From Desulfobulbaceae bacterium (lineage in GTDB: Bacteria; Desulfobacterota; Desulfobulbia; Desulfobulbales; Desulfocapsaceae), in NCBI GenBank assembly GCA_008933635.1, contig WBUQ01000033.1, forward strand, positions 1 to 35,814: DNA of 35,814 bases. Reading direction: 5' to 3'. Below are positions 1 to 35,814 of this stretch, piece after piece. How positions within the stretch are numbered: the first letter of the stretch is position 1; each line of letters opens with the position of its first letter. The position numbers were made by a program, and so were the translations under genes. The notes beneath the pieces are model-generated. The model did no database searches and had not been told where the DNA came from. It was given only the letters and a program-made list of their open reading frames with translations.

Positions 1-68
1 CATATACACATAACAGCAGCCGGCCGGATGCCCCCGGCTTCTTCCCCACTTTTCACGGCAGGTGCCCC

Positions 69-1040
69 ATGAACACACCCGAACCCCCTTCACGCCTGAA
101 GAATTTCCCCCTCCCCTGGTTTTCGATGATCATGGGCCTGTCCGGTTTCTCCATCGCCTGGAGCCGGGCCGAACACATCCTCGGCCTGCCTTTTGCGGTC
201 AGCCCTTTTCTGCTCGGTGCCACCGTCGCCCTGTTCATCTTCATCACGCTCGTCTACCTGCTGAAAATCCTCCGCTACCCGGCCGCCGTCCGCGCCGAGA
301 TCGATCACCCGGTGAAGATCGCCTTCCTGCCCACCTTCTCGATCAGCATGATCCTGCTGTCGATCGCCCTGCTGGGCGGCGCGCCGGCGGTCTCCTTCTG
401 GCTGTGGGCGGGCGGCACCATCCTCCACCTGCTGTTCACCCTCTACATCCTCTCGTCCTGGGTCCACCAGAACAGGTACGAGATCAAACACCTCAACCCG
501 GCCTGGTTCATCCCGGTGGTCGGCAACATCCTCGTTCCGATCGCCGGCGTCCACCATGCCCCGGCGGAGGTTTCATGGTTCTTCTTCAGCGTCGGCCTGT
601 TCTTCTGGCCGGTACTCACCGGCATCATCTTCAACCGGCTGATCTTTCACCAGAGCCTGCCCGAACGCTTCCTGCCGACGCTCTTCATCTTCATCGCCCC
701 GCCCAGCGTCGGCCTGCTGTCCTGGTACAACCTGACCGGCACGACCGGTCAGTTCGGCCACATCCTCTACTTCGTCGCCGTCTTCTTCTTCCTGTTGATG
801 CTGGTGCAGATCAGGTATTTCATCCGGATCAGGTTTTTCCTGTCCTGGTGGGCCTATTCCTTCCCGGTTGCAGCCCTCACCATCGCCACCCTGTTCATGG
901 CCAGGGATACCGGCAAGGCGGTGTACGTGTGGGGCGGCGGCGGCATGCTGGCGTTCCTGACGCTGCTGGTCGCACTGCTCGTCGCGCAGACAGCGCGGGC
1001 CATAGCCGGCCAGACCATCTGCGTCGATGAGGAGCACTGA
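69..1040 (+). CDS. SLAC1/TehA-type (TDT family) membrane transporter
   Basis: This 323-residue protein is almost entirely hydrophobic, with about ten predicted membrane-spanning stretches and short polar loops. That fits the ten-helix SLAC1/TehA anion-channel or tellurite-resistance/dicarboxylate transporter fold. The opening PLPWFSMIMGLSGFSIAW is typical of the first helix of this family, which reads roughly 'p..wF..vmgtgglaiaw'. Family members conduct small anions, export sulfite, or influence tellurite resistance; the substrate here cannot be read from sequence. The ATG at 69 is preceded by a weak AGG-rich ribosome site and the length is normal for the family. It converges on the HD-GYP gene, leaving only about 28 bases between the two stops. 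I am sure of the family and not of the substrate. Confidence 0.85.
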   Translation: MNTPEPPSRLKNFPLPWFSMIMGLSGFSIAWSRAEHILGLPFAVSPFLLGATVALFIFITLVYLLKILRYPAAVRAEIDHPVKIAFLPTFSISMILLSIALLGGAPAVSFWLWAGGTILHLLFTLYILSSWVHQNRYEIKHLNPAWFIPVVGNILVPIAGVHHAPAEVSWFFFSVGLFFWPVLTGIIFNRLIFHQSLPERFLPTLFIFIAPPSVGLLSWYNLTGTTGQFGHILYFVAVFFFLLMLVQIRYFIRIRFFLSWWAYSFPVAALTIATLFMARDTGKAVYVWGGGGMLAFLTLLVALLVAQTARAIAGQTICVDEEH

Positions 1041-1068
1041 CAGGCAATGGTAGCGGCGGAAAGGGGGA

Positions 1069-2466
1069 TCAGGCCGGGATCGGCTGGCCTTCGGGGAGGT
1101 AGTTGAGCAGCAGGCGTGCGATCGCAAGCGACTGGCTGGAGATATTCCCCAGATCGATCACATGCTGGTCCTGTTCCCTGATGCGGGTGCCATCGGCCAT
1201 CGCGGTGATCCTGACCTTCGGCCGGTCCAGGGCCCGGCCGGCCTCGGTGACCATCCCGGTCCGGCCGTCGGAGAGGCTGACATAGGTGCCGGGCGGGTAC
1301 AGGCCGACCATGGAGATGAACGACCCGAGCAGGCCCGGGTGGAAGGCGTTTTTGTCGCTGATCATCAGCGCGAAGGCGCTGTGGGGGTCCATCGCCTGCT
1401 TGTAGGGCCGCACCGCCGTCATCGCCTCGAAGACGTCGCAGATCTGCAGCAGGGAGATGACCGGGCTGCGCACCGCCCAGCCGGGTTTTTCCGGATAGCC
1501 CTTGCCGTCAAAGCGGATGTGGTGCCCCCAGGAGGCGGCGATATCGAGCGGCGAGACATCCCGCTGGGCCAGCAGCAGCTCCGCCCCGACCCGGGGGTGG
1601 TCCTTGATCATGTTGTACTCTTCCGGGGACAGGCGGTCGGTCTTGTAGAGGATCTCGCCAGGAATCTTGCTCTTGCCGATGTCGTGGAGGATGCCGGCGG
1701 TGCCGAGGGCCAGGATGTCCTCCTCCTTCCAGTTCATCCTCATCCCCATGAAGACCGCAATCGAGGCAACCCGCACCGAATGGCCGACGGTATAACTCTC
1801 GTAGTCGGGATAATGGATATACTGCATGACGTCGGCAAAATTCGTGCGGGTGTAGCGGAGCATGAATTCGCTGACCGAGCGGGCGCTGTCGATATCGACC
1901 TCGCGGTCGAGGGCGGCATCGCCATGGGCCTGGGTCACCACGTCGAACAGGGCCTGGTAGATCATCGTCGGCGACTGGAGAAATCCGCCGATCTCCTGCC
2001 CCTCCCACGGCCGCTTGCGATCGGCCGGCCCCACGCCCGGCTGGTCGCTGTAATGGACGGCCAGGTTGATGGATTCGATCCCTTCCCGGCGGAACAGCTC
2101 GCGTGCCTCCTGCAGCCCCTTCAACGGCGTCCTCAGCGATTCGGTGAGGTCCATGAAACGGCGGATATCCTCCTCCCGCACCCCGCTTTTGAATGAGATC
2201 CCGCCGCAGCGCAGCATATCCATGAACAGGATCAGCTGCTTGCCGACGACGGTCGGGCCGAAGAGGCGCCGGCCGTTGAAGATGAAACTGCCGTCGATGA
2301 TGCCGATGAAGAATTCGTCCTTGCCCGACAGGCGGAAATATTCCTCGACCCCGGCGATGAAGGTGCCGACGTAATTGCGGACCTTGGGGTGATCGGAAAA
2401 ATACAGCTTCCTGTTGGCAATGCCCTTGCAAAGCAGGATCAGGATGTCGTTGATTTTTCTTTCCAT
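1069..2466 (-). CDS. HD-GYP domain cyclic-di-nucleotide phosphodiesterase-like protein
   Basis: This protein of about 465 residues has a C-terminal HD-GYP domain. Visible motifs are GHS near residue 229, LHDIGK (His261/Asp262), DHPRVGAELL (His290), HHIRFDGKGYP (His315/316) and GYP at 323-325, so the metal-binding set looks complete. Known HD-GYP enzymes hydrolyse cyclic di-GMP or cGAMP. The last 80 residues look like a small beta-rich tail (YPPGTYVSLSDGRTG). Residues 10-115 form an N-terminal domain (YFSDHPKV, then IIDGSFIFNGRRLFG) that resembles the N-terminus of the upstream gene. I chose the ATG at 2466 (MERKIND) over a GTG at 2475 because AGGTGG sits upstream of it. The gene lies nine bases after the upstream stop, so the pair is very likely co-transcribed. 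Confidence 0.9.
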   Translation of the reverse strand: MERKINDILILLCKGIANRKLYFSDHPKVRNYVGTFIAGVEEYFRLSGKDEFFIGIIDGSFIFNGRRLFGPTVVGKQLILFMDMLRCGGISFKSGVREEDIRRFMDLTESLRTPLKGLQEARELFRREGIESINLAVHYSDQPGVGPADRKRPWEGQEIGGFLQSPTMIYQALFDVVTQAHGDAALDREVDIDSARSVSEFMLRYTRTNFADVMQYIHYPDYESYTVGHSVRVASIAVFMGMRMNWKEEDILALGTAGILHDIGKSKIPGEILYKTDRLSPEEYNMIKDHPRVGAELLLAQRDVSPLDIAASWGHHIRFDGKGYPEKPGWAVRSPVISLLQICDVFEAMTAVRPYKQAMDPHSAFALMISDKNAFHPGLLGSFISMVGLYPPGTYVSLSDGRTGMVTEAGRALDRPKVRITAMADGTRIREQDQHVIDLGNISSQSLAIARLLLNYLPEGQPIPA

Positions 2467-2475
2467 GGATACCAC

Positions 2476-4410
2476 CTACGCCATCAGCGGCCGGCGCCTG
2501 AGCCTGGTCATCGCTTCATTGGCCGCCTTGCGGCAGGCGGACGGCCATTTCGGCATCAGCATCACCCGCTTCTCGGTGATGATCTGGTTGAGCACGGTGC
2601 GGGTCTGCTCGACCTGCATTTCCGGCATGGCCTGGATGGTCTTCAGCACCCAGGGTTCGCCTTTCTGCTCGTCGGTCACCTCCGGCAGATGCTGCACCAC
2701 CAGGTTCCCGGCGGTGGCCAGCATGCCCGTGGGGGCTTCCCCTGGTTTCCTGGCCAGGAGGAGATAGGCCTGGATGAATTTCATGTGGCTGGGTATGAGC
2801 GGCTGCAGCAGCGGGGCTACCGCCTCGATCATCCAGTCCGGGGGATGGGCCCGGAGGGCGTCGAGGACGCGGGCCGAGATCGCCTTCTTCATCGAGGTGT
2901 TGAGGAGGAAGGAAAACAGCCGGTACGATCGCCGCACCGCCGGATCGAAGATTTCGGACGCCATCTTCTTGGACTGGAAGACGTCCATTTCCTCGAGGCG
3001 CTGCCATAACCCCATCATCTCCTCATCCGACAGCGAGGCGGCTATGGCCGCCAGCCGGTCGAACACCTCACCCTTGTCGTTCCGGCCGATCATCAGCAGT
3101 TCATTGACGATCACCGTCCAGACCGCCCCCAGCCTGGCCGGGTCGATCTTCCGGTACAGGCGCTCGAGAAACTGCAGGGAACTCGCCACCGACGGGCTGC
3201 GGAGCATGACGGTGACCAGGGCCAGCGTCTCTTCGAAGGTATCGGCGGCCCCGCCGTTCAGCAGGGCGGCGAGGCCGTTGGCGACCAGTTCGACCTCGCG
3301 GTCGCTGAGCCCGAGGGCCAGGACCGACCGCAGGTTCTGCCTGATCCTGTCGACAACCGCCTCCTCCGGCTGCCCCTGGAGCAGCTGCAGCAGGATGGAG
3401 AGTTCCTCGCAGCGGTCGCCGAGGCTGATCCGCTCGAGGATGCTGGCGTGGACGTAATTCCTGCCGACGAAATCCTGCAGCTGCTCGACGGTCATGACGG
3501 GGATGATCTCGTCCCGGATACGGCCGCTCCCCTTGTCGGCAACCGGTTGCAGCTGCGAAGGCGAAAAACGGCCGAAGACCGAAATCAGCAGGCTGATGGT
3601 TTCCTTCGTCTCCCGGTCTTCGGCCTGCCTCTCCAGGCCGGCGAAAATCGAGGACAGGGCGTTGAGGTCGTTCTGGACCACCAGGGCTCCGCCGTCTTTC
3701 CGGCGATAGGCGCTGGTGACGACCTTGACCAACAGCTTGCGGACATCGGTCCAGGTGACCGACGGCAGTCCGCGGAGGTCGAGCTTCCTGCCGGAAAATT
3801 TGTCTGCCAGCGAGTTCAGGAAACGCTTGCACTGATCGATCTGGGCCCGCTCGAAACCCTGTTCGATCAGGATCTCGAAAACCGAGTTCAGGCCGTGCCC
3901 CTCATCGTCGTCGTCACCGCCGCCGACGATGATGCTGGACTCGTCGATCATGAATTCCTTCTGCCTGATCTTCACCGAAGACGGCAGATCCTGCAGCTCG
4001 CCCATGGTGAAATCCTTCTTCCCCTGCAGCTGCGAACGGCCGAGGAGAAGGCACTTGACGAGCTGCAGCAGCTCGGTGAGCAGGATTCCGTGGTCGATCT
4101 CCATCGTCCAGATCCCGAGATCGCCGAGCAGTTTCCTGAACTCCTCGACCGCCCTGGTCAGTTTCTGGATCTCGATCTGCTCGACCAGGATGGAATCGCC
4201 GCGCAGTTCGATAATGACCGATCGCTTGGTGTCGACCACCTCGGTCAGGTTACGCTGGAACTGTTCCGCGGCCTGGTTCAGCACGGCATGTCCAGCCGGG
4301 TAATAGATGCCGATCTTGAAGATGCGGTGCAGGGACTCCAGAAACTCGACCAGCTTCTTCTGGCTGAGATACGGCGGCACTTCCTGTTTTCCGGCAACGG
4401 TGCTGTTCAT
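2476..4410 (-). CDS. Large HEAT-like helical protein partnered with the HD-GYP protein
   Basis: This is a 644-residue soluble protein with no signal peptide or membrane segment. Residues 20-150 (RIFKIGIYYPAGHAVL, then GDSILVEQIEI, then LGDLGIWTMEIDHGILLTEL) follow the same pattern as the N-terminus of the adjacent HD-GYP protein. After an acidic linker (GGGDDDDEGHG, about 165-175) the remainder is helical and rich in Leu and charged residues, suggesting a HEAT/ARM-like solenoid. I see no catalytic motif. Similar helical partners are found beside HD-GYP genes in Geobacter-type bacteria (recollection, not checked). The gene precedes the HD-GYP gene on the same strand with a gap of about nine bases. 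An adaptor or scaffold role for the phosphodiesterase is inference. Confidence 0.75.
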   Translation of the reverse strand: MNSTVAGKQEVPPYLSQKKLVEFLESLHRIFKIGIYYPAGHAVLNQAAEQFQRNLTEVVDTKRSVIIELRGDSILVEQIEIQKLTRAVEEFRKLLGDLGIWTMEIDHGILLTELLQLVKCLLLGRSQLQGKKDFTMGELQDLPSSVKIRQKEFMIDESSIIVGGGDDDDEGHGLNSVFEILIEQGFERAQIDQCKRFLNSLADKFSGRKLDLRGLPSVTWTDVRKLLVKVVTSAYRRKDGGALVVQNDLNALSSIFAGLERQAEDRETKETISLLISVFGRFSPSQLQPVADKGSGRIRDEIIPVMTVEQLQDFVGRNYVHASILERISLGDRCEELSILLQLLQGQPEEAVVDRIRQNLRSVLALGLSDREVELVANGLAALLNGGAADTFEETLALVTVMLRSPSVASSLQFLERLYRKIDPARLGAVWTVIVNELLMIGRNDKGEVFDRLAAIAASLSDEEMMGLWQRLEEMDVFQSKKMASEIFDPAVRRSYRLFSFLLNTSMKKAISARVLDALRAHPPDWMIEAVAPLLQPLIPSHMKFIQAYLLLARKPGEAPTGMLATAGNLVVQHLPEVTDEQKGEPWVLKTIQAMPEMQVEQTRTVLNQIITEKRVMLMPKWPSACRKAANEAMTRLRRRPLMA

Positions 4411-4558
4411 GGTAATGGTCGATCCTGCAGGGTGAAGGATGGGCGATGACGCTCTGTCGCAGCGATTGGCCGATGCCTGATTCTATATCCGCTCGCCCCC
4501 GCTGTCAATTCGGCCGGCCGCCTGCCCGCTACCGGCACATCGCCGGCAGTTGCACGCC

Positions 4559-4870
4559 TCACCGGCCCTGTTCCGCCAGTTTTTTCCTGACGCTCTCGAT
4601 CTTGTCGACCATCCCCTGCTGGCGGTCGGTGCGGGTCCCGAGCTTGATGGTGGTGGTGATCCGCGGCGCCCCCATCGCGTGCACCCGCTCATGGCAGCCC
4701 TTGACAGCGGCCATCACCTCGTCCCATTCCCCCTCGATATTGGTGCCGTAGGCATGCATGCTGTGGCTCAGCCCCGCCTCGGCCAGCACCTGCTGGCAGG
4801 CGGCGACATAGGCCGACACCGAAACCCCCACGCCCATCGGCACGATACACAGATCCATGATCACACGCAT
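4559..4870 (-). CDS. MTH1187/DUF77 family thiamine-binding protein
   Basis: This 103-residue protein matches the MTH1187/YkoF-like small ferredoxin-fold family. Recognisable features are the start VIMDLCIVPMGVGVSVSAYVA, the HAYGTNIEGEWDEVMAAVKGCHERVHAMGAPRI core, and ITTTIKLGTRTDRQQ near the C-terminus. Characterised members bind thiamine or its pyrimidine-type precursors, and some assemble as tetramers. An AGGAGA ribosome site lies just upstream of the ATG at 4870. The gene begins about 20 bases after the acyl-CoA synthetase gene and is probably in the same operon. Thiamine diphosphate is the cofactor of the 2-oxoacid oxidoreductase 5 kb away, which makes a supporting role plausible but unproven. 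Confidence 0.85.
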   Translation of the reverse strand: MRVIMDLCIVPMGVGVSVSAYVAACQQVLAEAGLSHSMHAYGTNIEGEWDEVMAAVKGCHERVHAMGAPRITTTIKLGTRTDRQQGMVDKIESVRKKLAEQGR

Positions 4871-4890
4871 TTTCTCCTCCCTGCCGGTAC

Positions 4891-7329
4891 CTAGCCGGCT
4901 GTGTTGCCGCGGAATTCCGCCGGTTCCCCAACCTCATCGCGGCCGGGCCGCCGGCGCAGGTTCCTGCCTGCCAGCCGCGACTGGACATAGAGCCCGACCG
5001 TGCGCACCGCCCGGTCCGCCTCCCGAAACACCATCATCCCCGCCTCCTGCAGTTTCCTGACGAAGGGGTCGTACAGCGGCCCGCCCGCCACCACCGCGAC
5101 GATCGGCTTGGGGCTGGCGGCCACGACCGGCAGCAGCAGGTCGGCCAGGCCCGTGCCGCTCTCCATGTCCCTCTCCAGCGTCGAGATGACCGGCGCCAGC
5201 GGGATGATGCCGGCCAGGACCAGGTCGACGCCCTCGTCGGCCGCCAGGGCCTCGATCACCTCCCGATAGAGGGCATCGGTGGCGCCGGGGTTCATGTCGA
5301 GGGGATTCTTGACCTCCACCAGATGCGCGAGGCCGCATTCGGCCAGCGCTCGGCCGATCCGTTTCCGTGTCTCGCGGCCGGGGGCGACCATCTGCAGGTC
5401 GAACTCGTCCGCATGGATGTTGTCTGCCATACCAACCGCCTCGAAGCCGGCGGACGACAGCGCCGCCACCCGGTTGCCGTTGATCGCCCGCCCATGGAGA
5501 CGGCTGGCCAGCAGATAGAGATCGGTGAACTCGCCGAAGGAGCGGGCGACCATCGCGCCGGCCTGGCTCAGGCAGGATTCGCAGACCGAGTAATCACCGG
5601 CCAGCGAGGCGGTGTGGCTCGAGGTGGCGGTCTTGCCCTCGGCGGTGCGGCCGGCCTTGTAGAAGATCACGTCCTTGCCGGCAAGTACCGCCTGGCGCAC
5701 GGCCCGGGTGAAATGGATGCCGTCGAGGTCGTTGAAGCCCTCGCAGTAGACGGCGATGACCTCGATGTCATCCTGCTCCTGGAAATAACAGAGGAAATCG
5801 CCGAGCGTCAGGTCGTTCTGGTTGCCGACCGAGACCAGGAAGGCCGGGTCGAGTTCGGGGATGCGGCTGAGGCAGGTGGCCATGAAGCCGCCGGACTGGC
5901 TGATGAAGGCCGAGGTGCGCCAGCCGGCATAGGGCAGCTTGGGAAGCCGCTCCTCGGACAGGAACCAGGTATCGTAACGGCCGGGATGGGAGATGACGCC
6001 GAGGGAATTGCCGCCGAGGAAGACCGGGCCGTCGCCCTGGCGGTGCGCCTCGTCGATCTTCGCCATGATCGCCTCGGCCATGGCCCGGCTCTCGCGGGTT
6101 TCGCCCATCCCGCCAGGGATCAGCAGCACCGACTCGACCCTGCCGCTGGCGATGATCTCGTCGACCAGCGCTGGCACCGCCTCGGCACCGACCGCCACCA
6201 CCAGCAGGTCGAGACGGCCGTCCAGGGACGCCAGGCCGGTGACGCAGCGGACCCCGTCGATCTCGGCCGCCTGCGGGTGCAGGACCACCACCTGTTCGGG
6301 CGCAAAGCCACGGGCCAGGACGTTTTTCAGGATGATCCGGCCGAAATTGTCGCGGCTGGTGGAGACACCGATGATGCCGATCCTCCCGGGATGCAGCATG
6401 GTGTGGATCTTCGCCACCGGCCGCGGCGCCCTGACCTTCTTTGCCGGCAGGGAGAAGCGGCACATGCCGTCCAGCGGCACCATCATGAAGTCGCGGAAGG
6501 CAAACGGGTTGATCTCCATCTCCTCGATGCAGAAGGGGGCATCGGGGTTGGTCGGCGAAAAATGGTTGGCCACCTCGATGAAGGCGGAAAAGCACTCGAT
6601 CAGCTGTTCGTCGGCGACCATCCGTTTCTGGCCGCGGCTTTTCCCGGCAAGGACCTGGTAGGAGACGGTGCGGCGGAACAGCTCGAAGAAGGCCTCGCCG
6701 TCGTTCAGCTCGGTCGAGGCGGAGATGATACCGCGGTTTTTGCGGAAGTTCTCGGCCAGCAGCTCGGTGTCGGTGCCGCCGACCCCGGCGGTGAGGATCA
6801 TCGCGAATTCCCGGCTGTTGCGCAGGCCGACGATCAGCTCGCTGCCGAAGGTCTCGACCTCCGGAGGCAGGTACTGGACCGCCAGCACGCCGCGGATATC
6901 GTGGGAGATCGCCGAGACCAGGGCATCGCCGGAAAGACCGCGGTAGCGCGGCGGTGCATGCCGGGGATGACGTTCGATACCCTCGGCATAGCTCTCGGCC
7001 ACCTCGTACATCATCCTCCGCCAGGCCGCCCTGACTCGCACCGGATCTTTGGGAACGATCCGGACGCCGCCGACATCGGCCTTGTGGACGATATAGGGGG
7101 AGACGATCTTCAGCACCACCATGTCGCCGGGCAGCGCCAGCAGCTCCTCGTCCCCGGGCCGGTCAGCGGCGGCCAGCAGCCGGCAGCGCGGCGGGGTCTC
7201 TGAGCCGAGATGGCGCAGCAGGGTATAGACCTCGTGCTCGAAGAGGAAACGCCGGTCATCGGCTGCCGCCCCGGCAAACACCGCCGTCATCGCCTCGAAA
7301 TCGATATGGGTCTTCACCCTGTGCTTCAT
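4891..7329 (-). CDS. ADP-forming acyl-CoA synthetase, fused beta-alpha subunits
   Basis: This 812-residue protein is a single-chain acyl-CoA synthetase of the ADP-forming type, which converts acyl-CoA, ADP and phosphate to acid, CoA and ATP. The first 250 or so residues form the ATP-grasp part (VVLKIVSPYIVHKADVGGVRI is the family signature). From about residue 330 come the CoA-binding Rossmann domain (GRIGIIGVSTSRDNFGRIIL) and the succinyl-CoA-ligase-like domains. The phosphohistidine motif is intact in SSHTASLAG, at His572. The beta part therefore precedes the alpha part, the reverse of the common alpha-beta fusion. I placed the start at ATG 7329 (MKHRVKTHIDFEAM), which has GGAG upstream; the reading frame extends further but codes low-complexity Arg-rich sequence. 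Substrate (acetate or branched acids) cannot be told. Confidence 0.88.
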   Translation of the reverse strand: MKHRVKTHIDFEAMTAVFAGAAADDRRFLFEHEVYTLLRHLGSETPPRCRLLAAADRPGDEELLALPGDMVVLKIVSPYIVHKADVGGVRIVPKDPVRVRAAWRRMMYEVAESYAEGIERHPRHAPPRYRGLSGDALVSAISHDIRGVLAVQYLPPEVETFGSELIVGLRNSREFAMILTAGVGGTDTELLAENFRKNRGIISASTELNDGEAFFELFRRTVSYQVLAGKSRGQKRMVADEQLIECFSAFIEVANHFSPTNPDAPFCIEEMEINPFAFRDFMMVPLDGMCRFSLPAKKVRAPRPVAKIHTMLHPGRIGIIGVSTSRDNFGRIILKNVLARGFAPEQVVVLHPQAAEIDGVRCVTGLASLDGRLDLLVVAVGAEAVPALVDEIIASGRVESVLLIPGGMGETRESRAMAEAIMAKIDEAHRQGDGPVFLGGNSLGVISHPGRYDTWFLSEERLPKLPYAGWRTSAFISQSGGFMATCLSRIPELDPAFLVSVGNQNDLTLGDFLCYFQEQDDIEVIAVYCEGFNDLDGIHFTRAVRQAVLAGKDVIFYKAGRTAEGKTATSSHTASLAGDYSVCESCLSQAGAMVARSFGEFTDLYLLASRLHGRAINGNRVAALSSAGFEAVGMADNIHADEFDLQMVAPGRETRKRIGRALAECGLAHLVEVKNPLDMNPGATDALYREVIEALAADEGVDLVLAGIIPLAPVISTLERDMESGTGLADLLLPVVAASPKPIVAVVAGGPLYDPFVRKLQEAGMMVFREADRAVRTVGLYVQSRLAGRNLRRRPGRDEVGEPAEFRGNTAG

Positions 7330-7464
7330 TGCTGCGCTCCGTTTCTGTCGGTCCGCGTCGCCGGCGGCGCTCCGGATGCTCCGGCCGCGTCGGCATCGGT
7401 TTCGCCGGACAGTATACATCAATATCGCTGCCCCGCCCAAGGCCGCGGCCGGGGGGCGTCGGGA

Positions 7465-8739
7465 TTACGGCAGCGGCCCCATCACCGGCTGGCCGCTGCC
7501 GGCCTTCAGCAGGAAGAACAGCATCCCGCCGATCCAGCCGTCCCCTTCCCGGCGCAGCCGGATGGGCTCGCTGCGGCATACGGTCCAGCCGGTTCTCCCT
7601 GCAATGCCTGCAATATGACCGGGCGAATGGGCGAACCTGCCTGTCGGCTGCAGACGGTAAGTGGCCGTCCCGGCGACCTCGATCGAGAAGCAGAGCACGG
7701 CGTCATCCGTCGTCACCGCCTGGATGGCCGCCAGCACCGGTTCCGGGTCGCCGAGATAGATCAGCACGTCGGCCAGCGTCACCAGGTCGTAACGGCTCTC
7801 TGCCGCAACCAGAAACGGCATGATCCCGCTGACCGCCAGATGGTCGTATATCCCTTTCTCCCTGCTGCGGGCGATCATCTCCTCGGCGATGTCGACCCCG
7901 GTGAGGCAGGCGCAGATGTCGGCGAAGGCGGTGCCGACCAGGCCGGTGCCGCAGCCCAGATCGAGGAGGTGGGCGTATCTCCGGCCGCGGCCGGCAAAAA
8001 GGTCGACGCCCCGCCGCAGCTCCGCCGGCACGCGGTAGCCAAGGTCCTGCACCAGGCTGGCCTCGAAGCCGTCAGCATAGCCGTTGAAAACGCTGCGGAC
8101 ATAGTCGTCGGCGGCAGTCGCCAGCCGGTCGCCCCTTAGTGCCGCGACCATGTGCCGGGCCGTCCGGTTCTCAGGGTCGAGCTCCAGCAGCCGGAGATAG
8201 GCCGCACACGACTCCGCCAGCCGCCCCTGCAGGTGCAGCAGGTAGGCGAGGCTGCCGGCCGCCGGCCGGTGGTCCGGCTTCAGGGCGAGCAGCCGGCCGA
8301 GCACGGCCTCGGCCCGCTGGTAGTCGTGGAGCTCCCTGAGGCAGCCGGCCAGGCTGTAGAGGCCGTCGACGTCCCGGGGCGCCAGCCGCAGCATCTCCTC
8401 GTAGACCATCGCCGAATCCGCCGTCCTGCCGCATTTTTTCAGACACAGGCCGAGGTTGTAGAGCAGGTCCGGATCGTCTCCGGCGCCATCCATCGCCTGC
8501 AGGTAGTGTTCCAGCGACTCGCCGTAGCGCTGCTGCGCATAGAGCATCAGGCCGAGATTGTAATGCAGCGGGGAGGCATCGGGAAACGCGGCGAGCAGGC
8601 GTTCATACTCGCCTTCGGCCTCGGCGTAGAGCCCGTTCCGCTGCAGTTCGCAGGCATGCTGCAGTGCCTGCGCGGCTGCCTCGGCGGATCCGGGTCCGGC
8701 AGGCTGGATTCCGCCGGCGGACGGCGTATGCGTCTTCAT
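7465..8739 (-). CDS. TPR-repeat class I SAM-dependent methyltransferase
   Basis: This 424-residue protein has two parts. Residues 20-205 carry about five tetratricopeptide repeats (for example PLHYNLGLMLYAQQRYGESL and DLLYNLGLCLKKCGRTADSA). Residues 220-420 form a class I methyltransferase: the linker FNGYADGFEASLVQDLGYRVP, motif I LLDLGCGTGLVGTAFA, the acidic end of strand 2 in TGVDIAEEMI, and DLVTLADVLIYLGD for motif IV. TPR plus this type of methyltransferase is a known architecture of unknown substrate. The ATG at 8739 has an AAGGAT site. It lies 135 bases upstream of, and on the same strand as, the acyl-CoA synthetase gene; any functional link is unclear. No signal peptide is present, so it is probably cytoplasmic. 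Confidence 0.85.
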   Translation of the reverse strand: MKTHTPSAGGIQPAGPGSAEAAAQALQHACELQRNGLYAEAEGEYERLLAAFPDASPLHYNLGLMLYAQQRYGESLEHYLQAMDGAGDDPDLLYNLGLCLKKCGRTADSAMVYEEMLRLAPRDVDGLYSLAGCLRELHDYQRAEAVLGRLLALKPDHRPAAGSLAYLLHLQGRLAESCAAYLRLLELDPENRTARHMVAALRGDRLATAADDYVRSVFNGYADGFEASLVQDLGYRVPAELRRGVDLFAGRGRRYAHLLDLGCGTGLVGTAFADICACLTGVDIAEEMIARSREKGIYDHLAVSGIMPFLVAAESRYDLVTLADVLIYLGDPEPVLAAIQAVTTDDAVLCFSIEVAGTATYRLQPTGRFAHSPGHIAGIAGRTGWTVCRSEPIRLRREGDGWIGGMLFFLLKAGSGQPVMGPLP

Positions 8740-8890
8740 CGAGAGTATCCTTTTTCACCGGCAACGAACAGGCACCAGCCCGCGTTGCAAATCCGTCCGG
8801 CGATGCTTATCTCTACCCGATAGGATGTTCTTTGTCCCGCCCAGGCGGATGACGCATGAGATCCGGCCTTTTATCCAGGGAGATTCAGCC

Positions 8891-9247
8891 ATGAACGCCC
8901 TTTGCAGCCATTACAGCAGTTTCGCCGCCCGCCTCGCCCTGCTCTGCCTGCTCCTGCTTCCGGCAGCCCCGCTCTTCGCCACCCAGTATGAGGAGGACGT
9001 CTCGACCGGGGAATACCTCTTTGTCAAGGGTATGGTCCAGAAGATCTCCATGGAAGACAGGTCGCTGACGCTGCAGCAGAAAAGAGGCCCCCGCGTCACC
9101 ATCCGCGTCACCCCGGACACCGAGTTCGAGGGGGTCGCCAGACTGGAGGAGCTGCGGGCCAAGCAGGAGATCAAGGTCTGGTACCGGCCCGGAGAGGAGG
9201 GCAACGCCGGCCTGAAAATCCTCAAGCTGCCCGACCTGGGGTGCTGA
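8891..9247 (+). CDS. Small exported hypothetical protein
   Basis: This 118-residue protein begins with a cleavable signal peptide (hydrophobic LALLCLLLLPAAPLFA, likely cut after FATQ or nearby). The mature part of about 85 residues looks like a small beta-barrel of the OB or DUF5666 type: GEYLFVKGMVQKISMEDRSLTL, then VTIRVTPDTEFEG, LEELRAKQEIKVWYRPG, and LKILKLPDLGC. I chose the ATG at 8891 because GGGAGA precedes it and the signal peptide starts there; the in-frame codons upstream give no signal sequence. The protein is probably periplasmic. It stands alone on the plus strand and converges on porB. No function can be assigned. Confidence 0.75.
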   Translation: MNALCSHYSSFAARLALLCLLLLPAAPLFATQYEEDVSTGEYLFVKGMVQKISMEDRSLTLQQKRGPRVTIRVTPDTEFEGVARLEELRAKQEIKVWYRPGEEGNAGLKILKLPDLGC

Positions 9248-9258
9248 CGCCCCGGGCG

Positions 9259-9305
9259 ATGCCATTGAAGCGGGCTGCCCGACGGACGGCGGCGGGCAGC
9301 GGCAT
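9259..9305. terminator. Candidate bidirectional terminator hairpin
   Basis: Between two convergent stops, GCTGCCCG (9274-9281) pairs perfectly with CGGGCAGC (9293-9300), and an outer ATGCC/GGCAT pair (9259-9263 and 9301-9305) extends it. A second small inverted repeat, GCATGAG/CTCATGC (9302-9322), overlaps the porB stop. There is no clear T-run, so termination is inferred from position and structure only. Confidence 0.4.
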
Positions 9306-9316
9306 GAGGCGCTCTC

Positions 9317-10216
9317 TCATGCGGCCTGCGCCGCAAGCGTCGCCCACTTGGCGTCGACCTGCTGCTGGATCTGCTCCACCAGCTCCGGATCCAGCGACTT
9401 AAACCGCCCCTGGGTGGCGAAATACTCCTTGACCGGCCTGCGCTTGCCGCCGGCAACCCGCTGGGAGGGCGCAGAGAGCCTGAACACCCCGTTCTCGATC
9501 TCGTAGAGGTCGAAGAGCCCGGTCTCCACCGCCAGCTTCCCCACCTTGATCGTATACCTGGTATCGAAATTCCAGCCCGGCGGGCACGGGGTGTGGACGT
9601 GGATGTATTTCGGCCCGGCGATGGTGGTGGCCTTCTTCACCTTGTCATAGAGGTCGAGGGGGTAGGCCGCCGAGGCCGTGGCGACATAGGGAATGCCATG
9701 GGCGGCGATGATCGCCGGCACATCCTTCTTGGCCTGCAGCTTTCCCCTGATCGGCGTCGTCGTCGTCAGCACGCCCTGGGGGGTGGTGCCGGAACGCTGC
9801 ACGCCGGTGTTCATGTAGGCCTCGTTGTCGTAGCAGATGTAGATGATGTCCTCGCCCCGCTCGCAGGCCCCCGACAGGGCCTGGATGCCGATATCGCCGG
9901 TGCCGCCGTCGCCGGCCCAGGCCACCACGTTGACGTCGTCCTTGCCCAGGGCCTTCATCGCACCCCGCACGCCGGTCGCCGCCGCGCCGGTCGAGGCGAA
10001 GGTGACGTTGACGCAGGGCAGCTTGGTGGAGGCCACCGGGTAGAGCCCCTGCAGGACGGTGAGGCAGCTTGGCGGCACCACCAGGATGGTGTTTTTGCCC
10101 AGGGCCTTCAGGCCCATCCGGTAGACGATGGACAGCCCGCAGCCGGTGCAGGCCCGGTTGCCGGAGTGGACGAACTCTTCTTCGGTCAGGTTGACGATCG
10201 TTGTCTTCTCAGCCAT
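9317..10216 (-). CDS. porB: 2-oxoacid:ferredoxin oxidoreductase, beta (TPP) subunit
   Basis: This 299-residue protein is the thiamine-diphosphate-binding beta subunit of a pyruvate or 2-ketoisovalerate ferredoxin oxidoreductase. CTGCGLSIVYRMGLKAL near residue 18 supplies cysteines for a 4Fe-4S cluster, and further cysteines lie at YICYDNEAYMNTG and HTPCPPGWNF. The TPP motif is GDGGTGDIGIQALSGA followed by the conserved YDNEAYMNTGVQRSG. The start overlaps the end of porA by 8 bases, indicating translational coupling. It is the last gene of a porG-porD-porA-porB operon. The complex oxidatively decarboxylates a 2-oxo acid to an acyl-CoA and reduces ferredoxin in the cytoplasm. Whether pyruvate or branched 2-oxo acids are preferred is not visible here. 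Confidence 0.92.
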   Translation of the reverse strand: MAEKTTIVNLTEEEFVHSGNRACTGCGLSIVYRMGLKALGKNTILVVPPSCLTVLQGLYPVASTKLPCVNVTFASTGAAATGVRGAMKALGKDDVNVVAWAGDGGTGDIGIQALSGACERGEDIIYICYDNEAYMNTGVQRSGTTPQGVLTTTTPIRGKLQAKKDVPAIIAAHGIPYVATASAAYPLDLYDKVKKATTIAGPKYIHVHTPCPPGWNFDTRYTIKVGKLAVETGLFDLYEIENGVFRLSAPSQRVAGGKRRPVKEYFATQGRFKSLDPELVEQIQQQVDAKWATLAAQAA

Positions 10217-11420
10217 GGTGCTCTTCCTGTAATTTTAAGCCGATCCAGCGCGGCGTATCTTCGATCTCCCCGGGGTTTGCGCACGACCGGGCGAGGACGT
10301 CGAGCAGCTGCTGCGTCCTGATTTCCCTGCCGCCGAGGCCGAGGATGTAGTTGTGGAGAACCGGCCGGTTCTCGAGACGGTACAGCGCCGACTTGATGTC
10401 GCCGTAAAGCGGCCCCTGGTTGCCGTAGCTGAGCGCCTTCTCGAGGACGATGACGCACTCCTTGCCGGCCAGCGCGCGGGCGATGGCCTCATCCGGAAAA
10501 GGCCGGTACATCTGCACGCCCATCACGCCGATGGCGAGGCCGTCCTCGCGCAGCTGGTCGATGACATCCCGCAGCTGGTAGGACAGCGAACCGATGGCGA
10601 CGGCGACGAAACGGGCATCGTCGCAGCGGTAGGGCTCGACGAAGGGGGTGCCGCCCCGGCCGAAGCGCTCGGCGTACTCGCGGTCGATCTCCTCGTAGGT
10701 CGCCAGCGCCGCCCGCAGGTCCTGGTGCAGGTTGTGGCGGATCTCGATATAGCCCGGCTGCAGGGTGCCGTCGACGCCCGGCCGGACATCGGGCAGGGTG
10801 ACGGTGTTGAAGTTGCCGGGGTTCTCCGGATCGAGGAAGTGGGTCGGCGCAAACGGCGGCAGGAAGGCGTCGACTTCGGTTTGCTCCGGCCGGTCGAAGG
10901 GCATGTAGGTATGGGACAGCAGGTAGCCGTCGTAGCAGACCATCACCGGGATGCTGACGGTCTGGGCCAGTTTGAAGGCCTTCAGCACCGAATCGATGAT
11001 CTGCTGGTGGTCGTTGGCGTAGAGCTGGATCCAGCCGACATCCCGCTGGGACATGCTGTCCTGCTGGTCGTTCCAGACCGTCCAGGGCGCGCCGATGCCG
11101 CGGTTGGCGACGCACATGACGATCGGCAGCCGGGCGCCGACCGCCCAGTGCAGCTGCTCGACCATATAGAGCAGGCCGTTGGCGCTGGTGGCGGTGAAGG
11201 CCCTGGTGCCGGCCGTCGATGCGGCGATACAGACCGCCATGGCGCTGTGCTCGCTCTCCACCGGAATGTACTGGGCCGCAAGCTGGCCGGATTCGACGAA
11301 TTCCGACAGCTTCTCGGTCAGCGGCGTCTGCGGCGTGATCGGATAGGCGGCGATGACCTGGGCCCGTGCCAGCTTGACCCCCGTTGCCGCGGCGACATTT
11401 CCCGATTCGATGATATGCAT
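10209..11420 (-). CDS. porA: 2-oxoacid:ferredoxin oxidoreductase, alpha subunit
   Basis: This 403-residue protein is the alpha subunit of the four-subunit oxidoreductase. The N-terminus (GNVAAATGVKLARAQVIAAY followed by PITPQTPLTEKL) is the pyruvate:ferredoxin oxidoreductase domain I signature. It is followed by YIPVESEHSAMAVCIAAS, by SANGLLYMVEQLHWAVGARLP, and by IGAPWTVWNDQQDSMSQRDV. Domain II follows toward the C-terminus (VAVAIGSLSYQLRDVIDQLR, MYRPFPDEAIARAL). The same frame is open for a further 280 codons upstream, but that sequence is Arg/Gly-rich and overlaps porD and porG, so I place the start at ATG 11420 (MHIIESGN), which has an AGGAGAA site. It lies two bases after porD. Confidence 0.92.
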   Translation of the reverse strand: MHIIESGNVAAATGVKLARAQVIAAYPITPQTPLTEKLSEFVESGQLAAQYIPVESEHSAMAVCIAASTAGTRAFTATSANGLLYMVEQLHWAVGARLPIVMCVANRGIGAPWTVWNDQQDSMSQRDVGWIQLYANDHQQIIDSVLKAFKLAQTVSIPVMVCYDGYLLSHTYMPFDRPEQTEVDAFLPPFAPTHFLDPENPGNFNTVTLPDVRPGVDGTLQPGYIEIRHNLHQDLRAALATYEEIDREYAERFGRGGTPFVEPYRCDDARFVAVAIGSLSYQLRDVIDQLREDGLAIGVMGVQMYRPFPDEAIARALAGKECVIVLEKALSYGNQGPLYGDIKSALYRLENRPVLHNYILGLGGREIRTQQLLDVLARSCANPGEIEDTPRWIGLKLQEEHHG

Positions 11421-11422
11421 GG

Positions 11423-11728
11423 TTATTTCTCCTTTCCGATGAAGCTCGCCTCGTCCACCATCTCGATGGCGCCGGCGGGGCACTCCTCGGCACAGATGCC
11501 GCAGCCCTTGCAGTAGTCGAGGTTGATGGCCGGCGGTATGGTCTTGCTGACGACGCAGTCCGGGCAGTAGAGCCAGCAGGTGAAGCAGGACGGTTTGCCG
11601 GTCTTGGCCGGGATGCATTTCTTTTGGTCCATGACCGGCCGCTTGACCCGCCACGACCCGGTGTTGCCGCCGTCGCCGGGACCGGGCTGGCTTCGTGAAA
11701 TCATCTCGCAGTAACTCTTCTTGACCAT
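11423..11728 (-). CDS. porD: 2-oxoacid:ferredoxin oxidoreductase, delta (ferredoxin) subunit
   Basis: This 101-residue protein is the two-cluster ferredoxin subunit. The first cysteine group is C-F-T-C-W-L-Y-C-P-D-C and the second is CKGCGICAEECP, the standard CxxCxxCxxxCP pattern; together they can bind two 4Fe-4S clusters that carry electrons from the TPP site to external ferredoxin. The N-terminal 50 residues (SWRVKRPVMDQKKCIPAKTGK) are typical of PorD. The gene sits between porG (3-base gap) and porA (2-base gap) in a tight operon. The first cysteine group is irregular compared with a textbook ferredoxin motif, a known trait of several PorD/VorD proteins. Confidence 0.93.
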   Translation of the reverse strand: MVKKSYCEMISRSQPGPGDGGNTGSWRVKRPVMDQKKCIPAKTGKPSCFTCWLYCPDCVVSKTIPPAINLDYCKGCGICAEECPAGAIEMVDEASFIGKEK

Positions 11729-11731
11729 CTC

Positions 11732-12292
11732 TTACTCTCCGATGAAGGTGTGTTCGTAGGCGATCCGTGCCGCCCTGGCGTTCAGTTCGGGTTTCTTGCC
11801 GGTGAATTCCTCTTCGATGGCACGGGCCAGGATTTCGATGTCGACCAGGCCGGTGGCCTTCGCAAAGGCGCCGATGATGCCGCTGTTGACGATGCCGGCC
11901 GGCAGCCCCGCCGCCACGCCGTGGGCGGTGACGTCGGAAACGGCCACCCTGGCGCCGCCGAAGGTGTAGGCGGAGGCCGGGGGCGGCGCGTTCAGGACCA
12001 CCAGGCCGTTTTCCTTCAGCCCCGCCACCACGTCGACCTCCTCGAGCAGGGTGTGGTCGAGGACCACCACCATATCGGGGGTGGTGATCGGCGAGAGGTC
12101 GTAGATCTTCTCTCGGGATATCTTCAACGAGGTGAAGACCGGCGCGCCGCGCCGCTCGGTGCCGAAGGTCGGGGCCATGACCACGCCCTTGTAGCCGGAG
12201 GCGAAGGCGCCGTTCGCCACGATCTTGGCCGCGGTGATGGCACCCTGGCCGCCGCGTCCGTGCCATCGGATTTCAATAATGTCGTTTCTCAT
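11732..12292 (-). CDS. porG: 2-oxoacid:ferredoxin oxidoreductase, gamma subunit
   Basis: This 186-residue protein is the gamma subunit. It starts with the diagnostic IEIRWHGRGGQGAITAAKIVANGAF and continues with APTFGTERRGAPVFTSLKIS, DMVVVLDHTLLEE, and SGIIGAFAKATGLVDIEIL. The length is normal for the family, and the domain binds CoA in characterised complexes. It is the first gene of the porGDAB operon. Upstream (12293-13078) there is no other gene on this strand, so the operon promoter should lie there, but I found no convincing -35/-10 pair. The start at 12292 is the first Met of the conserved N-terminus. Confidence 0.93.
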   Translation of the reverse strand: MRNDIIEIRWHGRGGQGAITAAKIVANGAFASGYKGVVMAPTFGTERRGAPVFTSLKISREKIYDLSPITTPDMVVVLDHTLLEEVDVVAGLKENGLVVLNAPPPASAYTFGGARVAVSDVTAHGVAAGLPAGIVNSGIIGAFAKATGLVDIEILARAIEEEFTGKKPELNARAARIAYEHTFIGE

Positions 12293-12374
12293 GGTTCACC
12301 GCTTATCAAAATTTTGCCGGTGGCGTGGTTCTTCGCACCACCGGCGGTTGATGCCGTTCTGCCCGTTTATCTCC

Positions 12375-12495
12375 CTTCGACAGGCTCAGGGACCGCATGG
12401 CGTTGGCTGAGCTTGTCGAAGTCAACGCCATGCGACGAGCTCAGGGAACTCCGATCGGCAGGCCCAAGGATCACCCTTCGATCAGGCTGAGCGGA
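12375..12495. repeat. Cluster of TTCGACAGGCTCAG-type intergenic repeats
   Basis: CTTCGACAGGCTCAGG is at 12375-12390, the inverted form GCTGAGCTTGTCGAAG is at 12406-12421, and degraded copies appear near 12434-12446 (GACGAGCTCAGGG) and 12474-12492 (CTTCGATCAGGCTGAGC). The same motif recurs in the tandem array at 14249-14386, so ilvE is flanked on both sides by this repeat family. This motif is common in intergenic regions of many GC-rich bacteria. Confidence 0.8.
12394..12434. repeat. Perfect 12-bp inverted repeat with a repeat motif as loop
   Basis: CGCATGGCGTTG (12394-12405) is the exact reverse complement of CAACGCCATGCG (12423-12434). The 17-base loop is the motif GCTGAGCTTGTCGAAG plus one base. 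As RNA it would form a strong hairpin. It lies about 100 bases upstream of porG and 640 bases upstream of ilvE, on the upstream side of both. Confidence 0.75.
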
Positions 12496-13078
12496 CTGCC
12501 GGAGGGCCAAAAACTGAGCGCTCGATCGTTTTCCACGTCGTCAACCCGGGAAGAATACACTATAATCCCGGCAATTAGAACCTGTGCCCGATCTGCCGCA
12601 GCACTATAACAGACCTTCGCGTTCGCGTAAACCCGCTGGTTGCCGCCGGCGATCGGCCGGTATCTGCGCTTCCGGGTCCCAGGGGGAGGCGAACCGGGTT
12701 CCGATACATTAATGAGAATGAATGCCATTAACAATACCCGGTCCGTTAAAAATTTCCTCATGATTTTTGCACGATCTGCGACCAACCCGGCAACTTTTGC
12801 TGCGCTCGGGCATGCCTGTTCGCCGCTATCTCCCGACATCGCCGCCATTGCCGGAATGGGGCGGAATTCCGCCATCATGCCTGCAGAAAAAGAGCGGCAA
12901 TCCAATCGGGAGTTGTGGTATGGTTCACCTCGTTCCACAATCGACGGGTGCGGGGATGCCCCGGACGGAGCTGGCATCGCTGCAGCGCCACTTCAGGCGC
13001 GCTGCACTTGATATATTCCGGCACGGTGATCAGACAGCGGCCGAGGGCCGCAGCATTCCAACCATAGAAGGGGGCATG

Positions 13079-14143
13079 ATGGACATTGCATTCAGAAAGG
13101 CGGGCAGTCTCAAGGCACATCCCGATGAATCCTCGCTGGGATTCGGGACCATATTCACCGATTACATGTTCAACATGGACTACAGCCCCGACAAGGGCTG
13201 GCACAACCCCCGCATCGAACCCTACGGCCCGATCGAGATGGAGCCGTCGACGATGGTCCTCCACTACGGCCAGGCGATCTTCGAAGGGCTGAAGGCCTAC
13301 AGGACCGACAGCGGCGGCATCCAGCTGTTCCGTCCGAAGGACAACATCGCCCGCCTCAACCGCTCCGGGCACCGGCTCTGCATGCCGGCCCTCGACGAAG
13401 GCTTCATCCTCGAGGCCCTGATCGAGCTGCTGAAGATTGAAAAGGACTGGGTGCCGGGCGCTCCGGGGACATCGCTCTATATCCGCCCCACCATCATCGC
13501 CACCGACCCCTATATCGGCCTGCGCTCCTCCAACACCTACCGCTTCTTCATCATCCTGTCGCCGGTCGGCGCCTACTATCCGGAGGGGTTCAACCCGGTC
13601 AAGATCTGGGTCACCTCCCAGTACGTCCGGGCCGTTCGCGGCGGCGTCGGCGAGGCCAAGACCGCCGGCAACTACGCCGCCAGTCTCTACGCCTCCGACC
13701 TGGCCCACAAGGAGGGCTACACCCAGGTGATGTGGCTCGACGGCGTCGAACTGAAGTATGTCGAGGAGGTCGGCTCGATGAACATCTTCTTCGTCATCGG
13801 CGACGAACTGATCACCCCGATGCTCAACGGCAGCATCCTCTCGGGCGTCACCCGCGACTCGGTGCTACAGATGGCGCAGTCCTGGGGGATGAAGGTCAGC
13901 GAGCGGAAGATCGCCATCGACGAGGTCTACGCCGCCCAGGAAAAAGGCGAGCTGAAAGAAGTCTTCGGATCAGGGACGGCTGCGGTCATCTCCCCCGTCG
14001 GCCACATCAAGTTCGACGGCCGCGAGATCACCATCGGCGATGGCGGCGTCGGCCCCGTCTCGGCACGGCTGTTCAAAGAACTGATGGACATCCAGTACGG
14101 CCGGGCCGAGGACCGCTTCGGCTGGACGCTGCCGGTGGCCTAG
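13079..14143 (+). CDS. ilvE: Branched-chain amino acid aminotransferase
   Basis: This 354-residue protein is a fold-type IV, PLP-dependent branched-chain aminotransferase of the longer (group II) type. Diagnostic segments are GTIFTDYMFNMDY, MVLHYGQAIFEGLKAYR, and GGVGEAKTAGNYAASLYA, where Lys is the PLP Schiff-base residue. Further segments are WLDGVELKYVEEVGSMNIFFV and NGSILSGVTRDSVLQMA. It interconverts Leu, Ile and Val with their 2-oxo acids. The open frame continues far upstream, but homology begins near MDIAFRKAGS; I use ATG 13079 because GAAGGGGG lies four bases before it, although the adjacent ATG at 13076 is equally in frame. Divergent from porGDAB, it may supply 2-oxo acids to that complex. 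Confidence 0.93.
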   Translation: MDIAFRKAGSLKAHPDESSLGFGTIFTDYMFNMDYSPDKGWHNPRIEPYGPIEMEPSTMVLHYGQAIFEGLKAYRTDSGGIQLFRPKDNIARLNRSGHRLCMPALDEGFILEALIELLKIEKDWVPGAPGTSLYIRPTIIATDPYIGLRSSNTYRFFIILSPVGAYYPEGFNPVKIWVTSQYVRAVRGGVGEAKTAGNYAASLYASDLAHKEGYTQVMWLDGVELKYVEEVGSMNIFFVIGDELITPMLNGSILSGVTRDSVLQMAQSWGMKVSERKIAIDEVYAAQEKGELKEVFGSGTAAVISPVGHIKFDGREITIGDGGVGPVSARLFKELMDIQYGRAEDRFGWTLPVA

Positions 14144-14248
14144 GGACAGCGAGAGGCCGCGGCAGAAGGTTTTGTGCATCGCCCTGCCGGCGCAAACGGG
14201 GGAACGGGTCGGTGTTGGCTTCGACAGGCTCAGCCAACGTCATCCTTG

Positions 14249-14386
14249 GCCTGAGGCTGCCGAAGGGCGAGCCCTGAGCCTGTCGAAGGGCGGCCCCTCA
14301 GCTCGTCAAACCCGTTCGCTGAGCTCGTCGAAGCGCGGTCGCTGAGCCTGTCGAAGCGCGGTCGCTGAGCCTGTCGAAGCGAATAA
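14249..14386. repeat. Six-unit 23-bp tandem repeat array
   Basis: Six consecutive 23-base units start at 14249, 14272, 14295, 14318, 14341 and 14364. The core is GCTGAGCCTGTCGAAG followed by a 7-base spacer, CGCGGTC in the units at 14318 and 14341. The units at 14341 and 14364 have identical cores; the earlier ones are progressively more diverged. An inverted copy, CTTCGACAGGCTCAGC, sits at 14219-14234. The array fills most of the ilvE to XRE-cupin intergenic region. Confidence 0.88.
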
Positions 14387-14469
14387 AACCGCCGCCCCGG
14401 GTCTCCTCCCGCGAGGAGGCACCGGTCATCATCGGTATTCAAGATCAACTACAAAGACGTGGAGAAGGT

Positions 14470-15039
14470 ATGAGTGCAGAAAAGATCAGTCAGCGCATCA
14501 GGTATTTCATGGAGAAACGGGACATCGGCATCGACAGGCTGGCCGAAGGGACAGGACTGAAGAAGGATTTCATCGAGACCATGCTGAACGAGAACGTCTA
14601 CCCTCCCTTGGGCCCGCTGATCAAGATCGCCCGGACCCTCGGCGTCCGCCTCGGCACCTTCCTCGACGACCAGGAGACGAGCGACCCCTACATCGTCCGC
14701 CAGGCTGACAGGCAGTCGCAATTCAGCGTCCTGGCCGAGAAGAACAAGCCGGCTACGCTGAACTTCTTCTCGCTGGGGATGGGCAAGACCGACCGGCACA
14801 TGGAGCCGTTCTTCATCGAGGTGATGCCGGAATCGGCCAGCCAGAAGACCCTCTCCTCCCATGAAGGCGAGGAGTGGATCGCCGTCCTCAAGGGCAGCAT
14901 CGAGGTGATCTACGGCAAGGAGACCTATGTCCTCGAGGAGGGCGACAGCGTCTACTACAACTCGGTGGTGCCCCACTATGTCAGCGCCCGGGGCGGCGAG
15001 AAGGCCCAGATCCACGCCGTGATCTACATTCCGGAATAG
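14470..15039 (+). CDS. XRE-family HTH / cupin regulator
   Basis: This 189-residue protein joins an N-terminal XRE-type helix-turn-helix (residues 3-65: ISQRIRYFMEKRDIGIDRLA, then GLKKDFIETMLN, LIKIARTLGVRLGTFL) to a C-terminal cupin barrel (105-187: HEGEEWIAVLKGSIEVIYG, YVLEEGDSVYYNSVVPHYV). Such proteins act as small-molecule-responsive transcription factors. GGAGAAGGT lies directly before the ATG. The acyl-CoA ligase gene begins nine bases after the stop, so the regulator probably controls its own operon and senses the ligase substrate or product. The pairing is common in anaerobic deltaproteobacteria as I recall, unchecked. The effector is unknown. Confidence 0.9.
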   Translation: MSAEKISQRIRYFMEKRDIGIDRLAEGTGLKKDFIETMLNENVYPPLGPLIKIARTLGVRLGTFLDDQETSDPYIVRQADRQSQFSVLAEKNKPATLNFFSLGMGKTDRHMEPFFIEVMPESASQKTLSSHEGEEWIAVLKGSIEVIYGKETYVLEEGDSVYYNSVVPHYVSARGGEKAQIHAVIYIPE

Positions 15040-15048
15040 GGAGGCGCC

Positions 15049-16701
15049 ATGGAAAAGACACTTCCCCTGCTTGACATCACCCTCGGGCAGATGCTCGATC
15101 AAACCGTTGCCAGATTCCCCGACAACGACGCCATCGTCTACGTCGACCGCGATTTCCGCCTGAATTACCGGCAGTTCCAGCAGGCCGTCGACGACCTCGC
15201 CAAGGGTCTGATGGCGCTCGGCGTGCAGAAGGGCGAGAAGGTGGCGATCTGGGCGACCAACATCCCCAACTGGGTCATCCTGCAGTTCGCCACCGCCAAG
15301 ATCGGGGCGATCCTGTTGACCGTCAACATCAACTACAAGCGGGCCGAGATCGAGTACCTGCTGACCCAGTCGGAGACCGAGAACCTCTTCCTGATCGACG
15401 GCTACCAGGACACCGACTACGTCAGCACCATCTACGACCTGATCCCGGAGTTGAAGACCATGGAGCGCGGCCGCCTTGCCAGCGAACGCTTCCCGCACCT
15501 CAAACGGGTCTGCTTCCTCGGCATGGAGAAGCACCGCGGGATGTACTCGATCCCGGAGATCAACGCGCTGTCGGTAATGATCTCCGACGACGACTACCTC
15601 GCCCGCCAGGCCACCCTGTCGCCCCACGATGTCGTCAACATGCAGTACACCTCGGGGACCACCGGCTTCCCGAAGGGGGTCATGCTGACCCACCACAACA
15701 TCGGCAACAACGGCTACTTCGTCACCGAGAACCAGCAGTTCACCGAGAAGGACCGACTCTGCGTGCCAGTGCCGCTGTTCCACTGCTTCGGCTGCGTGAT
15801 GGCGGTTATCGGCTCGGTCAGCCACGGCTCGTGCATGGTACTTGTCGAGGGATTCGACCCGGTGATGGTGATGACCTCCATCGAGAAGGAGCGCTGCACC
15901 GCCCTCTACGGCGTGCCGACGATGTTCATCGCCATCCTCGACCACCCGCTGTTTTCGAAGTTCGACTTCTCGTCGCTGCGCACCGGGATCATGGCCGGCT
16001 CGAATTGCCCGATCAAGGTCATGGAGCAGGTCATCGAGAAGATGAACATGACCGACATCACCATCTGCTACGGCCTGACCGAGGCCTCGCCGGTGATGAC
16101 CTACACCCGCATCGGCGACGACATCCGCCTGCGGGTGGAGACGGTCGGCCGCGCCCTGCCCCACCTCGAGGTCAAGGTCATCGACCCCAACACCGGCGAG
16201 ACCCTGCCGCCCGGCACCCAGGGCGAGGTCTGCTGCCGCGGCTACAGCGTAATGAAGGGCTACTACAACAACGACGAGGCCACCCGCAAGACCATCACCG
16301 ACGACGGCTGGCTGCGCTCCGGCGACCTCGGGATCATGGACGAGGCCGGCAACCTGCGGATCACCGGGCGCTACAAGGACATGATCATCCGCGGCGGCGA
16401 GAACATCTACCCCCGCGAGATCGAGGAGTTCCTCTACAATATGGAGGGCATCAAGGACGTCCAGGTAGCCGCCGTCAAGAGCGAAAAATACGGCGAGGAG
16501 GTCGGCGCCTTCATCGTCAAGAAGGAGAACGCCAACATCGAGGCCAGCGATGTCATCGACTTCTGCCGGGGCAAGATCGCCCGGTTCAAGGTGCCCAAGT
16601 ACGTCCATTTCGTCAGCGGCTACCCGATGACCGCCAGCGGCAAGATCCAGAAGTACAAACTCACCGAGATGTCGGACGAGATCTGGCCGGAGCGGCCCTG
16701 A
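15049..16701 (+). CDS. AMP-forming acyl-CoA ligase (FadD-like)
   Basis: This 550-residue enzyme belongs to the ANL superfamily and activates a carboxylic acid with ATP and CoA through an acyl-AMP. The motifs are intact: YTSGTTGFPKGVMLTHHN (phosphate-binding loop, near residue 202), CYGLTEASPVMTYT, RSGDLGIMDEAGNLRITGR, and the C-terminal catalytic lysine region ASGKIQKYKL. The DMIIRGGENIYPREIEEFLY segment is the hinge region. The substrate is probably a medium- or long-chain fatty acid, but this cannot be decided from sequence. GGAGGCGCC precedes the ATG. It is the second gene after the XRE-cupin regulator and is followed by a hairpin. Confidence 0.92.
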   Translation: MEKTLPLLDITLGQMLDQTVARFPDNDAIVYVDRDFRLNYRQFQQAVDDLAKGLMALGVQKGEKVAIWATNIPNWVILQFATAKIGAILLTVNINYKRAEIEYLLTQSETENLFLIDGYQDTDYVSTIYDLIPELKTMERGRLASERFPHLKRVCFLGMEKHRGMYSIPEINALSVMISDDDYLARQATLSPHDVVNMQYTSGTTGFPKGVMLTHHNIGNNGYFVTENQQFTEKDRLCVPVPLFHCFGCVMAVIGSVSHGSCMVLVEGFDPVMVMTSIEKERCTALYGVPTMFIAILDHPLFSKFDFSSLRTGIMAGSNCPIKVMEQVIEKMNMTDITICYGLTEASPVMTYTRIGDDIRLRVETVGRALPHLEVKVIDPNTGETLPPGTQGEVCCRGYSVMKGYYNNDEATRKTITDDGWLRSGDLGIMDEAGNLRITGRYKDMIIRGGENIYPREIEEFLYNMEGIKDVQVAAVKSEKYGEEVGAFIVKKENANIEASDVIDFCRGKIARFKVPKYVHFVSGYPMTASGKIQKYKLTEMSDEIWPERP

Positions 16702-16733
16702 TCGCCCGACGACCGGACAAACCATCCCAACCC

Positions 16734-16763
16734 CTGCCGGCTGCCCCTGGAGGCGGCCGGCAG
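16734..16763 (+). terminator. Hairpin after the acyl-CoA ligase gene
   Basis: CTGCCGGCTGCC (16734-16745) pairs with GGCGGCCGGCAG (16752-16763) around a six-base loop, with one G-U wobble, giving a 12-bp GC-rich stem 32 bases after the stop. No T-run follows, so it is a possible rather than certain terminator. Confidence 0.45.
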
Positions 16764-17382
16764 GCGCCCTCCCCGCCATCCGCAACCATTCCCGCTCTCC
16801 GGAAAACGACTCCGGCTGCCTCTTCCGACCCCACCCGCTCTTCTTCTCCCGCCAGAATCATCCTGCCAGCCACCACCGGATAATCTGGAAACAGGCATTC
16901 AATTTGCTAGGACTTTCCTGACAGCTGAACCCGTGCCAGAGGCGCAGACGGGCTTGTCAGGCCAGGCGCGTGCATTTTCTTTCGTCAGGATATCGTGCGG
17001 ATAACCGGTCAAACGACAGCCCCCGAGATCATGGCGACGCCACTGCCGACGGAGTGGTCCGCCCAACCTGTGGACAAACAGGCCAGACGGTTGCCCAGGG
17101 AGTGGACACCGTTTTCTATCGCGACTCGACACAATAATCAGCCAGCGGATGTTGCGCTTCAGCCGTAACCTGGACTACCGCTTTCGCAATAGTGACGGCG
17201 TGTATTTTCTCGTCATGCCTGCGCAGGCTGGCGTCCAGCCCGATGTCCGGGCATGGGGGAATCGCAGGGCCCGTCAGGCCCGTTCGCCGATGTCCACGGC
17301 CTTGACACCGCCGGAAACCGTTCGATGGAGGCCGGCCCGATCTCCGCGGCCGGCTCACACATGACATCAACAGGAGGAAGCC
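16764..17382. other. Intergenic region before the EEP nuclease gene
   Basis: This stretch of about 620 bases has no credible gene on either strand. It contains one degenerate copy of the CCCGCG(A/C)AGGCGGG repeat (17170-17239) and otherwise shows nothing I can name. The promoter for the nuclease gene should lie in its last part. Confidence 0.55.
17170..17239. repeat. Dispersed palindromic repeat, copy 1 (degenerate)
   Basis: CTGGACTACCGCTTTCGC is followed by GTGACG, the spacer CGTGTATTTTCTCGTCATGC, and then CTGCGCAGGCTGGCGTCCAG. This is a decayed version of the element at 25917-26013, two head-to-head copies of the CGTCATGCCCGCGAAGGCGG type. The spacer GTATTTTCTCGTCA is shared by both loci. 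Confidence 0.7.
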
Positions 17383-18276
17383 ATGAGGATCGCCACATTC
17401 AACTGCGAGAACCTGTTCGCCCGCTACCGCTTCAGAAGCAGCTTCGACCCGCGTGAGAGCGACGGCTTCACCATCAACAACCTGGCCTTCGACATCTATG
17501 ACGAGACGGAAAAGCAGATCACCGCCATGGCCATCCGCGAGGTGAACGCCGACGTCATCGCCCTGCAGGAGGTGGAGAACCTGCCAACCCTCGACCGGTT
17601 CACCTCCCGCTACCTGGGCGGACTGAACTACCGGCACCGGATGGTGATCGACGGCAACGACCAGCGGGGCATCGACGTGGCGGTCCTCAGCCGTTTTCCC
17701 CTCACCGGGGTCAGGTCCTACCGTCACGAGAGGAACCCCGCCAACACCGCCTGCCTGTTCTCCCGCGACTGCCTTGAAGTCCGTGCGGACTGCAACGGGA
17801 AGGAACTGACGCTCTACATCAACCACCTGAAATCGATGATCGGCGGTCGTGCCGCCACCAAAGGCCGGCGGGAGGAGCAGGCGAAACGGGTGGCCGGGGT
17901 CATCGACGAGCGATGGCGGTCATCCGGCTATTCGGGAAATTTCATCGTGCTGGGGGATCTCAACGACTACCCGGGGGCAGGGTCGGCCCTCGATCCGCTG
18001 CTGGGCCACGAAGGGATGGTCAACGTCCTCGAACGGCTGCCCCTTCCGGAGCAGTGGACCCACTTCTACGCGGGAGGCAACGAGTACCGGCAGCTCGACT
18101 ACCTGCTGCTGTCCCGGTCGCTGGCGGAACACAACGCCGCCCCGCCAGAGGTCATGCGCAAGGGTCTGCCGTTCCGGGCGGAGCGATACGAGGGGGAGCG
18201 GCTGCCTCATGTCGGCGAGAACGACCCCAAGGCCTCGGACCATGCGCCATTGTACATGGACATCGAGCTTTTCTGA
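17383..18276 (+). CDS. Endonuclease/exonuclease/phosphatase (EEP) family protein
   Basis: This 297-residue protein carries a complete EEP active site: MRIATFNCENLF with Asn7, DVIALQEVENL (metal-binding Glu), LYINHLKS (catalytic-region Asn/His), VLGDLNDYPGAGSALDPLL, LDYLLLS, and the terminal KASDHAPLYMDIEL with the catalytic His. There is no signal peptide, so it is probably cytoplasmic, unlike secreted DNase I-like nucleases. EEP enzymes cleave nucleic acids or phosphate esters; the substrate is not readable. An AGGAGGAAG site precedes the ATG. The next gene, a peptidase-hydrolase fusion, starts 110 bases later on the same strand, and the two may form one unit. Confidence 0.9.
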   Translation: MRIATFNCENLFARYRFRSSFDPRESDGFTINNLAFDIYDETEKQITAMAIREVNADVIALQEVENLPTLDRFTSRYLGGLNYRHRMVIDGNDQRGIDVAVLSRFPLTGVRSYRHERNPANTACLFSRDCLEVRADCNGKELTLYINHLKSMIGGRAATKGRREEQAKRVAGVIDERWRSSGYSGNFIVLGDLNDYPGAGSALDPLLGHEGMVNVLERLPLPEQWTHFYAGGNEYRQLDYLLLSRSLAEHNAAPPEVMRKGLPFRAERYEGERLPHVGENDPKASDHAPLYMDIELF

Positions 18277-18386
18277 ACTGCAGGCAGGATGAGTTTTGCC
18301 CGGCAATCTCCAGGCACCGTACCGCAGCACGGCAGGATGCCGCCGGATGGTGCAACCGACAACCCAGAGACGCACAGGAGCAGACC

Positions 18387-20453
18387 ATGAAGACGAAAGC
18401 GAAAACAGGCGCAGCACGAAAAGCGACCGCACCGGCAGCCGCCGGGCCGGGTCCCCGCATCACCAGCCAGGGCGTCCCCCGGGTCCTGAACGCCCGCCCC
18501 GACGGCATCGATTTCCGCGACCAGATGTACGTGCCGACCCTGGTGGAAGTCCCGCTCCACCGGGATCTCGCCGCCTACCGGGACAAACAGGCGCCGATCC
18601 TCGACCAGGGAAGCGAAGGTGCCTGCACCGGCTACGGCCTGGCCGCCGTGGCCAATTACCTGCTGCGGGTCAGAAAGGTCACTCCCGATCCGGTCCCCGT
18701 CAGCCCCCGCATGCTCTATGCCCTCGCCCGCCGCTACGACGAGTGGGCCGGCGAGGAGTACGAAGGGTCGAGCTGCCGGGGTGCGATGAAGGGCTGGTAC
18801 AAGCACGGCGTCTGCGCCGATGCCGTCTGGACCTCGGGTTCGGACATGCCCCCGGTGCTGAGCCACGACAGCGCGGTCGAGGCCGCCCGGCGCCCGCTGG
18901 GGGCGTATTTCCGCGTCAACCACAAGAGCCTGGTGGCCATGCATGCCGCCATCACCGAGACGGAGGTGCTCTACGCCAGCGCCATCGTGCACGAAGGCTG
19001 GAGCCGGGTCGGCCGGGACGGCATCATTCCCTACGCGCAGGAACCCCTGGGCGGCCATGCCTTCGCCATCGTCGCCTACGACCAGGACGGGTTCTGGATC
19101 CAGAACTCCTGGGGGGAGGACTGGGGATACGGAGGGTTCGCCAGGATCTCCTATCAGGACTGGCTCGAAAACGGCACCGACGTCTGGGTGGCGCGGCTCG
19201 GGGTGCCTGTCAACCTGCCGGAGACGACGCGGTCGGCGACTGTTTCCGTCGCCGGGGCCGTTCGCTCCAAGGCCTATCAGCTCAACGAGATCAGGCCGCA
19301 CGTCATCAGCCTGAAGAATGAAGGACAGCTCGACGAACGCGGCGACATCGGCACCTCGGAAGACATGGTCCGGGAGATCCTCCGCAACGATTTCCCGCGG
19401 ATCACCGGTGGGTGGGACAAGAGACGACTGGTGCTCTACGCCCACGGCGGGCTGGTCAGCCAGGATTCGGCCATCCAGCGGGTCTCCGACTACCGCAGGG
19501 CGATGCTGGAGGCCGGCTGCTACCCGCTGGCCTTCATCTGGAAGAGCGACTACTGGTCGACGCTGAAGAACATGCTGCAGGATGCGGCGCGACGGCGGCG
19601 GCCAGAAGGGTTCATCGACTCCGCCAAGGACTTTATGCTCGACCGCCTGGACGACGCCCTTGAACCGATCGCCCGCACCCTCACCGGCAAGGCGCAATGG
19701 GACGAGATGAAGGAAAACGCGATGAGAGCGACGACCACCCCGAAGGGCGGCGCGCGGCTGGTCGCCGACGAGATCGCCCTGCTGGCCCAGCGTTACCCCG
19801 ACCTGGAGATCCATGTGGTCGGCCACAGCGCCGGCAGCATCTTCCACGCCCCGCTGGTGCAGTATCTCTGCGCCGCACCGCCCGCCGCAGCCGGCACCGG
19901 GTCGCGGGCCAAGGCGGGCGGCCTCGGCCTGCCGGTGAAATCCTGCACCCTGTGGGCCCCGGCATGCACGACGGAGCTATTCAAGCAGTATTACCTGCCG
20001 CTGATCAAGGGCGGCGCCATCGGCAGATTCAACCTCTTCACCCTGACGGACGAGGCGGAACAGGACGACAACTGCGCTAGGATCTACAACAAATCGCTGT
20101 TGTACCTGGTCGCCCACGCCTTCGAAGAAGACCCGCGGATCCCCCTCATCCGACCCGACGGCAGCCCCATCCTGGGCATGGAAAAATTCATCAGCTCCGA
20201 CCGCGAACTCGCCGCACTGTTCGGCAAAAAAGGCCAGCCCGGGGTCGAATGGGTGCGTTCGCCGAACACTGAAGCGGTCGGCTCCGCCAATGCGGCCCGA
20301 TCCATCCACCATGGCGATTTCGACGACGATGACGCCACGGTGCGGTCGACGCTCGCCCGCATCCTGGACAGGGAATCGACCAAGACGGAGATCAGCTTCA
20401 AGCGCACGGCCCAGTCGCAGTTCAGCCTACGCCAGAACATCGCTGCGGCCTGA
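18387..20453 (+). CDS. Papain-like (C1) peptidase fused to an alpha/beta hydrolase
   Basis: This 688-residue protein has two enzymatic halves. Residues 40-270 form a papain-type peptidase: LDQGSEGACTGYGLAAVANY (oxyanion Gln and nucleophile Cys80), GGHAFAIVAYDQ (His224), and WIQNSWGEDWGYGGF (Asn240). Residues 350-640 resemble an alpha/beta hydrolase: LVLYAHGGLVSQ (oxyanion loop) and VVGHSAGSIFHAP with nucleophile Ser481; acid and His candidates lie in FTLTDEAEQDD and SIHHGDFDDDD. The N-terminus is low-complexity (Lys, Ala) with no signal peptide. I placed the start at ATG 18387, preceded by AGGAG; the frame is open upstream only as a shadow of the EEP gene. The combination with an EEP gene is unusual. 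Function is unknown; a conflict-type effector or a degradative enzyme are both possible. Confidence 0.8.
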   Translation: MKTKAKTGAARKATAPAAAGPGPRITSQGVPRVLNARPDGIDFRDQMYVPTLVEVPLHRDLAAYRDKQAPILDQGSEGACTGYGLAAVANYLLRVRKVTPDPVPVSPRMLYALARRYDEWAGEEYEGSSCRGAMKGWYKHGVCADAVWTSGSDMPPVLSHDSAVEAARRPLGAYFRVNHKSLVAMHAAITETEVLYASAIVHEGWSRVGRDGIIPYAQEPLGGHAFAIVAYDQDGFWIQNSWGEDWGYGGFARISYQDWLENGTDVWVARLGVPVNLPETTRSATVSVAGAVRSKAYQLNEIRPHVISLKNEGQLDERGDIGTSEDMVREILRNDFPRITGGWDKRRLVLYAHGGLVSQDSAIQRVSDYRRAMLEAGCYPLAFIWKSDYWSTLKNMLQDAARRRRPEGFIDSAKDFMLDRLDDALEPIARTLTGKAQWDEMKENAMRATTTPKGGARLVADEIALLAQRYPDLEIHVVGHSAGSIFHAPLVQYLCAAPPAAAGTGSRAKAGGLGLPVKSCTLWAPACTTELFKQYYLPLIKGGAIGRFNLFTLTDEAEQDDNCARIYNKSLLYLVAHAFEEDPRIPLIRPDGSPILGMEKFISSDRELAALFGKKGQPGVEWVRSPNTEAVGSANAARSIHHGDFDDDDATVRSTLARILDRESTKTEISFKRTAQSQFSLRQNIAAA

Positions 20454-20503
20454 CCGACGGCCCACCTGCTGCCGGATGCGATCCGGCGGCAGGCCAGGGC
20501 CGG

Positions 20504-20790
20504 CTCCTCAGCGAATGCATGGTCGACGGCCAGATCCGCTCGGTCCTCGCCTGGTCAAGACCTTTTGCCAACGGCGAGGTCCTGTGCGCCATCAACACCG
20601 ACACCCTGTCGATACGCTGACGACCTGGGTGACCATTAACGCCTCGCTGCACCAGATGTCCGCACCAAACCTGACGCGCCTCTACTCAAGCGACGTCGGC
20701 GTCGCACCGAACTCTGTGCCGGTTGAAGATGTCAACGGCAAGGAGGTCTTTCTGACAGTCCCTCCCTGCGGTTTTGTAGTCTATGGGTAA
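20504..20790 (+). pseudogene. Remnant of a GH13 alpha-amylase C-terminal domain, frameshifted
   Basis: Two frames each carry part of the C-terminal beta-sandwich of a glycoside hydrolase 13 alpha-amylase. The first, ending at about 20620, reads MVDGQIRSVLAWSRPF and GEVLCAINTDT; it stops at TGA. The second frame resumes at about 20619 with TTWVTINASLHQ and continues to EDVNGKEVFLTVPPCGFVVY before a TAA at 20790. The order and wording match the end of bacterial alpha-amylases as I remember them. The catalytic domain is missing and there is a frameshift, so it is a fossil. It abuts the 3' end of the peptidase-hydrolase gene, marking a recombination scar. Confidence 0.7.
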
Positions 20791-21142
20791 TTGAAGAGGA
20801 ACACACGCCTGGGGTGGAAAGACTAAGACATGTGCTCAAATGAAACGGGGGGAGCGATGAAAGTAATAACAGGATTTGCGTAGTATCCAACTTTGTTATA
20901 ACACGGGATATTGCGCATATTCGCGCGCAACCGATCCTGACAATATAATCTTGCAGCCTGACAAGTGTTTCGATAGTATGCCCAAAAATGATGATAATTC
21001 TGGAGGATGGAATACAAGAACTGCCTTAAGCGTGGAAAAGATGTCGATGAATGAATGGCAAAAACTGCTTAATCGAGACAAACGCGACTGCGGTTTTTGA
21101 GCTTCACTGCCCGAAATTAGGTGTCTTGATATTATACGTTTT
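20791..21142. other. AT-rich spacer, no convincing gene
   Basis: From about 20800 the sequence becomes visibly AT-rich. A short frame on the plus strand (20876-21100, TTG start; or ATG 20978, ending MNEWQKLLNRDKRDCGF) could be a small or partial protein, but it lacks a good ribosome site and I do not recognise it. TATTAT at 21130-21135 is close enough to the next ATG to suggest a leaderless start. Confidence 0.4.
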
Positions 21143-22087
21143 ATGAAAAAAAGACCTCAAATACTATATAAGTATTTCATCGAAGAGAGAGTTGATATTC
21201 TCGAAAATGGGCTAATTCGATATACACAACCAGGGCTTTTCAATGATCCATTTGAGGCATTCCCATACTTAAAGTCCATAACAAATACTGATATAATTGA
21301 TGAATATTCTAACAAAATAGATGATCAGGATTCAGGAATAAAACAGAGGATATTCGAAATCATTGAAAATGATAGTCAATTTAAAAGCCTTCCCGCTCAT
21401 CAAAAAGTTCTAGCCCGTCGTATGGTCGAAGCTAATGCAGACTCAGCTATCTCCAAGTTTGCGCCTATGGCAAAAGAGCTTTTTAGATCTTCCATGAAGC
21501 TTGAAGGTCCAGCTGGAAAGGAAATGATCAAAAGATTTGTAAATGCTGTTAATAGTACAATTGGTATACTGTGTCTAACAGATACGTACAAAAACCTTTT
21601 AATGTGGTCGCATTATGCAAATAGCCACAAAGGTTTTGTATTAGGCTTTAATACAGATCATAAGATTTTCAATAAATCTGATTCTAATTTCGGATTGTTT
21701 GGCTATTTAAAGGATGTTCGATACACAAGAAAACGTCCTGAAACAATTTTTTTTGACACTAGAAAAGATAAAGAATCAAATCTTGATAACTGGGTCAAGA
21801 ACTTTATTTGGGTGAAAAGCAGTCATTGGAGGTATGAAAATGAGTGGAGAATACTTGAGCAGTTAACAATGTCATTCACTCAGATTAAAGTAAACGGTGA
21901 GCTTATCCATCTTTACAAAATCCCATTCGATGCAATACACTGTATATACCTTGGATGCAAAATGCCAAATGAGCAAAAGAATAAAATCTCTAATATTATA
22001 AATGATAATAGTAGCTTGAAGCATATCACAATTATTCAAGCCGAAATGGACGATAAAGAATACAAGCTAAATTTCAAAATAATATAA
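21143..22087 (+). CDS. DUF2971 domain protein in an AT-rich island
   Basis: This 314-residue protein matches the DUF2971 family: ILYKYFIEERVDILENGLIR, then YTQPGLFNDPFEAFPYL near residue 30, ILCLTDTYKNLLMWSHYANS with HKGFVLGFNTD near 150, and SSHWRYENEWRILEQ near 235. No biochemical role is established that I know of; such genes are often found among accessory or defence genes. It is visibly AT-rich, with AT-ending codons unlike every neighbour, so it is almost certainly acquired. No clear ribosome site precedes the ATG; a TATTAT box lies only seven bases upstream. It is followed directly by a GGGGTCCGTCCCC element. There is no signal peptide or membrane segment. Confidence 0.85.
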   Translation: MKKRPQILYKYFIEERVDILENGLIRYTQPGLFNDPFEAFPYLKSITNTDIIDEYSNKIDDQDSGIKQRIFEIIENDSQFKSLPAHQKVLARRMVEANADSAISKFAPMAKELFRSSMKLEGPAGKEMIKRFVNAVNSTIGILCLTDTYKNLLMWSHYANSHKGFVLGFNTDHKIFNKSDSNFGLFGYLKDVRYTRKRPETIFFDTRKDKESNLDNWVKNFIWVKSSHWRYENEWRILEQLTMSFTQIKVNGELIHLYKIPFDAIHCIYLGCKMPNEQKNKISNIINDNSSLKHITIIQAEMDDKEYKLNFKII

Positions 22088-22103
22088 ATCATATAAAATA
22101 ATA

Positions 22104-22136
22104 GGGGTCCGTCCCCAATTATTTCCAATTATTTCC
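22104..22136. repeat. GGGGTC-type element plus tandem decamer
   Basis: GGGGTCCGTCCCC lies at 22104-22116, followed by two identical copies of AATTATTTCC at 22117-22126 and 22127-22136. A related perfect palindrome, GGGTCAGACCC, is at 22717-22727 on the other side of the DUF3592 gene. They may be scars flanking an inserted gene. Confidence 0.6.
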
Positions 22137-22202
22137 CCGTTATTGAACAACGCAGACGTTCATGGCTCGGCCTCACGCATCGCGACTGTCTACTCCCAAT
22201 CA

Positions 22203-22694
22203 ATGCTTATGCAATCTGACAATTCATCACAGCAGACACGGCGTCGCCGCCGCTGGGGCTGGTTCCTGCTGGCGTTGGGACTGCTCGCGGTGCTCCTCAC
22301 CTTCGTCATCGCGGCGCAGCGGTTTGCTTTCCTTGCCCGTGCGCAGAACGTGCCGGGAGTCGTGATCGAGATGGTTCGTATGAGTTCGGGACGCATCAGC
22401 CAATCGGGCGGTGAGGCCTACGCCCCACGGGTGCGCTTCGTCGTCGGTGCCGTCGAACGCGAATTCGTTTCTCCCTTCGGCAGTTATCCTCCCGCATTCG
22501 CCGTCGGCGAGGCGGTTCGGGTTCTGTACGATCCGGGCGATCCGGAACACGCCGAAGTCGACCGTCGCGGCCAGCTCTGGGGTCCGGTGATGGTATGTAG
22601 CGTACTGGGGGTGCTTCTGGGCGCTCTCGGAGGCTGGCTTGTGCGCACGCCACGCGCCGCGCGCATCGCCACCCGCTCGGATGCTCGCAAGTAG
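22203..22694 (+). CDS. DUF3592 domain membrane protein
   Basis: This protein of about 163 residues has the DUF3592 layout: a basic N-terminus (TRRRRRWGW), a membrane helix (LLALGLLAVLLTFVIAAQRF), a beta-rich soluble domain (PGVVIEMVRMS, then VRFVVGAVEREFVSPFG, AFAVGEAVRVLYDPGDPEHAEVDR), and a second helix (VMVCSVLGVLLGALGGWL). Function is unknown. The start is uncertain: the frame is open to a TTG at 22143, but ATG 22203 or 22209 sits closer to the domain, and none has a good ribosome site. Codon use is GC-rich, in sharp contrast to the DUF2971 gene just before it. It is bounded by GGGGTC-type elements on both sides, suggesting it entered as a separate unit. Confidence 0.7.
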   Translation: MLMQSDNSSQQTRRRRRWGWFLLALGLLAVLLTFVIAAQRFAFLARAQNVPGVVIEMVRMSSGRISQSGGEAYAPRVRFVVGAVEREFVSPFGSYPPAFAVGEAVRVLYDPGDPEHAEVDRRGQLWGPVMVCSVLGVLLGALGGWLVRTPRAARIATRSDARK

Positions 22695-22716
22695 CGTTAA
22701 CTCCAGAGGAAATTCT

Positions 22717-22727
22717 GGGTCAGACCC
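22717..22727. repeat. GGGTCAGACCC palindrome
   Basis: An 11-base palindrome (22717-22727) sits about 20 bases after the DUF3592 stop and before the NIPSNAP gene. It resembles the GGGGTC-type element on the other side of DUF3592. Confidence 0.55.
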
Positions 22728-22760
22728 CTATCATCTCCCTTCCTGTTAAAGAGAAAAACA

Positions 22761-23066
22761 ATGATAACCTGCTATCTCAGATATGTAATCGATCCCTATA
22801 AAATTGCTGATTTTGAAGCATATGCAAAGATGTGGATTCCACTCGTAAACAAGTTTGGCGGCATCCACCATGGATATTTCCTTCCGCATGAAGGTGCCAA
22901 CAACCTGGGGTACGCTTTGTTCAGCTTTCCAAGTCTGGCAAGATATGAGGAATACAGAGAAAAGATTAAGACAGATACTGACTGCATCGAAGCATTCAAA
23001 CACGCAGAAGAGACAAGGTGCATTCTCAGTATCGAGCGCAGCTTCGTCAGACCGGTATTCGAGTAA
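22761..23066 (+). CDS. NIPSNAP family protein
   Basis: This 101-residue protein is a single ferredoxin-like (ABM/NIPSNAP) domain: MITCYLRYVIDPYKIADFEA is the typical first strand and helix, followed by WIPLVNKFGGIHHGYFLPHEG and a C-terminal YREKIKTDTDCIEAFKHAEE. Family members are small, often dimeric, and of unknown or diverse function; some are heme-related or act as monooxygenase-like proteins. AAAGAGAAAAAC precedes the ATG. It stands alone between unrelated genes. It could be part of a horizontally collected set; the base composition is intermediate. Confidence 0.85.
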   Translation: MITCYLRYVIDPYKIADFEAYAKMWIPLVNKFGGIHHGYFLPHEGANNLGYALFSFPSLARYEEYREKIKTDTDCIEAFKHAEETRCILSIERSFVRPVFE

Positions 23067-23174
23067 AACATCGCAAATCGGCCACCTATCTAAAATGCAG
23101 CATCTGCGGAAACAGCATGCAGCATGGTAGCCGCAGAATTCCATGCCAGGACTGCGCGGGAGGAGAAACACAGG

Positions 23175-24002
23175 ATGAGCGAACCGACACTGCAAGCCCA
23201 GATCGATGCGGCCCGCGCCTACGAAGCGCTGTTCGTGCCCGCGCTGTTCGGGCAGTGGGCTCCGGTAGTCGCCGACGCCGCGCACATCCGGCCTGGCCAA
23301 CGGGTACTGGATGTGGGGTGCGGCACAGGTGTCCTGGCGCGCGAAATAGCCTCGCGAATCGGTTCCGAGGGGCGTGTCGTGGGAATCGACCCGAACCCCG
23401 GAATGGTTGCGGTGGCTCGGCAGTTCGCATCGCTCGTCGATTGGCGGGAAGGAGTCGCCGAGTCCCTGCCCTTCCCGGAGCACTCCTTCGAGGCTGTTGT
23501 GAGCCAGTTTGCCCTCGTGTTCTTCGCCAACAGGCGCCAGGCCCTTCGCGAGATGCTTCGCGTCCTGAATCCCGGAGGACGTTTGGCCGTTGCGGTCTGG
23601 GACTCTCTAGACAACATACCCGCGTACGCGGCCGAGGTAGCGCTTCTGGAGCAGATGGCGGGTCGGCAGGCGGCCGATGCCCTGCGTGCGCCGTTTGCGC
23701 TCGGGAACCTGAAAGACCTGGCCGCGTTGTTTTCAGAGGCCGGTGTGGCAACGGCCGATATCACCACCCATCACGGGACAGCGCAGTTCCCCGACATCCG
23801 GCCCATGGTCGAAGCCGACCTGAGGGGCTGGTTGCCGGTCATGGGGGTCGTCCTTGCCGAAGACCTGATCAACCGCATCCTGCTGGAAGCCGGGCAGGCG
23901 CTCGGTTCCTACGCGACCTCAGATGGACGGATTGCCTTTGATCTGTCGGCGCGGCTCGTCACCGTGACGAAACCTCAGCATGCCGCGGGAGGCACCGTCT
24001 GA
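23175..24002 (+). CDS. Class I SAM-dependent methyltransferase (UbiE/Methyltransf_11 type)
   Basis: This 275-residue protein has a full SAM-binding core: motif I RVLDVGCGTGVLAREIASRI near residue 45, VVGIDPNPGMVAVARQF (acidic end of strand 2), FAVV-like segment SFEAVVSQFALVFF, and LREMLRVLNPGGRLAVAVWD. The C-terminal 100 residues form a cap-like helical domain. The substrate is unknown; small-molecule O- or C-methylation is typical. I chose ATG 23175 (MSEPTLQAQ), preceded by GGAGGAGAAACACAGG, over an in-frame ATG at 23124. There is no signal peptide. It lies between NIPSNAP and the tiny Cys-rich genes with no evident metabolic link. Confidence 0.88.
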   Translation: MSEPTLQAQIDAARAYEALFVPALFGQWAPVVADAAHIRPGQRVLDVGCGTGVLAREIASRIGSEGRVVGIDPNPGMVAVARQFASLVDWREGVAESLPFPEHSFEAVVSQFALVFFANRRQALREMLRVLNPGGRLAVAVWDSLDNIPAYAAEVALLEQMAGRQAADALRAPFALGNLKDLAALFSEAGVATADITTHHGTAQFPDIRPMVEADLRGWLPVMGVVLAEDLINRILLEAGQALGSYATSDGRIAFDLSARLVTVTKPQHAAGGTV

Positions 24003-24247
24003 TAACGGCATCCAGCAGATGGCGCTGTGGTCCTCCGCCGCTGCTGAGCGCTACAGAGACAAAGGTACAATGTCACCACATCCTTTACAGCCATGGCAAT
24101 CCATCGTTGACACTTCCTCCAATACCCTTTCCAATCAGACCATAACGGTGCCGTGCTATCCCGTCGGTTGTTGCGACGGACAAAACGGGGCGCCGAAGCA
24201 CACACCGGCAATGCAATTTCATTGAGTCGAACGTATCTAGGAACGCG

Positions 24248-24427
24248 ATGCTGTTCATCTACAGCCTGCAACGGCATGAAATGATCTTTGTGATCACGGC
24301 CATCCTGATCCTGGCGACGATCGTTTACTGTATTGCAGTCAGGTCCAGAAAAACGTATACATGCCCGGAGTGCGGCGAAAAGACCAGAGTCGAGCATATG
24401 GACACCGCCAGATGCGGCATGTGCTGA
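24248..24427 (+). CDS. Tiny membrane protein with C-terminal zinc ribbon
   Basis: This 59-residue protein has one membrane helix (MIFVITAILILATIVYCIAV) followed by a short zinc-ribbon: CPECGEKTRVEHM ending in RCGMC directly before the stop, a CxxC plus CxxC pair. AGGA lies six bases upstream of the ATG. The stop overlaps the start of a second small Cys-containing frame by about 16 bases, which could mean translational coupling, or one gene split by a frameshift. I do not recognise a family. It is a topology seen in very small bacterial membrane proteins. Confidence is moderate because of its size. Confidence 0.5.
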   Translation: MLFIYSLQRHEMIFVITAILILATIVYCIAVRSRKTYTCPECGEKTRVEHMDTARCGMC

Positions 24428-24639
24428 TCGCTTCTTCCTTTGCCCTCTGGATGGTGTATATCAGGCAGCGGTCGACACGGAAGATCCGGCGCTGCCAGGC
24501 CTGCGACGAGTACTCCGACGACAGGGTCTGCTCCGGTTTCGCACGACAGCTGGTCCTGCTCAGGGAGTACGAGGAAGAGGCGACCGAGTATATCCTGGGC
24601 ACAGGCTATGTAATGAAGATACAGAGCAGCCGTGAATAA
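24412..24639 (+). CDS. Small Cys-containing membrane-type protein, overlaps the previous gene
   Basis: A frame of 75 residues (ATG 24412, or GTG 24421) reads RHVLIASSFALWMVYIRQRS (possible membrane segment), then RRCQACDEYSDDRVC and LVLLREYEEEATEYILGTGY. It carries a CxxC and a third cysteine. Its beginning overlaps the 3' end of the preceding zinc-ribbon gene in another frame. Both frames look protein-like, so a single gene with a frameshift is the main alternative. It ends five bases after the GTG start proposed for the acyltransferase. I do not recognise it. Confidence 0.4.
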   Translation: MRHVLIASSFALWMVYIRQRSTRKIRRCQACDEYSDDRVCSGFARQLVLLREYEEEATEYILGTGYVMKIQSSRE

Positions 24640-25816
24640 TCCCATCTTGCCCGCGCAGGCGGGCAGCCGAAATCCCGCTCCTTCCGAACCGCCTCCCGCG
24701 CCGAAGCACAGGCGGACAGGCGGCAGCCACACCCCCAAGACCCCGCCGGCGACCAGGACGTTGTTCACCATCCAGGCACTGCGCGCATGTGCCGCCGCCG
24801 CCGTCGTCGCCTACCACTGTTTTCACATGCTGGTGCACAATGGCGGCTACACGCTCGCCGTCCCGCACATCGGCGCAAGCGGCGTCGACCTGTTCTTCGT
24901 CATCAGCGGCTTCATCATGATCTACACCAGCCGCAACGCGTTCTGCCAGCCGCAGGCCTCGCTGACCTTCATCCGCCGCCGTGCGATCCGGATCCTCCCC
25001 CTGTACTGGCTGTACACCACCGCGGTGGTCCTGCTGCTGGCGTTCGCCCCCGGCCTGTTCGCCGAAGTGGAGTTCGACCGGCGGCACGTGGTCATGTCCT
25101 ATCTGCTCCTGCTGTCGGAAAACTCCATGGGCGTCGTCGGCACGGTGATGCAGACGGGCTGGACGCTTTGCTACGAGGTGTATTTCTATCTGCTGTTCGC
25201 GGTGCTGCTCAACCTGCCGCGCAGATATTTCCTGCCACTCTCCGGGGCGGTGTTCATCGCCGGCGTCGCCCTCGCCGCCCGGCTCTGGTCCCCGCCGGCA
25301 TGGGCGACGGTGGCGACGGACCCGCTGCTGTTCGAATTCCATCTCGGCGCGCTGCTCGCCTTCCTGTTCCTGAAAGGACGCGTCCTGCCGCGCCATCTGG
25401 CCATGGCTGCGATCGTCCTCGGGGTTGTCGCGATCCTGATGACCGGCAAGGTCGATATCAACGCCGGCAAGTGGACCCGCGTCATCTGCTGGGGCCTGCC
25501 CTGCGCCGCCATCCTCTTCGGGGCGGTTTCGCTTGAACGGGCCGAACTGAAGGTGCCAAGACTGCTCACGGCACTGGGGGACAGCTCCTACAGCCTGTAT
25601 CTCGCCCACCCCTTCATCATCCCGGCCCTCGGCAAGGCCTGGATGGCCCTTGACCTCTCCGGGCGGCTGCCGCCCGCCGTCCTTTTCCTCATAGCCTTCG
25701 GCTGTTCCCTGGCGGCCGGCCATCTGCTGCACCTGACAATCGAAAAACCGCTTACCCGCAGGCTGTCGCAGGCGTGGAAGAGTCCGGCGGCGCAACCCGG
25801 ATCGGTTGCGGCGTAG
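24632..25816 (+). CDS. Acyltransferase 3 family membrane protein
   Basis: This protein of up to 394 residues belongs to the acyltransferase 3 (OafA/NodX-like) family of integral membrane enzymes that acylate surface polysaccharides or lipids. The signature is TIQALRACAAAAVVAYHCFHM, with the Arg and His of the catalytic motif, followed by SGVDLFFVISGFIMIYTSRN and about ten membrane segments, including SSYSLYLAHPFII near the end. The start is uncertain: the only long-range option is GTG 24632, whose first 45 residues include NNPILPAQAGS, which is the dispersed DNA repeat translated. A TTG near LFTIQ is the alternative. The repeat may have inserted into the original N-terminus. Substrate is unknown. 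Confidence 0.85.
   Translation: MNNPILPAQAGSRNPAPSEPPPAPKHRRTGGSHTPKTPPATRTLFTIQALRACAAAAVVAYHCFHMLVHNGGYTLAVPHIGASGVDLFFVISGFIMIYTSRNAFCQPQASLTFIRRRAIRILPLYWLYTTAVVLLLAFAPGLFAEVEFDRRHVVMSYLLLLSENSMGVVGTVMQTGWTLCYEVYFYLLFAVLLNLPRRYFLPLSGAVFIAGVALAARLWSPPAWATVATDPLLFEFHLGALLAFLFLKGRVLPRHLAMAAIVLGVVAILMTGKVDINAGKWTRVICWGLPCAAILFGAVSLERAELKVPRLLTALGDSSYSLYLAHPFIIPALGKAWMALDLSGRLPPAVLFLIAFGCSLAAGHLLHLTIEKPLTRRLSQAWKSPAAQPGSVAA
24641..24668. repeat. Dispersed palindromic repeat, copy 2 (half-element)
   Basis: CCCATCTTGCCCGCGCAGGC plus GGGCAGCC is a half-copy of the CCCGCGAAGGCGGG element found in fuller form at 25917-26013. It lies inside the proposed N-terminus of the acyltransferase, where it would be translated as PILPAQAGS. 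Confidence 0.65.
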
Positions 25817-25916
25817 GGGAAGGGCTGCCTGGGCTACGCCGATCGGACTTGACCTGACGGGGGATCGGCCATACATCTGTCTACGTGGCTGTGCGTGAAT
25901 TCCGCTATTGCAGCTC

Positions 25917-26013
25917 TGGACTCCCGCCTTCGCGGGAGTGACGTGGCGTATTTTCTCGTCACGTGAGCGACGGCGTGCAGTTTGTCGTCATGCCCGCGAA
26001 GGCGGGCATTCAG
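25917..26013. repeat. Dispersed palindromic repeat, copy 3 (best-preserved)
   Basis: TGGACTCCCGCCTTCGCGGG continues into AGTGACG, and 47 bases later GTCATGCCCGCGAAGGCGGG continues into CATTCAG. The two arms are head-to-head copies of one element. The first arm also folds on itself (CTCCCGC-CTTC-GCGGGAG). This type of CCCGCGAAGGCGGG intergenic repeat occurs in many bacteria. It fills the space before the histidine kinase gene. Confidence 0.8.
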
Positions 26014-26055
26014 GTCTGCGCTGAAGCACCCACCCCCGGACCAGGAGGAAGAAGC

Positions 26056-27492
26056 TTGACCATATTCTCTCGCCTGATGCTCAGCTATCTCGCCCTGCTG
26101 CTGATGGCCACCGGGGTGAGTACCTACTCGATCCTCCAGCTGGGGCAGATGCAGGGCATCACCCGTTCGATCATCCAGTTCGACACCAGGCTGCTCGACC
26201 TGCACAAGAACATGGCGGACGCCCTCCTGTCGGCCTCCCGCTACGAAAAAAACATCGCCGTGCTGTGGGATCCGGAGCTGTACCGGAGTTTTCTCGTCGC
26301 CAGGGAGGATTTCGCGAAATATCTCGACGAGGCGATGCTCCTGGCGGAACCCGGCGAGATGCACGACACGCTGCGCCGGCTCGAGGAGCATCACCGGAGC
26401 TACCAGTCGCTGTTCGCCGAAGAGGTCAGCCTGCTGGAGGCGGGCAAGCCCCTTCCGGAAGACCATGACGGCAGGGACAAGGAGCAGGCCCTGGACCAGG
26501 CCCTGGCCGATCTGACCCACCTGCGGTCGATGATCCAGCAGGACACCTTCCGCAAGGTCAGGGAACTGGACGAGGCCGGGGTCAGGGCCCAGACGGTGGC
26601 CGTCGTGATCACCGCGGCCGCATTCCTGATCGGCCTGCTGCTCTCGGGCATCATCACCCGCAGTATCATCTCGCCGTTGTCGCGGATGCGGAAGAAAACG
26701 GTGGAGATCGCCTCCGGATCGTTCGAGCCCGACCTGGACCTCCCTTCCCCGCCTGAGATCGGCGCGCTGGCCAGGGCATTCAACACCATGTGCACCAGGC
26801 TGAAGGAGGTGGACCGGATGAAGTCCGATTTCTTCTCGCTGATGTCGCACGAGCTGCGGACGCCCCTCACCTCGATCCGGGAGGGGACCAGCCTGTTCCT
26901 CGAAGGCAAGGGCGGCGAAGTCACCGAAAAGCAGCGGAAGCTGCTGACGATCATGAGCGAGGAGAGCGACAGGCTGATCCGCCTGGTCAACTCGCTGCTC
27001 GACCTCTCCCGGCTGGAGGCCGGCATGGTGCCCTTCCACTTCAGCGAGGGCGACCTGCCGCCGCTGATCAGCCGGACGCTCGACGAACTGATGCCCCTGG
27101 CCGAATCCAGAAACATCACCATAGTCAGGGAGATCGGCGAGGTCCCGGCACTGCCGATGGATACCGAACGGATCAGGCAGGTGCTGCGCAACCTCCTCGG
27201 CAACGCCCTCAAATTCACCCCGCCCGGCGGTACCGTGCGGGTGGCGGTGCAGCGGACGGACGACGGCATCCGCCTCTCGGTAGCCGATACCGGCCCCGGC
27301 ATCCCCCGGGAGCTGCTCGCGGGTATTTTTGAAAAATTTCGCCAGGCCGCCCCTGCGCATTCGCTGCAGCTGCAAGGCACCGGCCTGGGACTGGCGATCG
27401 CCAGGCACATCGTGCAGGCGCATGGAGGGAAAATATGGGCAGAAAGCGAAGCGGGACGTGGCAGTACATTCATCTGTGTGCTGCCGTTCTGA
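26056..27492 (+). CDS. glrK: Sensor histidine kinase, GlrK/QseE-like
   Basis: This 478-residue kinase has a first membrane helix at about 8-28, an extracytoplasmic helical sensor (30-175), a second helix (180-200), a HAMP linker (205-252), a HisKA domain with MSHELRTPLTSIREGT (phospho-acceptor His265), and a HATPase domain (LRNLLGNALKFTPPGG, SVADTGPGIP, GTGLGLAIARHIVQAHGG). The SIREGT sequence after the H-box is typical of the GlrK/QseE family. I chose the TTG at 26056 because AGGAGGAAG lies five bases before it and the first membrane helix begins there; the frame extends upstream into repeat sequence. It overlaps the next gene by 58 bases. The signal is unknown. Confidence 0.88.
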   Translation: MTIFSRLMLSYLALLLMATGVSTYSILQLGQMQGITRSIIQFDTRLLDLHKNMADALLSASRYEKNIAVLWDPELYRSFLVAREDFAKYLDEAMLLAEPGEMHDTLRRLEEHHRSYQSLFAEEVSLLEAGKPLPEDHDGRDKEQALDQALADLTHLRSMIQQDTFRKVRELDEAGVRAQTVAVVITAAAFLIGLLLSGIITRSIISPLSRMRKKTVEIASGSFEPDLDLPSPPEIGALARAFNTMCTRLKEVDRMKSDFFSLMSHELRTPLTSIREGTSLFLEGKGGEVTEKQRKLLTIMSEESDRLIRLVNSLLDLSRLEAGMVPFHFSEGDLPPLISRTLDELMPLAESRNITIVREIGEVPALPMDTERIRQVLRNLLGNALKFTPPGGTVRVAVQRTDDGIRLSVADTGPGIPRELLAGIFEKFRQAAPAHSLQLQGTGLGLAIARHIVQAHGGKIWAESEAGRGSTFICVLPF

Positions 27493-28214
27493 TCACCGCC
27501 ATCCTCGTCGGCTGCGCCCCGCCCGGCAACCGGCCGGCGGAGCCGGTTGCCGCCGCCCCCGGACACGGCCGGCAGTTTCTCGGCCAGATCGATTTCGACG
27601 AGGCGATGCGGCAGAACCGGGAGATGCTTGAACGGTTCCCGCACCGGTCACCCGGCGACACGGCCCTGTTCAACATCGCCAAGCTGTACATCCACCACGC
27701 CAACCCGAAGCGCGACCCCGCCAAGGCCCTGCACTATTTCACCCGGCTGAAGAACGAGTTCCCCGGCAGCGCCGTAAGCGATGAGGCCATGACCTGGATC
27801 CTGGTCCTGCAGACCCCGGGGCAGGCCGCACCAAAAGAGATCGAGGCCACCGAGAAAAAAAGAGAGCGGCCGCAGGCAGAGGAGAACGCCGAACTGCAGC
27901 GCGGCCGGCAGCTTCTCGGCGAAGGCGATTTTGCCGGGGCCCTGCGGCAGAACCAGGCGGTGCTGGACCGGTTCCCGGATCGTCCGCCGGGCGACACGGC
28001 CCTGTTCAACCTCGGCCTGATCCACATCCACTATGCCAATCCGAAGCGGGACACCGGGCTGGCGCTGCACTGCTTTTCCCGGCTGGTGCAGGAGTTCCCC
28101 GGCAGCAGGCATCTGGAAGAGGCGAAAATCTGGGTCGGCATCCTCGAATCCCTGGAGAAGGCCCGGCAGATCGATATCGAGATCGAAGAGAAAAAGCGCG
28201 AGCTGAGGGGGTAG
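27435..28214 (+). CDS. Outer-membrane lipoprotein with internal duplication, QseG/YfhG position
   Basis: This 259-residue protein starts with a lipoprotein signal (AAVLITAILVGCAPP, Cys27 as the lipidated residue). Two similar units follow, residues 46-129 and 158-241: each runs from an RQ(F/L)LG start through GDTALFN and HxANPKRD to FSRL/FTRL and EFPGS, with a WxLxL- or WVGIL-type end. They look like TPR/Sel1-type helical pairs, and a charged coil joins and ends them. The position between a GlrK-like kinase and a GlrR-like regulator is that of qseG (yfhG), a lipoprotein that works with the QseE kinase in enterobacteria. GGAGGG precedes the ATG, which lies inside the kinase gene. The stop lies six bases before the regulator ATG. 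Confidence 0.8.
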   Translation: MGRKRSGTWQYIHLCAAVLITAILVGCAPPGNRPAEPVAAAPGHGRQFLGQIDFDEAMRQNREMLERFPHRSPGDTALFNIAKLYIHHANPKRDPAKALHYFTRLKNEFPGSAVSDEAMTWILVLQTPGQAAPKEIEATEKKRERPQAEENAELQRGRQLLGEGDFAGALRQNQAVLDRFPDRPPGDTALFNLGLIHIHYANPKRDTGLALHCFSRLVQEFPGSRHLEEAKIWVGILESLEKARQIDIEIEEKKRELRG

Positions 28215-28220
28215 AATTCG

Positions 28221-29615
28221 ATGGCACAGGCGAAACTGCTGGTGGTCGACGACGATCGCAACCTGCTCGAGATCATCCGGATGCGGCTCGAGGCCCTGGA
28301 TTTCGAGGTGACCGCGGTCCGCTTCGAGGACGACGCCAGGCAGGCGATGGCGGCGGAGGTCTTCGACCTGGCGGTGATCGATCTGCAGCTGGCGAACCAG
28401 GACGGGATAACCCTGATGGAGGAGCTGCACCGGATACGGCCGGACCTGCCGGCGATCATCCTCACCGCCCACGGCAGCATTGAAAGCGCCGTCGAGGCGA
28501 TGCAGCGCGGCGCCTACAGCTACCTCACCAAACCGTTCGATGCCCGCGAGCTGTCGCTGCAGGTGAACCGGGCCCTGGAGAACCGGCGGCTCAACTCGGA
28601 GGTCAACCGGCTCAAGGTCCTGCTGGCGGAACGCTACGACTTCAAGAACATCGTCGCCCGCAGCGAAAAGATGCAGCGGGTGCTGGAGACCGTCGCCAGG
28701 GTCGCCCCGATGGATTCGACGATCCACATCGAGGGCGAAAGCGGTACCGGCAAGGAACTGATCGCCCGGGCCCTGCATCTGGCCGGGCCGCGCAGGGACA
28801 GGGCCTTCGTCGCCATCAACTGCGCCGCCCTGCCGGAGAACCTGCTCGAGAGCGAACTCTTCGGCCATGAGAAGGGCGCCTTCACCGGTGCGGTCAAGAG
28901 CTCGAAGGGCCTGTTCGCCCAGGCCCACGAAGGCTCGATCTTCCTCGACGAGATCGGGGACATGCCGCCTCCGCTCCAGGTCAAGCTCCTCCGGGTCCTG
29001 CAGGAGCGCCAGTTCTACCCCGTCGGCAGCGAACGGCCCCACTCCGTCGACGTCCGGGTCATCGTCGCCACCAACCGGAACCTGGCCGAACTGGTGAAGC
29101 AGGACCTGTTCCGCGAAGACCTGCTCTACCGGGTCCACGTCATCCCCATCGAACTGCCCCCCCTGCGGGAGCGGCGGGAGGACATCCCCCTCTTGGCCGA
29201 GCATTTCCTCAAGAAGTTCAGCCGCCAGATGGACAGGCCGGTCAGGGGCCTGTCGCCCGCCGCCCTGCAACGCCTCATGCTCCACGAGTGGCCGGGCAAT
29301 GTCCGCGAGCTGGAAAACACCATCGAGTACGCGGTCGCGATGACCGTCCAGGACATCATCGGCGAAGACCTGATCCTGCCCGGCAGGCCGGGGAATGGCG
29401 ATGCGGCCCTGCAGCCGCTGACGGAGGCCAGGGACGCCTTCGAAAAGGGGTACCTGGTCCGCCTGCTGGAGCTGACCCGGGGCAACGTCAGCACCGCCGC
29501 GACGATGGCCGGTCGCTACCGCGCCGACCTCTATGCCCTCCTCAAAAAGCACGGGCTGAACCCCGGCGATTTCAAGGATGGTCCCAGCGCTGAAGGGAAA
29601 TCCATACACTCGTGA
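28221..29615 (+). CDS. glrR: Sigma-54-dependent response regulator, GlrR/QseF-like
   Basis: This 464-residue NtrC-family regulator has a receiver domain (KLLVVDDDRNLLE, phospho-acceptor Asp54 in AVIDLQL, LTAHGS, YLTKPF), a AAA+ domain and a Fis-type helix-turn-helix at the C-terminus (GNVSTAATMAGRYRADLYAL, near 425-450). AAA+ motifs are intact: GESGTGKE at 172-179, GAFTGA at 219-224 (contact with sigma-54), GSIFLDEIGDMPPPLQVKLL, and the arginine-finger region LFREDLLYR. It is the third gene of the kinase-lipoprotein-regulator operon. A sigma-54 promoter lies 164 bases after its stop, and one of two candidate binding sites overlaps its last codons. Confidence 0.92.
   Translation: MAQAKLLVVDDDRNLLEIIRMRLEALDFEVTAVRFEDDARQAMAAEVFDLAVIDLQLANQDGITLMEELHRIRPDLPAIILTAHGSIESAVEAMQRGAYSYLTKPFDARELSLQVNRALENRRLNSEVNRLKVLLAERYDFKNIVARSEKMQRVLETVARVAPMDSTIHIEGESGTGKELIARALHLAGPRRDRAFVAINCAALPENLLESELFGHEKGAFTGAVKSSKGLFAQAHEGSIFLDEIGDMPPPLQVKLLRVLQERQFYPVGSERPHSVDVRVIVATNRNLAELVKQDLFREDLLYRVHVIPIELPPLRERREDIPLLAEHFLKKFSRQMDRPVRGLSPAALQRLMLHEWPGNVRELENTIEYAVAMTVQDIIGEDLILPGRPGNGDAALQPLTEARDAFEKGYLVRLLELTRGNVSTAATMAGRYRADLYALLKKHGLNPGDFKDGPSAEGKSIHS
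29590..29610. promoter_or_regulatory. Candidate upstream activator site A (direct repeat)
   Basis: A 21-base direct repeat copy starting CTGAAGGGAAATCC and ending CATACACT. It matches the copy at 29673-29693 at 20 of 21 positions. Its start is about 190 bases upstream of the sigma-54 promoter, a typical activator-site distance. It overlaps the last codons of the regulator gene. Confidence 0.5.
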
Positions 29616-29672
29616 CAACCATCTGAAATCACTTCACTGTCTTCCTGGCGGCAGGCGCCGGCCTCGATTTCA

Positions 29673-29693
29673 CTGAAGGGATATCCATACACT
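29673..29693. promoter_or_regulatory. Candidate upstream activator site B (direct repeat)
   Basis: Second copy of the 21-base repeat (CTGAAGGGATATCC to CATACACT). The starts of the two copies are 83 bases apart, close to eight helical turns, so the sites would face the same side of DNA. It starts about 107 bases upstream of the promoter's GG. Between it and the promoter lies an AT-rich inverted repeat, TTCAACA/TGTTGAA (29731-29762). Confidence 0.5.
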
Positions 29694-29778
29694 TCCTGCC
29701 CCCACCCGCCAGCACCTTCCCTGTATCCGTTTCAACATTTCCATATAAAACAATGTGTTGAAGCATCTGCGGCGAGAG

Positions 29779-29794
29779 TGGCCCGCAATTTGCT
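29779..29794 (+). promoter_or_regulatory. Sigma-54 (-24/-12) promoter
   Basis: TGGCCCGCAATTTGCT matches the sigma-54 consensus TGGCACGNNNNTTGCW at all but one fixed position (C for A). The GG at 29780-29781 and the GC at 29792-29793 are ten bases apart, as required. It lies about 80 bases before the start of the gene at 29872 and directly downstream of a sigma-54 activator gene. This is the best regulatory call in the window. Confidence 0.8.
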
Positions 29795-29871
29795 ACCTCC
29801 ATGGCATCGATGGATAACCGGCAGGGAAATCAGCCTGCCCATCCATTCCCCCTCACCCAAGGAGGCACACC

Positions 29872-30237
29872 ATGCGACAATGTATCCGGATCATCGCCAT
29901 GACCTGCATCATCACCCTGCTCGCCTTCGGGCAGGCCCCGGCGGCCGTGCCGCAGTACCGGCTGGAGTTCCTCTCCAGCACCGAGCTGGCGGACAACGCT
30001 CTGAACATCTGGCTGGATACGTTCGTGGAGGAGGAAGCCGGCAGAATCCTGGCGGTGCTGGATGACCGGATAAAGGACCCGGAAATCCTGGCGAAGGCCA
30101 GGGAAAAGCTCGAGACCATGCCCATCGACGAGATCCGCCTGGTCGCTTCACTCTGCGACCGGGTATCCGCTGCCAAAGAGGCCCCCAGGGCCGACATCGC
30201 GTTTTCGCTGGTCACGGCCCTGATCGTCCTTTCCTGA
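29872..30237 (+). CDS. Small exported protein, first gene after the sigma-54 promoter
   Basis: This 121-residue protein has a signal peptide (MTCIITLLAFGQAPAA, likely cut near APAA). The mature part is helical and charged (TELADNALNIWLDTFVEEEA, ILAVLDDRIKDPEILAKARE, KLETMPIDEIRLVASLCDRV) with no recognisable domain. AAGGAGG sits eight bases before the ATG. Its promoter is the sigma-54 site at 29779-29794. It is followed by a membrane protein gene 48 bases later. It may be the main output of the adjacent two-component system, possibly a periplasmic stress protein, but this is inference. No family recognised. Confidence 0.75.
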   Translation: MRQCIRIIAMTCIITLLAFGQAPAAVPQYRLEFLSSTELADNALNIWLDTFVEEEAGRILAVLDDRIKDPEILAKAREKLETMPIDEIRLVASLCDRVSAAKEAPRADIAFSLVTALIVLS

Positions 30238-30285
30238 TGGCCGTGCCGCCGGCCATAACATCCGATCCGAAAATGAGGAGTTGCC

Positions 30286-31218
30286 ATGCTGAAAAACCTG
30301 TCCCACCTTTCCTACCATTTCATCGTCCTGCTGCTGAGCGCCGCCATCGCTCTCTCCATCCCCCGCATGTTCAGCGCCCTGGCCAGCAATCTGCTCTCCT
30401 TCTGGGCGTTCATCGAGAACGAGAAGATCTTTCTCGTCTCGCTGGAACTGTCCACCGCCGCCGCGCTGATCCTGCTGTTCAATTACGGCCGGCAGGGATG
30501 GGAGGCCAGGAGGCTGTCACGGGTGGCAGCGAGCGCCGGGCTGGTGCCGCGATCGCCGCTCCGGGGAATTCTCGGCTGGAAACCGGCCGACAGGCTGAAG
30601 ACGAACCGGGGGATTGCCGCGGATCTCCTGATCCTCGGCTCGACCGGCTCGCGCACCTTCGCAGACGCGGGCGGGGAGTTCCACAATGCCCTCCGGAACT
30701 GCAGCAAGGCCAGGATCATGCTGCTCGATCCGCTGGGGGAAGGGGCTGCCGCCCGCGCCTGCAACATCTCGGACCCGGAGATCACCCCGGATGTCATCCG
30801 TGACCAGATCCTCGAAAGCATACGCTTCCTCAGGGAGCTCAGGGCCGGGCAGAAGGATGTCCGGCTCAAACTCTACCCGGAGATGCCCCTGCTGAAGCTG
30901 TCCATCCTCGGCGACCACGCCTTCCTCCGCCACTACCATACCTGGCTCGACGTGGACGGCATGCCGGAATACGTCTTCAGCCACGACGGCCTCCACGGCG
31001 GCCTCTACCTGCCCCTGTACCGCTACTTCCTCTCGCGCTGGAATGACCCGGCCATCCCTGAATACGACCTGGTCACCGACGAGCTCGTGCTCCGGGACAA
31101 GGCCGGCCGTGAGCTGCGGCGGCAACCGCCGCCCTGGACCGGCCCTCTCGAGGCACCGGCTCCGGCGAGCGCCACCACCCAGCCGGCACGGATGCATGGC
31201 ATCCCGTCCCACGCTTGA
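30286..31218 (+). CDS. Membrane protein with PLD-like soluble domain
   Basis: This 310-residue protein has two membrane helices near the N-terminus (FIVLLLSAAIALSIPRMF, about 12-29, and VSLELSTAAALILLFNY, about 50-66). The soluble part (about 105-260) resembles a phospholipase-D-like fold of unknown activity: ADLLILGSTGSRTFADAG, NCSKARIMLLDPLGEGAAAR, VRLKLYPEMPLLKLSILGDH, and YVFSHDGLHGG. A canonical HxK motif is not evident, so it may be a binding or sensing domain. The C-terminal tail is Pro/Ala-rich. AGGAG precedes the ATG. It follows the small exported protein and probably shares its sigma-54 promoter. Function unknown. Confidence 0.7.
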   Translation: MLKNLSHLSYHFIVLLLSAAIALSIPRMFSALASNLLSFWAFIENEKIFLVSLELSTAAALILLFNYGRQGWEARRLSRVAASAGLVPRSPLRGILGWKPADRLKTNRGIAADLLILGSTGSRTFADAGGEFHNALRNCSKARIMLLDPLGEGAAARACNISDPEITPDVIRDQILESIRFLRELRAGQKDVRLKLYPEMPLLKLSILGDHAFLRHYHTWLDVDGMPEYVFSHDGLHGGLYLPLYRYFLSRWNDPAIPEYDLVTDELVLRDKAGRELRRQPPPWTGPLEAPAPASATTQPARMHGIPSHA

Positions 31219-31283
31219 ATATCGCCGCAGTTCGGGGTACTCTTTACGTCAGCGGCAATTCAGCCGCGGAAGAGGAGGGAACC

Positions 31284-31601
31284 ATGGCATTCTGGGATCT
31301 GGCCACCTTGCCCCTGGCGGAATTCCGACCTGGCATCCACAGCGCGGCGCTGTCCGGCGACAACCTGATCATGGTGTGCATGGAAATCGGACCGGAACAG
31401 GAAGACACCGGCCATGCCCATGCCTTCGACCAGTGCGGCATGGTGCTGGCAGGGGAAATCGAGATGTTCTCCGGGCAGGAGCGCCGGCTGCTTGCGGCCG
31501 GTCACTGCTACTTCATCCCCGCCGGCGAGCGCCACGGCTGGAAGACCTTCGCCGCACCGGCACGGCTGCTGGATGTGACGCCGAAACAGCCGCCACGGTA
31601 G
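31284..31601 (+). CDS. Cupin domain protein
   Basis: This 105-residue protein is a single conserved cupin barrel. Motif 1 is in GHAHAFDQCGMVLAGEIEMF (metal-binding His/His/Glu region) and motif 2 is in AGHCYFIPAGERHGWKTF (His). Such small cupins bind metals and act as isomerases, dioxygenases or ligand sensors; the role is not determinable here. I placed the start at ATG 31284 because AGGAGGG precedes it; the frame is open upstream to a TTG without homology. It follows the PLD-like protein by 65 bases and may be in the same transcription unit. Confidence 0.85.
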   Translation: MAFWDLATLPLAEFRPGIHSAALSGDNLIMVCMEIGPEQEDTGHAHAFDQCGMVLAGEIEMFSGQERRLLAAGHCYFIPAGERHGWKTFAAPARLLDVTPKQPPR

Positions 31602-31647
31602 ATTGCCGCCTGTCCGGCAGGACGGGAAACTGCAGGAGAATCGCATT

Positions 31648-32433
31648 ATGGCCACCCTGGAACTGGGCTGCAACCGGCACCTGTATTACGAGCTGATCGC
31701 CGGAGACCGGCAGAACCCCCACCTGGTCTTTCTCCACGAGGGGCTGGGCTGCACGGCCATGTGGCGGGATTTTCCGCGCCTGCTCTGCGAGAGGACCGGC
31801 TGCCCGGGCCTGGTCTACGACCGCCCCGGCTACGGCCGGTCGTCGCCGCCTGATGCCCCGCGGACGATCAACTACCTGCACCACGAGGCCCTGAGAGACT
31901 TGCCGACGGTGCTGGAGCGGCTGCTCCCCGCTACCCCCTATTTTCTTGTCGGCCACTCCGACGGCGGCAGCATCGCCCTGATCCACGCCTCGGAGACGCC
32001 GCCCCGCCTGCGGGGAATCATCACCGAAGCGGCCCATGTCTTCGTCGAGGAAGAGACGCTGGCGGGCATCCGGGATGCAACGAAGGCCTTTGCCGCCGGC
32101 AAGCTGCAGGGGCTCTTCACGCATCACGGCGAGAAGACGGAAGCGGTCTTCCGGGCCTGGTCCGACACCTGGCTGAGCGGCTTCTTCCGGCACTGGAATA
32201 TCGAATACCTGCTGCCGTCGATCACCTGCCCCGTCCTTGCCGTGCAGGGCGCGGAAGACCAGTACGGCACCCTCGCCCAGGTGGACGCGATCGCCGGGAA
32301 AATTCCCGCTGCCGTGAAGGCGATGGTCGAGGACTGCGGCCATGTACCCCACAGGGAACGGGCCGATGTCGTCCTCCGGCTGATGGCGGAATTTCTCGCA
32401 GGCAGGATCCGGGCCGACGGTGAAATTGGATAA
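31648..32433 (+). CDS. Alpha/beta-fold hydrolase
   Basis: This 261-residue protein has a complete alpha/beta hydrolase layout: HLVFLHEGLGCTAMWRDFP (oxyanion region), VGHSDGGSIALIHA (nucleophile Ser), VLAVQGAEDQYGTLAQ (acid) and DCGHVPHRER (catalytic His). Family members cleave esters, lactones, epoxides or haloalkanes; no closer assignment is safe. I chose ATG 31648, preceded by AGGAG, over an in-frame ATG at 31603. It begins 46 bases after the cupin gene and is the last of this run before a hairpin. Confidence 0.9.
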   Translation: MATLELGCNRHLYYELIAGDRQNPHLVFLHEGLGCTAMWRDFPRLLCERTGCPGLVYDRPGYGRSSPPDAPRTINYLHHEALRDLPTVLERLLPATPYFLVGHSDGGSIALIHASETPPRLRGIITEAAHVFVEEETLAGIRDATKAFAAGKLQGLFTHHGEKTEAVFRAWSDTWLSGFFRHWNIEYLLPSITCPVLAVQGAEDQYGTLAQVDAIAGKIPAAVKAMVEDCGHVPHRERADVVLRLMAEFLAGRIRADGEIG

Positions 32434-32486
32434 TCTCCGGCCGGGGCCGGGGTCAAGGCGATGGGAGGGCCGACGCGATGCCGGCG

Positions 32487-32510
32487 GCCGGCAGGGTTTA
32501 TCCTGCCGGC
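32487..32510. terminator. Hairpin between convergent genes
   Basis: GCCGGCAGG (32487-32495) pairs perfectly with CCTGCCGGC (32502-32510) around a six-base loop. It lies between the convergent hydrolase and NosL-barrel genes, so it could end transcription from both sides. T-runs are short. Confidence 0.55.
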
Positions 32511-32540
32511 ACGTTTCGCCGGGATTTGTCGAGGATCGGG

Positions 32541-33866
32541 CTATTTGAAGCGATAGGTGAAGGTCAGCATCCCCGAGGCGGCATAGTCGGTCTCCAGGCC
32601 ATACCAGTTCACGTCCTGGTACAGGGGTCGCCCGTAACTGCCGTTGATGGTGAAGTTGCCGCCCAAGGCCGACAGAAAGCGCCAGCTGCCGACCGCGGTC
32701 AGGGTGACCGCCTCGCCGCCGCTGTTGTCCATGGTTATCCCATTGAATTCGTTCTTGCTCGTGTCGGTGGCGTCCAGTTCCAGGCCGACCATGACGTCGT
32801 AATTCGGGGTGTAGTGGACCGCCATCCCCAGTTTGGCGATGTCGCCGAAGTCGTAATCGTCGTCATTCTCCGGGTTATACAGGTAACTGAGTTCTCCGTG
32901 CAGCCAGAAGTCCCCGAAGCGGAGGGAGCCCAGCAGGCCGCCGCCAGCTCCGAAAGTGCCGGTGCCGGTCTGCAGGCCCGGCATGTTGGTTGTGGCATTG
33001 GCATACTCGGTGTCGAAGTCGCCGGTCGGCAGGGTGACATTCGCCATCACGGTGACAAATTTGCTGTAGTACGCATCCCGCCACAGGTTGTAGCGCAGTT
33101 TCAGATCGAGGTCGCTGATGCCGTCATTGTCCCTGACCCTGTCGGTATGCATCCCGGACGGCAACCAGACGTCCGTGGTCATTTCCTTGTCGAGATAGGC
33201 GATCTTGGCCATCAGGGACAATGTGTCGGTGAAGCCGTAATTCGCCATCATCATGACCGCGGAGGACTCCATCTCCTTGGGGGCCATCCGTCTGCCGGTC
33301 CGGGCATTGAACTCGGCGATGGAGACATCGTCGTCTCCCATCTTCAGGTCATCCATCTTCATGGCCATGAACCCGATGCCGATGTTGCTGGAACCCTTGG
33401 GTTGCGGCACCGCCGAAAGCACGCGGTTGGGCATGGTCATGCCCATCGGTGAAACAGCCTGCAGGGCCTGATCGAAGGTGAGGATTTCGCCGCCGTGTTC
33501 GGCCTTGAACGTCCTGGCATCGTCCTCGCTGGCAAAAGCGATGAAGTTTGGGATCATATCGGGGACCTTGTCACTGCCGACAACGTACACCGCACTCGCT
33601 GCCGTCACCTCCCTGCCGCTTGCCCAGTCATGGACGGTGACCGAAGAAAAATCGCCGGGACCGCCGGTATCGGTCACCAGCCGCAGCATGTCGGCGACCC
33701 CGCAGGTCTTTTCCATGGAACCGTCCCTGCTGGTCAGAGTGGCGCTCGTCGCCTGATAGAGGTCGATGTACATGCCGCACAGCTTGCAGCTCTCCCGTTC
33801 TTCAGCGTGGGCCGCCGAGGCAAGCAGCAGGACCGCAGTCATAAGTACTCCGTACCGTTTCACCAT
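32541..33866 (-). CDS. NosL domain fused to an outer-membrane beta-barrel
   Basis: This 441-residue exported protein has a signal peptide (cleavage after AHA, residue 21). Residues 25-145 form a NosL-like domain: CKLCGMYIDLYQ (C27xxC30GM, copper-binding in NosL), FIAFASEDDARTFKAEHGGE (the typical mid region), and MGMTMPNRV. From about 160 to the end there is an outer-membrane barrel of the Phenol_MetA_deg/transporter type: alternating strands such as MMMANYGFTDTLSLMAKIAY, LDLKLRYNLWRD, GELSYLYNPEN, and a terminal aromatic strand ending TFTYRFK. NosL normally is a separate lipoprotein that delivers copper to nitrous-oxide reductase; no nos genes are visible nearby. The Met-rich stretch (FMAMKMDDLKMG) could bind copper. 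The start at 33866 has GGGGGG upstream. Confidence 0.82.
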   Translation of the reverse strand: MVKRYGVLMTAVLLLASAAHAEERESCKLCGMYIDLYQATSATLTSRDGSMEKTCGVADMLRLVTDTGGPGDFSSVTVHDWASGREVTAASAVYVVGSDKVPDMIPNFIAFASEDDARTFKAEHGGEILTFDQALQAVSPMGMTMPNRVLSAVPQPKGSSNIGIGFMAMKMDDLKMGDDDVSIAEFNARTGRRMAPKEMESSAVMMMANYGFTDTLSLMAKIAYLDKEMTTDVWLPSGMHTDRVRDNDGISDLDLKLRYNLWRDAYYSKFVTVMANVTLPTGDFDTEYANATTNMPGLQTGTGTFGAGGGLLGSLRFGDFWLHGELSYLYNPENDDDYDFGDIAKLGMAVHYTPNYDVMVGLELDATDTSKNEFNGITMDNSGGEAVTLTAVGSWRFLSALGGNFTINGSYGRPLYQDVNWYGLETDYAASGMLTFTYRFK

Positions 33867-34309
33867 TGTTCCCCCCTATTGTATTTTGGGAGCGCAGCAT
33901 GACCGGCGGAATCCGGCCAACTGCCCCCCTTTGCCGGAATCAGGCTGCACCTGACCGGTCAGGTAAGTCTAGCAAAAAACACCCCCCACATTCAAGCGGT
34001 AAACCAGAAGTCGGCGATACCCCTGACGGCTGACAGACGATGGCAGCCATTCGCGGCCTTCATCCCTGGCCGCCCATATATGGTCCGGGGGCGTCTGGAC
34101 ACCAGCGAGGCGCTGAAATCGCCAGACCGGAGGCACTGCATGCTATATTCGGCTGGATACCGGTCAAGGTCATGATTACAATGAGAGCAACGTGCGACGC
34201 AGCGCTACCGGCTGCTGCCTTCGCCACGGGAGTCGTCACCAGGGCACGGAGCCCGTCCGCGGGCCTTCCGGGATCGTCACATTGAAAAGAACTGGACCAG
34301 AGGCTGAAG
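33867..34309. other. Intergenic region between divergent genes
   Basis: About 440 bases separate the NosL-barrel gene from the isochorismatase-like gene. A short frame at 34040-34285 has no recognisable family and I do not call it. Promoters for both flanking genes should lie here but none is obvious. Confidence 0.5.
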
Positions 34310-34852
34310 ATGAAGACCGCATTAGTCGTTATCGATGTGCAGAATGATTATTTCCCCATCGGGAAAAAAGCGTTGTCGGGCAGCACGGAGGCGGTGAAGA
34401 ATATCCGGGCAGTCATCGATCATTGCCGCTCGCAGGGGTATGCAATCATCTACATTCAGCATATCGCTGCAAAACCGGATGCTCCGTTCTTCGCGGCGGG
34501 GACGGATGGGATTGCAATCCATGAATCGATTAGCCCGCAGGAGGGCGATGCGATCATCATCAAGCACTTTCCCAACAGCTTCAGGGAAACAACCCTGAAA
34601 GAATATCTGGATGAAAATCAGATAACCCATCTGGTATTCACCGGCATGATGACGCATATGTGTGTCGATACGACAGTACGGGCGGCATTCGATCTCGGGT
34701 ACTCGAACACGCTCATCGGCGATTGCTGTGCGACGCTGGACCTGGTCCATGACAACGAAACCGTCAGGGCAAAAGACGTGCAGAACGCCTTTCTTGCGGC
34801 ACTGAACGGCACCTTCTGCACGCTCCGGACCACCGGGGAATTCCTGCAGTAG
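34310..34852 (+). CDS. Isochorismatase-family cysteine hydrolase
   Basis: This 180-residue protein has the catalytic triad of the isochorismatase/nicotinamidase family: Asp9 in ALVVIDVQNDYF, Lys85 in IIIKHFPNSF, and Cys118 in GMMTHMCVDTTVRAAFDLGY. Family members hydrolyse amides, isochorismate or related small molecules; the true substrate is unknown. AGAGGCTGAAG precedes the ATG. It is followed after 56 bases by a DUF1801 gene. No signal peptide, so cytoplasmic. Confidence 0.93.
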   Translation: MKTALVVIDVQNDYFPIGKKALSGSTEAVKNIRAVIDHCRSQGYAIIYIQHIAAKPDAPFFAAGTDGIAIHESISPQEGDAIIIKHFPNSFRETTLKEYLDENQITHLVFTGMMTHMCVDTTVRAAFDLGYSNTLIGDCCATLDLVHDNETVRAKDVQNAFLAALNGTFCTLRTTGEFLQ

Positions 34853-34908
34853 GCGATCAGCGTGCAGGGCGTGCCGCCAGCACCACTTGACAGCCCCGGA
34901 GGGCCGCC

Positions 34909-35301
34909 ATGAACACATCCCCGCATCCGGCGACGACGATCGACGAGTATATCGCCGGTTTTCCGGAAGATGTCCGGGAAATCCTGGAGACAATCCGACT
35001 GACGATACGCGCCGCGGTTCCCGATGCCGTGGAGGCGATCAGGTACGGCCTGCCGACCTTCGTGCTCGAAGGCAACCTGGCCCATTTCGGCGGCTTCAGA
35101 AACCATATCGGATTCTACCCGACACCCTCCGGCATCGAGGCCTTTCGCAGCGAACTGGCCGGCTATGCGACCGCCAAAGGTTCCGTCCGGTTCCCGCTCG
35201 ACAGACCGGTCCCCTACGACCTGATCGGCAGGATCGTCCTGTTCAGGGCCGACGAGATCCGCCGGCAGACGGCGGCAAAGGCGAGGAAGGGGAAAAGATG
35301 A
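34909..35301 (+). CDS. DUF1801 family protein
   Basis: This 130-residue protein matches the DUF1801 (YdhG-like) family: TIDEYIAGFPEDVREILETI, AVEAIRYGLPTFVLEGNLAH, NHIGFYPTPSGIEAF, and GSVRFPLDRPVPYDLIGRIV. A Lys/Arg-rich tail ends it. The fold is small and soluble; some members have been linked to iron or DNA-related roles, but no biochemical activity is established here. GGAGGG lies upstream of the ATG. It is between an isochorismatase-like gene and a thioesterase gene; any shared role is unclear. Confidence 0.9.
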   Translation: MNTSPHPATTIDEYIAGFPEDVREILETIRLTIRAAVPDAVEAIRYGLPTFVLEGNLAHFGGFRNHIGFYPTPSGIEAFRSELAGYATAKGSVRFPLDRPVPYDLIGRIVLFRADEIRRQTAAKARKGKR

Positions 35302-35368
35302 AATCGTACTCCCCACCGGCCTTGGCCAGGGGATCCGGAAGAAGTGCAGTTGAACAGGAGAAGAGCCC

Positions 35369-35814
35369 ATGCAGCACACCTGGCATGACCATCTGAGAGA
35401 GCATTTTTCCGAGGGATTCCCCGCCTTTTGCGGCTTTGAGGTGACCCGCGTCGGCCAGGGCCTGTTCGAGTCCGCCCTGCAGGTCGGCGACCGGCACCGT
35501 CAGCAGGACGGCTTCGTCCATGCCGGAGTGCTGGCGACGATGGCCGACCATACCGCCGGCTACGCCTCGTTCACCACGGTCAGCGACGAGTTCCGCATCC
35601 TGACTGTCGAGTTCAAGATCAATTACCTGAGACCGGCCCTCGGGCCGCTTATCGTCTGCCGTGCCAGGGTGATCAACAGCGGCAGGCGGATCAAGGTGGC
35701 CGAGGCCGAGGTCTACTCGGTGGCCGACGGCGTCGAGAAACTGGCCGCCAAGGGGATGTTCACCCAGATGGCGGTGGCCGGGGCCGACCTGCAGCCGGGG
35801 CCGGAGAGGTCGGG
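35369..35814 (+). CDS. PaaI-type hotdog-fold thioesterase, cut by the window end
   Basis: The visible 148 residues begin MQHTWHDHLREHF after AGGAG and form a hotdog-fold thioesterase: FVHAGVLATMADHTAGYASF (the conserved helix with the catalytic-type HAG region), ILTVEFKINYLRPALG, and AEAEVYSVADGVEKLAAKGM. The fold is essentially complete by FTQMAVAG, and only the C-terminal end is missing from the window. Such enzymes hydrolyse aryl- or acyl-CoA thioesters. The substrate is unknown. It could complement the acyl-CoA enzymes upstream, but it is 20 kb away. Confidence 0.88.
   Translation, partial: MQHTWHDHLREHFSEGFPAFCGFEVTRVGQGLFESALQVGDRHRQQDGFVHAGVLATMADHTAGYASFTTVSDEFRILTVEFKINYLRPALGPLIVCRARVINSGRRIKVAEAEVYSVADGVEKLAAKGMFTQMAVAGADLQPGPERS

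Follow-up and report, generated by a model that had tools for sequence, protein, structure and literature searches.

A NosL domain fused to a COG4313-fold barrel: a candidate outer-membrane copper channel with a tethered chaperone

Gene and domain architecture

We analyzed a 35,814-nucleotide stretch of Desulfobulbaceae DNA (contig WBUQ01000033.1 of assembly GCA_008933635.1), referred to below as the window. Positions 32541–33866 of its minus strand contain an uninterrupted open reading frame that starts with ATG and encodes 441 residues followed by a stop codon. The protein begins with a predicted Sec signal peptide (residues 1–21; 33804–33866), read by eye, that has no lipobox by a regular expression search. 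The signal peptide is followed by a NosL domain (residues 22–138; 33453–33803), a linker that may be plug-like and carries M141, M143, and M145 (residues 135–158; 33393–33464), and a β-barrel extending to the C-terminus (residues 159–441; 32544–33392). Pfam assigns residues 21–134 to NosL (PF05573; E 4.3e-19, 69.6 bits against a cut-off of 24) and residues 208–398 to Phenol_MetA_deg (PF13557; E 1.5e-6, 28.9 bits against a cut-off of 22). These are the only Pfam matches at E<=1, with neither a TonB plug or receptor domain nor a CopB match at that threshold, and an NCBIfam search of the 441-residue protein returned no match at E<=1. The CKLCGM motif of the NosL domain (residues 27–32; 33771–33788) starts at the sixth residue past the likely signal-peptide cleavage site, as read by eye.

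The initial annotation had described a signal peptide, a NosL domain, and an outer-membrane-type barrel in one polypeptide. This architecture holds, as both Pfam domains score over their cut-offs and both folds appear in a single predicted model. The barrel had also been said to end in an aromatic strand; F440 is indeed aromatic, but the last residue is K441. The description of the locus as free of nos genes agrees with our inspection by eye of the window's gene calls, which come from a crude gene picker that placed some genes on the wrong strand, and the fusion is the only NosL match in the window. By eye, no recognizable copper gene adjoins the window copy, and its neighbors look unrelated to copper. 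Scans for promoters and terminators gave only consensus-like matches. Elsewhere in the window, the G+C content drops to 0.466 at positions 20001–22000, against 0.58–0.67 in the other 2-kb windows, and a 314-residue open reading frame (21143–22087) that starts within this stretch looks like a foreign insert.

Predicted structure

The AlphaFold2 model, built on the alignment of 27 homologs (A1), has a mean pLDDT of 88.2 and a pTM of 0.79. Its N-terminal domain (model residues 23–138) superimposes on the NosL structure 7og7 with a Z score of 15.9 and an rmsd of 2.3 over 116 residues at 27% identity (Foldseek, VIA-align). In the same model, the barrel matches 4rl8, a COG4313 channel, with Z 27.5 and an rmsd of 2.0 over 253 residues and FapF 5o65 with Z 26.0 and an rmsd of 2.4 over 259 residues, and the match to PcoB 7pge falls far under the COG4313 score (Z 13.1, rmsd 3.8, 186 residues; all VIA-align). 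A fusion member from another family of the same phylum (genome G050) was modeled with lower confidence (pLDDT 80.9, pTM 0.67) and gives Z 26.9 to 4rl8 and Z 16.3 to 7og7. Hence, structure prediction, which had been proposed as a check, returned a NosL fold for the N-terminal part and a barrel for the C-terminal part.

DSSP defines 13 barrel strand segments joined by periplasmic turns that are short and outer loops that are mostly longer; we read segments 240–250 and 253–263 as one broken strand, which would give a barrel of 12 strands. Model residues 135–438 align with FapF residues 89–406 (VIA-align) and thus reach the FapF plug region, where the confidence of the model is modest: the pLDDT of this block is 66–85 in the window model, about 66 at its lowest, and 46 in the G050 model. 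FapF has its lumen plugged by a helix that precedes strand 1 (PMC5557850), and in COG4313 channels the lumen is filled by the N-terminus (PMC4493636). Because the FapF alignment starts at residue 135, segment 135–158 with M141, M143, and M145 may occupy the plug position.

Predicted copper-binding residues and the conserved methionines

C27, C30, and M32 of the CKLCGM motif are invariant in all 27 aligned rows, as are C55 and M104 (33555–33557). A phmmer search against PDB sequences found the NosL of the NosDFYL complex (7znq, 7osf) and the NosL of Shewanella (7og7), and in these alignments M104 pairs with a methionine of the solved NosL. CXXCXM is described as the motif of clade II NosL, with one further methionine that is absolutely conserved in NosL (PMC6530538). 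Two histidines in the barrel, H323 and H351, are likewise invariant across the 27 rows.

A methionine-rich segment had been pointed out in the initial annotation, and we counted 21 methionines in the 303 residues from 139 onward. Nine methionine columns (143, 145, 167, 169, 194, 199, 205, 207, and 229), located in the plug segment and strands 1–3, are kept in 23–26 of the 27 rows, and M141 is kept in 19. Methionine makes up 4.9–7.9% of the plug and barrel in 24 rows and 1.9–3.8% in the other three. The member at locus L003 lacks all ten columns, and those at L009 and L075 lack seven each; the member that lies in a nos gene cluster is among these three. Hence, the methionine track is not universal in the family. 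In strand 1, the conserved methionines share the non-lipid, polar face (mean hydropathy calculated without methionine, 0.83 vs −0.89), placing them on the lumen side. This assignment is clear for strand 1 only; strand 3 points weakly the same way and strand 2 gives neither side. M194 is on the opposite face from M199, M205, and M207. A methionine ladder running between the outer face and the plug would, by analogy, resemble the methionine track for Cu(I) described in OprC (PMC8610252).

Classical NosL is a lipid-anchored lipoprotein (PMC7558416). A lipobox, sought by regular expression from start codons chosen by script, is missing in 26 of the 27 rows including the window protein, and the L003 member alone has one. 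The barrel would hold the NosL domain at the outer membrane in place of a lipid anchor.

Distribution and origin of the fusion

A scan of genome contigs found relatives in two Desulfobulbaceae MAGs (about 70% identity) and in one Nitrospira defluvii MAG (44%), together with one partial copy. In the class of the window, 32 of 257 genomes match the fusion at E<=1e-15; four of these have NosL-only matches (G341, G357, G452, and G464) and 28, the window's own genome included, carry at least part of the fusion, with a full-length copy in 25. These 25 copies, the G050 member, and the Nitrospira member at L003 (genome G496) make up the 27 rows of A1. L001 (G494) and L002 (G495) duplicate the records of the G407 and G493 copies, and each was counted once. 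Three defective copies were left out of A1: that of G444 is broken into two halves in different frames (L073, G444:C13:9262-10486), that of G406 lacks its 5' part (L076, G406:C68), and that of G366 runs off its contig and was used in the NosL tree only. Four further genomes from the genus of the window were covered, and none has the fusion at E<=1e-15. Among 295 drawn Nitrospirota genomes, only the known one has it and one more has a NosL-only match, and a plasmid collection gave no match. The distribution is therefore patchy. Since 27 full-length members share the same architecture, the fusion recurs as the suggested homolog search had asked, and a frameshift or a chimeric assembly as the source of a fusion unique to this genome is ruled out.

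In a NosL tree of 115 columns with an arbitrary root, containing 43 stand-alone NosL rows gathered as matches to the fusion, the 28 fusion halves (the 27 rows and the G366 fragment) form one group with support of 95/90 that recurs in 93% of bootstrap trees. The fusion barrels also form one group (100/98) in a tree that rests on five stand-alone barrels with long branches. Because the NosL halves group together, a single origin of the fusion is likely, though not proven, and one fusion event followed by transfer and loss would be the simplest reading.

Relation to nitrous oxide reduction and stand-alone NosL

The NosZ search covered 32 genome entries, equal to 30 distinct genomes (three with broken or cut copies), of which 21 entries reach 90% completeness with contamination of 5% or less. 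With a clade II-type NosZ model, G050 alone among the 32 entries scored over the cut-off (803 bits); as G494 and G495 repeat G407 and G493, NosZ is found in one of 30 distinct genomes. The other NosZ model placed none of the 30 genomes over its cut-off and gave a strong match in G050 only. Six further entries have weak sub-cut-off matches over the CuA end only, which we read as COX2-like. The genome of the window (G000), for which a nosZ check had been recommended, has no NosZ over the cut-off of either model; its single weak match is CuA-like only. Absence of NosZ is not final in every case, since several genomes are incomplete.

In G050 (L039), the fusion is part of a nos cluster with the order nosZ, nosD, nosF, a NosL-like gene, nosY, a thioredoxin-like gene, two more NosL genes, and the fusion; the NosL-like gene after nosF carries a lipobox by eye, and the thioredoxin-like gene was also named by eye. 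Downstream of the fusion lie genes for an FtsX-like permease, a LolD-like ATPase, and a membrane protein, and the entire array spans L039:340-14707 (G050:C145). The earlier suggestion of a protein not tied to nitrous oxide reduction is thus borne out for most of the family but is not general, because of the G050 fusion.

NosL had been introduced as normally a protein of denitrifiers. This did not hold in our sample: the query matches in 48 of 247 genomes of the phylum, mostly as NosL-only matches, and among these 48 the NosZ search covers the fusion-bearing entries and the window's own genome. The latter has two stand-alone NosL genes elsewhere and no NosZ over cut-off. One of them, in L040, is downstream of an RND pump gene and has no lipobox by eye. 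A module of an FtsX-like permease, a LolD-like ATPase, and a polytopic membrane protein recurs near NosL genes at L003:1212-5196, L039:7521-14707, and L040:4316-7891, and two of these loci also contain a thioredoxin-like gene. At the Nitrospira locus (L003), permease, ATPase, membrane protein, NosL, and thioredoxin-like genes are upstream of the fusion, and at L040 the module is downstream of the RND pump gene. The membrane protein of the L039 copy has no Pfam match at E<=1e-5.

Regulators and other neighbors

In nine of the 27 fusion loci (L001, L002, L089, L098, L101, L102, L103, L105, and L070), RegB/RegA-like genes, relatives of the L001 kinase and regulator, are located upstream of the fusion on the same strand. 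Pfam, applied to the L001 proteins, detects HATPase_c in the kinase and a receiver plus a Fis-type HTH in the regulator. At L002, a gene named by eye as NRAMP-like lies between the RegB/RegA-like genes and the fusion. The GGxxNPF motif, described for quinone sensing by RegB (PMC8191878), is present in seven of the nine kinases, and the reads of the other two kinases are cut. A RegB/RegA system of a methanotroph promotes iron uptake (PMC13274454) and so provides a precedent for redox control of metal uptake. These gene arrangements suggest that redox control of the RegB/RegA type may operate in part of the family. A universal link is ruled out by the count of nine in 27 and by the window gene, which none of these genes adjoins. 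In the window's own genome, no match covers the sensor part of the L001 kinase (residues 1–168) among the 78 matches listed.

COX1 (PF00115, E<=1e-20), a family that also covers NO reductases, occurs in nine of the 28 fusion-bearing genomes and in 82 of the 229 other genomes of the class (Fisher p 0.84). A dedicated haem-copper-oxidase chaperone is therefore unsupported, and an obvious general client is missing. Two loci have pump-gene neighbors, each a single case among the 17 loci inspected: at L089 (G490), an RND pump gene 25–29% like CusBA-type queries lies on the opposite strand at a distance of about 1.1 kb, and at L093, a P-type ATPase gene, recognized by eye and with no metal assigned, is downstream. 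By eye, no further copper-efflux operon or MerR-type regulator adjoins the fusion in these 17 loci, in L001, L002, L003, and L039, or in the window.

Among stand-alone barrels, the nearest relatives were taken as the top barrel matches and are not a random sample. Four were read in frame for methionine counts, and a fifth (the L024 region, equal to L048) entered the tree only. Methionine-richness unique to the fusion is ruled out, as three of the four contain 4.6–5.7% methionine and the fourth 2.2%. Neighborhoods were read for the barrels of G061, G090, and G119. The G061 barrel (5.7% methionine) is near YHS, HMA, and DsbD_TM genes; the G090 barrel (2.2%) is near genes for a P-type ATPase with YHS, MerR, MerT, and HMA; and the methionine-rich G119 barrel is upstream of a thioredoxin-like gene.

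Discussion

From the domains, the predicted folds, and the conserved residues, we infer that the fusion protein resides in the outer membrane, binds copper, and transports it. The reading that we favor, to which we would give an even chance of being right, is an outer-membrane channel of the COG4313 fold with its own periplasmic Cu(I) chaperone of the NosL type. Cu(I) would be gathered in the methionine-lined lumen of the barrel and would then pass through the methionine-rich segment before strand 1, at the place of the FapF plug and of the lumen-inserted COG4313 N-terminus. The high-affinity NosL domain would take the Cu(I), act as a sink, and hand the copper to periplasmic clients. The client probably differs between genomes and is probably NosZ in G050. 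Uptake is the direction that we prefer and is probably correct, on three grounds: NosL is a delivery protein needed when copper is limiting; the one telling operon, that of G050, is for a cuproenzyme; and a chaperone that binds very tightly can be the sink for a passive pore. A more specific version is tentative: a copper importer independent of TonB, in which a passive methionine-lined channel owes its direction to a fused chaperone that binds Cu(I) with very high affinity and acts as the sink, occurring mainly in NosZ-lacking bacteria of the window's class and partly under RegB/RegA-like redox control.

The same parts could work in reverse, with the NosL domain collecting excess periplasmic Cu(I), or another soft metal, for expulsion through the barrel, as proposed for PcoB/CopB. 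Such a role in efflux and detoxification is conceivable because related barrels have metal-resistance surroundings and because of the PcoB analogy: two of the nearest stand-alone barrels (G061 and G090) are in metal clusters, the G090 one without being methionine-rich, PcoB 7pge is among the fold matches, and RND pump genes lie close to the fusion in L089 and upstream of the stand-alone NosL gene in L040. We nevertheless consider it rather doubtful. Read by eye, the inspected flanks show neither a further copper-efflux operon nor a MerR-type regulator beside the fusion, although a P-type ATPase gene does follow it at L093; the adjacent regulators, where present, are RegB/RegA-like, and the G050 operon serves cuproenzyme assembly. 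A chaperone of attomolar affinity would furthermore seem a poor donor to a passive pore.

In a further explanation, the protein would be a dedicated assembly factor whose barrel chiefly anchors it in the outer membrane, in place of the lipid anchor of classical NosL, with the pore unused for metal. The absence of a lipobox from 26 of 27 rows, compared with the lipid-anchored classical NosL (PMC7558416), fits this idea, as does the solved COG4313 barrel, which is nearly occluded by its own N-terminus (PMC4493636). We consider it unlikely, as the conserved methionines and the invariant H323 and H351 exceed the needs of an anchor, and the L040 NosL, itself without a lipobox, argues that a substitute anchor is not obligatory. 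Alternatively, the barrel could retain the ordinary COG4313 role and take up a hydrophobic or chelated compound, with the NosL domain binding a metal–ligand complex or a non-copper metal that reacts with thiols. Members of COG4313 have been linked to the uptake of hydrophobic molecules (PMC4493636), and this supposed cargo of the solved channel counts against the copper-channel reading; a related stand-alone barrel near MerT and HMA genes also speaks for this explanation. Against such cargo stand the known Cu(I) residues of NosL, kept in all 27 rows, and the methionine enrichment, which would suit Cu(I), and we regard it as the least probable of these alternatives.

Both domains are known, and we found no paper on a NosL–barrel fusion, and hence no report of the combination, in the open-access PMC literature. 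With NosL (PF05573; 7og7, 7znq), the protein shares the fold, the CxxCGM motif of the clade II type, the second conserved methionine, and export; it differs in the missing lipobox, in having a barrel, and in the absence of NosZ over cut-off from 31 of 32 entries. The barrel fold is that of the COG4313 channel Pput2725 (4rl8) and FapF (5o65), with the segment before strand 1 at the FapF plug site, whereas the N-terminal NosL domain and the conserved methionine columns are particular to the fusion, whose substrate is probably a metal. PcoB/CopB (7pge) also has an N-terminal part before a small barrel, in its case a methionine-rich tail, and a copper theme. The fusion matches COG4313 better and has a folded NosL domain in place of that tail.

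OprC/NosA, as a working analogy, is likewise an outer-membrane barrel proposed for copper intake with a methionine track, and the fusion differs in its small barrel and attached chaperone. The route of ionic copper across the Gram-negative outer membrane is presented as unclear in PMC8610252 and PMC7558416, in which OprC/NosA is the described dedicated transporter. The architecture reported here points to a route for copper through this membrane that is little known. If the favored reading is true, such a chaperone-bearing channel would represent a second solution to copper intake, one in which TonB is not needed, and it would help explain NosL domains in bacteria without nitrous oxide reductase.

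Stand-alone methionine-rich barrels are located at L042 (about 9195-9875), L047:6933-8006, and L027, with PF13557 matches for the L042/L012 and L047 barrels. The L042 and L047 barrels have HMA, YHS, DsbD_TM, or thioredoxin-like genes in their vicinity and could likewise form metal channels.
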